Part shown: piece after piece, positions 1 through 64,000 of the stretch
Layout of the letters: the number at the start of each line of letters is the position of its first letter
Position numbering within the stretch: the stretch's first letter is position 1
Assembly (NCBI GenBank): GCA_002841375.1
Contig: PGZO01000001.1
Span: 124,001 to 188,000, forward strand
Origin: Firmicutes bacterium HGW-Firmicutes-7
Lineage (GTDB): Bacteria; Bacillota; Clostridia; Lachnospirales; Vallitaleaceae
DNA: 64,000 nt
Reading direction: 5' to 3'
The notes under the pieces: generated by a model
Database searches by the model: none
What the model saw: only the letters and a program-made list of their open reading frames with translations
Told to the model about the DNA's origin: nothing
Program-made: the position numbers and the translations under genes

Positions 1-3000
1 GCGTTTGAATATAAATTAAATCCAAGAAGACAAGAAGATTATGTAAGACTATTTAATAGGATTCAAGAAAGCAACATTGTAATTGGTACCATCATAAATT
101 TGTGGACTTATAACAGCAAACCTTATGCTGATGATGAGTTGCAGCTAGACGATGACTTCATTTACGGCATCACTCATTTAGTTAATACCGTTAAGACGAT
201 AGACCATCTGAAAATACATACAATAAGAAAAATTTTCAACTTAGTAAGTATTGGAGCGTACCCAACGAATCCTCTCTTTGAGAGTCTGCAAGGCTTTAAT
301 CGGTCAATTAAACTGATTATGCCCAACTTGGAGATGTCCTGGATCGGATTAGATGAAAGCACTAAGATGCCTAAGGTTATTATGGAGCAAATAAACGCTG
401 CGCCCTCATTAGATCAAGAGATTATTTATAGAAATAATAAAAAGTACATATGTAAAATTGAAGAAGTTCAAATTGATGAGGATGAAAGTGTCATTAAAAA
501 TAATGGTGTTTATTTAATTACAGGTGGCGCAGGTGGATTAGGTCTTGTATTCGTTAAACATTTGACTGAAAAGTATAGCGCAAGGATTATCATTACAGGC
601 CGGTCACCATTAAAGGGCGAAAAAGAAAAGCGTATAAATGAATTTCTAGCAAAAGGCCACGAAGTGATTTATATGCAAAGTGATGTTGGAAATTATGAAG
701 AAATGAAACGAGTTATTAGAGACATTAAAAGTAGATTTGGAATACTGAATGGTGTTATTCATGGAGCCGGCTTTATGGAAGATAAAACGATTTTAGAAAA
801 AGACATTCAAGCTTTTAATGGTTCTTTGTGGCCAAAAATTCAAGGAACAATTGTGCTTGATCGGGTGACAAAAGCAGAACAATTAGACTTCTTTGTGATG
901 TTTTCATCTATATCTGCGGTGTTAGGTGATTTTGGTCAATGTGATTATGCTGTAGGAAATAAATATCTTGACGCCTATGTAAATATTAGAGAAGAGCTAA
1001 GGCTAAAAGGAAAGAGAAAGGGTAAAACAATCTCTATGCAATGGCCACTATGGAGAGAAGGTGGTATGCACTTAGACGCTGAGGGAGAAGCGTTATATTT
1101 ACAAACGTCAGGTATGTCTTACCTTGAAACACAAGCTGGAATAGAAGCCTTTGATAAAATATTAAAGGGTAGAGCGTCTACTGTAATGGTCATAGCTGGA
1201 CATAAAGAAAAGGTTGAAAGGTTTCTAGGTATTTCAAAGAAAACGCTTAAGGCTGATGCAAAAGATTTATATACAAAAAGCATTATTCAAGTGGTGGCTG
1301 AAGATATTAAACTGGATTCAATTGAAAAAGTAGAACGAGCGCTTCAAGCAGAAGCCTCAAAAATATTATGTATAGATCCAAACCTTATGGATATCAATGA
1401 GAACCTAGGTAATTTTGGCTTTGATTCAGTGAGTCTTAAAGAGTATAGTGATAAGATTTCTTTTATATTCGGTATAGAACTTCAACCAACAGTATTCTTT
1501 GCGTATAGTACTATAAAAAGTTTGACAGTCCATCTTTTAGATAAGTTTGGTGAGCTTGTAAAAGGTGGTGAAACAGAGGTAAGTAATTATGAAGTGGAGA
1601 ATCAACCAGATAAGGTGATTGAAAATATAAAACCAGATTCAAGTAGTTTAGATTACATAGAACTTATTGTTGAACCAGTTGCAATTATAGGCGTAAGTGG
1701 TATTTATCCTGGGGCAAAGGATATAAATGAATTATGGAATAATCTTGTTGAGGAAAAGGACATGATTACTGAAATTCCTCAGGAGAGGTGGGATTATCGT
1801 GATTATTTTGGAGAGGAAGCGACAGCGGATCATAAAATCAATACAAAGTGGGGTGGTTTTATTGAGGATGCAAATAAGTTTGACCCTAAATTTTTCAATA
1901 TTTCTCCAAGAGAAGCTGAGCTTATGGATCCTCAACATAGATTGTTTCTACAGACAGTATGGAAAACAATAGAAGATGCTGGATATAAACCTTCATCTCT
2001 AAGTGGAAGAAATGTTGGAGTATTTACAGGGGTACAATTTACAGATTATATGGATATGTTGGTAGGCAGTGATAAAGTACATCCTCAAGCAGGCACAGGA
2101 AATTCCCATGCAGTGCTCTGCAATCGGGTATCATATTTGCTTAATTTTAAAGGGCCAAGTGAGGCTATTGATACAGCTTGCTCAAGTAGCTTGGTTGCGA
2201 TTCATAGAGCAGTCAAATCCATTCAAAATGGTGAAAGTGAGCTTGCTGTTGCAGGTGGAGTAACCGTGATGGCGTCACCTGAAACCTTTCTAGGCACTGC
2301 CAGGTTAGGCGTTTTATCCGCAGATGGTAGATGTAAAACTTTTGATAAAAGTGCAAATGGTTATGTAAGAGGGGAAGGCGTTGGCGCCATACTTTTAAAG
2401 CCTTTGAGTAAAGCGATTGAAGATAAGGATCATATTTATGCAGTAATTAAAGGAAGTGCTGAAGGTCACGGAGGTAGAGCAAATTCCTTAACAGCACCAA
2501 ATTCTGAGGCCCAAGCAGACTTGCTTGTAAAAGCCTATGAAGCAGCAGGAATAGATCCGAGTACAGTAACTTATATTGAAGCACATGGAACAGGGACGCA
2601 GTTGGGAGATCCAGTTGAGATCCAAGGCTTAAAGAAGGCATTTAGCGATTTAGAAAAAAAATCTGGAAAAGCAACTGTTCGAACAAATTACTGTGGAATT
2701 TCTTCAATAAAAACGAACATTGGTCATCTTGAACCAGCTTCTGGAATTGCAGGAATAACAAAAGTTATATTAGCTATGAAGAATAAAAAACTTCCAGGAA
2801 CCTTACATTTTAAGGAAATAAATCCTTATATTGAAATAGCGCATTCACCTTTTTATATCGTTGAAAATACGAAAGATTGGGATCAACTACTAGATGAAAA
2901 AGGAAAGTTAATCAATAGAATAGCGGGGGTCAGTTCTTTTGGTTTTGGTGGGGCAAATGCACATATAATCGTTGAAGAATATATTGCACCACAGGAAAAT

Positions 3001-6000
3001 TCAATTGAAGCGGAAGAACCTCACATTATTGTAGTGTCTGCAAAAAACGAAGAAAGACTAAAAGAGTACGTAAGCGAAATAGTGAAGTATGTTGAGGCCC
3101 AAGAAAAAAGGGGGTCGACTGACATAAAATCAAATAGATTGTTAAAAGAAATAGCATACACTCTTCAAGAAGGAAGAGAAGCTATGGCTCACCGTATCGC
3201 AGTAGTAGTGATGTCCTTTGATGAATTAATTATCAAATTTAAGGATTATTTAGAAGGGAAGGGTGAGATTGAACATCTATATTTAGGGACAGTTTTAGGT
3301 AGTAAACAAAAATCGGATAAGCTTGTAGATGGTGTAGAAGGAGAACAATTTATTTCAGCCTTAATTAGGAATAGAAAACTAGATAAAGTTGCTCAACTTT
3401 GGGTTTGTGGTGGAGAGGTTGATCTTTCACTGTTATTTAAGGATGAAAAAATTAGAAAAATGTCTCTTCCTACCTATCCTTTTGGGAAGGATATTTACTG
3501 GATACCTAAAAGTTCTAAAAGTGAAGGGGATAAAACCTTTAGCTCTATCGACGAAAAGAAGCTGCATCCTATGATCGGTAAAAACACTTCAACATTAGCA
3601 CAGCAAAACTTTACGACTATTTTAACAGGAAAAGAGTTTTTCTTAGAAGATCATATTCTAGGGGGTAACAAGGTATTGCCTGGTGTAGCTTACGTTGAAA
3701 TGGCTCGTGAAGCAGGTGCATTATCAGGAACGATTAATATTAACAAGGTAAAAGATATTGTTTGGACTAGACCGATCGTTGTTGATGAGCCACGAGAAGT
3801 AAATATAAGTTTATTTCAAGAGGATGATTTTGTTGCATATGAAATTTCTACATTGGATTCGAAACAATGTAGTGTAGTACATGGGCAAGGAAAGCTTTAT
3901 GAACAAAGCAGAAAAATTCCTAGTTCAAGTGATAATAAAATGAGCATTGAGGACATTAAGGAAAGATGCAATAAAGTCCTTAGCAACGAAGTGTGTTATG
4001 AAATATTTTCACAATGTGGACTTGATTATGGAAAGGCATTTAGATCTATTTCAACCTTATTTATTGGTGAAAGGGAAGTTCTTGCTGTACTTAATTTGCA
4101 AGAGGATCTAACAGAGTGTATGCATGACTACGTGCTTCACCCATCTATTATGGATGGCGCGCTACAAGGGGCTATGGGATTAAATTATACGGCCCATAAT
4201 AATGAAACGTATATGCCGTTTTCTATTAACGAAATAGAAATTTATGGTGCTTTAAAGAAAAAGTGTTTTGCATATATCACGAAAGATGAAGCTACATCAA
4301 AATTATTAAAGTATAACATTTTAATTTTAGATGAAGAAGGGAATATATTAATTGGAATTAAAGCGCTTTCTTTAAGAGCTATTGCGAGTCAAAGTGCAGC
4401 AGATTATACAAAAGAAGGCTTCAAGTCAAGCATACTCTATTTTAGAAATAAATGGGAAGAAAAAGAGATGCCGTTAATTCAACAATTAGATAGATCTACA
4501 AAGCTACTCCTATTTCACAATAAGGTAGAGGGCGCGAAAGCGCTAGAAGGCTATTTGAAAAATAGCTATGAGCAACCAATTGTTGTTACCAGAGGTGTTA
4601 AGTTTAAGCAACTTAGTGGGCATCAATATGAAATAGATGATTCAAAGGTAAAAGATTATAATGTGCTTTTTCAAGCCTTGAAGGAGCACAAGCAAATGCC
4701 TTCACATATCATTCACTTATTGTCTTCAAATAATGAGGAACCTAGTGAAGGTAAGCTGGATACAAGTATATATTCAATATTTAACTTGAGCCGTTCCCTA
4801 GCGATACAAAAGCCAGCAGAAAAAGTTAATATTTTATATGCTTATGATCATGAGAATGAATACTTAAGACCTTACCACACAGCAGTCGGTGGGTTTTTAA
4901 AAACCTTGTCTTTAGAAAATTCAAAAATTGCTTTTAAATTAGTGGGTCTTAATACGAAGGAATCCATTACGAGTATTTTAGCCTTAGAGATGAATTCAAT
5001 CGATACTGAAGTCATCTATAAAAAGAATAAAAGAAGCGTTAAGATAATCGAAGAAATTAAAGACATCGAGAAAATTGAAGACAACACGATATCTATTAGA
5101 GAAAAGGGTGTATATATAATAACAGGTGGAGCTGGAGGCTTAGGCTTATTATTTGCTGAATATATTGCGAAGAATTATCGAGCAAACGTAATAATATCAG
5201 GAAGATCAGAACTGAATTCTAATAAAAAAGAGCGACTTTTAAAACTAGCTTCCTATGGTGGTGAAGCAACTTATTTACAATCAGATGTCACAAATAGACA
5301 AGAGGTTGAAAAGCTTATTGGTCAAGTAAAGTCAAAATACAAACAAATAAATGGAATTATTCATTGTGCAGGTGTAATAAAGGACGCCTATCTAATAAAT
5401 AAGTCGGAAGTGGAAATGGAAGAGGTATTTGGACCAAAAGTTTACGGTACAACCTATTTAGACCAAGCAACAAAAAATGAAAACTTGGACTTCTTTGCAA
5501 TGTTTTCTTCCGTCTCAGCAATAGTAGGAAACCTCGGGCAGGCGGACTATGCCTATGCCAATAGTTTTATGGATCACTACGCTATTTATAGAAGTGAAAA
5601 GATGAAGCTTAAAAGTAGACATGGGAAATCAATATGTATTAACTGGCCATTATGGCGTGATGGCGGAATGAAGGTGGATCGTTATGTGGAAAGAATGCTT
5701 GAAGACAGAATGGGTATGAAGCTTCTTGATACAGAAAATGGGTTAGAAGCCTTTAAAATAAGTCTTAAAATGAACGGTTCCCAATTCATTGTGGCACAAG
5801 GAAGTAGAAGCGGGATACTTGATGCATTCATTTCTAGTAAGGAAAAAGCCATTAATGAGCAGTTGAAGGAAGGTCAACAACCAACATTAGTAGTCAATGA
5901 AGAAGAACTAATGATAAAAATTCAAAAAGATCTAAAGAAAACAGTATCAGAAATATTGAAAATTCAAGAAAATGAAATTGATTTAGATGCAGATCTAAGT

Positions 6001-9000
6001 GAATTTGGTTTTGATTCAATATCCTTTACTGCTTTTAGTAATGGGCTCAATGAAAAATATAAACTACAATTAATGCCTTCTGTTTTTTATGAGTATTCAA
6101 CGTTGTTTTCTTTTACTACGCATCTTTTGAACGAGTACCAAGAAATATTTATGAAGTACTATGAAGATGGATTTAAAGCAACTGAAATAGTGGGAACTAA
6201 AAAAGAAGAAGTGTTTAATAAAGAAAAAAGGGCTAGATCAAGAGGTCATCTTTCTAAACCATTCTTAATGGATGAATTTATTGAAAAAGAAAAAGAGCCA
6301 GTTGCCATAATAGGGATTAGTGGAATAATGCCACAATCAGACAATTTAGAGGATTTTTGGGATAGCCTAGAAAAAGGAGAAGATTTGATTCGAGAAATTC
6401 CTATCGATCGCTGGGACCATAGGGAAATTTTTGGTAGTCCAAAATGGGGAGGTTTTATGAAGGAAGTGGATAAATTTGACCCATTATTCTTTGGAATATC
6501 TCCAATGGAAGCAGAACTCATGGATCCTCAACAAAGAATATTTCTTCAAACTGTTTGGAAAACAATAGAAGATGCGGGATATAAGTCAAAGGATATTTCT
6601 GATACAAATACCGGGATTTTTGTAGGTGTCGGCACTTCAGATTATAATGAATTGCTTAAGGAAAAAGGGGTTGAGATACAAGCGCAAACTTCCACAGGAA
6701 TATCTCACAGTATTTTGGCAAACAGAATATCTTTTATTTTGAATTTACATGGGCCAAGCGAGCCTGTTGATACTGCATGTTCAAGCGCTCTTGTTGCAGT
6801 TCATAGAGCCGTTGAAGCCATACAACTTGGCAATTGTAATATGGCAATCGCAGGAGGGATAAATGTTATTGCTAGTCCAACCTTATATATCTCTTTTAGT
6901 AAAGCAGGGATGCTCTGTGAAGATGGAAGATGTAAAACCTTTGATAAAGATGCGAACGGTTATGTTAGAGGAGAAGGTGCTGGAGCGGTACTACTTAAAC
7001 CATTATCTAAGGCAATTGAAGATTCAGATCATATTTATGCAGTAATAAAAGGGAGTGCGGTGAATCATGGTGGACACGTGAATTCTTTAACGACGCCGAA
7101 TCCTAACGCTCAAGCAGATTTAATTATTAAGGCTTGGAAAAATGCAGATGTGAATCCTTCAACAATTGGTTATATAGAAGCGCATGGTACGGGAACTAGC
7201 TTAGGAGACCCAATAGAAATCAATGGATTAAAGAAAGCCTTTGACCAACTGTATAAAGAATGGGGAATTAGTTGTTTGGAGCAGCATTGTGGCGTTGGAT
7301 CTGTCAAAAGCAATGTTGGGCATCTAGAAACAGCGTCTGGCATGGCTGGGCTTCTAAAGGTTATTCTTTCCATGAAAAATAAAACAATACCTGCTAGCAT
7401 CAATTTAAAAGAGGTAAGTCCTTATATAAAGTTAGCGGGAAGTCCTTTCTATATTGTGAAAAGCACTCGTAATTGGGAAAAAATTGGTGAAGCACCAAGA
7501 AGAGCTGGGGTGAGCTCCTTTGGTTTTGGTGGAACAAATGCCCACATTGCCCTTGAAGAATATCTAGAACCAGACATCACAAAAGAGGAAGTAAATGAAC
7601 CACAAATTATTGTTTTATCAGCAAAGAATGAAAAAAGACTAGAAATTTATGTGAAAGAGCTCATTCAGTTCTTAGGGCGAGCTTGTTTAAATGACGAGGG
7701 CGAGTTACAAAGTATGCTTCAAAGTATTAAAAATGACTTAAAAGAATTAGCTTCTGACATTATTAACGTTCCAGTTAATGAAATAAATAGTACCGAAATG
7801 ATGAATGAATACGGTTTTGATCCTATTAATTTAACGAGGTTTTACGATGGGGTGTATAAAAAATTTGAAATAGATATAAGTGCTAAAATAAGTTCAGGCT
7901 ACGCGTCCTTAGAAAGTATAGGTAAAGAACTTGTTGCGGAGTATTCTGACCAATTGAAAAGTTATTATCCAAAGGGAACAATGCAGAAGGTTAGGTCTAT
8001 TTCAACCATTTCTTTAACAGATATGGCTTATACGCTTCAAGTGGGCAGAGATGCTATGATGGAACGTTTGGCAGTAGTTGTGAACAGTATTGAAGAATTA
8101 AAAGATAAGCTCAAGCAATACCTTGAAGGTAACAAGGTTATTGATAATCTGTTTATTGGAAAAGCAATAGAAAATAAACAAAAACCGCTACAATTAATCG
8201 AAGGCGAAGAAGGCGAAGAATTCATTAAACACTTACTTCAAAATGGTAAGACAAACAAAATTGCTCAATTATGGGCAAGTGGAGGAGAAGTCGATTGGCG
8301 TCAAATTAAAAGGGGTGGAAGCAAGAAAAGACTATCCCTTCCAACTTATCCTTTTGCAAGAGATCGTTATTGGGTGCCTGAACCGGATGAAATAAAGCTG
8401 TTGAAGGTTCAAAAGGAAAATAATAAACTTCATCCAATGATCGATAAAAACGTATCCACCTTTAAGGAACAAAAATTTTTGACAGAGTTTACAGGCAAGG
8501 AGTTTTATTTTGAAGATCATATCATTAGAGGAAACAAAATACTTCCTGGTGTTGTTTACCTTGAAATTGCTAGAGCGGCAGGGGAACTATCTTGTGATGA
8601 AAAAGTAATAAGAATAAAGGATATTGTATGGATTAAACCAATTATCGAAGGTGAAATGGGGACGAAAGTAAATATTCAGCTTGTTCCAAAAAATAAGCAC
8701 GTGGACTTTGAAATTACCTCTATAGATCAAGAAAAAAAATCGATTCTTTATGGACAAGGTAAACTTGTTTTTGAAAGTAAGCATAAGGAAAAAGAGGAAA
8801 ATTTAGTAAATCAAGTTGTAGATATTCTAGCTATAAAAGATAGATGTAATAAAAATATTCATGGAGAAGTATTGTATAAAAGCTTTGTTGAAGACGGATT
8901 TGATTATGGAAGGAGCTTTCAAACAATAACGGATTTTTATTCAAACCATAGCGAAGCACTTAGTCTATTAAAGTTGCCAGAACAACTGAGTAAGCATTTC

Positions 9001-12000
9001 AGTGAATTCATACTCCACCCGTCTCTTATGGATGGTGCATTACAAACAGTTGCTGGAATTGGAAAGGAGGATCAGGCAACGTACTTGCCTTTTTCGATTG
9101 GAGAAATTGAGATCATAGGTAACCTTGTGGAAGAATGTTATGTTTATGCAATACTTGCTGAAAATCAAGGGAAGGTGAAAAAATATAAAGTAGAGATTCT
9201 TGATAGGCTCGGCAACGTTCTTATAAGAATAAAGGATTTTTCTTTAAGAGCACTTGTTAAAAAAGAAAGTGAAAAGACAATTAAAGCAGTGCCTGAAACA
9301 ATTTACTATAATGTTTTTTGGGAAAGAACACCTTTAGACAACAAGCTCAAAGTAAAACACGAAGGGAAAAAACTACTTGTATTTGATTGGGATACAAAGC
9401 ATTTTGACAGCATAAAGAAGCAGGGGATGGTTGAAAATAATAAATTAATTTTAGTAAGCGAAGGTGCTACTTTTAAAAAGATAAGTTCGGAAAAATATGA
9501 AATAGATTTTAATGACCGTACAAATTATAAGAAACTAATAGAGGACTTAAATGAAAATGGGAATATGCCAACGCATATTTTACACCTGTTAAACGTGAGG
9601 AATCAAGAAAAGTTTAAGGACCACTACAAGGAATTATGTTATGAACTTGAGACAAGTCTGTATGCGATGTTTCATTTGTCTGGCAGTCTTATTGAAGGAA
9701 GGTCTAAAGAAAAAGTTAAAATTATTTATGTATACAGTAGTGATATAGATAAAGCAAACCCTCATTATCAAGGAATGAGTGGCTTCTTAAAAACAGTAGC
9801 CCTTGAAAGTTCAAGCATTGAATTTAATATGATAGAATTGGAATCGGAATCGGAATTGGAATTGGAATTGGATACAAAAAAATGCGAAGAAGTTGCAAAT
9901 ATTGTGATTTCTGAACTAGAAGAAAGCTTGGAGGTTAAATACAAAGAAGGACAAAGATGGATAAAATCTAATAAAGAAATTAAAACGATCGATAAAACAG
10001 TCGATAACGGAGATTTAATGAAGGATCAAGGTGTATACATCATTACTGGTGGGACTGGTGGTTTAGGGTTAATATTTGCAGAACATATTGCTAAAAATTA
10101 TTGTGGAACCATTGTATTATCAGGAAGAAAGGCACTTGATCTAAAAACAAGGCAAGCGCTTAAACGATTAAATAGTTTTTCTTCGGAAGTAGTATATATT
10201 AAAGCCAATGTTTTAGTAAAAGAGGAAGTGGATAACCTAGTCTGTGAAACAAAAACTAGATTTGGAGGGATTAATGGTATTATTCATTGTGCAGGTATAG
10301 TAAAGGATGCTTATATAGTAAATAAAACATTAGAAGAAATGCAGGAAGTAATTGGACCAAAAATATTTGGTACCATTTGGCTTGATGAAGCAACAAAAGA
10401 AGAAAAACTCGACTTTTTTATGTTGTTTTCCTCAATTGCAGGCGTATTTGGAAATTCTGGACAAGCAGATTATGCTTATGCAAACTGCTTTATGGACAAT
10501 TATGCTAGGAAGAGGGAGAACCTAGTTGTACAAGGTTTTCGCCAAGGAAAAACTGTATCCATAAATTGGCCACTTTGGAAAGCAGGTGGCATGAAAGTAG
10601 ACAGTACTACTGAGAAAATGCTAGAAACTACAATGGGATTGACGCTTTTAGATCTTAAGACAGGAATTGATGCATTTTCATTTGGTTTAACGCTAGAGCA
10701 ATCTCAACTTATAGTCGTAAATGGATACAGAAATAAAATGAATCAGGGTAGTTATAAAGACATTGAAAATAAACAATTTGAAAAAGAAAAAGTACTTGTT
10801 GATGCAGAAGGCTTGAGCTTAAAAGTTCAAGAGGATTTGTTAGAAGTGGTTTCTAAAATACTTAAGCTTCAAAAGGATGAATTGGATTTAGATGGAGATT
10901 TAAGTGAATTTGGATTTGATTCTATTACCTTTACAGATTTCAGTAATCAACTTAATGAAAAGTATGAGATAAATATTATGCCATCGATATTTTATGAATA
11001 TTCAACGTTAGCTTCTTTTGTGAAATTTGTTGTAGGGCAGTATAATAAAGCAATTTCAAGCTATTATAACCAAACTGTATCTTCAGCAAAAATAGTATTT
11101 GATGAAGAGGATTTTAACAATACAAAACCTATGATAAATACACCGAGTAGATTCATAAATAATATTGAAACTTCAAAAATAGAACCCGTTGCAGTAATTG
11201 GTATGAGCGGAATTATGCCACAATCTGAAAATCTAGAAGTGTTTTGGGATCACCTTGAGGCAGAGAAAAATTTGATTACAGAAATACCACCAGATCGTTG
11301 GGACTGGAAAGAGATCTATGGAAATCCTATGAGAGAAGCAAATAAAACCAATATTATATGGGGTGGCTTTATGAAGGAAGTTGATAAATTTGATCCACTA
11401 TTTTTTGGAATCTCTCCAAGGGAGGCCGAACTAATGGATCCACAACAAAGGATTTTTCTTGAGACAGTGTGGCGTACGATAGAAGATGCTGGATATAAAT
11501 CATCAGATATTTCGGGGACGAAAACTGGCGTATTTGTAGGTGTAGGTACTTCCGATTATAACGATATTTTAAAAGACTGTAATATTGAAATTCAGGCTCA
11601 AACTGCAACTGGAATGGCACACTGTGTTCTTGCAAATAGAATTTCTTATTTACTTAATCTTCACGGACCTAGTGAACCGATAGATACTGCTTGTTCAAGT
11701 TCATTAGTTGCAATTCATAGAGCAATTGAAGCTATCCAGTATGGAAATTGTAGCATGGCAATTGCAGGTGGAATTAATGTTATTGCAAGCCCAGCCTTAT
11801 ATATTTCTTTTAGCAAAGCTGGAATGCTATGTGAAGATGGAAGTTGTAAAACCTTTGACAAAAATGCCAATGGTTATGTTAGAGGAGAAGGAGCGGGTGC
11901 AGTATTATTGAAACCACTTAGCAAAGCCATTGAAGACGGAGATCATATTTACGGTGTTATAAAAGGGAGTGCGGTAAATCATGGTGGACATGTCAATTCT

Positions 12001-13098
12001 CTAACAACGCCAAATCCAAATGCCCAAGCAGAATTAATTATTACTGCGTGGGAGAAAGCGAATATAGATCCTTCTACGGTAGGATATATTGAAGCCCATG
12101 GAACTGGAACGAGCATAGGAGATCCTATAGAAATTAATGGTTTAAAGAAGGCTTTTAATGTGCTGAATTCAAAATGGGGTAATAGCATTGAAACGCCTTA
12201 TTGTGCCCTTGGTTCTGTAAAGACAAATATCGGACACCTTGAAACAGCAGCAGGAATATCGGGACTGTTAAAAGTATTGCTTGCTTTAAAATATAAAAAG
12301 ATACCGGCAAGTATTAACTTCAATGAACTTAATCCATATATACAATTAACGGAAAGCCCCTTTTATATTGCTAAGCGTACGGAACAGTGGGAGAAAATTG
12401 GGGCGGCACCAAGACGTGCGGGGGTTAGTTCCTTTGGTTTTGGTGGAACGAATGCACACATCGTAATTGAAGAGTACGAGGAGCATAAAGGTCATTTTGA
12501 ATTAATCAATAAAGAACCTTTAATCATTCTATTATCGGCTAAGAACAAGGATTGTCTTGTAAATTATGCAAGGGAAATGATGATATTTATTGAGAGAAAG
12601 CAGCAGAGAAATGAAAGCTTACGCATAAATGATATTTCCTATACATCGATTCATGGAAGAGATTTTATGGAAGAAAGATTATCCATTATTGCAGCCAGTA
12701 TCGAAGAACTGAGAAGGAAACTTGAAAGTTTTGTAGATAAAGATACAAATATGGACGGGGTTTTTACAGGAAATATAAGAGGTGAGAAAAAACAACAACA
12801 TAAAACAAAAGAAAAACAAGTTCTTGATTTAAATCAAACTGCAAAACAGTGGGTGCAGGGTGAGGAAATTGATTGGCGTAGTGTTTACAATGTCGAGACT
12901 TCATCCAAAATATCATTGCCTACTTATCCATTCAGTAGGGAAAGGCATTGGGTAACCAAAAAAGCTTCTGAAGAAGGTCTTCAATTTGAAGAACCATCAA
13001 GCTATGCTTCTGAATTAGAAATACTTAGGGCGTTAGAAGCTGGAGAAATTGGTTTTGAAGATGCATTATTGTTAATGGAGGAGGATTTATATGAATAA
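1..13098 (+). CDS. trans-AT polyketide synthase, 3' part of gene (KR-ACP / KS-DH-KR-ACP / KS-DH-KR-ACP / KS)
   Basis: Giant modular polyketide synthase; the frame is open from base 1, so the start lies upstream. Visible domains by nucleotide position: KR (NADPH motif near 520, Ser at 901-918, YxxxN near 946), ACP (GFDS, Ser codon 1426), KS1 (1672-2985, Cys codon 2179), DH1 (3560-4390, HxxxGxxxxP and DGALQ present), KR (4430-5830), ACP (Ser 6016), KS2 (6295-7560, Cys 6778), pseudo-ACP (7693-7975), DH2 (8428-9260, catalytic motifs intact), KR (9300-10740), ACP (Ser 10921), KS3 (11182-12470, Cys 11692) and a C-terminal helical docking segment (13010-13098). KS1-3 keep Cys, HGTGT His and NIGH/NVGH His. 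The three KRs carry the Asp typical of B-type (D-hydroxy) KRs. There is no AT domain, so malonyl must be loaded by a separate AT outside the window. KS3 is completed by KR-ACP in the next gene. Confidence 0.95.
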   Translation, partial: AFEYKLNPRRQEDYVRLFNRIQESNIVIGTIINLWTYNSKPYADDELQLDDDFIYGITHLVNTVKTIDHLKIHTIRKIFNLVSIGAYPTNPLFESLQGFNRSIKLIMPNLEMSWIGLDESTKMPKVIMEQINAAPSLDQEIIYRNNKKYICKIEEVQIDEDESVIKNNGVYLITGGAGGLGLVFVKHLTEKYSARIIITGRSPLKGEKEKRINEFLAKGHEVIYMQSDVGNYEEMKRVIRDIKSRFGILNGVIHGAGFMEDKTILEKDIQAFNGSLWPKIQGTIVLDRVTKAEQLDFFVMFSSISAVLGDFGQCDYAVGNKYLDAYVNIREELRLKGKRKGKTISMQWPLWREGGMHLDAEGEALYLQTSGMSYLETQAGIEAFDKILKGRASTVMVIAGHKEKVERFLGISKKTLKADAKDLYTKSIIQVVAEDIKLDSIEKVERALQAEASKILCIDPNLMDINENLGNFGFDSVSLKEYSDKISFIFGIELQPTVFFAYSTIKSLTVHLLDKFGELVKGGETEVSNYEVENQPDKVIENIKPDSSSLDYIELIVEPVAIIGVSGIYPGAKDINELWNNLVEEKDMITEIPQERWDYRDYFGEEATADHKINTKWGGFIEDANKFDPKFFNISPREAELMDPQHRLFLQTVWKTIEDAGYKPSSLSGRNVGVFTGVQFTDYMDMLVGSDKVHPQAGTGNSHAVLCNRVSYLLNFKGPSEAIDTACSSSLVAIHRAVKSIQNGESELAVAGGVTVMASPETFLGTARLGVLSADGRCKTFDKSANGYVRGEGVGAILLKPLSKAIEDKDHIYAVIKGSAEGHGGRANSLTAPNSEAQADLLVKAYEAAGIDPSTVTYIEAHGTGTQLGDPVEIQGLKKAFSDLEKKSGKATVRTNYCGISSIKTNIGHLEPASGIAGITKVILAMKNKKLPGTLHFKEINPYIEIAHSPFYIVENTKDWDQLLDEKGKLINRIAGVSSFGFGGANAHIIVEEYIAPQENSIEAEEPHIIVVSAKNEERLKEYVSEIVKYVEAQEKRGSTDIKSNRLLKEIAYTLQEGREAMAHRIAVVVMSFDELIIKFKDYLEGKGEIEHLYLGTVLGSKQKSDKLVDGVEGEQFISALIRNRKLDKVAQLWVCGGEVDLSLLFKDEKIRKMSLPTYPFGKDIYWIPKSSKSEGDKTFSSIDEKKLHPMIGKNTSTLAQQNFTTILTGKEFFLEDHILGGNKVLPGVAYVEMAREAGALSGTININKVKDIVWTRPIVVDEPREVNISLFQEDDFVAYEISTLDSKQCSVVHGQGKLYEQSRKIPSSSDNKMSIEDIKERCNKVLSNEVCYEIFSQCGLDYGKAFRSISTLFIGEREVLAVLNLQEDLTECMHDYVLHPSIMDGALQGAMGLNYTAHNNETYMPFSINEIEIYGALKKKCFAYITKDEATSKLLKYNILILDEEGNILIGIKALSLRAIASQSAADYTKEGFKSSILYFRNKWEEKEMPLIQQLDRSTKLLLFHNKVEGAKALEGYLKNSYEQPIVVTRGVKFKQLSGHQYEIDDSKVKDYNVLFQALKEHKQMPSHIIHLLSSNNEEPSEGKLDTSIYSIFNLSRSLAIQKPAEKVNILYAYDHENEYLRPYHTAVGGFLKTLSLENSKIAFKLVGLNTKESITSILALEMNSIDTEVIYKKNKRSVKIIEEIKDIEKIEDNTISIREKGVYIITGGAGGLGLLFAEYIAKNYRANVIISGRSELNSNKKERLLKLASYGGEATYLQSDVTNRQEVEKLIGQVKSKYKQINGIIHCAGVIKDAYLINKSEVEMEEVFGPKVYGTTYLDQATKNENLDFFAMFSSVSAIVGNLGQADYAYANSFMDHYAIYRSEKMKLKSRHGKSICINWPLWRDGGMKVDRYVERMLEDRMGMKLLDTENGLEAFKISLKMNGSQFIVAQGSRSGILDAFISSKEKAINEQLKEGQQPTLVVNEEELMIKIQKDLKKTVSEILKIQENEIDLDADLSEFGFDSISFTAFSNGLNEKYKLQLMPSVFYEYSTLFSFTTHLLNEYQEIFMKYYEDGFKATEIVGTKKEEVFNKEKRARSRGHLSKPFLMDEFIEKEKEPVAIIGISGIMPQSDNLEDFWDSLEKGEDLIREIPIDRWDHREIFGSPKWGGFMKEVDKFDPLFFGISPMEAELMDPQQRIFLQTVWKTIEDAGYKSKDISDTNTGIFVGVGTSDYNELLKEKGVEIQAQTSTGISHSILANRISFILNLHGPSEPVDTACSSALVAVHRAVEAIQLGNCNMAIAGGINVIASPTLYISFSKAGMLCEDGRCKTFDKDANGYVRGEGAGAVLLKPLSKAIEDSDHIYAVIKGSAVNHGGHVNSLTTPNPNAQADLIIKAWKNADVNPSTIGYIEAHGTGTSLGDPIEINGLKKAFDQLYKEWGISCLEQHCGVGSVKSNVGHLETASGMAGLLKVILSMKNKTIPASINLKEVSPYIKLAGSPFYIVKSTRNWEKIGEAPRRAGVSSFGFGGTNAHIALEEYLEPDITKEEVNEPQIIVLSAKNEKRLEIYVKELIQFLGRACLNDEGELQSMLQSIKNDLKELASDIINVPVNEINSTEMMNEYGFDPINLTRFYDGVYKKFEIDISAKISSGYASLESIGKELVAEYSDQLKSYYPKGTMQKVRSISTISLTDMAYTLQVGRDAMMERLAVVVNSIEELKDKLKQYLEGNKVIDNLFIGKAIENKQKPLQLIEGEEGEEFIKHLLQNGKTNKIAQLWASGGEVDWRQIKRGGSKKRLSLPTYPFARDRYWVPEPDEIKLLKVQKENNKLHPMIDKNVSTFKEQKFLTEFTGKEFYFEDHIIRGNKILPGVVYLEIARAAGELSCDEKVIRIKDIVWIKPIIEGEMGTKVNIQLVPKNKHVDFEITSIDQEKKSILYGQGKLVFESKHKEKEENLVNQVVDILAIKDRCNKNIHGEVLYKSFVEDGFDYGRSFQTITDFYSNHSEALSLLKLPEQLSKHFSEFILHPSLMDGALQTVAGIGKEDQATYLPFSIGEIEIIGNLVEECYVYAILAENQGKVKKYKVEILDRLGNVLIRIKDFSLRALVKKESEKTIKAVPETIYYNVFWERTPLDNKLKVKHEGKKLLVFDWDTKHFDSIKKQGMVENNKLILVSEGATFKKISSEKYEIDFNDRTNYKKLIEDLNENGNMPTHILHLLNVRNQEKFKDHYKELCYELETSLYAMFHLSGSLIEGRSKEKVKIIYVYSSDIDKANPHYQGMSGFLKTVALESSSIEFNMIELESESELELELDTKKCEEVANIVISELEESLEVKYKEGQRWIKSNKEIKTIDKTVDNGDLMKDQGVYIITGGTGGLGLIFAEHIAKNYCGTIVLSGRKALDLKTRQALKRLNSFSSEVVYIKANVLVKEEVDNLVCETKTRFGGINGIIHCAGIVKDAYIVNKTLEEMQEVIGPKIFGTIWLDEATKEEKLDFFMLFSSIAGVFGNSGQADYAYANCFMDNYARKRENLVVQGFRQGKTVSINWPLWKAGGMKVDSTTEKMLETTMGLTLLDLKTGIDAFSFGLTLEQSQLIVVNGYRNKMNQGSYKDIENKQFEKEKVLVDAEGLSLKVQEDLLEVVSKILKLQKDELDLDGDLSEFGFDSITFTDFSNQLNEKYEINIMPSIFYEYSTLASFVKFVVGQYNKAISSYYNQTVSSAKIVFDEEDFNNTKPMINTPSRFINNIETSKIEPVAVIGMSGIMPQSENLEVFWDHLEAEKNLITEIPPDRWDWKEIYGNPMREANKTNIIWGGFMKEVDKFDPLFFGISPREAELMDPQQRIFLETVWRTIEDAGYKSSDISGTKTGVFVGVGTSDYNDILKDCNIEIQAQTATGMAHCVLANRISYLLNLHGPSEPIDTACSSSLVAIHRAIEAIQYGNCSMAIAGGINVIASPALYISFSKAGMLCEDGSCKTFDKNANGYVRGEGAGAVLLKPLSKAIEDGDHIYGVIKGSAVNHGGHVNSLTTPNPNAQAELIITAWEKANIDPSTVGYIEAHGTGTSIGDPIEINGLKKAFNVLNSKWGNSIETPYCALGSVKTNIGHLETAAGISGLLKVLLALKYKKIPASINFNELNPYIQLTESPFYIAKRTEQWEKIGAAPRRAGVSSFGFGGTNAHIVIEEYEEHKGHFELINKEPLIILLSAKNKDCLVNYAREMMIFIERKQQRNESLRINDISYTSIHGRDFMEERLSIIAASIEELRRKLESFVDKDTNMDGVFTGNIRGEKKQQHKTKEKQVLDLNQTAKQWVQGEEIDWRSVYNVETSSKISLPTYPFSRERHWVTKKASEEGLQFEEPSSYASELEILRALEAGEIGFEDALLLMEEDLYE
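7693..7975 (+). other. pseudo-ACP inserted in the post-KS2 linker
   Basis: An ACP-like stretch (helix 1 LKELASDIINVPVNEI, then NEYGFDPINLTRF) splits the linker that normally joins KS to the TYPF motif. The phosphopantetheine Ser of GFDS is Pro here (codon 7822-7824), so no prosthetic group can attach at that site. A matching insert follows KS5. That it is an ACP fold is inferred from similarity to the active ACPs in the same proteins. Confidence 0.75.
9835..9870 (+). repeat. hexanucleotide repeat GAAT(T/C)G x6
   Basis: Six tandem GAATTG/GAATCG units inside the N-terminal half of the third KR of the first PKS gene, coding an acidic E-L/E-S stretch. In frame, so length change by whole units would leave the reading frame intact. 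Confidence 0.8.
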
Positions 13099-16000
13099 TA
13101 ATATTGGTTTAAACAAAAGAGAAATATTAAAAATGGTGAGCACGGGCGAATTAACCTCACAAGAAGCAATAGAATTCATTAAACACCTTGAAAAAATTCC
13201 AATGAAGATAAGCAAACAATCCTATAAGGACGAAGCATCAGAAGTTGTATATTATGAACTAGGTTGGGAAAAGACTCAGCTTCCTTCGAAGGAAATTAAA
13301 GAAGATCTACTAAGTGATTTAATCGTCTTTTCTATTGATGAATCAGAGATAAAAGCTTATGAAAAAGCACATAGTATAAAATTGGATCGGGCAGTTATGG
13401 TAAAACCTGGAAAAGAGTTTTTGAAAGTTAGCAGTAGAGAATATGAAATTTCTCCTGAAAAAAAAGAAGATTATTTTCGGTTTTTTTCAGCGCTTTCAGA
13501 AGATGAAATGCAGCCTAAAACAATTATTAATCTATGGTCAACAAAAGTGAATGTTTCTAATAATATAAAGCTTGAACAAGGTGAAGAATTATTAGATTTT
13601 GGAATTACGCCAATATTTCATATTATAAAGACGATTCATAATCTGAAAATTAAATCTAGTACAAGGATTATTTCTGTTATTAATCATTCAAAGGAAAAGG
13701 TTAATCCTTTTGCCTTTGCTATAAAAGGTTTTTCAGGATCGCTTAATAAAAGTATGCCAAAATTAAATTTTTCTACGATGGAGTTACCATTAGAAGAACA
13801 ACCTGCAGAGAATCGTTTTGAGTTAGTTTTAAGGGAATTATCAATGGAAGAAAAGTATCTTCAACAGGAGATAATATATAAAAATGAAGAAAGATATATA
13901 AGGAAAATTAAGGAAATAGACCCTGTAGCTGAGGGGGAAATCAATATAAGAAAAGAAGGTGTTTATTTAATTACTGGAGGTGCAGGTGGTCTAGGAACTG
14001 TTTTAGCGAAATATCTTACAAAAAAATACGATGCAAAACTTATACTAACGGGGAGATCTGCCCTTGACCGAGACATGGAAAATAAGTTAGAGGAAACGAG
14101 AGAAAATGCTGGAGAGATAACCTATCTTCAAGGAAATGTTGGCGTAAAGGTAGATATGGAAGCAATTATAAATACCATAAAAGAGAAGTATGGTGAATTA
14201 AATGGTGTAATACATATAGCAGGTTTGCCCGGTTCAATGGAACTTAATAAAAAAGAAATAGATGATTTTAAAGAAACGCTATTTCCAAAAGTTCAAGGAA
14301 CCATCGTTTTAGATGAGGCTACTAAAAATGAGGATATTGATTTTATGCTATTTTTCTCTTCTGCTTCATCAGTACTAGGCGATTTTGGACAAGGGGATTA
14401 TTCAGTATCAAATAGATTTTTAGATGGATATGTTCAGTATCGTGAAGGATTAAGAAAAGATCATCAAAGAAAAGGTGTAACAAAAGCAATAAATTGGCCA
14501 CTTTGGAGATCTGGTGGTATGCATCTGGATATGAAGGCAGAAGCGTTATATTTGCAAACTTCGGGCATGTCATATTTAGAAAACCAGATCGGAATGGCGG
14601 CACTTGAAAAAATACTTGGAGGAAATAGTAGGTGTGCAATTGTATTTTCAGGAAATAAACAACGAATACAAACGTTTATTAACAATGAAAATATGGGTAA
14701 AGTGGTTGATGCTCAAATTAAAATCAAAACCATGCAACAAGGGCTTTTTAAATCGTTAGCACCAAAGTCCTTTTCCCTTGAGAGAAAAGTTGAATTTGAT
14801 GTAAAGGAAATAGCAGGGAAAATAATAAAAATTCCAAGCAATAAGCTTGATATTCATGAAAGCTTAGGAGACTTTGGCTTTGATTCAATAAGCCTTAAGG
14901 AATTAGGAGATAAGTTAGGGGAATTTTATGGCGTAGAAATTTCGCCAACTGTGTTTTTTTCGCACAGTGATATTAAGGGCCTTTGTGATTATATCATTTC
15001 AGCGCATCAAGAGGAGATTAATCATCTCTATCTTGAGGATCATAACAACGACGTGAAGGAGAGCAATACTTTTGAGGAAACAAAGAAGCGCGCTACAATA
15101 TTGCAAAAGAAAATAAGCGATATGAAACAAAGGACTATGAAAAAGGAACCAGTAGCAATTATTGGTATGAGTGGCGTTTTTCCAGGGGCCAATAGTTTGG
15201 AAGAGTTTTGGGAAAATCTTGAACAAGAAAAAGATGCCATTACTGAAATTCCCAATAACAGATGGGACTGGCGTGCCTTTTATAGTGAAGACCCTACAGA
15301 AGTAAACAAGACGAATATAAAGTGGGGCGGCTTTATAGCGGATATTGATAAATTTGACGCCCAGTTTTTCAATATATCTCCTCGTGAAGCAGCGCTTATG
15401 GACCCGCAGCAAAGATTATTCCTACAGACCTCCTGGAACGCAATAGAGGATGCAGGATATAAACCATCCGCCTTGGGTGGAAGAAACATCGGTGTATTCG
15501 TTGGTGTGCAATTTACAGATTACCAAGATATGATGGAAAAAGGAATAGAAGTACAGGCCCAAATGGGTACGGGGAACGCCCATGCTTTGTTATGTAATAG
15601 AATATCCTATTTGCTGAACTTAAAAGGGCCAAGTGAGTCTATTGATACGGCTTGTTCAAGTGCACTTGTAGCAGTTCATAGGGCGGTTAAGTCTATACAA
15701 AGTGGAGAAAGTGAACTTGCTATTGCAGGTGGTGTAAGCTTAATAATTTCCCCCTACATGTATTTAGGTGCAGCGAAGCTTGGCGTGCTTTCACCAGAGG
15801 GTAGATGCAATACCTTTGACAAAGGTGCTAATGGGTACGTAAGAGGAGAAGGCGTTGGCACAGTAATTTTAAAACCTTTATATAAAGCAATAGAGGATGG
15901 CGACAATGTATATGCTGTTATAAAAGGAACGGTGGAAAGCCATGGAGGAAAAGCCAATTCCTTAACAGCACCTAATTCAGAAGCGCAGGCGGCGATGCTC

Positions 16001-19000
16001 GTTAAGGCATATGAGGAAGCGGGTTTTGAACCTGAAAGTATTTCCTATATTGAAGCACATGGAACAGGCACTGAACTAGGTGATCCTGCTGAGGTAGAAG
16101 GTCTAAAGAAAGGCTTTGCGGATTTATCTAAGCAGCAAGGAAGGGAAATAACCAAGTTCAATTACTGTGGGATTGGTTCGGTAAAAACCAATATTGGACA
16201 TTTAGAGCCAGCATCTGGTATTGCAGGTTTGATTAAGCTTGCGCTAGCGTTAAAAAAGAAAAAGCTACCAGGTATTTTACACTTTAACCAATTAAATCCA
16301 TACATAGATTTAATAAACACACCCTTTTATATTGTTGATCAAACAAAAGCCTGGGAACCTCAAAAAGATGAAAAAGGGAATCGTCTGCCAAGAAGAACTG
16401 GTGTAAGTTCTTTTGGATTTGGTGGAACCTATGCCCATGTTGCACTTGAAGAATATCCTAACGAAGAAACTCTTCAATACGACAACGAAGAACCTAAAAT
16501 AATTATATTGTCTGCCAAAAATAAAGACAGGCTTAATGAATATGCACTAAAATTGAGAGCATTTCTTATGAAGGATGAAAGGCAGAGTTTAGCAGAAATT
16601 GCTTATACGCTTCAAGTTGGAAGAGAAGCTATGACTGAAAGGATAGCAATAATTGCCAATGATAAAAAAGAACTCGTGCTAGCATTAAACACATATATTG
16701 AAGGTAAGGTTGAGAACGAAAAAATATTTGTTGCAAATATTAAAGATCGTAGTTCTACATATAACCTGATATCGAATGATGATAGAGGAAATCAGTTTAT
16801 GAAAGATATAATAACGGATAAAAAGCTGGAGATGATCGCACATTTTTGGGCTAATGGCATTGAAATGGATTGGAAAGTATTATATGGTGAAACACCAAAA
16901 AGATGCTCACTTCCAACTTACCCCTTTGCAAAGGAACGTTATTGGCTGCCAGAGAATAAGGTGGAAAATAAGTTGATTAATGATAGGAATAAGCAAAAGT
17001 CAATAGCTGATGTTAAAAGTATGAAAGCGTCTGAGTTATTATATTATACTAGTAGCTGGGTTAAGGAAGAAAGAATAAGTGAAAATAACCGTGTAGTTTA
17101 TGAAAACAATATTGAACAAGACATACAAATAAGTACAAATAAAAATACAACAGGCAACCTACTTATATTTCATACAGACCAAGCAGAAAAAGAAATCCTT
17201 AGGCAAAATATTCAGGGAACAGGTTCAGTTATATTCGTTAGACCTGAAAAGGAATATAGGGTTCTTGATGGAAACAACTATGAAATCAATGTTACAAAGG
17301 CAGAGGATTATATTAGGCTTTTAAAAGAATTAAATGAAAAGGGGCTAGTGCCTGATAAAATAGCTTATTTATGGTCGTTAGAAGCTGGGGAAAAAAGTGA
17401 CGACCTTGAAACCACGGTAACCCTTGAAGCAAGTGAAAAGCATTTATCAATGGGAATAAATGCATTATTTTATCTTTTTCAAGCACTGGATCACACAAAA
17501 ACAAGAACAATAAAAAGAATTATAGTGCCTTATAGAAATGAGAAAGGGACATCTAATCCATTCATGCAAGCCATAAAGGGATATGCAAGATCAATATTGC
17601 AAGTATGGCCAAACTTATCTTTTACAGCAATTGAAATTAGTTCTGAAGAAATTATTGGGGTCAGTGCAAATGAACAGGCGAACAGAAATGCCAAAATATT
17701 AATTCAAGAATTGTTTATGCCAATAAGTGACATTCGACCTGAGGTTAAATATATTCAGGATAAAAGGTATATTAGAAAAATTAATGAGTTAAAGATAGAG
17801 GTTTTGACCAAGGATACGGGTGAAAGTAACAATGATATTACTACTGAACTTAACAAAGAGGGTGCCACTGAATTAACGAGGGGACAACTTTTCAAACAAA
17901 AGGGTGTATATGTAATAACGGGAGGAATGGGTGCACTTGGACTTATAACAGCAAAACATCTTGCAAGAACCTATCATGCTAAGCTTGTTTTGATTGGAAG
18001 ATCACAAATTGATAAGCAAAAGACGAAGGAGCTAGAGACGTTTATAGCGCTTGGTGCAGAAGCCATGTATTTTACAGCTGATGTGAGCAATGTTGCTGAT
18101 ATGCAAAGGGTTGTAGCACAAACAAAAGAAAAATTTGGTGTGATAAATGGTGTCCTTCATGCAGCAGGCACTACAGGCAGCAATATACTAACAAACAAAC
18201 AATATGAAGAATATATGGGCACTTTAAATCCTAAATTAAAAGGTACCTTAGTGATAGATGAAGCCACGAAAGATGAACCTTTGGACTTTTTTATATTGTA
18301 TTCATCCGCCTCCTCAATTCTTGGAGACTTTGGGCAGTGTGACTATGCAATTGGCAATAGCTTTTTAGATAGTTATGTTGTTTATAGAGAGGCGCTAAGA
18401 AGGAATCATAAGAGAAATGGAAGAACGCTCTCCATTAATTGGCCAACATGGAGGGAAGGTGGGATGCACCTTAATAAAGAAAGCGAGCGTTTATACCTTA
18501 AGTCAGCGGGTATGACCTATCTAGAAACGAAGGATGGATTAAAAGCCCTTGAACGGATTGTTAAAAGTAGTCTAAGTCAGGTATTGGTTATATCGGGAGA
18601 AAAAAGTAAGATAGAAAAGTATTTAAAGGAAGATTATGAAGATGAACAAAAGGTTGTTACAAAAGCGAGGATTATAAACCAAGCGATACCTCAAAGAATC
18701 GAAATAGATTTAATCACAATGGCAGCAGACATATTGAAAATTGAAAAAGAAAAACTAATGTTAAATGAAAACTTAGGTGAGTATGGCTTTGATTCCATCA
18801 CATTAAAAGAGTTAGGGAAGAGCATAGGTGAATTATTTGAAATAGAAATACCACCAACAGTCTTTTTTGAACATAGCACATTAAAAGGTTTATGTACGTT
18901 TTTGCAAGAAGAATATGGCAAGGAAGTAGCCACTAGATATAAAACTGGGTCAAGTATGGTAGAACAAGAACAATACACAGAACAATACACAGAACAATAC

Positions 19001-22000
19001 ACAGAACAATACACAGAACAATACACAGAACAATACACAGAACAATACACAGAACAATACACAGAATCATTTGATGAAAACAGTAGAGAATTTATTATAG
19101 AAAAGGAGCCTATTGCCATAATAGGTATAAGTGGTATCTACCCAGGTTCAAAAAATGTAGAAGAATTTTGGAACAATATGGAGGCTGAAAAAGACTTAAT
19201 TACTGAAATACCTTCTAGCAGATGGGACTGGAGAGCATTTTATAGTGAAGACCCTAGAGAACCAAACAAAACGAATGCAAAATGGGGAGGCTTTATAGAA
19301 GATGTGGACAAGTTTGATGCTCAATTCTTCAATATATCCCCAAGAGAAGCAGAGCTTATGGATCCACAACAAAGATTATTTTTGCAAACCTCCTGGAAAG
19401 CAATTGAAGATTCGGGTTATAGACCATCCGCATTTTGGGGGAGAAGCATTGGTGTATTTATTGGCGCACAGTTTACAGATTATAAAGATATGATGAGTGA
19501 TGGAATGGATGTTCAAGCACAGATGGGTACTGGAAACGCACATACATTATTATGCAATAGAATTTCCTATTTGCTTAATTTGAAAGGCCCAAGTGAGGCG
19601 ATTGATACGGCTTGTTCAAGTGCCCTAGTAGCTGTTCATAGAGCGGTCAGGTCCATCCAAAGTGGTGAAAGTGAACTTGCCATTGCGGGGGGAGTAAGCT
19701 TAATAATATCTCCGTATACATATTTGGGCGCTGCAAAGCTTGGTATTTTATCACCAGATGGCAGATGTAAAACTTTTGACAAAAGTGCAAATGGGTATGT
19801 AAAGGGAGAAGGTGTAGGTGCAGTACTTCTTAAACCACTTAATAAAGCCAAAGCAGATCATGATCATATATATGCTGTTATTAAAGGGAGCGCTGTAGGT
19901 CATGGAGGAAGGGCAAATTCATTAACTGCGCCTAATTCAGAAGCACAGGCGAATATGCTTGTGAAGGCATATGAGGAAGCCGGTTTTGAACCGGAAAGTA
20001 TTTCATATATTGAAGCCCATGGAACCGGCACAGAGCTTGGTGACCCAACGGAGATACAAGGGCTTAAGAAAGGCTTTGTAGCGTTAGCAAACAAGCAAGG
20101 AAGTAAAATAACAAGAAGAAACTATTGTGGAATTGGTTCAGTAAAAACCAATATCGGACATTTAGAGCCAGCTGCGGGAATTGCAGGCTTAACAAAGCTT
20201 GTTATGTCGCTAAAATACAAAAAGCTACCAGGTGTTGTACATCTAGAAGAAATAAATCCATATATTCATTTAACGGATTCGCCCTTTTATATAGTAGACC
20301 ATACACAACAATGGAACAGCCAAGTAGATTATAATGGGCATGTCATGCCAAGAAGAGCAGGCGTGAGTTCCTTTGGATTTGGCGGGACAAATGCCCATGT
20401 AGTATTAGAGGAATATGAGGCTACTGAAAATCGGATAGATCTTGAATATGAACCTCAATTAATGGTGTTTTCTGCCAAAAATGAAGATAGGCTTAAAGAA
20501 TATGCAAGAGAAATGTTTGAATTTTTGGAGAATAAAAGTAGTGGTAAGAACGACTCTGAAAGTTTAAACTATGAAACTATAGTACAAAAAATACGGGAAG
20601 AATTACAACAGATGGTTGCACAAATATTAAAGGTTTCTTCATCTGAAATAAGCATAAGTGAAAACTTGGAAGAGTACGGCCTTGACCCTATAAACCTAGT
20701 AGATTTATCTGAAAAAATAAGCGTAAAATATAAAATAAAACCTGTGTTGTCATCACTTATATTTTCTACCCTTGAGACCATTGGAAAGAACTTGTTTGTA
20801 GAATATCGGGATAAAATATTAGCGTATTATTCGGATTTAGTGGGTATTCATAGTGAGAAGGTCATACCTCCTATTAATCTGACTGAAATGGCGTATACAC
20901 TTCAATTAGGTAGAGAAGAAATGGATGAACGGTTGGCAATAATCACATCATCTATAGAGGATTTGAAAGAAAAGCTCACCGGGTACTTGGAAGGTAACTT
21001 AGATCCATTAAGGATGTATCAAGGGTCGGCACAGGACTATAAACATAATCCAACTTTATTTATTGAAGGTGAAGAAGGAATACAGTTTGTTCACGCATTA
21101 ATAAACAACAGAAAATTAGAGTCGATTGCACAACTTTGGGTTTGTGGTGGAGAAATAGATTGGAACCACTTCTATAGTAGAAGAAATATTAAAAAATTAT
21201 CTCTACCAACCTATCCATTTGCAGAAAATAGCTACTGGATACCTAATCAGTTAGAGAAGAAACATAAAGAATTAGGTAAACCGCTTGTAAGAAGGTTGCA
21301 TCCAATGATTGATGAAAACACATCAACACTTTTCGAACAAAAATTTACAACCATTTTAACGGGTAAAGAATTCTTTCTTGCGGATCATGTAGTAGCGGGA
21401 AACAATGTTTTACCAGGGGTGGCCTATATTGAAATGGCACGAGCGACAGCACAGTTATCGGGAATTATAAAAGTCGTTTCTGTAAAGAATGTAATCTGGG
21501 CGAAGCCTATAATTATAGAAAATAAACATAGGGAAGTGCAAATTAGACTATTTCCGGAAAGTGATCGTGTTGAATTTGAAGTGAGTACAACGGATGACAG
21601 TGAGGCTAATGTGCTACATTGTCAAGGGTCTATATTTGAAAACAAAGAGAACAAAGATGTAGATGAAACAATTGATATAGAAGAAATGAAGGAAAGATGT
21701 TCAAGACGAACATCTAGTGCGGAATGTTACTCAAGATTTAAAGAGGTAGGACTTGAATACGGAAAGGGTTTCCAGACCATTAAGCAACTGTATTCAGGAG
21801 ATGGAGAGGCATTAGCTTTTCTTGAAATACCAGCTAGTCTGAAAGAAGGCTTCAATGAATTTGGGCTCCATCCATCGATTATGGACGGAGCGCTACAAAC
21901 AATTATAGGAATTAGTCAGGAGGTAGATGACGCTGCAACATATATTCCCTTTGAACTTGGCGAAATTACGTTCTTAAAAGAACTTGAAGAGCGGTGTTAT

Positions 22001-25000
22001 GCGCATGTTATCTTTAGTGGAGAAACGCCAGGAGTTAGAAAGTTTGATATCGTTCTTTTGAATGAAGAGGGGCAACGATTAGTTACAATAAAAGAATTAT
22101 CCCTAAGGGCACTTGTTCGTTCGAGTGAAGGTGCTTCTACACTTTTTTATAAGAGTAAGTGGGAAAAATGTGAATTATCTGTAAGAACTGTTGATCAAAA
22201 GTCGTTACGAGATATTCTTTTATTTGATACAGATATGGAGGTTTTCCATGCATTTAAGGATAAAGGGCATTATATAACCCTTATTAAGCCTGGTAAAGCA
22301 TTTAAAAGAATAGATGAAGATGTTTATGAAATAAATATTAGTAATGTTAATGATTATGGAAAACTAGTAGAAGTATTAAAGGAGAGAAATTACTTTCCAA
22401 CACATATTTTGCATTTAATGAGTTGTAAAGAAAAACCTCATATAGAATCATGCATCTATGATGAACCTAGCTTGAGGCAGCAACTTGAAACAAGTGTTTA
22501 TCCATTGTACCACTTAAGTCGTACAATCATTGGGCAAAAGTTTAAAGACAGTGTTAAACTGGTATTTGCCTATAATTCACAAGCTTCTTTGCCTCATTGT
22601 AGTGCAGTCAGTGCCCTGCTCAAAACTGCGGCTATTGAAAGTTCTAAAATGATGTGCCAATCAATAGGATTTGATTTAAGAACACCAGCGAATATTGTGG
22701 ATACGCTTATAAGGGAACTTGAAGAAGTTAATGAAGAGGTTATGTATAAGGATGGACAACGATTCATAAAAGTTCTTCATGAAATACAAGAGGTAAATAA
22801 TGGGTCAATCCAACCTACCGTACTGAAAGAAAAAGGCGTTTACATCATCACCGGGGGAGCAGGTGGATTAGGGCTTATATTTGCCAAATATTTAGCAAAA
22901 AATTATAGAGCGAGATTAATCTTGGTGGGACGTTCTGAAATAAATATAAGCAAACAAGCAAAAATAGACGAGCTTAAATCTTTTGGCGCAGAAGTTGCTT
23001 ATAGGAAGGTAGATATCGCCAAACAAGAAGAGGTGGAAATGCTTGTAACGCAAACTAAAAGATTGTATAACGAAATAAACGGAATTATTCATTGTGCAGG
23101 CGTTATAAAAGATGCTTATTTAGTGAATAAAACAGTGGAAGAAATGGAAGAAGTGTTTGCACCAAAAGTATATGGTACCTTGTATCTAGATGTAGCAACA
23201 AAAAATGAAAAACTTGACTTTTTTGCAACATTTTCATCTATTTCTGCTGTACTAGGAAATGCTGGACAAGCAGATTATGCCTTTGCAAATAGCTTTATCG
23301 ATAATTATGCGAGGGAGAGAGCGAATCTTACACAACAAAATAAACGTAATGGTAAAACTGTATCCATTAATTGGCCACTATGGCAAGAGGGTGGTATGAA
23401 AGTAGACAATGAAATAGAAAAACACCTTACAAAGAGCTTTGGCATGACGCTTCTAAAAACAAAGAAAGGCATAGAGGCGTTTGAATTAGGCCTAGGTCAA
23501 GCGTTGCCGCAACTAATCGTATTTGAGGGCGATCAGCGTAAGATTAACAGCATGATTAATAATAATATAGCAAATGAGCGTAAAAGAGTAAAAGAAGAAG
23601 GACTCAAAGTATCAGAAAGAGAACCAGAAGAGCTGATTGTGGTTAATGAAAGCAATCTATTATTGAATATAAAAAAAGATTTAAAGGGACTTGTGTCTAA
23701 AGTTACTAAAATAAATGAACAAGAAATAGATTTAGAAGCAGATATGGAGAAATTTGGGTTTGAGTCAATTGCGTTCACGGAATTAGGAAACTTAATAAAT
23801 GACAAATATCAGATGCAGGTAATGCCGCATGTATTTTATGAACATTCTACTATTGCAGATTTTGCCCAATATCTTTTAAAAGAGTATGTTGAAATACTAG
23901 GGCGTTACTATAGGGAGCCATTAGAATTAGCTAACCCCAAAGTTACCCAATCAACAATAGAAAATGAATTAAATGATAAAGTAACAAAACAGAACGCTAG
24001 AACTTCTAGATTTAATACTTCAAAATTAATGGAAGTTTCGAAAAGAGATGAGGATATCGCAATCATTGGCGTAAGTGGAAAATATCCGATGGCCAATAAT
24101 CTTATGGAGTTTTGGGATAATTTAAAAGCTTCAAAGGATTGCATTACGGAAATACCAACTGATAGATGGGACTATAAACAATACTATAATCCAAACAAGG
24201 ATAATATGGGGACAACCTACAGCAAATGGGGAGGTTTTATAGAGGATGTAGACAAGTTCGACCCACTATTTTTTAACATTTCTCCAATGGAAGCCCATTT
24301 TATGGATCCACAAGAGCGAATTTTTTTAGAAACTGTTTGGAATACAGTTGAAGATGCGGGCTATACAAGAGCAGCACTCAATAAAAATAAAGTGGGTGTA
24401 TATGTAGGGGTTATGTATGGAGAATATCAGTTGTATGGTGCAGAGGAATCATTAAGCGGTAATCAAATATCTCTTAGCTCCTCGTATGCGTCGATAGCAA
24501 ACAGAACATCTTACTTTTTTGATTTTAACGGGCCGAGTATTGCTATTGATACGATGTGTTCATCAGCATTAACTGCAATCAATCTTGCTTGCGAAAGTCT
24601 CTATAGGGGTGAAACGCAAATGGCAATTGCAGGAGGCGTTAATGTAACCTTACACCCAAATAAATATTTGCTGTTATCCCAAGGAAGGTTTATTTCTAGC
24701 GATGGTAAGTGCCGAAGCTTTGGCGAAGGCGGAGATGGCTACGTACCTGGGGAAGGTGTTGGAGCAGTACTATTAAAACCGCTTAAGAAAGCAAAAGAAG
24801 ACGGAGATCATATTTATGGAGTTATTAAAGGGATATCCGTTAACCATGGGGGAAAAACAAGCGGTTATTCAGTGCCAAACCCAAAAGCACAAGCAGAAGT
24901 AATACTTGAAACCTTTAAGAAATCAAATATAGACCCAAGGACAATAAGCTATGTTGAAGGTCAAGGGACAGGAACAACCCTTGGAGATCCTATAGAAATT

Positions 25001-27499
25001 GCTTCTCTATCAAAAGTCTTTTCAAGCTTCACAGTGGATAAGCAATATTGTCCGGTAGGTTCTGCGAAGTCTAATATCGGACACTTGGAGTCGGCAGGTG
25101 GTATTGCTGCAATAACAAAAGTTTTGTTGCAATTAAAACATAAGCAACTGGTGCCTTCTCTACATTCTGAGAAGACAAACCCAAATATTAATTTTGAAGA
25201 AACGCCGTTTTACCTACAACATACATTGAGCCCATGGGTACAGCCTGAAATTGAAAATCAAAGATTTCCAAGACGTGCAGCGATTAATGCCTTCGGAGCA
25301 GGTGGTTCTAATGTCCATATGATAATAGAAGAATATATTAATGAAACCTGTATCCAAAAGCCTGGCGTACAAGTAATAGTGCTTTCAGCAAAAAAAGAAG
25401 AAAGGCTTAAGGCATATGCTAATCAATTAATTGATTTTCTAACGAAGGTAGATAACTTAGAAGATATTAATTTGGCTAATATATCATTTACCTTACATAC
25501 AGGTAGAGAAGTAATGGATGAACGACTTGTGTTACTCGTAGCTACAATGGAAGAACTAATAGAAGGATTGAAGGCATATTGTGATGGGAAAATAAATTCT
25601 AACAACATTTTTACAGGAAATATAAAAAAGATCAAATCTGAACTGGTTGCATTACTTGAAGGTAGAGAAGGAGAGGAATATGTCAATCGTGTTATGAAGG
25701 ATAAAAAGCTAGCTAAATTAGCGGGGTTATGGGTAACTGGCGTAGCGATAGATTGGAAGTTTTTATATGAAGGAGAAGCAAATAAGCGGATTTCTCTGCC
25801 AACATATCCTTTTGAAAGAGAACGTTATTGGGTTCCTGGGTATGACATAAAGGATCATACAAAGCCGATTAAAAAACTTGAAGATATAAATCTTGCAGGT
25901 AATAAGCCAGAAGATAATGGGGGAAGTACGGAAGAAAACACCTATCAAATGCACTTCAAACAAGAGCAAGGGCATCATTATGATAAAAAAGTGTTATATG
26001 AAAAAGTGCTCCTCGATGTTTGCCAATTCACTTCAGAGGTGTTAGGAATACGTATTGAAGATATGGATGAAAAGGTGAAGCTTAGTGAATATGGCATGAG
26101 CTCAATTTTAATCGTTCAATTGGCGAATAAAATACAAAATGAGTTTGATACAATTGAGGTATCCTCCTTAATGTTTCAACAAGAGGATTTGGAAGGTGTT
26201 GCGGAGTATATCCTTTCGGAGTTATTTTCCTATGAAAGTAATCGTGAATTAAACGTTAGTGAAGTACATAAAAGGTTGGAAAGTAAGGATTTTGAGGTTG
26301 GAAAACGAAAAGATCCTACTGAAGAAGAAGCCATACAAAGATTTGATGGCTCAAAGCTTATGACCCAAAAAGTGTTAATAGATGGTGTAACAGGCGTACT
26401 AGGTGGAAGGTTAGTTCGGGATTACCTTGAAATATCTGATAGTATCCTTTATTGCATCGTTCGAGGACAAACCGTTGAACAAGCAAAAAATCGAATGAAG
26501 GAAATGTTTGAGGTTCATGATCCGAATCAGAAGTTATGGACACAGTACGAGCATAGGATTATTCCGATTTTAGGCGATATTTCACAGCCTATGCTTGGGT
26601 TAGAAGCAAAGGTATATGATGAACTAGTAAATTCAATAGATATGGTAGTACATGTTGCTGCAAAAACGAGTTTACATGGATTTTACGACGAAGTGAAAAG
26701 TGTCAATGTGGGCGGAACAAGTCATATGATTGAATTTGCTTTAAAAACTAAGCAGAAATATTTCATTCACACTTCAACCATAGCCATTGTGGGAGATCGT
26801 TTGTATAAAAATTGTGCACCATTCACGGAAAAGGATTATGACTTGGGCCAAGGATTTAAAAAAATGGGTTATGAAAGGTCTAAATTTGAGGCAGAGCATT
26901 TAGTTCGAGATGCAGGGAAAGACGGTTTAAAGTGGATAATAGTAAGATCGGGATATATTATGGGAGAGAGTGAAAACGGATATTATCCTTTTGGTATAAC
27001 AAGTGTGCCAGGTATTTTCTATGACTTTATAAAAACCGCCATTGAAATGAAGATGTTTTATAACTCGCCTTTTCATTATGACGTAACGCCCGTTGATTAC
27101 GTTAGTAAAGGGTTGGTATATCTTTCTACTGTATTAAAAGAACCGTATCAAACATACCACTTAAACAACCCAACAACAAGTACACTGAATGATGTGATGA
27201 GTTATATAAATAAATATGGCTATAAAGTTGAGGTTATTAACTTTGATGAATTTGTTGACATTCTTGAGAATGAAAAGAACCAGTATCATTCTTTAACAAC
27301 AGAGTTAATACTTCTTAACCCAGTTGGTAGTGACGCATTAGGACATTCGTATGTAGATGCAACGTATACAAAGAATATTTTGGAAGATGGAAAGATTATT
27401 TGTCCAAAAGTAGATGAAAAGTTAATAGAAACATACTTAGATTATTGTGTTCAAATCGGATACCTAAAGAAACCAAGAAAACCGAGAGGGAAAAAATAA
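13091..27499 (+). CDS. trans-AT polyketide synthase, terminal protein (KR-ACP / KS-KR-ACP / KS-DH-KR-ACP / KS0-ACP-TR)
   Basis: 4802-residue synthase that overlaps the preceding gene by 8 bases. Order by nucleotide: N-terminal docking helices (13091-13200); KR without the B-type Asp (13230-14700); ACP (Ser 14885); KS4 (15146-16460, Cys 15653); KR, also A-type-like (17020-18640); ACP (Ser 18794); an eightfold EQYT repeat; KS5 (19106-20415, Cys 19613); pseudo-ACP (20566-20839); DH (21296-22115, HxxxGxxxxP and DGALQ intact); B-type KR (22140-23540); ACP with GFES (Ser 23765); KS6 (24050-25350, Cys 24557); ACP with GMSS (Ser 26102); thioester reductase (26365-27480, TGVLGG Rossmann motif, YERSK catalytic Tyr/Lys). 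In KS6 the HGTGT His is Gln (codon 24962), the mark of a non-elongating KS0. The chain is therefore probably passed to the last ACP unextended and released reductively. KS4 has GGTYAH where GGTNAH is usual. Confidence 0.95.
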   Translation: MNNNIGLNKREILKMVSTGELTSQEAIEFIKHLEKIPMKISKQSYKDEASEVVYYELGWEKTQLPSKEIKEDLLSDLIVFSIDESEIKAYEKAHSIKLDRAVMVKPGKEFLKVSSREYEISPEKKEDYFRFFSALSEDEMQPKTIINLWSTKVNVSNNIKLEQGEELLDFGITPIFHIIKTIHNLKIKSSTRIISVINHSKEKVNPFAFAIKGFSGSLNKSMPKLNFSTMELPLEEQPAENRFELVLRELSMEEKYLQQEIIYKNEERYIRKIKEIDPVAEGEINIRKEGVYLITGGAGGLGTVLAKYLTKKYDAKLILTGRSALDRDMENKLEETRENAGEITYLQGNVGVKVDMEAIINTIKEKYGELNGVIHIAGLPGSMELNKKEIDDFKETLFPKVQGTIVLDEATKNEDIDFMLFFSSASSVLGDFGQGDYSVSNRFLDGYVQYREGLRKDHQRKGVTKAINWPLWRSGGMHLDMKAEALYLQTSGMSYLENQIGMAALEKILGGNSRCAIVFSGNKQRIQTFINNENMGKVVDAQIKIKTMQQGLFKSLAPKSFSLERKVEFDVKEIAGKIIKIPSNKLDIHESLGDFGFDSISLKELGDKLGEFYGVEISPTVFFSHSDIKGLCDYIISAHQEEINHLYLEDHNNDVKESNTFEETKKRATILQKKISDMKQRTMKKEPVAIIGMSGVFPGANSLEEFWENLEQEKDAITEIPNNRWDWRAFYSEDPTEVNKTNIKWGGFIADIDKFDAQFFNISPREAALMDPQQRLFLQTSWNAIEDAGYKPSALGGRNIGVFVGVQFTDYQDMMEKGIEVQAQMGTGNAHALLCNRISYLLNLKGPSESIDTACSSALVAVHRAVKSIQSGESELAIAGGVSLIISPYMYLGAAKLGVLSPEGRCNTFDKGANGYVRGEGVGTVILKPLYKAIEDGDNVYAVIKGTVESHGGKANSLTAPNSEAQAAMLVKAYEEAGFEPESISYIEAHGTGTELGDPAEVEGLKKGFADLSKQQGREITKFNYCGIGSVKTNIGHLEPASGIAGLIKLALALKKKKLPGILHFNQLNPYIDLINTPFYIVDQTKAWEPQKDEKGNRLPRRTGVSSFGFGGTYAHVALEEYPNEETLQYDNEEPKIIILSAKNKDRLNEYALKLRAFLMKDERQSLAEIAYTLQVGREAMTERIAIIANDKKELVLALNTYIEGKVENEKIFVANIKDRSSTYNLISNDDRGNQFMKDIITDKKLEMIAHFWANGIEMDWKVLYGETPKRCSLPTYPFAKERYWLPENKVENKLINDRNKQKSIADVKSMKASELLYYTSSWVKEERISENNRVVYENNIEQDIQISTNKNTTGNLLIFHTDQAEKEILRQNIQGTGSVIFVRPEKEYRVLDGNNYEINVTKAEDYIRLLKELNEKGLVPDKIAYLWSLEAGEKSDDLETTVTLEASEKHLSMGINALFYLFQALDHTKTRTIKRIIVPYRNEKGTSNPFMQAIKGYARSILQVWPNLSFTAIEISSEEIIGVSANEQANRNAKILIQELFMPISDIRPEVKYIQDKRYIRKINELKIEVLTKDTGESNNDITTELNKEGATELTRGQLFKQKGVYVITGGMGALGLITAKHLARTYHAKLVLIGRSQIDKQKTKELETFIALGAEAMYFTADVSNVADMQRVVAQTKEKFGVINGVLHAAGTTGSNILTNKQYEEYMGTLNPKLKGTLVIDEATKDEPLDFFILYSSASSILGDFGQCDYAIGNSFLDSYVVYREALRRNHKRNGRTLSINWPTWREGGMHLNKESERLYLKSAGMTYLETKDGLKALERIVKSSLSQVLVISGEKSKIEKYLKEDYEDEQKVVTKARIINQAIPQRIEIDLITMAADILKIEKEKLMLNENLGEYGFDSITLKELGKSIGELFEIEIPPTVFFEHSTLKGLCTFLQEEYGKEVATRYKTGSSMVEQEQYTEQYTEQYTEQYTEQYTEQYTEQYTEQYTESFDENSREFIIEKEPIAIIGISGIYPGSKNVEEFWNNMEAEKDLITEIPSSRWDWRAFYSEDPREPNKTNAKWGGFIEDVDKFDAQFFNISPREAELMDPQQRLFLQTSWKAIEDSGYRPSAFWGRSIGVFIGAQFTDYKDMMSDGMDVQAQMGTGNAHTLLCNRISYLLNLKGPSEAIDTACSSALVAVHRAVRSIQSGESELAIAGGVSLIISPYTYLGAAKLGILSPDGRCKTFDKSANGYVKGEGVGAVLLKPLNKAKADHDHIYAVIKGSAVGHGGRANSLTAPNSEAQANMLVKAYEEAGFEPESISYIEAHGTGTELGDPTEIQGLKKGFVALANKQGSKITRRNYCGIGSVKTNIGHLEPAAGIAGLTKLVMSLKYKKLPGVVHLEEINPYIHLTDSPFYIVDHTQQWNSQVDYNGHVMPRRAGVSSFGFGGTNAHVVLEEYEATENRIDLEYEPQLMVFSAKNEDRLKEYAREMFEFLENKSSGKNDSESLNYETIVQKIREELQQMVAQILKVSSSEISISENLEEYGLDPINLVDLSEKISVKYKIKPVLSSLIFSTLETIGKNLFVEYRDKILAYYSDLVGIHSEKVIPPINLTEMAYTLQLGREEMDERLAIITSSIEDLKEKLTGYLEGNLDPLRMYQGSAQDYKHNPTLFIEGEEGIQFVHALINNRKLESIAQLWVCGGEIDWNHFYSRRNIKKLSLPTYPFAENSYWIPNQLEKKHKELGKPLVRRLHPMIDENTSTLFEQKFTTILTGKEFFLADHVVAGNNVLPGVAYIEMARATAQLSGIIKVVSVKNVIWAKPIIIENKHREVQIRLFPESDRVEFEVSTTDDSEANVLHCQGSIFENKENKDVDETIDIEEMKERCSRRTSSAECYSRFKEVGLEYGKGFQTIKQLYSGDGEALAFLEIPASLKEGFNEFGLHPSIMDGALQTIIGISQEVDDAATYIPFELGEITFLKELEERCYAHVIFSGETPGVRKFDIVLLNEEGQRLVTIKELSLRALVRSSEGASTLFYKSKWEKCELSVRTVDQKSLRDILLFDTDMEVFHAFKDKGHYITLIKPGKAFKRIDEDVYEINISNVNDYGKLVEVLKERNYFPTHILHLMSCKEKPHIESCIYDEPSLRQQLETSVYPLYHLSRTIIGQKFKDSVKLVFAYNSQASLPHCSAVSALLKTAAIESSKMMCQSIGFDLRTPANIVDTLIRELEEVNEEVMYKDGQRFIKVLHEIQEVNNGSIQPTVLKEKGVYIITGGAGGLGLIFAKYLAKNYRARLILVGRSEINISKQAKIDELKSFGAEVAYRKVDIAKQEEVEMLVTQTKRLYNEINGIIHCAGVIKDAYLVNKTVEEMEEVFAPKVYGTLYLDVATKNEKLDFFATFSSISAVLGNAGQADYAFANSFIDNYARERANLTQQNKRNGKTVSINWPLWQEGGMKVDNEIEKHLTKSFGMTLLKTKKGIEAFELGLGQALPQLIVFEGDQRKINSMINNNIANERKRVKEEGLKVSEREPEELIVVNESNLLLNIKKDLKGLVSKVTKINEQEIDLEADMEKFGFESIAFTELGNLINDKYQMQVMPHVFYEHSTIADFAQYLLKEYVEILGRYYREPLELANPKVTQSTIENELNDKVTKQNARTSRFNTSKLMEVSKRDEDIAIIGVSGKYPMANNLMEFWDNLKASKDCITEIPTDRWDYKQYYNPNKDNMGTTYSKWGGFIEDVDKFDPLFFNISPMEAHFMDPQERIFLETVWNTVEDAGYTRAALNKNKVGVYVGVMYGEYQLYGAEESLSGNQISLSSSYASIANRTSYFFDFNGPSIAIDTMCSSALTAINLACESLYRGETQMAIAGGVNVTLHPNKYLLLSQGRFISSDGKCRSFGEGGDGYVPGEGVGAVLLKPLKKAKEDGDHIYGVIKGISVNHGGKTSGYSVPNPKAQAEVILETFKKSNIDPRTISYVEGQGTGTTLGDPIEIASLSKVFSSFTVDKQYCPVGSAKSNIGHLESAGGIAAITKVLLQLKHKQLVPSLHSEKTNPNINFEETPFYLQHTLSPWVQPEIENQRFPRRAAINAFGAGGSNVHMIIEEYINETCIQKPGVQVIVLSAKKEERLKAYANQLIDFLTKVDNLEDINLANISFTLHTGREVMDERLVLLVATMEELIEGLKAYCDGKINSNNIFTGNIKKIKSELVALLEGREGEEYVNRVMKDKKLAKLAGLWVTGVAIDWKFLYEGEANKRISLPTYPFERERYWVPGYDIKDHTKPIKKLEDINLAGNKPEDNGGSTEENTYQMHFKQEQGHHYDKKVLYEKVLLDVCQFTSEVLGIRIEDMDEKVKLSEYGMSSILIVQLANKIQNEFDTIEVSSLMFQQEDLEGVAEYILSELFSYESNRELNVSEVHKRLESKDFEVGKRKDPTEEEAIQRFDGSKLMTQKVLIDGVTGVLGGRLVRDYLEISDSILYCIVRGQTVEQAKNRMKEMFEVHDPNQKLWTQYEHRIIPILGDISQPMLGLEAKVYDELVNSIDMVVHVAAKTSLHGFYDEVKSVNVGGTSHMIEFALKTKQKYFIHTSTIAIVGDRLYKNCAPFTEKDYDLGQGFKKMGYERSKFEAEHLVRDAGKDGLKWIIVRSGYIMGESENGYYPFGITSVPGIFYDFIKTAIEMKMFYNSPFHYDVTPVDYVSKGLVYLSTVLKEPYQTYHLNNPTTSTLNDVMSYINKYGYKVEVINFDEFVDILENEKNQYHSLTTELILLNPVGSDALGHSYVDATYTKNILEDGKIICPKVDEKLIETYLDYCVQIGYLKKPRKPRGKK
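18968..19063 (+). repeat. 12-bp minisatellite, 8 perfect units, encoding (EQYT)8
   Basis: Eight identical copies of GAACAATACACA lie between an ACP and KS5 of the terminal PKS protein and add 32 residues to that interdomain linker. The units are exact at the DNA level, which points to recent slippage expansion. The frame is preserved for any unit number. Confidence 0.97.
20566..20839 (+). other. pseudo-ACP inserted in the post-KS5 linker
   Basis: Second ACP-like insert: helix 1 REELQQMVAQILKVSSSEI, then EEYGLDPINLVDL. Pro (codon 20687-20689) again replaces the carrier Ser. It sits between the KS5 C-terminus and the linker part starting near LTEMAYTLQLGRE, the same place as the insert after KS2, and again in a KS-DH-KR-ACP module. 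The role may be structural or docking; this is inference. Confidence 0.75.
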
Positions 27500-27511
27500 G
27501 GAGGGCTTCAA

Positions 27512-28714
27512 ATGTGGGAAAACACAATACCAATGGATAAAGCAAGAGAGCTAAGAGGTAAAACATCTGTTATTTTAGGAAACGGCGCAATTGAAAGAAC
27601 ATTTGATGTCCTAGAAGAAATGAGAAAAGAACATGATTTCAGTAAAATAATTGTAGTAACTGGAAAGTCTGCCTACAAAAAAACAGGTGCATGGGACCAG
27701 GTTGAAAAAGCCTTAAAAAAACACCATACCCAGTATGTTTTATTTGATAAGATCTCTCCAAATCCAACAAATGACGAAGTGGATGAAGCTGTTAAACTAG
27801 CATTGGATATTGGAGCGAACGGTGTGATAGGAATTGGAGGAGGAAGTCCAATTGATGCGGCTAAAATTGTCGCAATAATGACCATATATCCTCAATATTC
27901 AACTTCAGAATTATTTGATAGTTTATTTGAACCCAAAAAAGCACTTCCTATTCTAGCAATTAATACAACGCATGGCACGGGTTCAGAAACCAATAGATTT
28001 GCAGTATTAAGCATTACGAACAGGAATTTCAAAATTGGCATTGGCTATGAATTTATATATCCCAAGTATGCAATTGACGATCCTAAGTTAATGGTCTCTT
28101 TATCAAAAGAACAATCAGCTTATACTTCAATTGATGCAGTAAACCATGTTGTTGAGGCGTGTACTTCCTTTCTAACAAATCCTTTAGTATTTTTAATGGC
28201 TAAAGAGGTAATCAGATTGGTGGCAACGTATTTACCCCAAGCACTTGAAGATGGTAAAAATCTTAAAGCAAGATATTGCCTTACCTATGCTGCCATTATT
28301 GCAGGAATGAGTTTTGACAATTCCACGCTTCATCTTACCCATGCATTAGAGCATCCAATGAGCGCAATCAATGCTGAACTACCACATGGATTAGGGCTGG
28401 CTGTGTTATTGCCTACTGTAATAAGAAAAACATATGGTAAAAAAGCTGAAATACTTTCAGAAGTATTAGCGCCAATTATACCAGAGCTAAAGGGTGTGCC
28501 AAATGAAGCGGAAAGGGCATCAAAGGGGATGAAAAAGTGGCTTGTATCTCTTGGGGTTGATTGTACGCTTGCCACTTTAGGCATAGGAGAAGAAAATATT
28601 GATCAATTGGTTGATTTAGTTTATAAAACTCCGGGGAATCCACTGTTATTATATTGTTCGCCGATCCCAGTAACGAAAGCGCTGATTGAATCGATTTATA
28701 GAGAGTCGCTTTAA
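27512..28714 (+). CDS. iron-containing (group III) alcohol dehydrogenase
   Basis: A 400-residue iron-dependent alcohol dehydrogenase. The NAD(P) loop GIGGGSPIDAAK, the HGTGSETN motif, and metal ligands in SIDAVNHVVEA and HLTHALEHP..LPHG are all present at the expected order and spacing. A GGAGGG ribosome site (27500-27505) abuts the stop codon of the PKS gene, so the two are almost certainly co-transcribed. The PKS ends in a thioester reductase, which releases an aldehyde; reduction of that aldehyde to a primary alcohol is the obvious task for this enzyme, by inference from position. It could also serve general fermentation. Confidence 0.9.
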   Translation: MWENTIPMDKARELRGKTSVILGNGAIERTFDVLEEMRKEHDFSKIIVVTGKSAYKKTGAWDQVEKALKKHHTQYVLFDKISPNPTNDEVDEAVKLALDIGANGVIGIGGGSPIDAAKIVAIMTIYPQYSTSELFDSLFEPKKALPILAINTTHGTGSETNRFAVLSITNRNFKIGIGYEFIYPKYAIDDPKLMVSLSKEQSAYTSIDAVNHVVEACTSFLTNPLVFLMAKEVIRLVATYLPQALEDGKNLKARYCLTYAAIIAGMSFDNSTLHLTHALEHPMSAINAELPHGLGLAVLLPTVIRKTYGKKAEILSEVLAPIIPELKGVPNEAERASKGMKKWLVSLGVDCTLATLGIGEENIDQLVDLVYKTPGNPLLLYCSPIPVTKALIESIYRESL

Positions 28715-28779
28715 CGGAAGGCATAAGTTTGTACCACTGAATCAGCTACAACCAAAAATAATTGACAGAGGTGTTAAAT

Positions 28780-29619
28780 ATGGCAAAATCTTTTATTAAA
28801 ACAAAGAGAACAGTTGATTCAACTAGGCATTTAGACATACCGAAGGTACCAAAGGATATGTGGGTAAAATGTGATTTTTGTGGTGAAATTATTTATAAAG
28901 ACGATTTTTGCAACAACAATAGGATTTGTGTAAAATGTGCACAATACGCTAGACTTGACGGGTGGTCTAGAGTTAACTTAGTAATAGATGAAGGTACTTT
29001 TGTAGAAGCCTATAAGGAAATCGCAACAAAAAATGTGTTGAATCATCCTTTTTATGAGGAGAAAATTGTCGCGCTACAAGAAAAAACGGGATTAACAGAA
29101 GGTGTAATTGCAGGCTTTGGAAAAATAAATCGAATAAAGGTTGCAATAGGTGTTATGGATAGCAGGTTTTTAATGGGTAGTATGGGCGCTGCTGTTGGAG
29201 AAAAAATTACGCTGTTGATTGAAGAAGCAACGAAATGTAAACTACCGCTCATTATTTTTTGTGCATCAGGAGGTGCTAGAATGCAAGAAGGAATAATATC
29301 ACTTATGCAAATGGCAAAAACCTCTGCCGCAATTGGTAGATTTAGTGACAACAAGGGTCTTTACATAACGGTCTTAACGGATCCAACGACGGGAGGTGTC
29401 ACAGCAAGCTTTGCTATGCTTGGAGATATAATACTTGCAGAGCCAGGAAGCTTAATTGGATTTGCGGGACCAAGGGTAATAAAACAGACGATTAAGCAAG
29501 ACTTACCTGAGGGTTTTCAAAGAGCGGAATTTCTTTTAGAACATGGATTTATTGATAAAATCGTCAATAGAAACGAAATGAAAAAAACAATATACAATAT
29601 CATTAAATTGCATAAATAA
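28780..29619 (+). CDS. accD: acetyl-CoA carboxylase carboxyltransferase subunit beta (AccD), stand-alone copy
   Basis: A 279-residue carboxyltransferase beta subunit of acetyl-CoA carboxylase, which with AccA moves the carboxyl from biotin to acetyl-CoA to make malonyl-CoA. It has the N-terminal four-Cys zinc ribbon (CDFC..CVKC) and the crotonase-fold signature ASGGARMQEG, TDPTTGGV and IGFAGPRVI. The ATG at 28780 is preferred because GAGGTG lies 6 bases upstream; a TTG at 28762 lacks such a site. accA, accB and accC are not next to it, so it must pair with subunits encoded elsewhere. Position right after the PKS and its dehydrogenase suggests malonyl-CoA supply or a resistant target copy, as known for AdmT in andrimid producers. 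Confidence 0.92.
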   Translation: MAKSFIKTKRTVDSTRHLDIPKVPKDMWVKCDFCGEIIYKDDFCNNNRICVKCAQYARLDGWSRVNLVIDEGTFVEAYKEIATKNVLNHPFYEEKIVALQEKTGLTEGVIAGFGKINRIKVAIGVMDSRFLMGSMGAAVGEKITLLIEEATKCKLPLIIFCASGGARMQEGIISLMQMAKTSAAIGRFSDNKGLYITVLTDPTTGGVTASFAMLGDIILAEPGSLIGFAGPRVIKQTIKQDLPEGFQRAEFLLEHGFIDKIVNRNEMKKTIYNIIKLHK

Positions 29620-30175
29620 TTAATCGTATTTTTAACCTAATAAAGGAAGTCCACGCTTCTTTAAGTCGAGGTATGTTTATTATTAATATTTTGTAGAATA
29701 ATGGCGATATAGAGAGAATTATCGAGATTTTAGTTGTAATATTATTTTACATAGGTTAAAATAATAAATATGTAGTAAATGGAATTGTATAGAGAGAGAG
29801 TAGTGGAGAGTATTATTAGAATTTGGGGATTTAGTGTTAGGGTAACTAATTTAAGTTAAAGTATTTATTAGTAGTTGTTTGTTATCTAATACTATTTTGA
29901 CGCTTCAAACATTCTTTTTTCTTCTTAAATACCTCCAACGTTTAGTTTATAACTATATATTTTGTGAATACAACAGCGCTTAAAAGTAACTTTTTAAGTA
30001 TGCTTTTCTATGGCTTAGGAAACCTTTCATGAAATGTATTCACCAACTAGAATGAAATGAAACAGGAAAGTTTCGACGTCACAGTTCAAGTTTAATTTCG
30101 TCGGAAAGTACGGAAAGTAAGCGTTTATAATTGAAGACTAAAGAGGTTTATAGCGTGAATAAGGAGTCATTAGCC
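29620..30175. other. 556-base intergenic region, little recognised
   Basis: Begins with a degenerate member of the dispersed TTTAACCTAA..AAGGAAGTC repeat (29631-29650) that can form a weak hairpin with CTTCTTT, perhaps ending the PKS-accD transcript. Near its end are small inverted repeats (GAAAC..GTTTC at 30059-30074; CGACG..CGTCG at about 30075-30104). No gene, known riboswitch or convincing promoter was seen. Confidence 0.5.
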
Positions 30176-30880
30176 ATGAAGAAAAAACAAATAATAATTA
30201 TGTTATGTATATTAGTTGTACCATTGACATTTGGCGTACTTGAGTTTTTAGGAGTTATTTGGCATACAGATATTTTTGCTAGAGGGTATGAAATTAAAGG
30301 GCTGGATGTGTCTAATCATCAACATATAATCGAGTGGTATAATGTTTCAAGTGAAGACTATAAGTTTGTGTTTATGAAGGCAACAGAAGGTGAAGATTTT
30401 GTTGATAAATCCTTTGAGATTAATTGGAAGGGTGCAAAAGACAATAAATTTTTAGTAGGTGCATACCACTTTTTTGTAACATCAAGTACGGGTGAAGAGC
30501 AAGCGAATAATTTTATTAGAACGGTTCCAGTTGAATCAGATTCGTTACCGCCTGTAATTGATCTTGAGGTGAATAAAAGAGAAAACAAGGAAATGGTTGT
30601 TAAAAATCTTGAAGTAATGATAGATCGGCTTGAAGAAATATATGGGAAGAAGCCAATTATATATGTAACCTATGATACGTACAACGCTTTTGTGAAGGGA
30701 TCCTTCCAAGAATGTGACATATGGATTAGAGATATTATGAAATTACCGAGGCTAGAGGATGAACAAAAATGGGTGTTTTGGCAATATTGTAATAGAGGAA
30801 GAATTGAAGGAATTGATACATATGTAGATATAAATGTATTTCATGGTACGGAGAAAGAATTAATAGAATTAACGAAATAA
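30176..30880 (+). CDS. GH25 family muramidase (lysozyme), membrane-anchored
   Basis: A 234-residue glycoside hydrolase of family 25, which cleaves N-acetylmuramyl linkages in peptidoglycan. One hydrophobic segment at the N-terminus (about residues 5-27) should anchor it or act as an uncleaved signal. The catalytic domain shows the family markers GLDVSNHQ, FMKATEG, an acidic VIDLEV strand and FWQY near the end. An in-frame ATG at 30176 with GGAG 9 bases upstream is chosen over an upstream ATG at 30131 that would add 15 polar residues before the membrane segment. It stands alone between the PKS locus and a small membrane-protein gene; a cell-wall remodelling role is likely, a link to the polyketide is not shown. 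Confidence 0.88.
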   Translation: MKKKQIIIMLCILVVPLTFGVLEFLGVIWHTDIFARGYEIKGLDVSNHQHIIEWYNVSSEDYKFVFMKATEGEDFVDKSFEINWKGAKDNKFLVGAYHFFVTSSTGEEQANNFIRTVPVESDSLPPVIDLEVNKRENKEMVVKNLEVMIDRLEEIYGKKPIIYVTYDTYNAFVKGSFQECDIWIRDIMKLPRLEDEQKWVFWQYCNRGRIEGIDTYVDINVFHGTEKELIELTK

Positions 30881-30930
30881 GTGATATTGTGATTTTTATA
30901 AGAATTTATATATGAAAGGGTGAGTGGGTT

Positions 30931-31545
30931 ATGGAGAATAATACATCTGGACATGGTCAATTTTCAAATGTACCAGAAGATGTTAAGGAATGGAACTGGG
31001 GTGCATTTTGGTTAACATGGGTATGGGGGTTAGGGAATAGAACTTATATTGCATTATTTGCGGTAATTCCTTTTGTAAACATATTTATGATGTTTTATTT
31101 AGGTGCTAGAGGAAATGAATTAGCTTGGGAGAATAATTATTGGTACAATGTTTATGATTTGCATCAGGAGCAAAAAAGGTGGGCAATTGGCGGATGGATT
31201 GTAATGATCAGCCTTGTAATACTTACTATTGTTAAGGGGATTAGCTTGTATGATGATAATAATAAACTTGAAATGGTAGCAAATGAATCACTGGCAATTA
31301 TTATGCTAAATAGTGATGCAGAAGTTCTTATCGGGGAGCATTATAATATATCAAATGTAAGTAAGAGAGACTTTGAACTTTATGAAACCGAAACTATAAC
31401 CTATACGTATATATTGAAATCAGACAATGGTGTGTACTGGGTTACTGTAACGTTAGCAGAGGATAATATTGAGACCATTAATATTTCTCCATTTGAAAAA
31501 AATGATATAAAGCAGGATGATATTATTATTAATTGTCTTAAATAG
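30931..31545 (+). CDS. small membrane protein with WNWGAFWLTWVWG motif
   Basis: A 204-residue protein of unknown function. An N-terminal soluble stretch leads to a Trp-rich membrane entry motif (WNWGAFWLTWVWG, about residues 21-33), a second hydrophobic span (about 40-58), a polar segment rich in Trp, Tyr and Asn, and a third span (about 88-106). The C-terminal third is polar and probably lies outside or in the cytoplasm as a small beta-rich domain. Trp-rich WNWGAF entries recur in small DUF2628-like membrane proteins of Firmicutes, but I cannot assign a function. It follows the GH25 gene on the same strand by 50 bases and ends at a bidirectional terminator. Confidence 0.75.
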   Translation: MENNTSGHGQFSNVPEDVKEWNWGAFWLTWVWGLGNRTYIALFAVIPFVNIFMMFYLGARGNELAWENNYWYNVYDLHQEQKRWAIGGWIVMISLVILTIVKGISLYDDNNKLEMVANESLAIIMLNSDAEVLIGEHYNISNVSKRDFELYETETITYTYILKSDNGVYWVTVTLAEDNIETINISPFEKNDIKQDDIIINCLK

Positions 31546-31574
31546 TTTGATATAAATTATTGACTATTGCTAAT

Positions 31575-31620
31575 ACGAAGGAAGTCCCAAAACCTTATTA
31601 GGTAGAGGGACTTCCTTCGT
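31575..31620. terminator. bidirectional hairpin terminator
   Basis: Perfect 14-bp stem ACGAAGGAAGTCCC / GGGACTTCCTTCGT with an 18-base loop, between two convergent genes. The AAGGAAGTC core recurs at 29.6, 46.7 and 52.2 kb. Confidence 0.85.
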
Positions 31621-31697
31621 TATTAATAAATTTACCCATGACATAGATCATATTTTTAATATAAGCCATAGAATTATGAATCAGTATTTTATTTGAG

Positions 31698-33422
31698 TTA
31701 ACTCACTTTATTTTCAACACGTTTTCCAAATATGTAGATTGTTGCGCCAACTACTACAATTCCTACCGGTAAAGTTATAAGAGAGGATACGCCTAAACCA
31801 GCTGGCAAGAATCCAAACAATATCGATATGCCTGCAACAACTAATGCATAGACTATTTGTGTTTTCACGTGATCGATATGATCACAAGAGGATCCCATTG
31901 ATGATAAAATTGTTGTATCAGAAATTGGGGAACAGTGATCTCCGAATATTGCACCAGTTAAAACTGCACCAATGGTTACAGTTATAAGATTCATATCTCC
32001 GCTAGAAACACCATTTGCAAGAGGAATAGCCAATGGCATTAAAATGCCCATCGTTCCATAGCTTGTCCCAGTTGCAAAAGAAATGATTGAACCGAGAATA
32101 AAAATGATTGTTGGTACAATAAATGCTGGGATAGTATCGGATAGTGCATTTGCTAAATACATGTCTGCATCAAGTAAGTTCTTAATAACATCAGCAATTG
32201 ACCATGCAAGTAGTAAAATAACGACAGTGATAATCATGGATTTCCAACCTTCAATCCATGTATCTACACCATCCTTTACGGTGAATATCTTTTGTAGTAC
32301 GCCCATGACAATAGCAACAATACCTGCTAGCATAGCAGCCATGAATAATACAACAGAAGCATCTGAATTACTGTAGCATTCTCTTATAGCGGCTAAAGAA
32401 AAAGGATTGCTATTAACCATTTCTAATGTAGCTTCGTCTAAAGCACCATACCCGTTAAAGTAAAAACCTAATAGAGAAGCTGCCATCAGTACAAAAATAG
32501 GAATTATTGCATTCCAAATATTTGTTTTGGTGCCAATGGATGGCTTAATATCCATATTTTCACCAATTGCTAATGGCGTTGAGCCGTCGGCAATAACCTT
32601 GCCTGTGGTTCTTGCTCTTTTTTCAGCTTTATACATGGGACCAAATTCTTTTAATAAAACAATTGTAAAGACAATAAAAGCTAAAATGAAAATGTTATAG
32701 AATCTAAAAGGTATAGTTTCTAAAAAGATGGCATAGGCGCTTTTGGTAATAGATAAATCAGCTAATTCTTTTTGAATTAAACTTAATTCATAGCCTATCC
32801 ATGTAGATACAATTGCAATTCCAGCTATTGGTGCAGCTGTTGCATCAACAATAAATGCTAATTTTTCTCTTGATATTCGTTGTTTGTCTGTTACAGGGCG
32901 CATAATTGGACCAACAATAAGAGAGTTTGCATAGTCATCAAAAAATACAAATAGTCCTAAAATCCAAGTGATAAATTGTGAGCTTCTTGCTGACTTCGCT
33001 TTTTGAGATAATTTTTCAGCAATCGCAAAAGTACCCCCCATTTTTGCCACTAAAGCAATAAGACCACCAATTGCCATTACCTGTAATAGAATACCTGCAT
33101 TCCAGGAATCTGCCATAGAATTAACCATTGTTTCAATCATTAAAGTAAAGGCATTGGCAATTGATTTCAAAACATTAGTGTTATCGACCAATGAGACCAT
33201 CATAGTGCCCGAAAAGACACCTGTAGCAAGGGAAATAATTACATTCTTAGTTAGGAAAGCTAAGACGATAGCAACGAATGGTGGAATTAACGTCCAAACC
33301 CCCAAAGATTGCCAAAGTGGTATTGTTTCACTGATCGTTACTTGTGATGAAACAAAAAATGCTGCTAATATTAAAACAAACAGTAAAAAGTAGGTTGCTT
33401 TGACAAAAGTCTTTCTGTTCAT
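31698..33422 (-). CDS. nhaC: NhaC-family Na+/H+ antiporter
   Basis: A 574-residue integral membrane protein with about a dozen hydrophobic spans and the NhaC-type conserved stretches, including FDDYANSLIVGP in the first half and GDHCSPISDTTILSS near the C-terminus. The family exchanges external protons or a second solute for internal sodium; some members are amino-acid or malate/lactate exchangers, so the substrate is not certain. AGGAGG lies just upstream of the ATG. It has its own promoter (33461-33489) and faces away from the glucan operon. It would help hold the sodium gradient used by the NSS and TRAP transporters further along. Confidence 0.88.
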   Translation of the reverse strand: MNRKTFVKATYFLLFVLILAAFFVSSQVTISETIPLWQSLGVWTLIPPFVAIVLAFLTKNVIISLATGVFSGTMMVSLVDNTNVLKSIANAFTLMIETMVNSMADSWNAGILLQVMAIGGLIALVAKMGGTFAIAEKLSQKAKSARSSQFITWILGLFVFFDDYANSLIVGPIMRPVTDKQRISREKLAFIVDATAAPIAGIAIVSTWIGYELSLIQKELADLSITKSAYAIFLETIPFRFYNIFILAFIVFTIVLLKEFGPMYKAEKRARTTGKVIADGSTPLAIGENMDIKPSIGTKTNIWNAIIPIFVLMAASLLGFYFNGYGALDEATLEMVNSNPFSLAAIRECYSNSDASVVLFMAAMLAGIVAIVMGVLQKIFTVKDGVDTWIEGWKSMIITVVILLLAWSIADVIKNLLDADMYLANALSDTIPAFIVPTIIFILGSIISFATGTSYGTMGILMPLAIPLANGVSSGDMNLITVTIGAVLTGAIFGDHCSPISDTTILSSMGSSCDHIDHVKTQIVYALVVAGISILFGFLPAGLGVSSLITLPVGIVVVGATIYIFGKRVENKVS

Positions 33423-33460
33423 AGTGTTTTCCTCCTATTACAATATTTTTAGTCCTTGTA

Positions 33461-33489
33461 ATTCTATAACATTTTCACCGTATTGTAAA
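33461..33489 (-). promoter_or_regulatory. sigma-A promoter of nhaC
   Basis: On the minus strand TTTACA, 17 bases, TAGAAT; the ATG follows about 40 bases downstream. Confidence 0.6.
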
Positions 33490-33495
33490 TGATTA

Positions 33496-33602
33496 TAGTG
33501 CCAAAAGTATATAGTTATTCTTTCTTGCACAATATATAGTGGTGGAAGGTTTAGCCATCACTATATATTGTGTGAGATTAGAATAACTTAGTTTTGGCAT
33601 TA
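33496..33602. repeat. long imperfect palindrome (hairpin family copy A)
   Basis: Arms GTGCCAAAA/TTTTGGCAT, AGTTATTCT/AGAATAACT and CACAATATATAGTG/CACTATATATTGTG pair around a loop TGGAAGGTTTAGCCA. It fills the space between divergent nhaC and lacI promoters. Related copies at 46840-46963 and 46969-47011 share the outer arms and, in one, the loop. It may be a MITE-like element or a structured RNA. Confidence 0.8.
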
Positions 33603-33620
33603 CAATTTTTATAAGCAGCG

Positions 33621-33680
33621 TTGAAAAACCTTTCTATTCGGTGTATAATAACAATTGGAAACGATTCCGAAAACGTTTCC
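33621..33680 (+). promoter_or_regulatory. promoter and tandem LacI-type operators of the glucan operon
   Basis: TTGAAA (33621), 17 bases, TATAAT (33644-33649). Immediately downstream are two LacI-family palindromes centred on CG, GGAAACGATTCC (33657-33668) and GAAAACGTTTCC (33669-33680), placed to block initiation. They precede a lacI gene, so autoregulation is likely. Confidence 0.8.
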
Positions 33681-33695
33681 GGAGGAGCTGAGCAT

Positions 33696-34718
33696 TTGAG
33701 AAAAAATATGAATATTAAAGATATAGCAAAAATATCAGGAGTTGGTGTCACTACAGTTTCTAGAGTTATTAATAACCATTCAGATGTCAAGAAAGAAACT
33801 CGAGAAAGAATACTTAAAATAATTGATGAATATAATTACATACCCAATAATAGTGCAAGAAATTTAAAGAGAACTGAAACAAAGACGATAGGCGTTTTAG
33901 TAAAAGGAGTATACAACCCGTTTTTCTCTAGAATAGTGCGCGTTATTGAAATGGAAATTGCAAAGCATAATTATGCCATGATTCTACATTATAATCCTAA
34001 AGATTGTACGTCAAGTGATACGAATGTGGCTGCTGAACTCATCAAAGAAAAAAAGCTAAGTGGACTTGTTTGCTTAGGTGGCAATTATGATCTGTGTGAA
34101 AACCATCAAATTGAAGCGTTAGAAACCCCTATTGTTCTTTGCTCTGCAGTGGTTTCGGGTTGTACAGGTAGCGCGTTGATTTCTTCAGTGGGTATTGATG
34201 ATAATGAAGCCGCTTATAGAGGGGTGAAAAAGCTTATTGAATTAGGACATAGAGAGATTGGAATGATTCGAATTAAAGATGATGATATCAGTGGATGTCA
34301 GGTTAGATATGATGGTTATATTAGCGCATTAAAAGATAGCAATATTGGCGTAAATGAGGATTATGTAGCTGTTGGAGACTATAGCTTTGAAAGTGGACAT
34401 CAAGCAATGAACCAACTACTTAATAGAAGCAGTAAAATATCGGTTGTATTTGTTGCAACAGACATTATGGCAATTGGTGCTACAAGAGCAATTCTAGAAA
34501 AAGGCTTAAGAGTCCCCGAAGATATTTCAATACTTGGATTTGATGGGATTGATTTTGCAGAATACTATATGCCATCAATTTCAACAATTAAGCAACCCGT
34601 TGGGTTATTAGGTGAGAAGAGCGTAGAATTATTATTTGAATTAATGAAAGGTGGTGAAAAAAATCACTATAAATTAGACACAGAATTTATTGCTAGAGAA
34701 TCATTAAAAACGATGTAA
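33696..34718 (+). CDS. LacI-family repressor of the glucan operon
   Basis: A 340-residue LacI/GalR regulator: N-terminal helix-turn-helix (IKDIAKISGVGVTTVSRVINNH), hinge helix near NNSARNLKR, then a periplasmic-binding-protein-like effector domain (IGVLVKGVYNPFF to the C-terminus). TTG at 33696 is taken as start because GGAGGAG lies 8 bases upstream; the ATG at 33708 is 20 bases from it and would trim four residues. It heads an operon with GH31 glucosidase and MalQ, so the inducer is probably a malto-oligosaccharide or similar glucoside. Two operator palindromes lie between its promoter and its ribosome site. Confidence 0.9.
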   Translation: MRKNMNIKDIAKISGVGVTTVSRVINNHSDVKKETRERILKIIDEYNYIPNNSARNLKRTETKTIGVLVKGVYNPFFSRIVRVIEMEIAKHNYAMILHYNPKDCTSSDTNVAAELIKEKKLSGLVCLGGNYDLCENHQIEALETPIVLCSAVVSGCTGSALISSVGIDDNEAAYRGVKKLIELGHREIGMIRIKDDDISGCQVRYDGYISALKDSNIGVNEDYVAVGDYSFESGHQAMNQLLNRSSKISVVFVATDIMAIGATRAILEKGLRVPEDISILGFDGIDFAEYYMPSISTIKQPVGLLGEKSVELLFELMKGGEKNHYKLDTEFIARESLKTM

Positions 34719-34754
34719 GTGGATCGTATATACAGTTAATCAAAGGAGATTGAG

Positions 34755-37058
34755 ATGGAGAAAGAGTTAGAGTCTGAATTTTTAAATAAGAAAAGGCGAC
34801 ATAAAAAACATGAAGCGTGGTGTAGTGACACAGAAAGATACAACTTAGAACAGCTGGATATCATTGCATACAGAGTGGGAAATCCTATAAATTGTGCCGC
34901 TATAGATGAGAAGATGCTTGCACCTATCAAATACAGTGGGCGTGATATTCCTAAGGGATTTTTTAGTAGTATAAAGATTGATGTACATAATGAGCTAACG
35001 TACTTAACACATATTATGGAAGAGACTGATATCGTTATTGGACTAGGTCAGTCTGTGCATAGAATGAATAAAAGAGGAACTGTAATTAAATCGTTTTGCT
35101 CGGATGACTCAAAACACACACCAGAAAAAGCCTCATTATATGGAGCCCATAATTTTTTTATTTGTGATGGGATAGAAAATACAGGAGTTTTTATTGATTT
35201 TCCTGGTGAGATCACCTATGATGTTGGATTTAACCATAGAGATAAGTTTGAAATAACCTTAAGTGGTACTGATTTTGATATTTATTGTTTCAAGGGGGAT
35301 TCCTTGAAACAAATTTCTGAGAACTTTTTAAAAATAATCGGGAAAAGCTATATTCCTCCTAAGTGGGCTTTCGGTTATCAACAATCAAGATGGAGTTACA
35401 AAAGTGAGGAAGAAATTAAGGAGATTGGACGTAAGTTTAGAATAAATAAAATACCTTGTGACGCTATTTATTTAGACATTGATTATATGGAACGATATAA
35501 GGATTTCACAGTATGTAACGAGAAATACCCGGATTTTAAAAAGCTAGTTTCATCTATGAAGGTAGAAGGATTTCGATTAATACCGATTATAGATGCTGGT
35601 GTTAAAATTGAAGAAAATTATGATGTTTATGAGGAAGGTGTGAAAAAGGGGTATTTCTGTACAAATGAAAAGGGAGAGCCTTTTGTGGCGGCTGTTTGGC
35701 CAGGCCTAGTTCACTTCCCGGACTTCTTAAATCCAGAGGCAAGAAAGTGGTTTGGATTAAAATATAAAATATTAACAGACATGGGAATAGATGGGTTTTG
35801 GAATGATATGAATGAACCAGCAATCTTCTATACAAAAGAGGGATTAGAAGAATTTTATACGGAGGTTGAAAAAGCGAAACATCTCGAATTAGATATAAAT
35901 TCATATTTTAATTTAATGGAGAAAGCAGAGGGATTGGCTAATAATTTCCAAGACTACAAGAGATTTTATCATAACTTCGAGGGTGAAATGGTTAGACACG
36001 ATAAAGTTCATAATTTATATGGTTATAATATGACAAAATCAGCGGCTGAGGGATTAATAGAAATTGAACCAAACAAAAGGTTTTTGCTATTTTCAAGAGC
36101 CTCAACTATTGGAATGCATAGATTTGGTGGAATTTGGACTGGGGACAATAGTTCCTGGTGGGAGCATATACAGATGATTATTCGAATGCTGCCTTCAATA
36201 AATATGTGCGGCTTCTTATATTCAGGATGTGATACAGGTGGTTTTTCTAATGATGCAAGCGCAGAGATGATTATAAGATGGACACAGTTTAGTATATTTA
36301 CACCACTACTAAGAAATCACAGCGTTATGGGGAGTAGAAGCCAAGAACCATTCAGTTATGATGAAACCACGACAGAAACAATGAGAAATGTAATTGAGTT
36401 AAGATATGCACTAATTCCATACTTGTATTCTGAATATATGAAGGCTGCTTTAAATAATAAGTTAATCTTTTCCAACTTAATATTTGAATATCAAGGAGCA
36501 AGAGAACGAGATATAGATAATCAAATTCTATGTGGAGACTCATTAATGTTAGCGCCAATTTATAAAAACAATTCTAGAGGACGAATGGTTTATTTGCCAG
36601 AAGATATGGCGCTATGGAAGGTTAAGGATTATAGAGAGAATGAGTTGGAGTTAATGAAAAAAGGTGACCACTACGTCAATATTAGGTTAGATGAAACCCC
36701 TATATTCATTAAAATAAATAAATTACTAATCGTAGGTAACGCTGCTGAAGCAGTAGAAAAAATTAATAATAGTAAACTTAAGATATTAGGATTTGTAAAA
36801 GATTTTGCTAGCTATTCATACTATGATGATGATGGTATAACAAAAGATTATTTGAATGGATACTATAATACGATAGAAGTTACTGTAGAAAAGACCGGAG
36901 AAGAGGTTTTTGTTTCTATAGAAAATTACAATAACGAGGAAGTGAAAGAAATCGAGTTTTTTATTATGGATGATACAGGAAATTATTTCTATGGACAGAC
37001 TGCAGGTAAGGATATTAAAAAATACCAATGTAAGAAGGTGTACAATTATGAAAGGTAG
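34755..37058 (+). CDS. GH31 family alpha-glucosidase
   Basis: A 767-residue glycoside hydrolase of family 31, which removes alpha-linked glucose (or xylose) from non-reducing ends. The nucleophile region reads GFWNDMNEPAIF (about residues 353-364) and the acid/base region GIWTGDNSSWW (about 459-469). An N-terminal beta-sandwich, a (beta/alpha)8 barrel and C-terminal beta domains fit the length. There is no signal peptide, so it acts on oligosaccharides inside the cell. AAAGGAG precedes the ATG. Its 3' end overlaps malQ by 11 bases, so the two are translationally coupled. Confidence 0.93.
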   Translation: MEKELESEFLNKKRRHKKHEAWCSDTERYNLEQLDIIAYRVGNPINCAAIDEKMLAPIKYSGRDIPKGFFSSIKIDVHNELTYLTHIMEETDIVIGLGQSVHRMNKRGTVIKSFCSDDSKHTPEKASLYGAHNFFICDGIENTGVFIDFPGEITYDVGFNHRDKFEITLSGTDFDIYCFKGDSLKQISENFLKIIGKSYIPPKWAFGYQQSRWSYKSEEEIKEIGRKFRINKIPCDAIYLDIDYMERYKDFTVCNEKYPDFKKLVSSMKVEGFRLIPIIDAGVKIEENYDVYEEGVKKGYFCTNEKGEPFVAAVWPGLVHFPDFLNPEARKWFGLKYKILTDMGIDGFWNDMNEPAIFYTKEGLEEFYTEVEKAKHLELDINSYFNLMEKAEGLANNFQDYKRFYHNFEGEMVRHDKVHNLYGYNMTKSAAEGLIEIEPNKRFLLFSRASTIGMHRFGGIWTGDNSSWWEHIQMIIRMLPSINMCGFLYSGCDTGGFSNDASAEMIIRWTQFSIFTPLLRNHSVMGSRSQEPFSYDETTTETMRNVIELRYALIPYLYSEYMKAALNNKLIFSNLIFEYQGARERDIDNQILCGDSLMLAPIYKNNSRGRMVYLPEDMALWKVKDYRENELELMKKGDHYVNIRLDETPIFIKINKLLIVGNAAEAVEKINNSKLKILGFVKDFASYSYYDDDGITKDYLNGYYNTIEVTVEKTGEEVFVSIENYNNEEVKEIEFFIMDDTGNYFYGQTAGKDIKKYQCKKVYNYER

Positions 37059-38532
37059 AGCAAGTGGAATACTGCTTCATATATCCTCTCTCCCTAATCA
37101 GTACGGAATTGGTACTTTTGGTAAAGAGGCATATGAATTTGTAGACTTCCTAAGGGCCTCAGGGCAGGGGTATTGGCAATTGCTTCCGTTGGTACAAACC
37201 GGATTTGGTAATTCACCTTATCAAGGCTTTTCTACTTTTGCTGGAAACCCGCTTTTTATTAATTATGAAATGCTAGAAGAAGAAGGATTGTTAAATAGAG
37301 ACGATTATAAAAACTTAGATTATGGACAGGAACGGTCTAAAGTAGACTTTGAGAAGGTTACAAATAATAACCTTTGTGTATTAAGAAAAGCTTTTTCTGC
37401 AATAAACACAAACATCAATCAAGCCATCTTTGAGTTTGGGAAAAAGCATCATTGGTTAAAAAATTATTCGGAGTTTATGGCAATCAAAGGAAAATATAAC
37501 AATATTCAGTGGCAGGATTGGCCTGCCCCATTAAAATTCAGAGAAGAACAGGCACTTGAAGAAATTAGAGTCGAATTAAAAGAAGATATTGAATTTTGGA
37601 AATTTGTGCAATATACATTCTTTCAACAGTGGGAAAAGTTGAAACAATATACAAATAGAAATGGTATTAAAATTATTGGAGATATTCCAATATACGTATC
37701 TACAGATAGCACAGATACATGGGAAAATTGCAGTATTTTTAACTTCCATGAAAACTGTACACCTAGATCTGTAGCTGGATGCCCACCGGATGCCTTTTCA
37801 AAAACAGGTCAGCTTTGGGGGAATCCGATTTATAAATGGGATGAACTTGAAAAACAAAGCTTTAAGTGGTGGATCGAACGTATTGAAGGTTGCATGGAGT
37901 TGTATGATGTTATTAGAATTGATCACTTTAGAGGACTTGAATCTTATTGGGATATACCCTTTGGAGAAGAGACGGCAATCAATGGGCGATGGATAAAAGG
38001 CCCAGGAATGAAATTAATAAATGCAATAAAAACGAGTATTGAAAATGTGGATATTATTGCAGAAGACTTAGGATACCTTACAGCTGATGTGTTGAAACTG
38101 TTAAGAGATTCAGAATTCCCTGGCATGAAAGTTCTGCAGTTTGCCTTTGATTCAAGGGAAGAAAGCGACTACTTACCTCATAATTATGAAAGAAATTGTA
38201 TCGTATATACTGGAACCCATGATAATGATACAGCTATAGGATGGATGGAAAACGCAGATGAAAAAGATGTAGCACTGGCAATTGATTATATGAAATTAAA
38301 TAATACTGAAGGGTACCACTGGGGTTATATTAGAGCGGCTTGGAGCACAGTAGCGAAGCTAGCTGTCGCACCAATGCAAGACTTCCTAGGATTAGATACA
38401 AGTGCAAGAATGAACATTCCTTCTACAATTGGGCATAATTGGGAATGGAGACTTACGGAGGGACAACTGAAAGAAGAGCTAAGCACCAAAATCTATTCGT
38501 TAACAAAAACCTACGGCAGACTAACGAGTTAA
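37048..38532 (+). CDS. malQ: 4-alpha-glucanotransferase (amylomaltase)
   Basis: A 494-residue GH77 enzyme that transfers alpha-1,4-glucan segments between malto-oligosaccharides, releasing glucose. Visible motifs: SSLPNQYGIGTFG at the N-terminus, GDIPIYVSTDSTDTW, the nucleophile region IRIDHFRGLESYW, the acid region IIAEDLGYLT and THDNDT. The ATG at 37048 follows AGAAGGTG and gives the standard amylomaltase N-terminus; it lies inside the end of the glucosidase gene. The pair would convert imported maltodextrins to glucose and longer chains. Confidence 0.94.
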   Translation: MKGRASGILLHISSLPNQYGIGTFGKEAYEFVDFLRASGQGYWQLLPLVQTGFGNSPYQGFSTFAGNPLFINYEMLEEEGLLNRDDYKNLDYGQERSKVDFEKVTNNNLCVLRKAFSAINTNINQAIFEFGKKHHWLKNYSEFMAIKGKYNNIQWQDWPAPLKFREEQALEEIRVELKEDIEFWKFVQYTFFQQWEKLKQYTNRNGIKIIGDIPIYVSTDSTDTWENCSIFNFHENCTPRSVAGCPPDAFSKTGQLWGNPIYKWDELEKQSFKWWIERIEGCMELYDVIRIDHFRGLESYWDIPFGEETAINGRWIKGPGMKLINAIKTSIENVDIIAEDLGYLTADVLKLLRDSEFPGMKVLQFAFDSREESDYLPHNYERNCIVYTGTHDNDTAIGWMENADEKDVALAIDYMKLNNTEGYHWGYIRAAWSTVAKLAVAPMQDFLGLDTSARMNIPSTIGHNWEWRLTEGQLKEELSTKIYSLTKTYGRLTS

Positions 38533-38533
38533 A

Positions 38534-38596
38534 GAGCGAGGTGAAAGGGCGGGTCAAAGGGGACAGTCCCCTTTGACCCGCCCTTTCACCCCGCTC
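38534..38596. repeat. REP-type palindrome, also likely terminator of the glucan operon
   Basis: Near-perfect 63-base palindrome centred on GGACAGTCC, with arms rich in GGGCGGGTCAAAGGGG. A T-rich tract follows. It belongs to the GGGGACAGTCCCC family also found at 41.1, 42.1, 53.4 and 60.4 kb. Confidence 0.85.
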
Positions 38597-38649
38597 TCTT
38601 TTATTCATTTGTTCTATTTTTTCATATAACGAGTGTAATATTTCAGTCT

Positions 38650-40242
38650 TTATCTATAGGAAGTATTGACAGCCTTTAATAGGGTACGTACATCATAGCG
38701 GTGAGGTGTAATTGGACAGATTTTTTTATCAAGCCCCATTAAGGTATAAATAGCAATTCTTGCAGCACGCACGGAGTATTCTTCAGTAAAGACCATGTCC
38801 TCGGGTATTTCAACGTATTGACTAATCATTGCAAAGTTTGTTGAGCCTTCTGGCACAACTTTTGGGCGATCAGCCATTGCATGTGGTTGAAATTGAGAAA
38901 CAATGTAAGGCATCATACAAGGAATAACATTAACAACATCTTTCATGATTTCATTTACTTCATCTTCAAGAGGTAAATGATGTAGAAGTTCTAACAATAT
39001 TTCTTCTCCCGTACAATCACGCATAGGTTTTTTTATATAATCACCGTTAGTAGTTGTGTATAAACCATATCCCCAGAATACTGTTTGATCCTCAATTTGA
39101 CCTTTGAAGTGAGGTTGTGCGGCTACAACAATTGACATCAGCCAATTGGATTCCTTAAAGGTCATTAAAGCACCACTACCAGGAACATTTCGGCTATATT
39201 TTTCAATTATCTTTAATAGCTTATTACTATTCATTGTTACCGTGAAAGATTCCCAATTTGTTTCTTGTGAATTGCCAAAAAATGGTTTGGGATTTCCAAG
39301 CCCCTCTTTTTTTACCGCTATTTTAGCCCATAAATTTGCAGAAATTGGGTTTTGATCCATGAATGGAGCAGGGTTTTTAAAATCACCTAATGTTGCACAA
39401 TCAGTCATACAGCCATTTGTTACGATACATATATCACCATTATGTAGCTGGATTAAGTGGTCTGTCACCCCATCCTCTGTATAATGAATAGCTGTTGCGG
39501 TGATGCCTTCTCCTTCATCAAAATCTAAATCAGTAGCAGTACACTTCAAGCTAAAATCAACACTATGATTAGTTAGATAAGCTTTTAGTGGAAGAATGAC
39601 AGAATCATATTGATTATAGGGAGTTCTTGTAACACCTTCTAAGGTTTGAATGCGGGAGAATTCAAACATCATTCTGTTCATATAACGTCTGAATTCAAAT
39701 AAGCTAGACCATTTTTGAAAAGCAAAAGTAGTTTGCCACATATACCAGAAATTGGTTTCAAAAAAATGTGGTGTACCAACAAACCAATCGCTGATTTTAA
39801 GATTATCCAATTTTTCTTCCGGTGTTCTCATTAGTTTAAGTAAGGACATACGATCTTCAGTATTGAAGCCCATGGACATAACATCTAATACTTCACCTTC
39901 TTTATTAATAAGCCGTGCATTAGAATGAGTAGGGTGTGCATGATCAAAGGTTAAGATTTCATCTGTGACAGAAATACCGTCTTGTTCAATAGATGGAATG
40001 GAAGAGAATAACTCCCAGAAATTTTCATAGGTTTCTTCGTTCAGCATTCTACCACCACGGCATACAAATCCATTTTTAGCAGTTCCATTCCCATCATTAC
40101 TACCGCCTAAAATAGGCATACCTTCTAATATGTGAATGTTTTTGCCATCAAAGTTGCAATCCCTAATTAAATAAGCAGCCCCCGACAGAGAAGCAAGACC
40201 ACCGCCTACAAAATAAACCTGTTTGTTGTTAGAATTTTTCAT
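38650..40242 (-). CDS. ohyA: oleate hydratase (MCRA family, FAD-dependent)
   Basis: A 530-residue fatty-acid hydratase that adds water across the cis-9 double bond of oleate and related acids to give 10-hydroxy acids, often viewed as detoxification of unsaturated fatty acids. An N-terminal Rossmann motif (YFVGGGLASLSGAAYL), GGRMLNEETYENFW and the family-wide RRYMNRMMFEFSR stretch are clear. The ATG at 40242 has GGAGGT 7 bases upstream; an upstream TTG would place the ribosome site inside the gene. A TetR gene lies directly upstream on the same strand with TGTCTA operator boxes between. Confidence 0.93.
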   Translation of the reverse strand: MKNSNNKQVYFVGGGLASLSGAAYLIRDCNFDGKNIHILEGMPILGGSNDGNGTAKNGFVCRGGRMLNEETYENFWELFSSIPSIEQDGISVTDEILTFDHAHPTHSNARLINKEGEVLDVMSMGFNTEDRMSLLKLMRTPEEKLDNLKISDWFVGTPHFFETNFWYMWQTTFAFQKWSSLFEFRRYMNRMMFEFSRIQTLEGVTRTPYNQYDSVILPLKAYLTNHSVDFSLKCTATDLDFDEGEGITATAIHYTEDGVTDHLIQLHNGDICIVTNGCMTDCATLGDFKNPAPFMDQNPISANLWAKIAVKKEGLGNPKPFFGNSQETNWESFTVTMNSNKLLKIIEKYSRNVPGSGALMTFKESNWLMSIVVAAQPHFKGQIEDQTVFWGYGLYTTTNGDYIKKPMRDCTGEEILLELLHHLPLEDEVNEIMKDVVNVIPCMMPYIVSQFQPHAMADRPKVVPEGSTNFAMISQYVEIPEDMVFTEEYSVRAARIAIYTLMGLDKKICPITPHRYDVRTLLKAVNTSYR

Positions 40243-40318
40243 ATTAATGACCTCCAAATAAGATGATTTATTGTTTCACTTATATAAGAAGGATAATAGA
40301 TGTGGATTCTTTTTAGAA

Positions 40319-40380
40319 TAGACAGTAGTTCACATCTGTCTAAACTTTAAACATTTGGCCAACATTGTCTAAACTTTAAA
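40319..40380 (-). promoter_or_regulatory. probable TetR operator cluster upstream of oleate hydratase
   Basis: A 7-bp inverted repeat TAGACAG..CTGTCTA (40319-40342) overlaps a 15-base direct repeat TGTCTAAACTTTAAA present at 40337 and 40366, so three TGTCTA boxes lie in about 60 bases. They sit 77-138 bases upstream of the hydratase start and downstream of the TetR gene. Confidence 0.65.
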
Positions 40381-40430
40381 TAGGCGTTTTTATGTATCAT
40401 CAATAAAAAACTTTGAGTAAGGATTGAGTA

Positions 40431-40982
40431 TCAAGTATATTTATGGATTGCCCTTTTTAAGTTGCCATCAACAAGTTTGGTTAAATCACTAATAATGATT
40501 TGGGGATCTGTTTTCATCCCTTCTCGCATCCAATTAGTCAGTATGCCAATAAATGCATAGGAGTAAAAGTTAGAGATAAATGTTTTTTCTTTATCATCGA
40601 GCGATGCATCTTCAGCCACTTCATTTATAACATCAATGATGAGATTAAATACAATGTCATAAAGAAATTTCTCAAGGTGTTCACGAGCTAAAGAACGAAA
40701 AGTGTTCATACAAAATAAGCGATTTTCTAATACATAGGTAAAGATTTTTAAAAATCCCTTTTGCCAGGTATTGAAAGTTTTATATTCCGCTATATTTGTA
40801 AGTGCTTCATTTTTATAGATCCAACCAAGAAGTTCATAAATATCTTTAAAGTGATAATAAAAGGTTTGTCTATTAACTTGGCAGTCATTTACAATGTCTA
40901 CTATAGTTATCTTATCAAATGGTGTGTCTTGCATCAATTTTTTGAGAGATGCACTGATTGCTTTTTTTGTTGTTTGTGACAC
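40431..40982 (-). CDS. TetR-family transcriptional regulator
   Basis: A 183-residue TetR-type regulator. The N-terminal DNA-binding domain reads KITIVDIVNDCQVNRQTFYYHF, a standard TetR helix-turn-helix with the FYYHF end; the rest is helical, as in ligand-binding domains of the DhaS-like group. It starts with GTG preceded by GAGGAGGT. It lies just upstream of oleate hydratase on the same strand, with 188 bases and a set of TGTCTA boxes between. By inference it represses the hydratase and senses a fatty acid or its CoA ester. Confidence 0.88.
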   Translation of the reverse strand: MSQTTKKAISASLKKLMQDTPFDKITIVDIVNDCQVNRQTFYYHFKDIYELLGWIYKNEALTNIAEYKTFNTWQKGFLKIFTYVLENRLFCMNTFRSLAREHLEKFLYDIVFNLIIDVINEVAEDASLDDKEKTFISNFYSYAFIGILTNWMREGMKTDPQIIISDLTKLVDGNLKRAIHKYT

Positions 40983-41084
40983 TTAACAGACCTCCTCGTT
41001 TAATATAGGACATGATTTAGATAATATGAACAGCCTATATCCATATCTGAATTTATCATAAAATATGAAAAAAATCAAAGAAAA

Positions 41085-41220
41085 GGTTAAAGAAGGTTAA
41101 AGAGGGGTCAAGGTCAAAGGTCAAGGTCAAAGGGGGTCAAAGGGGACAGTCCCCTTTGACCTTGACCCGCCCTTTGACCTTGCCCTTTGACCTTGACCTT
41201 TGACCTTGACCCTTTGTCTC
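41085..41220. repeat. expanded REP palindrome with GGTCAA hexamer array
   Basis: Centre AAAGGGGACAGTCCCCTTT (near 41139-41157) flanked on the left by repeated GGTCAA and on the right by repeated TTGACC, over about 135 bases. It is a REP core of the same family whose arms have grown by tandem GGTCAA units, lying upstream of the RAYT gene. Confidence 0.8.
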
Positions 41221-41340
41221 CCTTTCTTTGATTAAACATAAAATGAACGAGGACAGGACCTTTTTTAGAATGTATGCTATCAGCATACCAAAATTAGATA
41301 TTAATGTGATATGCTGAAATAAAAAAGGAGGGTGATATTT

Positions 41341-42126
41341 ATGCCAAGAAAAAGCAGAAAAATTAGTTCGACAGGAATATATCATATTATGTTAAAAGGA
41401 ATTGATAATCGTAACATTTTTATGGACGATTATGACAGAGTAAAATTTTTAGAAGTATTAAAGGTAACAGTAAAAAAAGAATCATGTTCAATTGCATTAT
41501 ATTGTTTAATGAATAATCATGTACATTTGCTTTTAGAAGATCATGATAACGTTGGTGTAAGTATGAAAAGGATTGGAGAAACATATTCTAAATATCATAA
41601 TAAAAAATATCAAAGAGTAGGGCATTTATTTCAGAATCGATACAGAAGTGAGCCTGTTGAATCCGAAAGCCACATACAAGTACTATTTACTTATATTCAT
41701 AATAATCCTGTAAAAGCGGGACTAATAGATGAGCCTTATAAATATGAATGGAGTAGCTGCAAGATATATTATTATAATGTAAACCAATATACTTGGCTAA
41801 ATACAAGCATATATAATAAAATTTTTTCAAATCGAGAGGAAATGCTTCTTGTGATGTTTAATAATAAAATAATTTATAAACCATCTTGGATAATAAATAA
41901 CCGATGGACAGACGATGAGTTAAACAGGATTTTAAGAAGTGAATATAATGATATGTCTAATATAAATAACAGGAAGATAAACAATGATTTTATTATTAAT
42001 ATTTGGAAAAAAACAGGTGCATCTTATAAACAACTTGGACGTGTTATGGGTATTAGTAAATGTGTTATTGAAAGAGTATGTAAAGAAGAACGTATGAAAG
42101 AAGACAAAAGTACCTGTCCCCATTGA
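41341..42126 (+). CDS. RAYT: REP-associated tyrosine transposase (IS200-like Y1 fold)
   Basis: A 261-residue Y1 transposase-like protein. The histidine pair of the HUH motif is seen in MNNHVHLLLED, and the candidate nucleophile Tyr lies in FTYIHNNPVKAGL, with the conserved GHLFQNRYRSEPV segment before it. The C-terminal 70 residues hold a helix-turn-helix (YKQLGRVMGISKCVIERVCKEE), typical of one RAYT group. ATG 41341 follows AAAGGAGGG. Single gene, no paired IS ends; instead GGGGACAGTCCCC palindromes lie on both sides, and its last codons are part of one. RAYTs are thought to move REP sequences. Confidence 0.9.
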   Translation: MPRKSRKISSTGIYHIMLKGIDNRNIFMDDYDRVKFLEVLKVTVKKESCSIALYCLMNNHVHLLLEDHDNVGVSMKRIGETYSKYHNKKYQRVGHLFQNRYRSEPVESESHIQVLFTYIHNNPVKAGLIDEPYKYEWSSCKIYYYNVNQYTWLNTSIYNKIFSNREEMLLVMFNNKIIYKPSWIINNRWTDDELNRILRSEYNDMSNINNRKINNDFIINIWKKTGASYKQLGRVMGISKCVIERVCKEERMKEDKSTCPH

Positions 42127-42129
42127 CCC
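42103..42129 (+). repeat. REP half-site at the 3' end of the RAYT gene
   Basis: GACAAAAGTACCTGTCCC followed by CATTGACCC matches one arm of the REP family (compare the arm at 53401-53429). It codes the last residues of the transposase and its stop codon. Confidence 0.65.
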
Positions 42130-42143
42130 GGAAGATTAGAGGG

Positions 42144-42171
42144 TTGACAAAAAGTTTAATCGTGATAAAAT
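42144..42171 (+). promoter_or_regulatory. sigma-A promoter of the PAS-HTH/ridA operon
   Basis: TTGACA (42144-42149), 16 bases, TAAAAT (42166-42171), 40 bases upstream of the start codon. Confidence 0.7.
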
Positions 42172-42211
42172 AATCTTAACGTTAAACATTTTTATTACAA
42201 AGGTGGTGCTT

Positions 42212-42889
42212 ATGGGTACAGAATATGATTTTACATCTTACATTCAATTGGTTGATTTTTTAGGCTTGTGTTTTGGAGAACAAACCGAAGTGGTACTTCA
42301 TAGTTTTAAAGATATTAATCATTCCATTATTGCAATACATAATGGGCATATTAGTGGAAGAGATTTGGGTGCACCTTTAACAAGTTTTGCATTATCAAAA
42401 TTAAAGGATAAAGGAAAAGAAGGACCACCCTATTATATGAATTATTTAGGTATGTCAAAAAATAATATGCCATTAAGATCCAATAGTTTTTTTATCTTAG
42501 ATAAATCAGGTAACCCAGTAGGCATGATCTGTATTAATACAGATGTTACGAAATATCAACAAGCAGCAGAGCTATTACAAAAATTAGCATTTATTCCATC
42601 ATTAATAACTGAAGATAATGAAAATAATAGTATTGAGGCCTTTCAATCATCACCTAGGGATATGATCAACGGTATTATTAAAGATGTGACCCATTCGGCA
42701 GGAATATCCATAGAACGATTAACTGTGGATGAAAAAGTGGAGATTGTAAGACGACTAAATATTGAGAAGTTTTTCTTGATAAAAGGATCAGTAAGTGAAG
42801 TTTCTACAATGTTAGGTGTTTCGGAAGCAACAGTGTATAGATATTTAAGTAATATAAATAAAAAATTAAAAATGGAGAAATTATCATGA
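42212..42889 (+). CDS. PAS-HTH transcriptional regulator, YheO/DauR type
   Basis: A 225-residue regulator with an N-terminal YheO-type PAS-like domain (FGEQTEVVLHSF, residues about 19-30; NSFFILDKSGNPVGMICINTD near residue 95) and a C-terminal helix-turn-helix (FLIKGSVSEVSTMLGVSEATVYRYLSNI). The family includes DauR, a repressor of D-arginine use. ATG 42212 has AAAGGTGG 6 bases upstream. The stop codon overlaps the ridA start (ATGA), so they form one unit. With tryptophanase next in line, an amino-acid or imine signal is a reasonable guess. Confidence 0.87.
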   Translation: MGTEYDFTSYIQLVDFLGLCFGEQTEVVLHSFKDINHSIIAIHNGHISGRDLGAPLTSFALSKLKDKGKEGPPYYMNYLGMSKNNMPLRSNSFFILDKSGNPVGMICINTDVTKYQQAAELLQKLAFIPSLITEDNENNSIEAFQSSPRDMINGIIKDVTHSAGISIERLTVDEKVEIVRRLNIEKFFLIKGSVSEVSTMLGVSEATVYRYLSNINKKLKMEKLS

Positions 42890-43269
42890 AAAAAGTAATA
42901 AATACAAAAGCTGCACCAGCAGCAATCGGACCTTATTCACAAGCCATTGATACAGGATTAGGCTTAATATTTACTTCTGGACAAATTCCAGTAAATTTAG
43001 AAACAGGTGAAGTGGTAGAGGGGGGAATCGAAGCGCAAACAGAACAAGTATTTGTAAATCTAAAGGCCGTTCTTGAAGCTTCTGGGTCATCCTTTGATCA
43101 AGTTGTAAAGGCAACCGTATTTTTGCAAGATCTAAAGGATTTTGCTACTGTTAATGGAATTTATGGTAAATATCTTGGAAAAGATGCACCATCACGTTCA
43201 ACTGTACAAGTAGCTGGACTTCCAAAAGGTTCCCTAATCGAAATAGAAGTAATTGCACTTAATGCATAA
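42886..43269 (+). CDS. ridA: RidA family reactive imine/enamine deaminase
   Basis: A 127-residue YjgF/RidA protein, which hydrolyses 2-aminoacrylate and other imines to keto acids and ammonia and so protects PLP enzymes. It shows IGPYSQA, FTSGQIP, the PSRSTV segment with the key Arg, and IEIEVIA at the end, over the full usual length. It overlaps the regulator gene by 4 bases. The next gene is tryptophanase, whose beta-elimination produces aminoacrylate, so the neighbourhood makes chemical sense. A terminator follows it. Confidence 0.95.
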   Translation: MKKVINTKAAPAAIGPYSQAIDTGLGLIFTSGQIPVNLETGEVVEGGIEAQTEQVFVNLKAVLEASGSSFDQVVKATVFLQDLKDFATVNGIYGKYLGKDAPSRSTVQVAGLPKGSLIEIEVIALNA

Positions 43270-43316
43270 ATAAATATATGTCAATTGTAACCAATAATTA
43301 AATAGAATGAATAGTG

Positions 43317-43362
43317 AAGCCTTTTTTTGTTGAAAATACACAAGAATAAGGCTTTTATTTTT
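43317..43362 (+). terminator. intrinsic terminator after ridA
   Basis: Stem AAGCCTT / AAGGCTT (43317-43323 with 43348-43354) followed by a T-rich run. Confidence 0.65.
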
Positions 43363-43376
43363 TGTAAAACGTCATA

Positions 43377-43405
43377 TTGACAGATTATTGAAAAGGGTAT
43401 ATAGT
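43377..43405 (+). promoter_or_regulatory. sigma-A promoter of tnaA
   Basis: TTGACA (43377-43382), 17 bases, TATAGT (43400-43405). About 117 bases of leader follow; no TnaC-like peptide with a Trp codon was found in it. Confidence 0.65.
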
Positions 43406-43522
43406 TAGTCGTGTGATAGTAAATTATTATCGATATAAAAAAGTATTAGTTATATAAAATAATTGCACGTATCAAAAAAAATCATATTAGCAATTAAATG
43501 ATCATTAACGGAGGAAATTATT

Positions 43523-44911
43523 ATGACAAACGCAAAACATCCAGCAGAGCCATTTAAGATTAAAATGGTAGAACCACTTAATATTACTACTACAGAACAA
43601 CGAAAAAAGGCACTAGAAGAAGCCGGATACAATCCATTTTTATTAAAATCAAAAGATGTATACATTGATTTGTTAACAGATAGTGGTACAGGGGCAATGA
43701 GTGATAACCAATGGTCAGGGCTTATGCTAGGTGATGAAGCTTATGCAGGAAGTAAAAACTATTATAATGTATGTGATGCGATTAAAGATATTTTTAATTA
43801 CAATTATGTGGTTCCTACTCACCAAGGTAGAGGAGCGGAACAAGTATTATTTCCACTATTACTAGAGCAGGGGCAATATGTTTGCAGCAATCATCATTTT
43901 GACACAACGAAAGCGCATGTTGAGCTATCCGGTGCTAAAGCGAGGAACTTTCTAGTGCCAGAAGCAACAGATACAGCTACATATTATGATTTTAAAGGTA
44001 ACTTTAACATTCCTGCGCTAGAGGCGTTTATTGAAGATGTAGGTGCTGAAAATGTAGCATTTTTTATTATGACTGTAACAAATAATTCTGCTGGTGGTCA
44101 GCCAGTTTCAATGGAAAATATGAAAGAGTTAAAAAGAGTTGCAGATAAATATGGAAAAAAAATTGTTATGGATTCAGCAAGGTTTGCGGAAAATGCAATG
44201 TTTATTAAGCAACGAGAAGAAAAATATAAGAATTATACAGTTAAAGAAATCATTACGGAAATGTATTCTTATGCAGACATGCTAACAATGAGTGCTAAAA
44301 AAGATGCTATTGTCAACATGGGTGGTATGATTGCCATTAAGGATGATGAAGAAATTTTTAGAGGTGCGCAAATGAGATGCGTGCCGATGGAAGGCTTTGC
44401 CACTTATGGTGGATTATCTGGAAGAGATATGGAAGCATTAGCAAGAGGGTTATACGAAGGTATTGATGAAAACTATTTAGAATACAGATTAGGACAAATC
44501 AAATATCTAGGAGATAAATTGATGGAGATTGGTATTCCTATACAATATCCAACAGGTGGGCATGCAGTGTTTGTAGACGCTAAAAAAATATTGCCAGATA
44601 TGCCAGCGGATCAATTCCCAGCCCAAGCAATAATTAATCAATTATATTTAGAATCTGGCGTAAGAGCAGTAGAGATCGGTTCTTTCTTATTAGGTAGAAA
44701 TCCTGAAACGGGTGAACAAGAAGCATCAGAACTTGAATTGGTACGCTTAACAATACCAAGAAGAGTTTATACACAAAGCCATATGGATGAAGTTGTAGAA
44801 GGTTTTAAGAAGGTTATGGATAATAAAGACAATTTAGTAGGGTTAACTTTTAGCTACGAACCACACGTTTTAAGACATTTCTTAGCAAGACTTAAACCGA
44901 TGGACAAATAA
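43523..44911 (+). CDS. tnaA: tryptophanase
   Basis: A 462-residue PLP-dependent beta-eliminating lyase converting tryptophan to indole, pyruvate and ammonia. Family motifs: [37 protein letters not shown] and the PLP lysine in MSAKKDA. Tyrosine phenol-lyase is the alternative; the stretch [13 protein letters not shown] matches tryptophanase, while the phenol-lyase has an Arg within that stretch (MERGIISAGR), and DSARFAEN matches tryptophanase rather than DATRCVEN. GGAGG precedes the ATG. The NSS transporter gene follows. Confidence 0.92.
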
Positions 44912-44938
44912 TAATAACTTAAGCTTTTGTAATCATTG

Positions 44939-44989
44939 AAGCTCTTTCGGATCTTAATAGTACTACCTATTTCAGATTTGGAAGAGCTT
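44939..44989 (+). terminator. hairpin between tnaA and the NSS transporter
   Basis: Stem AAGCTCTT / AAGAGCTT with a further inner ATCT/AGAT pairing, followed by TAATTAAAAT. Weak T-tract, so partial termination or mRNA processing is possible. Confidence 0.55.
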
Positions 44990-45071
44990 TAATTAAAATA
45001 ATATTTATTTTATGAGAAGATAGAAATGGCGTAACCAAATATCATATGTATTATTAAGGAGGAAGCTAGCC

Positions 45072-46580
45072 GTGAGAGAAAATTGGCAAAGCAGGAAAGG
45101 GTTTATTTTTGCTGCAGCAGGAGCAGCAATAGGTTTGGGGAATTTATGGAGATTTCCTTTTCAAGCTTATAAAAATGGTGGAGGAGCATTTCTCTTACCG
45201 TATTTTGTAGCATTGATAACTTGTGCTATACCGTTGATGATTATGGAGTATGCTTATGGTAGAAAAACTCGTGGAGGATCCGTTAAGGCCTTTTCAAAGC
45301 TGGGGAAGAGATTTGAGATAATTGGATGGGTTCAAGTTATGGTGCCAATTGTGGTAATGACTTATTACTCAGCAATCATAGCTGTTTCGGTAATATTTAT
45401 GGTCTATTCTTTAGGACATGCATTTGGTATTATCAATTGGCTTTCAGATCCAGGACCTATAATGGGAATGGTTACAGGAAGTGCAGAAAGTGCTTTAGAT
45501 TTAGGTGCAGGCATAAGTATTTATATTTTAATCGCAGTTATTGCTGTTTGGTTATGTAATTGGCTTATTGTTAAGAAAGGGATTTCAGGCGGAATTGAAA
45601 AAATGTCTTCAATTTTCACACCTTTGTTAATGGTATTAATGATTATCTTTATGATTAATGCAGTTCGTTTAAGCGGTGCTACGATCGGCCTAGAAGCACT
45701 TTTTAAGCCGGATTTTTCGAAAATATTAAGTCCAAGTATTTGGGTTTCAGCATATGCTCAAGTGTTTTTCTCAACAACTTTAGCCGTAGGTGTTATGATT
45801 GCTTATGGTTCATACTTACATGAAAAGTCGGATATTGTAAACAGTGCATTTATTACGGTTTTTGCAAATTCTAGTTTTGACCTTATTGCAGGCGTATTGG
45901 TGTTTTCTACGTTAGGATTTTTAGTAGAAAGCATGGGTGTTGAGTTTACATCATTTGGTACAGGCGCAGGCGTTGCATTTATTGCATTTCCAATTGCTAT
46001 TTCAACAATGTCAACAAATGTAGTTGTCCAAGGATTATTAGGATTCCTATTCTTCTTTTGCTTATTTATTGCCGGGTTATCCTCAAGCATATCAATGTTA
46101 GAATCTTTTGTAACTGCATCATTAGATAAATTTAAAATTTCCAGATCAAAGCTTGTAACGATTATCTCAATTGTTGGATTTGGTGGAAGTGCTTGTTTTG
46201 CAAGTTATGCAGGTTTTAATTATATATTAGATATCGTCGATGCTTATGTAGGAAATATAATAATTGCTGGACTAGGGTTAGTAGAAGTAGTTTTGATTAG
46301 CTACATTTATGGGACTAGTAAGTTAAGAAAGGAAGCCAATGCTTTTTCAGACTTCAAAATTGGCATATGGTGGGATTATTTATTAAGATATTTTACACCT
46401 TTATTATTGGGTGCTGTTGTAATAACGAATCTATTCAACTTAATTACAGGATTATTTAGTCAAGATACAGTTGGTGCAGTATCTAACGTGGTATTTGGTT
46501 GGGGAACTGTCGTCATCATGATAGGCGCATCAATTATATTTTATAAGAAGAAATGGACTGCAAATGCACAACAAGAATAA
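45072..46580 (+). CDS. NSS-family sodium:amino acid symporter, probably tryptophan (TnaT-like)
   Basis: A 502-residue neurotransmitter:sodium symporter with about 12 membrane spans. The opening RKGFIFAAAGAAIGLGNLWRFP is the family sodium- and substrate-site signature in TM1. GTG is the start, with AAGGAGG 8 bases upstream. It follows tryptophanase, the arrangement known for the tryptophan transporter TnaT of Symbiobacterium, so tryptophan import is the best inference; MetP-like methionine/alanine uptake is the alternative. A small membrane partner gene follows within 16 bases. Confidence 0.9.
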   Translation: MRENWQSRKGFIFAAAGAAIGLGNLWRFPFQAYKNGGGAFLLPYFVALITCAIPLMIMEYAYGRKTRGGSVKAFSKLGKRFEIIGWVQVMVPIVVMTYYSAIIAVSVIFMVYSLGHAFGIINWLSDPGPIMGMVTGSAESALDLGAGISIYILIAVIAVWLCNWLIVKKGISGGIEKMSSIFTPLLMVLMIIFMINAVRLSGATIGLEALFKPDFSKILSPSIWVSAYAQVFFSTTLAVGVMIAYGSYLHEKSDIVNSAFITVFANSSFDLIAGVLVFSTLGFLVESMGVEFTSFGTGAGVAFIAFPIAISTMSTNVVVQGLLGFLFFFCLFIAGLSSSISMLESFVTASLDKFKISRSKLVTIISIVGFGGSACFASYAGFNYILDIVDAYVGNIIIAGLGLVEVVLISYIYGTSKLRKEANAFSDFKIGIWWDYLLRYFTPLLLGAVVITNLFNLITGLFSQDTVGAVSNVVFGWGTVVIMIGASIIFYKKKWTANAQQE

Positions 46581-46595
46581 TTGGAGGGATTTTAT

Positions 46596-46721
46596 ATGTC
46601 AACAAGTGCTATAGTAATGATGATCATCGGTTGTGGAACGGTTTGGGGTGGTGCAGTAATCACAATTATTATTGCTCTATCAGTAGAAAAAAAGAAAAAT
46701 CTTGCGAATGAAATAAAATAG
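46596..46721 (+). CDS. MetS-like small subunit of the NSS transporter
   Basis: A 41-residue single-span protein: short N-terminus, hydrophobic segment IVMMIIGCGTVWGGAVITII, then a basic tail (EKKKNLANEIK). This matches MetS-type accessory subunits found after bacterial NSS genes in size, topology and the Trp-Gly-Gly within the span. TTGGAGGG stands 8 bases before the ATG and the transporter stop is 15 bases upstream. Confidence 0.85.
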   Translation: MSTSAIVMMIIGCGTVWGGAVITIIIALSVEKKKNLANEIK

Positions 46722-46740
46722 CGCAGCTCACTGGTTTTGG

Positions 46741-46778
46741 AAGGAAGTCACCTACTTAAGATAGTTGGTGACTTCCTT
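46741..46778 (+). terminator. hairpin after the NSS transporter operon
   Basis: Perfect stem AAGGAAGTCACC / GGTGACTTCCTT with an inner ACT/AGT pair. It shares the AAGGAAGTC core and the trailing CGTTAGGTTAAA with other sites in the window. Only a weak T-run follows. Confidence 0.75.
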
Positions 46779-46839
46779 CGTTAGGTTAAACACCCTATTT
46801 ATGTGTCACTTATTAAGTCAAGCGTGATATAATAATAGG

Positions 46840-46963
46840 ATGATTAAGGTGTCAAAAGCATATAGCTGTTCTTTTTTCTACAACATATTGTATATGGATG
46901 CTTTTGCCATCTACAATATGTTGTAGAAAAATTAGAACAACTTGCTTTTGATGCTTTAATCAT
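46840..46963. repeat. long imperfect palindrome (hairpin family copy B)
   Basis: Outer arms ATGATTAAGGTGTCAAAAGC / GCTTTTGATGCTTTAATCAT, middle TGTTCT/GAACA, inner perfect 16-bp TCTACAACATATTGTA / TACAATATGTTGTAGA, and loop TGGATGCTTTTGCCA. Bordered by the 8-mer ATAGGATG at 46835 and 46962. Same plan as the element at 33496-33602. Confidence 0.8.
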
Positions 46964-46968
46964 AGGAT

Positions 46969-47011
46969 GGTTGTAGTGTCAAAAGTAAGTTCGTTCTTTG
47001 ACACTATAACC
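46969..47011. repeat. short palindrome (hairpin family copy C, arms only)
   Basis: GGTTGTAGTGTCAAA / TTTGACACTATAACC around AAGTAAGTTCGTTC. It looks like the outer arms of copies A and B without the middle. The 8-mer ATAGGATG borders it at 46962 and 47012. It ends 30 bases before the next start codon and may affect its expression. Confidence 0.75.
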
Positions 47012-47041
47012 ATAGGATGAAGAAAAGCAGGAGGTAAATAT

Positions 47042-47908
47042 ATGTATATAGAGGTTATGAATTTGCAAGAAGGTGCAACAAATGCTGTATTAACAGCATA
47101 CCTCCAAGATTCAGCTATAGATAGTAGGTTTCCAATTGTAAGACCAGCTGTCATTATTTGTCCAGGAGGAGCCTTTATTGGAATTACCGAAAAAGAAGCA
47201 GATCCGATTGCGATGAGGTTTTTAGCAGCAGGGTATCATGTATTTATTCTAAAGTATTCAATAGGCGTAGGGATGGCAACCTTTCCAGCACCGTTTATTG
47301 ATGCAGCAAAATCAATAATGATGATTCGAGAAAATGCTAAAAAATGGTGTACAGACCCAGATAAAATTAGCTTTTGTGGATTTTCAACTGGCGGATATGT
47401 AGCTGCATTTTTGGCAGTAAGTTGGCAAGAAGCATATTTATCAAAGGCCTTAAATGCACCTAGTGAATTATTTAAACCAAACGCTTTAATATTAGGCTAT
47501 CCGTTGCTAGAATTGATACCTTTTGTAAAAAAGAATCTTAAAGAGTCTTCAACAATGCAATCAATTGTTGAGATGATGCTTGCTTCTATATTTGGGATCT
47601 TAAATCCTAGTGAAGAACTTATGCAGGAGTATAGTTGCAAACATAAAATTACTAATAACATGCCGCCAACTTTTCTGTGGACAATTGCCGAAGATTTAAT
47701 CATTGATGTGGACCAAAGTATCGATTTTATTAAAACCTTAGCACGTAAGGGTGTTCCATATGAATTTCATATTTTTGAAAAAGGTGCACATGGCTTGTCA
47801 TTAGCAGATCAGACAGTAGGATATTCAGAGGTTGAAATAACAAATAATATTAACGCGAATAAATGGATTGACTTAGCATTGTGCTGGCTAAAGGGGACAG
47901 GCTTTTAA
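47042..47908 (+). CDS. alpha/beta hydrolase, esterase/lipase type
   Basis: A 288-residue cytoplasmic alpha/beta hydrolase. The oxyanion-hole region CPGGAFIGITEKEADP (near residue 41), nucleophile elbow FCGFSTGGYVAAFLA (Ser near residue 120) and a C-terminal GAHGLSLAD His are in family order. It resembles the acetyl-esterase/BD-FAE branch; the natural ester is unknown. A strong AGGAGG precedes the ATG. Its last codons (KGTGF) are written in a REP-like AAAGGGGACAGGC, and its stop codon overlaps the stop of the convergent kinase gene. Confidence 0.87.
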   Translation: MYIEVMNLQEGATNAVLTAYLQDSAIDSRFPIVRPAVIICPGGAFIGITEKEADPIAMRFLAAGYHVFILKYSIGVGMATFPAPFIDAAKSIMMIRENAKKWCTDPDKISFCGFSTGGYVAAFLAVSWQEAYLSKALNAPSELFKPNALILGYPLLELIPFVKKNLKESSTMQSIVEMMLASIFGILNPSEELMQEYSCKHKITNNMPPTFLWTIAEDLIIDVDQSIDFIKTLARKGVPYEFHIFEKGAHGLSLADQTVGYSEVEITNNINANKWIDLALCWLKGTGF

Positions 47909-49431
47909 GCAAGATCAACTTCAAACCAAAATTCAACACCGCCAGGCACATTCATGGCACCATATTGATTGTTATGTGCTTTAATGATATTTTTGACGAT
48001 GGACAAGCCGAGACCTGAGCCACCATAGGATCTGGTTCTAGCAGCATCTATTTTATAAAAACTCGTCCAAATCTTCTCTAAGGATTTCATTGGAATAGGA
48101 TTACCTGTATTAAAAACAGTAATTCTTGCTTTGTGAGATACTTTTTGAATCTGTATTTTTACCACATGTTGGGCATCTACATGATGTAGGGCATTGTTCA
48201 TGTAATTGATCATGACTTGCTCTATCCTGTCAGGGTCTGCATTAATCATGATCGGACCCTCCATTTCGAATATCAAATTAATGGAATTGTTTAACAATAT
48301 TGGCTCCATTTTACGTATAATGTCTTTGGTAAACTGACAGATTTCAAAAGAACATTTTGAGATTGAAAACAACCCTGATTCCATTTGCGATAAATCTAAA
48401 AGATCACGGACAATAAAATCCATTTTATCCGTCTCTTCAACAATAACATCTGAATAAAAATTTCTTTTTTCTTCATCGTTGGCGATGTTGGCTTTCAGAC
48501 CTTCTGCATAACCCTGAATTAGGAAAATAGGTGTTTTAAGTTCATGAGAAACGTTTGAAATGAATTCTTTTCTCATATTATCTAATTTTCGTTCTTTATC
48601 AATATCTGCTTCTAATTGCTCGTTTTTTGTATTGAGTTCATTGATGGTGTAATTAAGCTTTTCGGATAACTTATTAATTGTATGAGAGAGTTCTGCAATT
48701 TCATCGTCACCCTTTATATCTAAGATTTTAGAAAAGTTTAGATCTAACATCTTTTTTGCAATTCGGTTCATATCCGTTATCGGATTTGTGAATTTTTTTG
48801 AAATATATAACGACCAAATACCTGTAATAATAAGTGTGATCAGCCCAATGATGGACGTAAAGTTATTGGAAACAGATATACTTTCGGATATTTCTGCCAT
48901 AGGTACCCATATGAGCAAGGTGAGACCGTTATCTAAAACAGTCTGAAACCTTAACGTATCAATTAGTAAATTAGGATCTTCAAAGCTTACGAAAATAGAG
49001 CTGTCATCATATTGTTCCCATTCCTTAATGACAACGATTTTATTCATCCTTTTACCATTATGTAAGGTTAATTGTGAACGGTCATTCGTATTTATTATAA
49101 AAAATGGATTTTCATATCCATTGATCATACGTTGGGGTAAATTATTAAGAACAGGATAGTATACATTACCGTCTGTTTCGCCTATTGTTATAGAAGCACC
49201 AATATTTCTTTCTAAGCGATTAATTGCTAGTAATGTTTGCACATCAAAAGGAACTTCAGTATTTTGAAGGTATTCATTGATTTTATTGCTATTTTCTGTC
49301 AAAAGAGCTTTCTTTTGGCTTATATAATAGCGATTAGCAAAAAGCAGGTTTGAAACATATAAAAGTACAGTGAAAAGTATGACGTTTGCAATCATATAAA
49401 CAAATAATTTGAAAAAAATTGATTTTCTCAT
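47905..49431 (-). CDS. membrane sensor histidine kinase
   Basis: A 508-residue kinase: TM1 (about 5-28), an extracytoplasmic sensor region of about 160 residues, TM2 (about 193-213), HAMP, a coiled-coil linker, HisKA with VSHELKTP (phosphorylated His) and HATPase with an N-box (NYMNNALHHV) and GSGLGLSIV. The ATG at 49431 has GAGGTG 5 bases upstream and lies one base after the response regulator stop, so the longer reading that begins inside that gene is rejected. The neighbouring secreted protein gene, transcribed away, is the likely target. Confidence 0.92.
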   Translation of the reverse strand: MRKSIFFKLFVYMIANVILFTVLLYVSNLLFANRYYISQKKALLTENSNKINEYLQNTEVPFDVQTLLAINRLERNIGASITIGETDGNVYYPVLNNLPQRMINGYENPFFIINTNDRSQLTLHNGKRMNKIVVIKEWEQYDDSSIFVSFEDPNLLIDTLRFQTVLDNGLTLLIWVPMAEISESISVSNNFTSIIGLITLIITGIWSLYISKKFTNPITDMNRIAKKMLDLNFSKILDIKGDDEIAELSHTINKLSEKLNYTINELNTKNEQLEADIDKERKLDNMRKEFISNVSHELKTPIFLIQGYAEGLKANIANDEEKRNFYSDVIVEETDKMDFIVRDLLDLSQMESGLFSISKCSFEICQFTKDIIRKMEPILLNNSINLIFEMEGPIMINADPDRIEQVMINYMNNALHHVDAQHVVKIQIQKVSHKARITVFNTGNPIPMKSLEKIWTSFYKIDAARTRSYGGSGLGLSIVKNIIKAHNNQYGAMNVPGGVEFWFEVDLA

Positions 49432-49432
49432 T

Positions 49433-50113
49433 CTACACCTCAAATCGGTAGCCATAACCTCTAATGGTGGCTATGGCATTTCCTTTGTTTCCTAACTTAA
49501 TTCTTAATCGATTAATATGTGTATCAACGGTTCTCTCGCCACCATAGTACTCGTAACCCCATACTTGGTTAAGAAGCTGTTCTCTAGAGATGACTTGTCC
49601 TAAGTTTTGGATGAGCATGAGGAGTAGCTCGAATTCTTTTGGACTTAAATTAATAACCTCACCAGATAGTGTCACTAAATGAGATGATGGATCAATTTCT
49701 AATTGGTCAAATGTATAAATCTGATTTTTAGTATTTGTTTTTTCAATTCTTTTAAACAATGCATTAATACGTGCAACGAGGGCGGAGGGTTTTACAGGTT
49801 TTTTAACATAATCGTCTACACCAATTTCGAAACCATGAATTTCGTCAAAATCTTCACTTCTAGCTGTTAGCATAATTATAGGGACATCATGTATCTTTTT
49901 GATTTCTCTGCAAACAGTCCATCCATCAAAAACTGGTAGCATAACATCTAGTAGTACTAAATCAATAGAGGCCATTGAAGCTTCGTAGGTTTCGATTGCC
50001 ATCTTTCCATCAGCTGCTTCAAGTACACGATAACCTTCTTTTTCCAAAAAGTCCTTTAATAGAATACGTATTTTTATTTCATCATCAACAACTAATATTG
50101 TTTTTGTATTCAT
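49433..50113 (-). CDS. OmpR/PhoB-family response regulator
   Basis: A 226-residue response regulator: receiver domain with acidic pocket DDE, phosphoacceptor Asp in LVLLDVMLPVFDGW, Thr in MLTARS and Lys in YVKKPVKP; C-terminal winged helix with EFELLLML, RTVDTHINRLRIKLG and RGYGYRFEV. GGAGG stands about 9 bases before the ATG. It is the first gene of a regulator-kinase pair. Direct repeats with 22-bp period upstream of the divergent gene are good candidates for its binding site. Confidence 0.94.
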   Translation of the reverse strand: MNTKTILVVDDEIKIRILLKDFLEKEGYRVLEAADGKMAIETYEASMASIDLVLLDVMLPVFDGWTVCREIKKIHDVPIIMLTARSEDFDEIHGFEIGVDDYVKKPVKPSALVARINALFKRIEKTNTKNQIYTFDQLEIDPSSHLVTLSGEVINLSPKEFELLLMLIQNLGQVISREQLLNQVWGYEYYGGERTVDTHINRLRIKLGNKGNAIATIRGYGYRFEV

Positions 50114-50200
50114 TGGTTAAATTCCTCCGATTAGTAATCTGGTTAAAGTATAACAATTTTTGAGGAAGATACAAAGTGATTTTTGAAATGTTGACAGAAC

Positions 50201-50266
50201 TGTAACATAATTGCGTTTTTATTGTGACGTTCGTGTACTTTTTTTGTAACGTTAAGATCATATAAT
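50201..50266 (+). promoter_or_regulatory. direct-repeat boxes and promoter of the secreted repeat protein gene
   Basis: TGTAACATA (50201), TGTGACGTT (50223) and TGTAACGTT (50245) recur at exactly 22 bp, two helical turns, on one DNA face. A consensus TATAAT (50261-50266) follows, but the -35 position is only a T run, as expected for an activator-dependent promoter. A palindrome CGTTC-GAAA-GAACG lies at 50274-50287 in the leader. Confidence 0.6.
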
Positions 50267-50318
50267 AAGCTTACGTTCGAAAGAACGAAAATAAGTACAA
50301 TTTGAAAGGAGATTCATT

Positions 50319-51152
50319 ATGAACAGAAATCTTAAAGCAGCAATCGGTATAATAGCGGTTGGAAGCTTAGTAGTATCGTTAGGAACTGGCGCATTTGCAG
50401 GCACTCAATTTAGAAGAAGTGCTCCAGATGGTGATACCCAAATGAATGTTAGCGCAAAAGCATCAACAGAAGATGAAAGCACACTAAGGTTAAGAGGAGA
50501 GGGCAAAAGACTGAATCAAAACGGATTTGGCAATAAGGCAGGTAGAGGTGTAATGGGTGGAGCTGGTGGCTATGGCACATTATTTGATACGGATGCGCTA
50601 GAAACTGCAGGTCTTATTACAACAGCTCAAGCTACAGAAATTAATGACTTTATATCTAAGCATGAAGCTGAAAGGTTAGAGCTAAGACAACAACTTGAAA
50701 GTATGACACAAGAAGAACGTCAAATCTATTTTGATAATCAGATAAATGTAGTTAGAGTTAATTTGCAAGAAGAGTTGGTTTCAAATAATATTTTGACACA
50801 AAATGAATTAGATATGATACAAGAATATATGCAGGATCAAAGATTAACACAACATCAAACAAAACTTTCAACAGGTTTAGAAGCCTTTGTAACAGACGGT
50901 ACCATAACCCAAGATGAAGCGGATGAAATAGTAGCGTATATGTCTGATGTTAGGGAACAACATCAAGAGGAGATGGCAGAATTAAAAGGTAAAACAGCAG
51001 AGGAAATGAAAGAATATTTTGAATTACAAGAATCTAAAGGTAACCTTTTGACAATAATGGTAAATGACAATGTTATTACACAAACACAAGCAGATGCCTT
51101 GGCTACAGTGCTTTGCCAGGGATCAAAGGGTGGAAGAGGTTTAGGACTTTAA
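50319..51152 (+). CDS. secreted four-repeat protein (DUF2680-like)
   Basis: A 277-residue exported protein with a signal peptide (residues 1-28, AFAG cleavage region). A Gly/Arg-rich low-complexity stretch (about 55-85) is followed by four copies of a helical unit of the form xGxITxxxAxxIxxYM (GLITTAQATEINDFI, NILTQNELDMIQEYM, GTITQDEADEIVAYM, NVITQTQADALATVL), separated by Glu/Gln-rich helices. Such units occur in DUF2680-type proteins of Clostridia; function unknown. Divergent from a two-component pair, suggesting control by it in envelope stress, much as CpxP relates to CpxAR; this is analogy only. Confidence 0.8.
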   Translation: MNRNLKAAIGIIAVGSLVVSLGTGAFAGTQFRRSAPDGDTQMNVSAKASTEDESTLRLRGEGKRLNQNGFGNKAGRGVMGGAGGYGTLFDTDALETAGLITTAQATEINDFISKHEAERLELRQQLESMTQEERQIYFDNQINVVRVNLQEELVSNNILTQNELDMIQEYMQDQRLTQHQTKLSTGLEAFVTDGTITQDEADEIVAYMSDVREQHQEEMAELKGKTAEEMKEYFELQESKGNLLTIMVNDNVITQTQADALATVLCQGSKGGRGLGL

Positions 51153-51486
51153 AGGAATGTGAAAAGATACTCGCCCTCTAGGTTAAAATAGTATAGGTTC
51201 TAATATAAAGAAAAGAAGCGGCTCAAAGAAGAAATTTATTTCTATATTGAGAAGCTCTTTTTTTGTATTAATAAAGCTTGAGGGCTTGCCTATGATGCAA
51301 GGTGGTTGTTAATGGACGGCTTAATAGTTTTATAAAATTGTTGAGAACTTGGTTGCACTTACTTCTAAGATAAGTTAAAATAATGATGATTATTGCTAGA
51401 ATACGACATTGATGACATACTATGACAAAAGGTGGTATAGATTTCTAGCAAAGCATGCTTGAGGAATATAAGTAAAAGGAGTACAA
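51153..51486. other. 334-base intergenic region with one terminator
   Basis: Apart from the terminator at 51217-51264, nothing firm is seen. A ribosome site AAAAGGAG lies just before the next gene; its promoter is not obvious. Confidence 0.5.
51217..51264 (+). terminator. intrinsic terminator after the secreted repeat protein gene
   Basis: Outer stem AGCGGCTCAA / TTGAGAAGCT with a two-base internal mismatch, inner stem AGAAAT / ATTTCT, then CTTTTTTT. Confidence 0.8.
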
Positions 51487-52167
51487 ATGAAAAATAAAAA
51501 ACTTTTTTTTATTATTAGCACTTCTTTAATAACAGTTATCTTACTATATATTTTTGATCAAATTTTACAGATAAACTATATTTCTAAGGTTGGGTTTAAA
51601 ATAATAATTTTTTTACTATTTCCGATTATATATATTCGAAAGACAAAGAATAATTTTATTAAGGATTCGGTAAACAATAAAAAGAAAATATTTCGTATTA
51701 AATTTAGTTATATCTTGGGTGTCCTACTATTTGTTATTATCATCGTTGCGTTTAATTTAATTAAACCGTACATGAATATGGAAGTTATGATATTTGAATT
51801 TGAAGAAAAATATAAAATTAATCAAGACAATATTTTGTATTATGGGTTATATCTTGTTTTTGTCAATTCACTACTTGAAGAATTTTTCTTTAGAGGTTTT
51901 ATTTTTCTAAATCTTAAAAACATTGGTATGAAGCGAACGGCTTATTTAACAAGCGCAATTGCTTTTTCCATATACCATATAAGTAATTTTCAAAACTGGT
52001 TTAATATTTGGGTGTTTGCTTTGGCAACAACGGGGTTATTTATTGGTGGTATAATTTTTAACTTTTTAGATGATCGAGAGAATACTTTTTTGAATAGCTG
52101 GTTTGTGCATATATGTGCAGACGTTGCCCTTGTAGGAATTGGCCTTAGTTTATTTGAAGTTATTTAA
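51487..52167 (+). CDS. CPBP-family intramembrane metalloprotease
   Basis: A 226-residue membrane protein with about six hydrophobic spans and the CPBP (Abi/CAAX) motifs: EEFFFRG (the EExxxR motif), AIAFSIYHI with its His, and a late HICADVA. Members cleave peptide bonds within the membrane or process prenylated or bacteriocin-type peptides; many confer self-immunity to bacteriocins, others act in signalling. Very Phe/Ile-rich, as usual in AT-rich genomes. It stands alone between a terminator and a gene remnant, so its substrate cannot be inferred from context. Confidence 0.85.
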   Translation: MKNKKLFFIISTSLITVILLYIFDQILQINYISKVGFKIIIFLLFPIIYIRKTKNNFIKDSVNNKKKIFRIKFSYILGVLLFVIIIVAFNLIKPYMNMEVMIFEFEEKYKINQDNILYYGLYLVFVNSLLEEFFFRGFIFLNLKNIGMKRTAYLTSAIAFSIYHISNFQNWFNIWVFALATTGLFIGGIIFNFLDDRENTFLNSWFVHICADVALVGIGLSLFEVI

Positions 52168-52202
52168 CCTAATGAAGAAAGTCTGCCTCACTAATATTTA
52201 TT

Positions 52203-52265
52203 GTAAAAACGGGTGATATTGTTCGAATCAACGGAAGTATTGGACGCGTTGAGATTCTTAAATAG
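52203..52265 (+). pseudogene. short remnant resembling the end of a PEP-utilising swivel domain
   Basis: Twenty codons ending in a stop read VKTGDIVRINGSIGRVEILK, which fits the closing strands of the phosphohistidine swivel domain of PEP synthase-type enzymes (G-D-x-V-x-x-[ND]-G-x-x-G-x-V). There is no start codon and a stop lies a few codons upstream next to a dispersed AAGAAAGTC repeat, so only a 3' scrap survives. The resemblance is from memory and short. Confidence 0.35.
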
Positions 52266-52277
52266 GAAGGTATAGGT

Positions 52278-53366
52278 ATGAAAGATGAAAGGCTATCAGA
52301 TTCAATAAAAATAGTATTATTTAATAAAGAAGAAAAATATGTGAATGACTTTTTGGCGCTGCCAATGTCATTGTATTCTAAAGAAAATATCATGCAAAAT
52401 AAAGAAGAGGAACGAAGTCTACTTTTATCACAACACCCTTTAAGTAAATATTTTGTGCTATATAAAATGCTTGTATATGAGAAGGATCAAGTAGTAGCAC
52501 GGGGAATACTTACGCTATACCCAGAGGATGAGAATGGCTATTTTGGTTTCTTTGAGGCGAAAGAGGGTGATTATGCCACGATGCTTTTCACGTTGGCGGA
52601 GAAGATCTGTAGAGATAAGGAGATTAAAAAAATTATAGGACCTGTTAGTAGTAGTTTTTGGATTACATATCGACAAAAGACAAATCAATTTGGTTATCGG
52701 CCATATACTTCAGAACCTTATAATATGCCATATTATAAGGAACTATGGTTGAAAAACGGATTTGAAGTTGGCGGGAGATGGGTATCTAATTATTACGATA
52801 TTATACAAAAAGACGACCAGAATGAAAAATGCAATGCTCGTTTGAGTGCATTTTTAAAAAAGGGTTATGAAATTGTTAGTCCTAAGAAAAAAAATTTTGA
52901 AAAATGCATGAGTGAAATTTATGACTTAATTGTGGAGCTGTATTGTGACTTTCCTGTATTTAAGAAAATTGATAGAAAAGACTTTATGAAACTCTTTTCG
53001 AGCTTTCGTACTATAATAGATTTTTCAATGGTGAAAATGGCATATTATAATGGGGAAGCAGTAGGATTTTTTATTGGGATTCCGAATTATTCAAATTCCT
53101 TATATGGAAAAATTACATTACAGATGCTCATTGAAATATTCATAAAAAGAAGGCGTAGCGATGTCTACATTATGCTTTATATGGGCGTAAAAAAAGAGCA
53201 CTTAAGCTTGGGAAATGCCATAACCCAAACTATTATTGAGCGCTTAAAGAAGAAAAAAGCATTTTGTTATGGTGCTTTAATAAAAGAGGGTAAGGTAACA
53301 GAACATTACGTTGAAGATAAGATTAAAGAGCAATATGAGTATTTGCTTTATGAAAAAATGGTTTAA
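52278..53366 (+). CDS. GNAT-like acetyltransferase-fold protein
   Basis: A 362-residue soluble protein. The arrangement looks like two acyltransferase-like halves: an N-terminal part with KYFVLYKMLVYEKDQVVARGIL, GYFGFFEAKEG and IIGPVSSSFW, and a C-terminal part with VKMAYYNGEAVGFFIGIPNY and YMGVKKEHLSLGNAITQTI, where GNAT enzymes hold the acetyl-CoA-binding strand and helix. Substrate unknown. Start ATG has GGAAGG upstream. It ends just before a perfect 29-bp hairpin shared with the convergent sugar isomerase gene. Confidence 0.65.
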   Translation: MKDERLSDSIKIVLFNKEEKYVNDFLALPMSLYSKENIMQNKEEERSLLLSQHPLSKYFVLYKMLVYEKDQVVARGILTLYPEDENGYFGFFEAKEGDYATMLFTLAEKICRDKEIKKIIGPVSSSFWITYRQKTNQFGYRPYTSEPYNMPYYKELWLKNGFEVGGRWVSNYYDIIQKDDQNEKCNARLSAFLKKGYEIVSPKKKNFEKCMSEIYDLIVELYCDFPVFKKIDRKDFMKLFSSFRTIIDFSMVKMAYYNGEAVGFFIGIPNYSNSLYGKITLQMLIEIFIKRRRSDVYIMLYMGVKKEHLSLGNAITQTIIERLKKKKAFCYGALIKEGKVTEHYVEDKIKEQYEYLLYEKMV

Positions 53367-53367
53367 A

Positions 53368-53429
53368 AGAAAGGGGACAGGCACTTTTGTCCTGCCCTCT
53401 GGCAGGACAAAAGTGCCTGTCCCCTTTCT
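53368..53429. repeat. perfect REP-type hairpin, bidirectional terminator
   Basis: 29-bp perfect stem (53368-53396 with 53401-53429) and a CTCT loop; arms begin AGAAAGGGGACAGGCAC. It separates two convergent genes with 1 and 4 bases to spare. Confidence 0.88.
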
Positions 53430-53433
53430 CTTG

Positions 53434-54345
53434 TTACATGAATTGATTCATATGTCTATAGCTAAGAGCAATTGCATCGGCAACACTTTCGAAGGAACCT
53501 TCAAAGGCTTTGTCTTCCACTTCAACACAAGCAGCGCCGGTATAGTTAATATCGTAAAGAGCAGAAGTAAATGAACCCCAATCGATGCCACCAAGGCCAG
53601 GGATTTTGGGGGACATATAGTTGAGTGGCGCTGTGAAGATACCGTATTCATTAATCTTTTCGGGATAGACCTTTATGTCCTTTAAGTGAACGTGTTTAAT
53701 TTTATCTTTAAAAGAATATATTGGTTCAATATAATCCATTCTTTGAAGATGAAGATGGGAAGGATCATAAGCCAACCCAAAATACTCACTATCAAAGATT
53801 CGAAACATTTCACGCCAAACGTAGGGGGAAGAAGCAAGATTTAATCCTCCGGGCCACTCGTCATTCGTAAAATACATTGGACAATTTTCTATGCCGATCC
53901 ATACCTTTTCGGCTTCGGCTAATTGGATAATTGGTTTCCAAATTGTTTTAAAGATTTCTAAATTTTCTTCTATTGTCTTGTTTTTATCTTTTCCAATAAA
54001 TGTGCATACCTTATAAATGCCGAGTTTGGCAGCGGCTTTTATTACAAGCTTTAAATGATCAATAACCATTTTTTGACTATCAAGATTAGGATCTAGTGGA
54101 TTAGGATAATACCCTAAAGCCGCAATTTCGATATTTTTTTTTGCACAATATTGGTTAATATGGACGATTTTATCATTGTCCAATTGTGCTACATCGATAT
54201 GGGTCACGCCAGCATACCGACGATTCGCTTTTCCAACTGGCCAGCATACAAGCTCAACAGCTTTATAGCCTAACTTACTTGCATGATCAATCACTTCTTC
54301 AAAAGTAGAATTGGCTAGTATTGCACTATGTAATCCAAGCTTCAT
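53434..54345 (-). CDS. sugar phosphate isomerase/epimerase (AP endonuclease 2-like TIM barrel)
   Basis: A 303-residue TIM-barrel protein of the xylose isomerase-like family. Features: MKLGLHSAI at strand 1, a metal-binding IGIENCP Glu (about residue 152), AYDPSHLHLQ (Asp/His), IKHVHLKDIK and CVEVEDKAFEG with the closing Glu. These give the usual divalent-metal site of ketose isomerases/epimerases. AAGGAGG precedes the ATG. It is the second gene of a two-gene unit with a Gfo/Idh/MocA dehydrogenase, a pairing seen in inositol, ketosugar and glucoside catabolism. The substrate is not decided. Confidence 0.87.
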   Translation of the reverse strand: MKLGLHSAILANSTFEEVIDHASKLGYKAVELVCWPVGKANRRYAGVTHIDVAQLDNDKIVHINQYCAKKNIEIAALGYYPNPLDPNLDSQKMVIDHLKLVIKAAAKLGIYKVCTFIGKDKNKTIEENLEIFKTIWKPIIQLAEAEKVWIGIENCPMYFTNDEWPGGLNLASSPYVWREMFRIFDSEYFGLAYDPSHLHLQRMDYIEPIYSFKDKIKHVHLKDIKVYPEKINEYGIFTAPLNYMSPKIPGLGGIDWGSFTSALYDINYTGAACVEVEDKAFEGSFESVADAIALSYRHMNQFM

Positions 54346-54375
54346 TTTAGTTCCTCCTTATTTGTGCCTTTCATA

Positions 54376-55509
54376 TTATAATTTAATCCAACAACCCTTT
54401 TTGGCGCTTTCAAACAATTTTTCGGCTAAAAGCATTTCATGATAGCCATCTTCAAAGGTTGCATATTCTATCGTTGCTTCAGAATCTATTATAGACTGAT
54501 ATACTTGATTAAAGCAATGTTTAAAGGCATCTGCAAAGCCTTCGGTGTGTCCGCTCGGATAACTGACCAGTTTTTTAGAGTTCGTATGTATTAATGCTAA
54601 ATCTTTTGTTAAAACTTGATTTGGCTGGTCTCTGTGTCCGATGATAACGTTGCTTAAATCATCAGAGTCTAATTCTAGGGACATCGTTGAACCGGCTATT
54701 AATAACGATAACTTATTTTTTTTGCCTGCAAAAGCCTGAGAGATCGTGGCACTTCCTACGGCCCCATTTTCGAATCGAAGCAAAATGCTTGCGAAATCCT
54801 CTGTATCAATAGGAACTTCCTCATATTCAGTAGTATCTTCAGATTTTGAAAAAGTTGTAACATTTTCCACAGGCTTTTTACGTGATTTATGGAAGGTCGT
54901 AAATTCAGCAAAAACTTCTACTATTTTTAGGCCAGATACATATTCAGCAAGATCCATCCAATGCGCGCCAATATCGGATACGACTCTGGTTTTTCCGGAT
55001 TGAGACGAAACCAATCTCCAATTAAAATCCGTTGGATAGAGAAGCCAATCCTGAAGATAGCCGCCATGAATAGAAAAAATCTTTCCGATCGTGCCATCCT
55101 TAATGGTCTCCTTCATGTGATGAGCCATTGGATAAAATCGATTATGATAATTAACAGCATGGATTAATTTTTTCTCTTTTGCAAGGGAGACTAAAGCTTT
55201 TGCTTCTTCTAGCGTAGTAGTCATAGGTTTTTCACATAGTACATGAATATTTCTATTTAATGCATACGCTGCTATTTCAAAGTGGGTATGATTAGGCGTA
55301 CATATATGAATGATATCTGGCTTTGAAATGTTAATCATTTCTTTATAGGAGGAGAATGCGCTAGGTATATTATATTTCTCTGCTTTTTTTTCTGCGTCAT
55401 ATTCATCTACTAAAGCGATAATCTCCACATATCCCAGTCGTCTTAATGCCTCTATATGAACGGCCCCAACAAAACCAATACCAATTATAGCTGCCTTTAT
55501 TTGTTTCAT
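54376..55509 (-). CDS. Gfo/Idh/MocA-family NAD(P)-dependent dehydrogenase
   Basis: A 377-residue oxidoreductase. N-terminal Rossmann fold AAIIGIGFVGAVHIEALRRL, the conserved HVLCEKPM with catalytic Lys (about residue 95), then an alpha/beta substrate domain with NYHNRFYPMAHHMKE and DIGAHWMDLAEYVSG (His near residue 180). Enzymes of the family oxidise or epimerise sugars and cyclitols. GGAGGT lies 5 bases before the ATG. It is first in its unit, with promoter TTGATT-17-TATAAT and a LacI-type operator between promoter and gene. Confidence 0.92.
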   Translation of the reverse strand: MKQIKAAIIGIGFVGAVHIEALRRLGYVEIIALVDEYDAEKKAEKYNIPSAFSSYKEMINISKPDIIHICTPNHTHFEIAAYALNRNIHVLCEKPMTTTLEEAKALVSLAKEKKLIHAVNYHNRFYPMAHHMKETIKDGTIGKIFSIHGGYLQDWLLYPTDFNWRLVSSQSGKTRVVSDIGAHWMDLAEYVSGLKIVEVFAEFTTFHKSRKKPVENVTTFSKSEDTTEYEEVPIDTEDFASILLRFENGAVGSATISQAFAGKKNKLSLLIAGSTMSLELDSDDLSNVIIGHRDQPNQVLTKDLALIHTNSKKLVSYPSGHTEGFADAFKHCFNQVYQSIIDSEATIEYATFEDGYHEMLLAEKLFESAKKGCWIKL

Positions 55510-55530
55510 AGTTCACCTCCTAGATTATTA

Positions 55531-55588
55531 TGTAAACGATTACAAATTGACTTGGCTCTATTATAAGGCTAATACACATAAAAATCAA
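55531..55588 (-). promoter_or_regulatory. promoter and LacI operator of the dehydrogenase/isomerase unit
   Basis: Minus-strand TTGATT (55583-55588), 17 bases, TATAAT (55560-55565), then the 14-bp operator TGTAAACGATTACA (55531-55544) just downstream of the start site, identical to the one before the divergent lacI gene. Confidence 0.85.
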
Positions 55589-55626
55589 CAAAAAAATTCA
55601 ATAATAGTAAAATATGTAATTCAATA

Positions 55627-55674
55627 TTGACAAACTGAGCGGAAAACAATATAATGTAAATGTAAACGATTACA
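55627..55674 (+). promoter_or_regulatory. promoter and LacI operator of the lacI/ABC operon
   Basis: TTGACA (55627-55632), 17 bases, TATAAT (55650-55655), both at consensus, then TGTAAACGATTACA (55661-55674). The operator placement predicts tight repression and autoregulation. Confidence 0.9.
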
Positions 55675-55692
55675 TTGACTGGAGAAAAACGA

Positions 55693-56688
55693 ATGACAAT
55701 TAAAGATGTAGCAAAAGTTGCAGGTGTATCCATAGCAACCGTATCAAGGGTTATCAATAAAGATACAAGCGTTTCGCCAGTAACGACTAAAAAAGTAAAA
55801 AAAGCCATAAAGGAAATTAACTATATTCCCAATACTGTAGGAAGAAATTTAAGAAAATCAAAAAGTGAAATGATTTTGGTTATGTTACCTACATTATCCA
55901 ACCCCTTTTATTCTAAAATATTAAAGGGAATTGAAGAAAGGGCCACAGAGCAAGGATATGGTGTGTTAATAAGTGTGACCCATCATGATGTGAAAGTGGA
56001 AAGAAAGTACTTAAAAATGTTGACTACGAAGCAAGTAGATGGCGCAATATCCTTATTTTCAAAGTTAAGTTTACAGGAAATAAATGATCTTGCTTCGAAC
56101 TATCCGTTTGTACAATGTTGTGAGTATACGGAAGATGCGAAATTATCTTATGTGATGATTGACAACCAAAATGCTGCCTATGAAGCAACCCAGTATTTTA
56201 TAAAAAAAGGTCATCAATGTATCGGTATGATTAGCGGTTCCTTTTATGCTAGTTCAGAAAAACTCAGAGAACAAGGATATAAGAATGCGCTTATAGAAGC
56301 CGGAATAGATTATGATCCTACATATATTATGAAAAGTAATTACAAGCCAGAAAGTGCTATGGAAATATGCCAGACATTATTGCAACTAGACCCAGCTCCG
56401 ACTGCGCTAATCGCAGTATCGGATACACTAGCTATTGGTGCGATAAAATATTTGAAAAGTATTGGAATGGAAGCAGGAGTTGATATAGAAATCATTGGAT
56501 TTGACAACGCCTCCATAGCTAGCTTATATGAACCGAGTATTTCCACTGTTGCACAACCAAGATATGATCTCGGGACAACATCCGTAGAACTAGTGATAGA
56601 AAAGATTAATAATCTTCATAGCGTTAACAAAAAAATCATTCTTCCGCATGAGATTCTTTTTAGAGAATCTACAACGAGCAAGAAGTAA
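55693..56688 (+). CDS. LacI-family repressor of the sugar locus
   Basis: A 331-residue LacI/GalR regulator: IKDVAKVAGVSIATVSRVIN helix-turn-helix, hinge near NTVGRNLRKS, effector domain from MILVMLPTLSNPFYS on. ATG 55693 has GGAGA 8 bases upstream; a TTG at 55675 would overlap the operator side of the leader and lacks a ribosome site. It lies between two identical operators and upstream of the ribose-type ABC transporter, so it very likely controls both divergent units in response to the imported sugar or a derivative. Confidence 0.93.
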   Translation: MTIKDVAKVAGVSIATVSRVINKDTSVSPVTTKKVKKAIKEINYIPNTVGRNLRKSKSEMILVMLPTLSNPFYSKILKGIEERATEQGYGVLISVTHHDVKVERKYLKMLTTKQVDGAISLFSKLSLQEINDLASNYPFVQCCEYTEDAKLSYVMIDNQNAAYEATQYFIKKGHQCIGMISGSFYASSEKLREQGYKNALIEAGIDYDPTYIMKSNYKPESAMEICQTLLQLDPAPTALIAVSDTLAIGAIKYLKSIGMEAGVDIEIIGFDNASIASLYEPSISTVAQPRYDLGTTSVELVIEKINNLHSVNKKIILPHEILFRESTTSKK

Positions 56689-56700
56689 ATTTTGGTTACT

Positions 56701-56717
56701 AGAGCAAAAGCTCTTTT
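56701..56717 (+). terminator. small hairpin between lacI and the binding-protein gene
   Basis: AGAGC-AAAA-GCTCT followed by TTT; weak, could attenuate rather than end transcription. Confidence 0.4.
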
Positions 56718-56751
56718 AATAATAACTTATTAAGATATTTGGAGGGAAAAG

Positions 56752-57813
56752 ATGAAAAAATTATTTGCTTTATTATTAACGTTAACAATGGTATTGTCCA
56801 TCGCAGGATGTTCAACTGTTGAAGAAACAGGAGGGGCAGTGGATGACACAAATTCAGAAGCACCAGAAGGGCCGGTAGAAACTGTGAAAACGCTAGGGGT
56901 AGTAATGCCAAATGCTACCCATGGATTTTTGGGAGAAAGCATAAAGCACGCAGAAGCGGCTACAAAAGTATTTGCGGAACAATATGGGTTTGAGTATAAA
57001 TTCTTAACTTCCGCAGAAGCATCTGAGCAAAATAATCAATTAGATACTTTAATTAACGAAAAAGTAGACTGTATTGTACTTTGGCCACATAATGGTGACG
57101 AGCTTAGATCAGGCGCACAAAAAGTAACTGAAGCAGGAATTCCACTAATTGTTTACGATCGTTTGATTACTGGATTTACACCAACAGCGGAAGTTATGGG
57201 CGATAATGTAACGATAGGACAAGAAACTGGAAAATATTTAAATGAGTATTTTAAAGATCAATTGGCAACAGGAGAAGTACATATTCTTGAGTTTAAAGGC
57301 GATAATTCAACGGTACCTCAACAACGTTCTGATGGGTTCGCAGAAACAGCAGATGAGAAGATCGTAGTGGTTCAACAATTTAGCACAGATTGGCAAAGAG
57401 CGAAAGCTCAAGAGCAAATGGAAACATTCTTAAATACAAGTAGTACAGATGATGTTGAAAAAATACAAGCAGTATTTACCCATGATGATGAAGTAGTTCT
57501 TGGTGTATTAGATGCAATTATCGCTTACAAAGGAAATGCAAAACTAAACATTAAACTTTTAACAGGTGTTGGGGGAAGACGTGAAAACTTAGATACGTTT
57601 AAACCTTACAAAGACGATTATGCTTTAGATCAAGTTACGTATTTGTTTTCACCAACGATGGTACGTGATGCTGTAGAATATGGTGCAAAAATCCTTAACG
57701 GAGAAAGTGTTTCAGGATTAATTTTAATTGATACATTAGAAATTGATTTAAGTAACGAGCAAGAATTTAGAAATTCAGATATTTACAAAATCCGTTACGA
57801 TAGTGGTATTTAG
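56752..57813 (+). CDS. sugar ABC transporter substrate-binding lipoprotein (ribose/galactose type)
   Basis: A 353-residue extracellular lipoprotein: signal peptide with lipobox SIAGC (Cys at residue 20), an acidic Gly/Pro linker, then a type I periplasmic-binding fold (TLGVVMPNATHGFLGESIKHAEAA, VDCIVLWPHNGDEL, AVFTHDDEVVLGVLDAI). These are hallmarks of RbsB/MglB/XylF relatives that bind monosaccharides. GGAGGG is 8 bases before the ATG. A 16-bp hairpin separates it from the ATPase gene, which would let the binding protein be made in excess. Confidence 0.92.
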   Translation: MKKLFALLLTLTMVLSIAGCSTVEETGGAVDDTNSEAPEGPVETVKTLGVVMPNATHGFLGESIKHAEAATKVFAEQYGFEYKFLTSAEASEQNNQLDTLINEKVDCIVLWPHNGDELRSGAQKVTEAGIPLIVYDRLITGFTPTAEVMGDNVTIGQETGKYLNEYFKDQLATGEVHILEFKGDNSTVPQQRSDGFAETADEKIVVVQQFSTDWQRAKAQEQMETFLNTSSTDDVEKIQAVFTHDDEVVLGVLDAIIAYKGNAKLNIKLLTGVGGRRENLDTFKPYKDDYALDQVTYLFSPTMVRDAVEYGAKILNGESVSGLILIDTLEIDLSNEQEFRNSDIYKIRYDSGI

Positions 57814-57854
57814 GCTAACAAACACGGAAGTTTTGTATCATTGATTTCATACCA

Positions 57855-57893
57855 TAGTATTCCGGTCAAACCCCGAATTTGACCGGAATACTA
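57855..57893 (+). promoter_or_regulatory. intercistronic hairpin between binding protein and ATPase genes
   Basis: Perfect 16-bp stem TAGTATTCCGGTCAAA / TTTGACCGGAATACTA with a 7-base loop and no T-run. Likely mRNA stabiliser or partial terminator that raises binding-protein output. Confidence 0.75.
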
Positions 57894-57919
57894 ATTCTTA
57901 CTAAAGTGGGGGTGTTAAG

Positions 57920-59416
57920 ATGTTCTTAAGAATGGAAAATATAGTAAAAGATTTCGGTGTAGTAAAAGCGCTAGACGGTGTATCTCTTACTGTAGGTGAG
58001 TCCGAAATACATGGACTATTAGGCGAAAATGGTGCAGGGAAATCTACACTAATGAATATTTTAGCTGGAATATTTCCACCAACCTCCGGTGAAATATATA
58101 TTAATGGAATAAAACAGGAGAATATTACTTCAAAAAAATCCACTGAAGCAGGAATTCGTTTTATACATCAAGAATTAAATACAATAAACGATTTAACGGT
58201 CTATGAGAATTTATTTATTGGTGAAGAAATACTTAATAAGTACCATTTATTAGATAAAAAGGCTATGATTCAAAAGGCTAAAGAGGTATTTATAAGAATG
58301 AATATTGATATAGACCCTCAAGAAATCATGGTTAATCTTGATACATCAAGAAAGCAATTGGTCGAAATTGGAAAAGCTTTATTATTTGAGTCTAAATTAA
58401 TTATTATGGATGAGCCAACTACGGCGTTGACCAATAAAGAAATAGATAATCTTTTTACGATCATGAAAGCGCTTAAAAAAGAGGGTGTCAGCATTATATA
58501 TATTTCTCATAAAATGCCAGAACTATTTGAAATCTGCAATAAATACACAGTTCTGAGAGATGGGAAATTTATCGAAACAGGGGATTTTAAAAATATAGAT
58601 GAGAAAAAAGCAACAGAACTATTGGTCGGAAGAAGTATTGTGGAGGAAACAATTAAAGAAGAACATAAAAAAGGAGAGGTTATATTTGAAGTAAGAAATT
58701 TATCATGTAGCCCTCATTTTGAAAATATAACCTTTCAATTAAGAGCGGGAGAGGTGCTAGCTGTTACAGGACTGCATGGTGACGGAAGAGGGGAATTGGC
58801 AGAAGCACTTTTTGGATCAAGACTTTTGACTGAGGGTGAAATTTTAATGAATCAAAAACCTGTAAATTTAAAGAAAATAAAAAAAGTTATGCAAGCTGGA
58901 ATTGGTATGGTGCCGAGAAATAGAAAGGAAAGATCAATTATAAAGGACTTAAGTATTCGTGATAACCTTTCCATTGCTCACTTTGTTTGTAATCATAAGC
59001 AACTTTTTATTAATAGGAAAGAAGAAATTGAGCGATTTGAAAAAAATCAAAAAGTTACAAGGATTAAGGTTGGCAGTTGTGAAGATTACATAACGTCACT
59101 AAGTGGTGGAAATCAGCAGAAGGTCATAATATCAAGGTGGTTGGAAATGAATTCAAGTGTATATATTCTTGATAATCCGACACAAGGTATTGACGTTGGC
59201 GCAAAATTCGAAATTTATAAGATGATTCATGAATTAGCAAAGGCTGGAAAAAGTATCATTGTATTTAGTGCAGAATTCCCGGAAATATATAAAATAGCAG
59301 ATCGATGTCTTATTATGTATAAGGGAAAAGTTAATGCAGAATTGACAAAAGATGAACTTAGTGAGGTAAAAGCTATGTATTATGCCACAGGATCTAATAT
59401 GGAGGAGCTAAAATGA
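57920..59416 (+). CDS. sugar ABC transporter ATPase, duplicated NBD (RbsA/MglA type)
   Basis: A 498-residue fused ATPase. NBD1: Walker A GENGAGKS (about residue 35), Walker B IIMDEPTTAL, with the degenerate signature DTSRKQLVEIGKAL. NBD2: altered P-loop GLHGDGRGELAEALFG, intact signature LSGGNQQKV and a Walker B reading ILDNPTQGIDVGAK, where Asn takes the place of the usual catalytic Glu. One degenerate and one intact half is usual in this family. The start codon has GGGGGTG 7 bases upstream. The stop overlaps the permease start (ATGA). Confidence 0.94.
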   Translation: MFLRMENIVKDFGVVKALDGVSLTVGESEIHGLLGENGAGKSTLMNILAGIFPPTSGEIYINGIKQENITSKKSTEAGIRFIHQELNTINDLTVYENLFIGEEILNKYHLLDKKAMIQKAKEVFIRMNIDIDPQEIMVNLDTSRKQLVEIGKALLFESKLIIMDEPTTALTNKEIDNLFTIMKALKKEGVSIIYISHKMPELFEICNKYTVLRDGKFIETGDFKNIDEKKATELLVGRSIVEETIKEEHKKGEVIFEVRNLSCSPHFENITFQLRAGEVLAVTGLHGDGRGELAEALFGSRLLTEGEILMNQKPVNLKKIKKVMQAGIGMVPRNRKERSIIKDLSIRDNLSIAHFVCNHKQLFINRKEEIERFEKNQKVTRIKVGSCEDYITSLSGGNQQKVIISRWLEMNSSVYILDNPTQGIDVGAKFEIYKMIHELAKAGKSIIVFSAEFPEIYKIADRCLIMYKGKVNAELTKDELSEVKAMYYATGSNMEELK

Positions 59417-60387
59417 ACACAGAGACAACATTTCAAGCAAATGCACGAAGTAAATTTAAAAAATTCTATGCTCAGCATACATATGTTTTTTCCTTTATCG
59501 GTCTGATAATAATTGCAGCAGTTATTAATAAAAACTTTTTAACTTATGCAAATTTATCTACTTTGATGCTACAATCAGCCATTAAAGGTGTAATAGCGTT
59601 GGGGATGACCCTTATAATTATATCAGGACAAATTGATTTATCGGTAGGATCAATAACAGCACTTGTAGCAGGATTAGGTGTAGTTGTACTAAACACAACG
59701 GGAAGTATCTTTTTGATGCTTATCTTTTGTATAATCTTTGGTGCAATATTAGGATTAATTAACGGACTCTTGGTTACAAAAGGAAGAATAGCAGCCTTTA
59801 TTGTAACGCTGGCAACGTTAAGTGCCTACCGATCCATTATTGTTCAACTAGGCCAAGGGGGACCGTTTAATGTAGGTGAAAACGTTTATAAAAGCTTTCG
59901 TTTAATTGCAGCAGGAACGTTCCTGAAAATTCCTAATCTTGCAATAATATTCGTAATCATTACGATTATCATTGCATTAATTATGGATAAGACTAAATTT
60001 GGACGATACGTTTATGCCGTAGGTTCAAATGAAAATGCTGCGAGATTATCAGGAGTCAATGTAAACAAAATAAAAACCATGTGTTTTGCAATCACTGGAT
60101 TATTAACAGGCATCTCCGCTTTTTTACTTTCATCTAGACTAACTTCAATTACAGCACCGAATGCTGGCGTGTCCTTTGAATTAGATGCCATAGCAGCAGT
60201 TGCTATTGGGGGCACTTCTATGAATGGCGGTAGAGGGAGAATCGTTGGCACCTTCCTCGGTATTATTATGCTCCAAATGATTGAAGGTATTTTAATAGCA
60301 GCAAAAATCCCCCCGTTTCTTACAGGACTCGTTAAGGGAATCATCATTATTTTAGCTGTTCTTCTACAAAGCAAAAAAGAAAGATAA
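59413..60387 (+). CDS. sugar ABC transporter permease (RbsC type)
   Basis: A 324-residue permease of the branched-chain/ribose type with about 8-10 membrane spans. Family markers: GMTLIIISGQIDLSVGSITAL after the second span, KTKFGRYVYAVGSNENAARLSGV in the cytoplasmic loop and AIGGTSMNGGRGRIVGTFLG near the end. It overlaps the ATPase gene by 4 bases. With the binding lipoprotein and ATPase it completes one high-affinity sugar importer. A REP palindrome lies after the stop. Confidence 0.94.
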   Translation: MNTETTFQANARSKFKKFYAQHTYVFSFIGLIIIAAVINKNFLTYANLSTLMLQSAIKGVIALGMTLIIISGQIDLSVGSITALVAGLGVVVLNTTGSIFLMLIFCIIFGAILGLINGLLVTKGRIAAFIVTLATLSAYRSIIVQLGQGGPFNVGENVYKSFRLIAAGTFLKIPNLAIIFVIITIIIALIMDKTKFGRYVYAVGSNENAARLSGVNVNKIKTMCFAITGLLTGISAFLLSSRLTSITAPNAGVSFELDAIAAVAIGGTSMNGGRGRIVGTFLGIIMLQMIEGILIAAKIPPFLTGLVKGIIIILAVLLQSKKER

Positions 60388-60403
60388 TCTTTTCACCCAC
60401 ACA

Positions 60404-60430
60404 GGACAAAGGGGACAGTCCCCTTTGTCC
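60404..60430. repeat. REP-type palindrome
   Basis: Perfect palindrome GGACAAAGGGGAC-A-GTCCCCTTTGTCC, followed by T-rich TTTCTCTTTGTCCTTTTTG; probably ends the ABC operon transcript. Confidence 0.85.
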
Positions 60431-60530
60431 TTTCTCTTTGTCCTTTTTGTCTAATTATTTGAATAAAGTCAAGCTATTTATTAAAAGTCTCTGTCCCTTT
60501 TATCTGCTGAAGATGTGGGGAGGGGTGCTT

Positions 60531-61394
60531 TTATATGTCAATTTCTCCAAATGTATCATTATCATTGTTAGCTATTCGTTTATATTGTGAAGGGGATATT
60601 CCCTCATTCTTTTTAAAGCACTTACTGAAATAATACAAATCATTAAAACCTACCGCGTCTGCAACATCAGAAACAATATGCCCATCTAGAAGTAATTCCT
60701 TAGCCTTATGTAGTCTAATATCAATTAAATAACTAATTGGGGACTTTCCAGTTACTGATTTAAAAAGACTTCCTAAATAAGAAGGACTTATTTTGGCATA
60801 ATTAGATAATTCCTCTAAAGTCAGTAATTCAGTAAAATTTTTAGTCATATAATTGATCACTTGTTCAACCTTTCGTACGTTGTCATAAACAAAGTCTCCT
60901 GATTTCCACTGTGTCAATAAACTCAAAATTTCCATAAAAATAGCTCGACCTCTAATGGTTTTGCTATTACTTTGAGTTATAAAGGTTCTTGTAAATTTTG
61001 AAAATAACTCAAGAAGCCTGGAATATAAATATGCATCATCAATGTGTTCAACGGTTTGAAAGGGTAAGTCCAAATCATTAAGCTTCCATTGGTTTTGAGA
61101 AAATACAGGAAAAGTATATAAAAAATCAACGGTATAGCATTCCATGAGGTTATCTGGAAAGGTGTAACCCTTTCTATAATCTCCAGGTTTATAGTATACG
61201 AGATCTCCGGGTTTTACATGGAAAGTTTTATCATTACAAGTTAATTGAGCTTCTCCTTGATAGACGAGAAAAAGGTTATGTTTATCATAGATAGCTGGTC
61301 CTTTTAATGCCCAGTTAATAGAGCATTTGCGATTAGCAACATAAGTAAAATTAGGATAAATATTATCATAAGGGTTATTCTCGGAGATTTGCAT
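60531..61394 (-). CDS. AraC-family transcriptional regulator
   Basis: A 287-residue regulator: N-terminal cupin sensor domain (FHVKPGDLVYYKPGDYRKGY, residues about 60-80) and a C-terminal double helix-turn-helix (LTLEELSNYAKISPSYLGSLFK and VSDVADAVGFNDLYYFSKCFKK, ending GISPSQYKR). ATG 61394 has GAGGTG 7 bases upstream; a longer reading from 61457 would start within its own promoter. It is divergent from a TRAP transporter operon and probably activates it. The cupin suggests a small organic ligand such as a sugar acid. Confidence 0.9.
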   Translation of the reverse strand: MQISENNPYDNIYPNFTYVANRKCSINWALKGPAIYDKHNLFLVYQGEAQLTCNDKTFHVKPGDLVYYKPGDYRKGYTFPDNLMECYTVDFLYTFPVFSQNQWKLNDLDLPFQTVEHIDDAYLYSRLLELFSKFTRTFITQSNSKTIRGRAIFMEILSLLTQWKSGDFVYDNVRKVEQVINYMTKNFTELLTLEELSNYAKISPSYLGSLFKSVTGKSPISYLIDIRLHKAKELLLDGHIVSDVADAVGFNDLYYFSKCFKKNEGISPSQYKRIANNDNDTFGEIDI

Positions 61395-61443
61395 GTTAAA
61401 CACCTCAATAAAAGAAAAAATATAGTGAAATAATACAAATCTA

Positions 61444-61485
61444 ATTATATCATACATGTCTAATTAGTGTAAACCGTTGTATAAT
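61444..61485. promoter_or_regulatory. divergent promoter region between AraC gene and TRAP operon
   Basis: Minus strand: TTACAC (61467-61472), 17 bases, TATAAT (61444-61449) for the AraC gene. Plus strand: TATAAT (61480-61485) with no good -35, as for an activator-dependent promoter, about 185 bases before dctP. The rest of the leader to 61669 shows a stray AAGGAGGT (61573-61580) before a three-codon reading frame and nothing else firm. Confidence 0.45.
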
Positions 61486-61669
61486 TTGAATCACGGTGTG
61501 GTTACATAGGTCAAGGAATTTAGTACAATTTACATTTAGACTATACTATGCCAAATAAGGAAATATTATTAAGGAGGTATGAAAGGCTGAATTAAAGTCA
61601 AAATTTGTATTATTATTAAAGAATTTAGTAACTAAAAACAAATATACTAATTTATTGGAGGGAAATTAC

Positions 61670-62701
61670 ATGAAAAAAATGATTGGGTTATTACTAATAT
61701 TGGCTATGACTTTAAGTGTTATTTCTGGGTGTACCCAGAAAATTGAAACAGAAAACAAGGCAGAAGTTAATCAACCTGACACGAAAGTTAAAAAGGGTGA
61801 ATATGTTCTAAGTGTTGGTACAGTTCTTACAGATAAAGATCCATTATACGCGGGGCTTCAATTATTTCAAAAGAATGTAAGCGAACGTACTAATGGTGCC
61901 GTTGAAATTAAACTTTTCCCAAGTGCACAGCTAGGATCTGATGAAGATTTACTTGAACAAGCAAAGGTTGGTACTGGAGTTGGTGTTGTTACTGATCCAG
62001 GACGTCTTTCTTCCTACATTACAGATTTTGGTATTTTAGGAGCGCCTTACCTTGTTGATAACTATGAAGATGCACTAAGGCTTCTTGATACATCAGTTTT
62101 TAAAGGTTTGTCTGATGAATTTTCAAAGGATGGATTAAAGATTCTTTCTTTTAATTATTTTCAAGGAACTAGGCATCTATTTACAAATAAGCCAATTACG
62201 AAGCCTGAGGATTTAAAAGGTCAAAGAATAAGAAGTTCAGGTTCTGATATCGTTACGGCAACAATTAAAAACATGGGCGCTAATCCAAGCGTACTTCCTT
62301 GGTCAGAAGCCTATTCGGGTTTACAACAAAAGGTTGTAGACGGTGTTGAGGTACATTATTCGGCAGCTGTTGGAAGTAGTATTTTTGAGGTGACAAAGTA
62401 TCTTTCAAAAACAGCGCATTTCCAACTTCTTACAGGTCTTGTCATTTCAAATGATTGGTTCAACAAGCTTCCAGCAGAATATCAAACGATATTAATGGAA
62501 GAAGCTTATAATGGTGGTAAATATGCATCTGAACAAGTTATTGAAAAAGAAAAAGAATTTGAAAATACGTTAGTAGATAACGGAATTGAAATAGTAGATT
62601 GTGATGTAGAAGCGCTAAAAGCAGCGGTAGAACCAGCATTTGATGAACTTGGTTATAGAGAACTAAAAGATAAAATAGATATTGAACTTGGTAAGAAATA
62701 G
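61670..62701 (+). CDS. dctP: TRAP transporter solute-binding lipoprotein (DctP type)
   Basis: A 343-residue extracytoplasmic binding protein. Lipobox VISGC gives lipidated Cys at about residue 21; the mature part starts with YVLSVGTVLTDKDPLYAGL and holds the DctP markers FPSAQLGSDEDLLEQ and DLKGQRIRSSGS with the carboxylate-binding Arg. The family binds organic acids such as C4-dicarboxylates, sugar acids or keto acids. ATG 61670 has GGAGGG 8 bases upstream, and starts with MKKM as expected of a signal peptide. First gene of a dctPQM operon. Confidence 0.92.
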   Translation: MKKMIGLLLILAMTLSVISGCTQKIETENKAEVNQPDTKVKKGEYVLSVGTVLTDKDPLYAGLQLFQKNVSERTNGAVEIKLFPSAQLGSDEDLLEQAKVGTGVGVVTDPGRLSSYITDFGILGAPYLVDNYEDALRLLDTSVFKGLSDEFSKDGLKILSFNYFQGTRHLFTNKPITKPEDLKGQRIRSSGSDIVTATIKNMGANPSVLPWSEAYSGLQQKVVDGVEVHYSAAVGSSIFEVTKYLSKTAHFQLLTGLVISNDWFNKLPAEYQTILMEEAYNGGKYASEQVIEKEKEFENTLVDNGIEIVDCDVEALKAAVEPAFDELGYRELKDKIDIELGKK

Positions 62702-62712
62702 AGGTGAAAAAC

Positions 62713-63222
62713 GTGTTAATGAAAAATATAGAAGAAAAAATAGTTGTTGTCTTACTTGCATTGTTGATTATATTGGTGTTTATTGCCGCAAGTTTAAGAT
62801 GGTTTGGGGTATCAGTTGCATGGTCTATTGATATTGCTCAATTACTATTTGTTTGGGTGTGTTTTATTGGTGCTGATCTAGCCTTAAGAAGCAATAGTCA
62901 TGTAGGGGTTGATATGTTAACAAAAAAATTACCCTTAAGCATTCAGAACATCACGCTTCTATTTTGCAACTTATTAATTTTTGCTTTTCTTATAATGGTT
63001 TTATTTTTTGGATCAAAGCTTTGTATAGAAAATTATCAAAGGAATTTTAACACAATACCAATTAGTTATTCCTTTGTAACACTTAGTGCTCCAGTCGGTG
63101 CGTTCTTAATGGGACTAACAACAATTGGAAGGATAAAAAACAATATCAAAAATATTATTCATAAGGACTACTCAAGTCTTATAAAGAAAGAAACACTAGA
63201 AGATGGAGGACAAACCCTATGA
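62713..63222 (+). CDS. dctQ: TRAP transporter small permease (DctQ type)
   Basis: A 169-residue membrane protein with four hydrophobic spans, the DctQ topology. The family motif WVCFIGADLALRSNSHVGVDML is clear (about residues 50-71). The upstream ribosome site AGAGGTG overlaps the dctP stop codon; GTG at 62713 lies 6 bases from it and is preferred over ATG 62719. The stop overlaps the dctM start (ATGA), so the two permease subunits are coupled. Confidence 0.9.
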   Translation: MLMKNIEEKIVVVLLALLIILVFIAASLRWFGVSVAWSIDIAQLLFVWVCFIGADLALRSNSHVGVDMLTKKLPLSIQNITLLFCNLLIFAFLIMVLFFGSKLCIENYQRNFNTIPISYSFVTLSAPVGAFLMGLTTIGRIKNNIKNIIHKDYSSLIKKETLEDGGQTL

Positions 63223-64000
63223 TTTATTTAGTAGCTGCATTTGTTATTTTGCTAGTCCTAGGGATGCCGTTGGCGTTTACAATAGGAATTTCTAGTGTCT
63301 TATACTTCTTAGCTGAAGGGCTGCCACTTCAGGTTGTAACTCAAAGAATGGTTAGTAGTACCCAGTCTTTTCCATTATTAGCTGTGCCGTTTTTTGTGTT
63401 GGCAGGTAACCTTATGAATGAAACGGGAATAACAAGGAGACTTATTAACTTTTCAAAAGTATTAACAGGACATATGTACGGTGGCTTGGCACAGGTTTCT
63501 GTAGTCCTTAGTGCTCTTATGGGTGGGATTTCAGGGTCTGCTACAGCTGATGCAGCAATGGAATGCCGTATATTGGGGCCTTCAATGGAGAAAAAAGGAT
63601 TTTCCAAGGGCTTTACTGCTGCAATACTTGCTATGGGTGGACTGATAACAGCAACAATTCCACCAAGTATTGGTCTTATATTATATGGAGTAACAGGGGA
63701 AGTATCAATTGGAAGATTATTTTTAGCAGGCGTAGTTCCAGGTATACTAATTACTGCCTTTTTGATGGTAGCAGTTAGATTTATATCTAAAAAAAGAAAT
63801 TATGCTGCTGAGAGAGAAAAACCAGCTACAGCAATAGAAGTTGTTAAAGAATTATTTAATAATATCTGGGCACTTATTTTTCCTTTAATATTGATTGTCG
63901 GTATTCGATTTGGGATTTTCACAGCATCTGAAGCTGGAGCCTTCGCAGTTATATATGCTTTTATTATTGGTAAATTCGTATACAAAGAGCTTACTTATAA
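63219..64000 (+). CDS. dctM: TRAP transporter large permease (DctM type), cut by window end
   Basis: The frame opens at ATG 63219 and stays open to the last base, 260 codons of the usual 425-430. It begins with MIYLVAAFVILLVLGMPLAF, then LAVPFFVLAGNLMNETGIT, ALMGGISGSATADAAM and IPPSIGLILYGV, the standard DctM sequence pattern, in successive membrane spans. It overlaps dctQ by 4 bases. This is the channel subunit; transport is sodium-coupled in this family. Confidence 0.93.
   Translation, partial: MIYLVAAFVILLVLGMPLAFTIGISSVLYFLAEGLPLQVVTQRMVSSTQSFPLLAVPFFVLAGNLMNETGITRRLINFSKVLTGHMYGGLAQVSVVLSALMGGISGSATADAAMECRILGPSMEKKGFSKGFTAAILAMGGLITATIPPSIGLILYGVTGEVSIGRLFLAGVVPGILITAFLMVAVRFISKKRNYAAEREKPATAIEVVKELFNNIWALIFPLILIVGIRFGIFTASEAGAFAVIYAFIIGKFVYKELTY

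Follow-up and report, generated by a model that had tools for sequence, protein, structure and literature searches.

A conserved direct-repeat array of 11-bp pitch between a two-component system and the gene of an exported DUF2680-related protein in Clostridia

Operators of OmpR/PhoB-type regulators and the layout of the array

The pho box, bound by PhoB, is a direct-repeat operator of the OmpR/PhoB family and ends about 10 bp before the -10 element. Further operators of this family have been described, and in those parts of the publications that were available the Clostridioides RR_1586 site is a repeated 11-nt motif (PMC6222199), KdpE recognises 6-bp half-sites 5 bp apart (PMC3264566), RstA was studied on a 22-bp DNA carrying two half-sites (PMC4117788) and the WalR/VicR site reads TGTWAH-N5-TGTWAH (PMC9210968, PMC4168254). 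A literature search for the site of Bacillus PhoP gave no match.

Here we describe an array of this kind in a 64,000-nucleotide stretch of the genome of Firmicutes bacterium HGW-Firmicutes-7, hereafter the window. It lies in the 205-bp intergenic region between a gene for an OmpR/PhoB-type response regulator (49433–50113, minus strand), in which Response_reg and Trans_reg_C domains are found, and a divergent gene for an exported 277-amino-acid protein (50319–51152, plus strand), the probable target. A sensor histidine kinase gene with HAMP, HisKA and HATPase_c domains (47905–49455, minus strand) overlaps the end of the regulator gene; the structural model of the kinase is weak, with a pLDDT of 60.7 that is too low to use. 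Elsewhere in the window, positions 100–27499 are taken up by two giant reading frames of 4332 and 4802 amino acids, in which ketoacyl-synthase, KR, DH and carrier domains recur; the matches listed (E up to 1e-10) include no acyltransferase domain, and a reductase-like NAD_binding_4 domain lies towards the end of the second frame, that of 4802 amino acids. We read the two frames as a polyketide synthase, probably of the trans-AT type. Rfam gave no match at gathering score in the 64 kb.

Three boxes at an exact 22-bp period had been proposed here, ahead of a perfect -10 that lacks a -35, and they are present exactly as claimed, all on the plus strand: box 1 (TGTAAC, 50201–50206, within TGTAACATA), box 2 (TGTGAC, 50223–50228, within TGTGACGTT) and box 3 (TGTAAC, 50245–50250, within TGTAACGTT), the last of these 10 bp upstream of the TATAAT at 50261–50266, the -10 of the secreted-protein gene, which is used by none of the eight promoter-like matches of a consensus scan. 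The strong boxes do stand 22 bp apart, but the underlying pitch is 11 bp, strong and weak half-sites alternating: 11 bp upstream of box 1 is a weak half-site, GTTGAC (50190–50195), between boxes 1 and 2 a degenerate position, TGCGTT (50212–50217), and between boxes 2 and 3 a weak TGTACT (50234–50239), so that the 11-bp rows read GTTGAC, TGTAAC, TGCGTT, TGTGAC, TGTACT, TGTAAC. From this alternation it follows that one dimer would cover 22 bp, and three dimers would fit on the array. The pitch matches the OmpR-family sites of low-GC Gram-positive bacteria as they appear in the portions of the papers at hand (PMC6222199, PMC9210968, PMC4168254), and to the same extent the RR_1586, KdpE and RstA operators resemble the window array in their head-to-tail half-sites, 11-bp pitch and roughly 22 bp per dimer. 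What sets it apart from the operators of the family is its TGTRAC half-site, of which three strong copies alternate with weak ones.

Near the expected transcript start is an inverted repeat, CGTTC-GAAA-GAACG (50274–50287, plus strand), which is unchanged in G001, the single further genome of the same genus drawn by our searches, and is not kept in Geosporobacter; its fold has a z-score of -2.14, with 5 of 200 shuffles equally good, and both an mRNA-stabilising hairpin and a second operator are possible.

Conservation of the array and of its gene neighbourhood

Judged from the single sequence, the periodicity is borderline and suggestive only, because 55 of 1000 shuffles of the 205-bp intergenic region reach the observed repeat in an open test that takes the best-matching 9-mer triple over all periods from 8 to 30. 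A search for TGTRAC-N16-TGTRAC-N16-TGTRAC finds a single match in the 64-kb window, with 0 of 100 shuffles containing one, and likewise a single match in the whole 4.08-Mb genome, where the reversed-pattern control has none; both counts are post hoc, the pattern having been defined after it had been sighted. Single TGTRAC hexamers show no enrichment in the window (48 observed, 46.5 expected). That the boxes are real and conserved is settled by comparison across genomes, which makes a convincing case at the level of sequence.

G001 carries the same unit, its regulator being 88% and its target 63–64% identical to those of the window, and its kinase 70% identical over the 175 residues compared. 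The three hexamers are identical there in 18 of 18 bases and the -10 in 6 of 6, the three spacers in 33 of 42. The divergent unit is also present in Geosporobacter ferrireducens (regulator 68% and kinase 53% identical), where the block corresponding to 50168–50266 aligns ungapped over 99 bp with 55 identities, compared with a mean of 40.8 and a maximum of 48 in 2000 shuffles. Across the window, G001 and Geosporobacter the rows common to all three are GTTGAC, TGTWAC, a variable row, TGTGAC, a second variable row, box 3 and TATNAT. GTTGAC keeps its bases and register in both relatives; box 1 is TGTAAC in G001 and TGTTAC in Geosporobacter, box 2 is identical in both, and box 3 is identical in G001 and a weak TGAAAA in Geosporobacter. 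The degenerate position is in register and unconserved (CTCGTT in G001, CTATTT in Geosporobacter), the half-site at 50234 is TGTATG in G001 and absent from Geosporobacter (GTAAAA there), and the -10, always in the same register, is TATAAT in G001 and TATGAT in Geosporobacter. The 11-bp pitch is thus found in the window and G001, and in part in Geosporobacter.

More distant homologues were sought with a profile in 392 genomes of the order, 27 of which matched, with 30 loci; 29 loci were used (L102 being the second piece of the L082 gene), 28 of them with enough upstream DNA. The layout TGTRAY-N5-TGTRAY-N10-TATAAT scores at least 15 of 18 in 8 of these 28 rows, with shuffle fractions of at most 0.006; five of the eight had been seen by eye before the box scan was written. 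The eight are the window, G001, two paralogues of G044 (taken as Defluviitalea phaphyphila Alg1, L140) and four genomes of genus g40; the remaining 20 rows, from families f5, f6, f12 and f17, score below 15. With the window target as sole query no relative was found among genome contigs, and an alignment query yielded 18 loci. The 18 named loci gave 20 gene rows, seven of which score at least 15 (shuffle fractions at most 0.012), namely a Tepidibacter MAG, a Bacillota MAG, two in Clostridium drakei, two in C. carboxidivorans and Defluviitalea; the other 13 score below 15. Geosporobacter is among these 13, with a score of 12 and a shuffle fraction of 0.69, owing to its weak box 3 and 50234 half-site. 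Genes of the first set recur in five of the 20 rows (L133, L136, L140, L143, L148), and in the two sets combined the box-to-(-10) layout is found in 14 of 43 distinct genes from about six lineages, the other 29 lacking the exact layout. A pattern search added one more homologue preceded by a site of this kind, again in C. carboxidivorans (L157). Among 224 other genes of the loci, taken as a control, 12 score at least 15; ten of these flank close relatives of the window regulator (L036–L040, L046), and the other two are in L138 and L128.

Linkage to a regulator gene is frequent: the fetched stretch contains one in 17 of the 29 homologue loci taken with about 1.5 kb on each side, and in 9 of the 18 taken with about 5 kb. 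On the basis of the 15 strong regulator matches of the own genome, chance linkage for the smaller flank is estimated at under 2%, in genomes that are non-independent, family f12 supplying many of the 17. The Defluviitalea target genes are not adjacent to the related regulator. The f12 and Monoglobus homologues have the gene order target-regulator-kinase and, upstream of the homologue gene, an ACA array of 11-bp pitch in the opposite orientation that can be aligned across 13 sequences (L090–L093, L095–L100, L103, L144, L145); the two Monoglobus regulators fall in a clade apart from the window regulator. Thermincola has TTCACA repeats. These arrays and repeats are treated here as parallels, not as the same operator.

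The candidate binder and rival readings

The adjacent, divergently transcribed regulator had been named as the natural binder of an activator-type promoter, and this is still the best-supported reading, on account of the conserved unit, the register and the boxes of its relatives; binding and activation themselves are proposed from these features. In a tree of 62 regulators, those of the window, G001 and Geosporobacter group together at support 1.0, and the regulators of L036–L040 and L046 join the window regulator at support of 0.60 to 0.64. Four of these close relatives (L036, L037, L038, L040) are divergent from VTC-domain-like genes, the domain having been tested for L037 and the other divergent genes being similar by eye. 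The flanks of L036–L040 and L046 carry TGTRAY-type boxes, e.g. TGTGAT-N5-TGTGAC, which in L036–L038 face both genes. Within 250 bp upstream of each regulator gene, a box score of at least 10 of 12 is reached by 11 of 12 near relatives versus 15 of 50 other regulators, and at least 11 of 12 by 7 of 12 versus 7 of 50. This near-relative group included L131 and L132 and omitted L041, L042 and L048, though these are tree-adjacent; with the latter three added, the counts at a score of at least 10 become 12 of 15 versus 14 of 47, and for only the node holding the window regulator they are 10 of 10 versus 16 of 52. In some near relatives the score is not above that of shuffled versions of the same DNA (L034, 21 of 100; L131, 100 of 100). 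The motif is therefore enriched near relatives of the window regulator, and is not private to them.

Taken together, we consider that positions 50190–50266 probably form an activator operator and promoter for the adjacent OmpR/PhoB-type regulator. We infer a route in which the kinase would phosphorylate the regulator, which would then occupy the direct half-sites, 11 bp from one to the next, in the form of head-to-tail dimers, each dimer taking one strong TGTRAC half-site and the weaker partner 11 bp upstream; three such dimer sites would give rise to the visible 22-bp period. The promoter-proximal dimer would occupy the place of the -35, 10 bp from TATAAT, and recruit RNA polymerase, such that an active kinase would lead to production of the secreted DUF2680-related protein.

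The main rival binder is a WalR-like regulator, and under this reading, which we regard as unlikely, the chief occupant of the array would be the WalR/YycF-like regulator of the own genome, and the secreted protein would belong to a cell-wall regulon rather than being the private target of its neighbour. The own genome does encode a YycF-like regulator, at 335.8 bits just below the cut-off of 340 (YycF in Defluviitalea reaches 344.1), and its locus (L181, 651–3904) continues with its kinase gene and a secreted-protein gene, the near-identical site TGTAAT-N5-TGTAAT-N10-TATAAT lying just after the former and 5' of the latter; in G001, G044, G057 and G095 similar sites share a contig with a regulator match some 2–2.5 kb away (gene order was checked in G000). 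The TGTAAT sites of genus g40 may well be WalR sites. As far as the accessible parts of the reports describe what WalR recognises (TGTWAH-N5-TGTWAH; PMC9210968, PMC4168254), its box has the hexamer core and the 5-bp spacer in common with the window array, but the G of box 2, where the consensus has A or T, and the C of the 50234 half-site TGTACT break the consensus, and 50190–50250 contains no strict consensus pair. The window regulator itself scores 206 bits against the YycF/WalR family (NCBIfam NF040534), below the cut-off of 340, and 214.6 against the PhoB family (TIGR02154, cut-off 296.2), and the target gene stays beside it in two other genomes, G001 and Geosporobacter.

Two weaker rivals concern what the array does. 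It is very improbable that the boxes are repressor sites blocking the promoter-like TTGAAA-N17-CATAAT (50183–50211), which they overlap and follow: although this is the top promoter-like match of the region, at 10 of 12, we rejected it as a promoter because it is not conserved, G001 having TTAAAA and CATAAA and Geosporobacter nothing similar, whereas TATAAT and the box spacing are kept. That the array serves mainly for autoregulation of the regulator-kinase operon seems more improbable still; the intergenic region is common to both genes and the arrays of L036–L038 face both, but in the window both the orientation and the spacing of the array suit the secreted-protein gene, and about 35 bp beyond it the regulator gene has a conserved extended -10 of its own (TG-N-TATACT, 50147–50155, minus strand, read by eye), TG-N-TATAAT being found 5' of the regulator gene in G001 and Geosporobacter also.

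Coming back to activation by the neighbouring regulator, the exact two-box 22-bp pattern with a -10 matches the window promoter and one further place in the own genome, the latter extending into the beginning of an ABC-transporter-like reading frame (by eye). With one mismatch there are 4 forward matches versus 3 and 1 in reversed controls, and the 11-bp pattern gives 2 sites versus 1 in the control (1 versus 2 in a stricter form); because these counts are close to those of the controls, no wider regulon is claimed for this genome. In Defluviitalea the 11-bp pattern gives 5 sites versus 0 in the control, and the stricter form 4 versus 0. In Defluviitalea and C. carboxidivorans (L166, L178), two-box sites are found as well in front of genes whose N-termini, by eye, look like those of glycosyltransferase-like membrane or sugar-transfer proteins, which hints at an envelope regulon.

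The probable target, an exported protein with DUF2680 kin

Small exported helical proteins whose genes diverge from the two-component system that probably controls them are known from CpxRA-CpxP and ZraSR-ZraP, and the window has the same arrangement, its small exported helical protein gene lying divergent from a putative controlling two-component system. It differs from these systems in the envelope type of the cells and in the target, for which a Pfam search at E up to 10 returned no LTXXQ or Metal_resist row. Literature searches for CpxP, ZraP, Spy and LTXXQ jointly gave no match; DUF2680 is nearly absent from the literature searched, being mentioned in one paper, and no match was found for DUF2680 together with two-component systems.

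The original prediction had described the target as a secreted repeat protein, and this stands, the protein having a signal-like N-terminus (by eye) and now appearing to be helical, with a two-fold repeat and a relationship to DUF2680; its homologues often neighbour two-component systems, and do so in several clostridial lineages. The window protein scores 10.4 bits against DUF2680 (PF10925), below the gathering score of 25, and several homologues exceed this cut-off (for example L004, 36.0; L005, 59.7; L131, 44.9; L137, from Geosporobacter, 37.5); a PF10925 search of G000 and G001 gave nothing above it. The structural model (mean pLDDT 71, pTM 0.53) shows a helical protein whose residues from about 91 to 267 form two similar halves, while residues 1–83 and 270–277 have pLDDT below 50. 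With regard to a helical-hairpin fold of the CpxP/Spy/ZraP type, which the protein may share, a Foldseek comparison of the model with the PDB gave two rows, neither with E below 0.001, and structure comparisons with the PDB gave nothing convincing. Profile matches to PDB sequences were taken as chance, the best being a pilin-like protein at E 0.00027.

By analogy with CpxP and ZraP, the target may act as an envelope-stress effector or as a modulator of the kinase. A wider and rather doubtful conjecture is that an envelope-stress module recurs among Clostridia, with a two-component system that would control, and may receive feedback from, an exported DUF2680-type repeat protein; it would be a Gram-positive counterpart of CpxRA-CpxP, assembled using at least two clades of regulator and two orientations of the operator. 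The pairing of this type of regulator with this type of secreted protein recurs in several distant bacteria and seems to be little studied. While the operator itself is textbook, its value lies in offering a simple entry, with one promoter, one regulator and one target, to a little-studied family of exported proteins.
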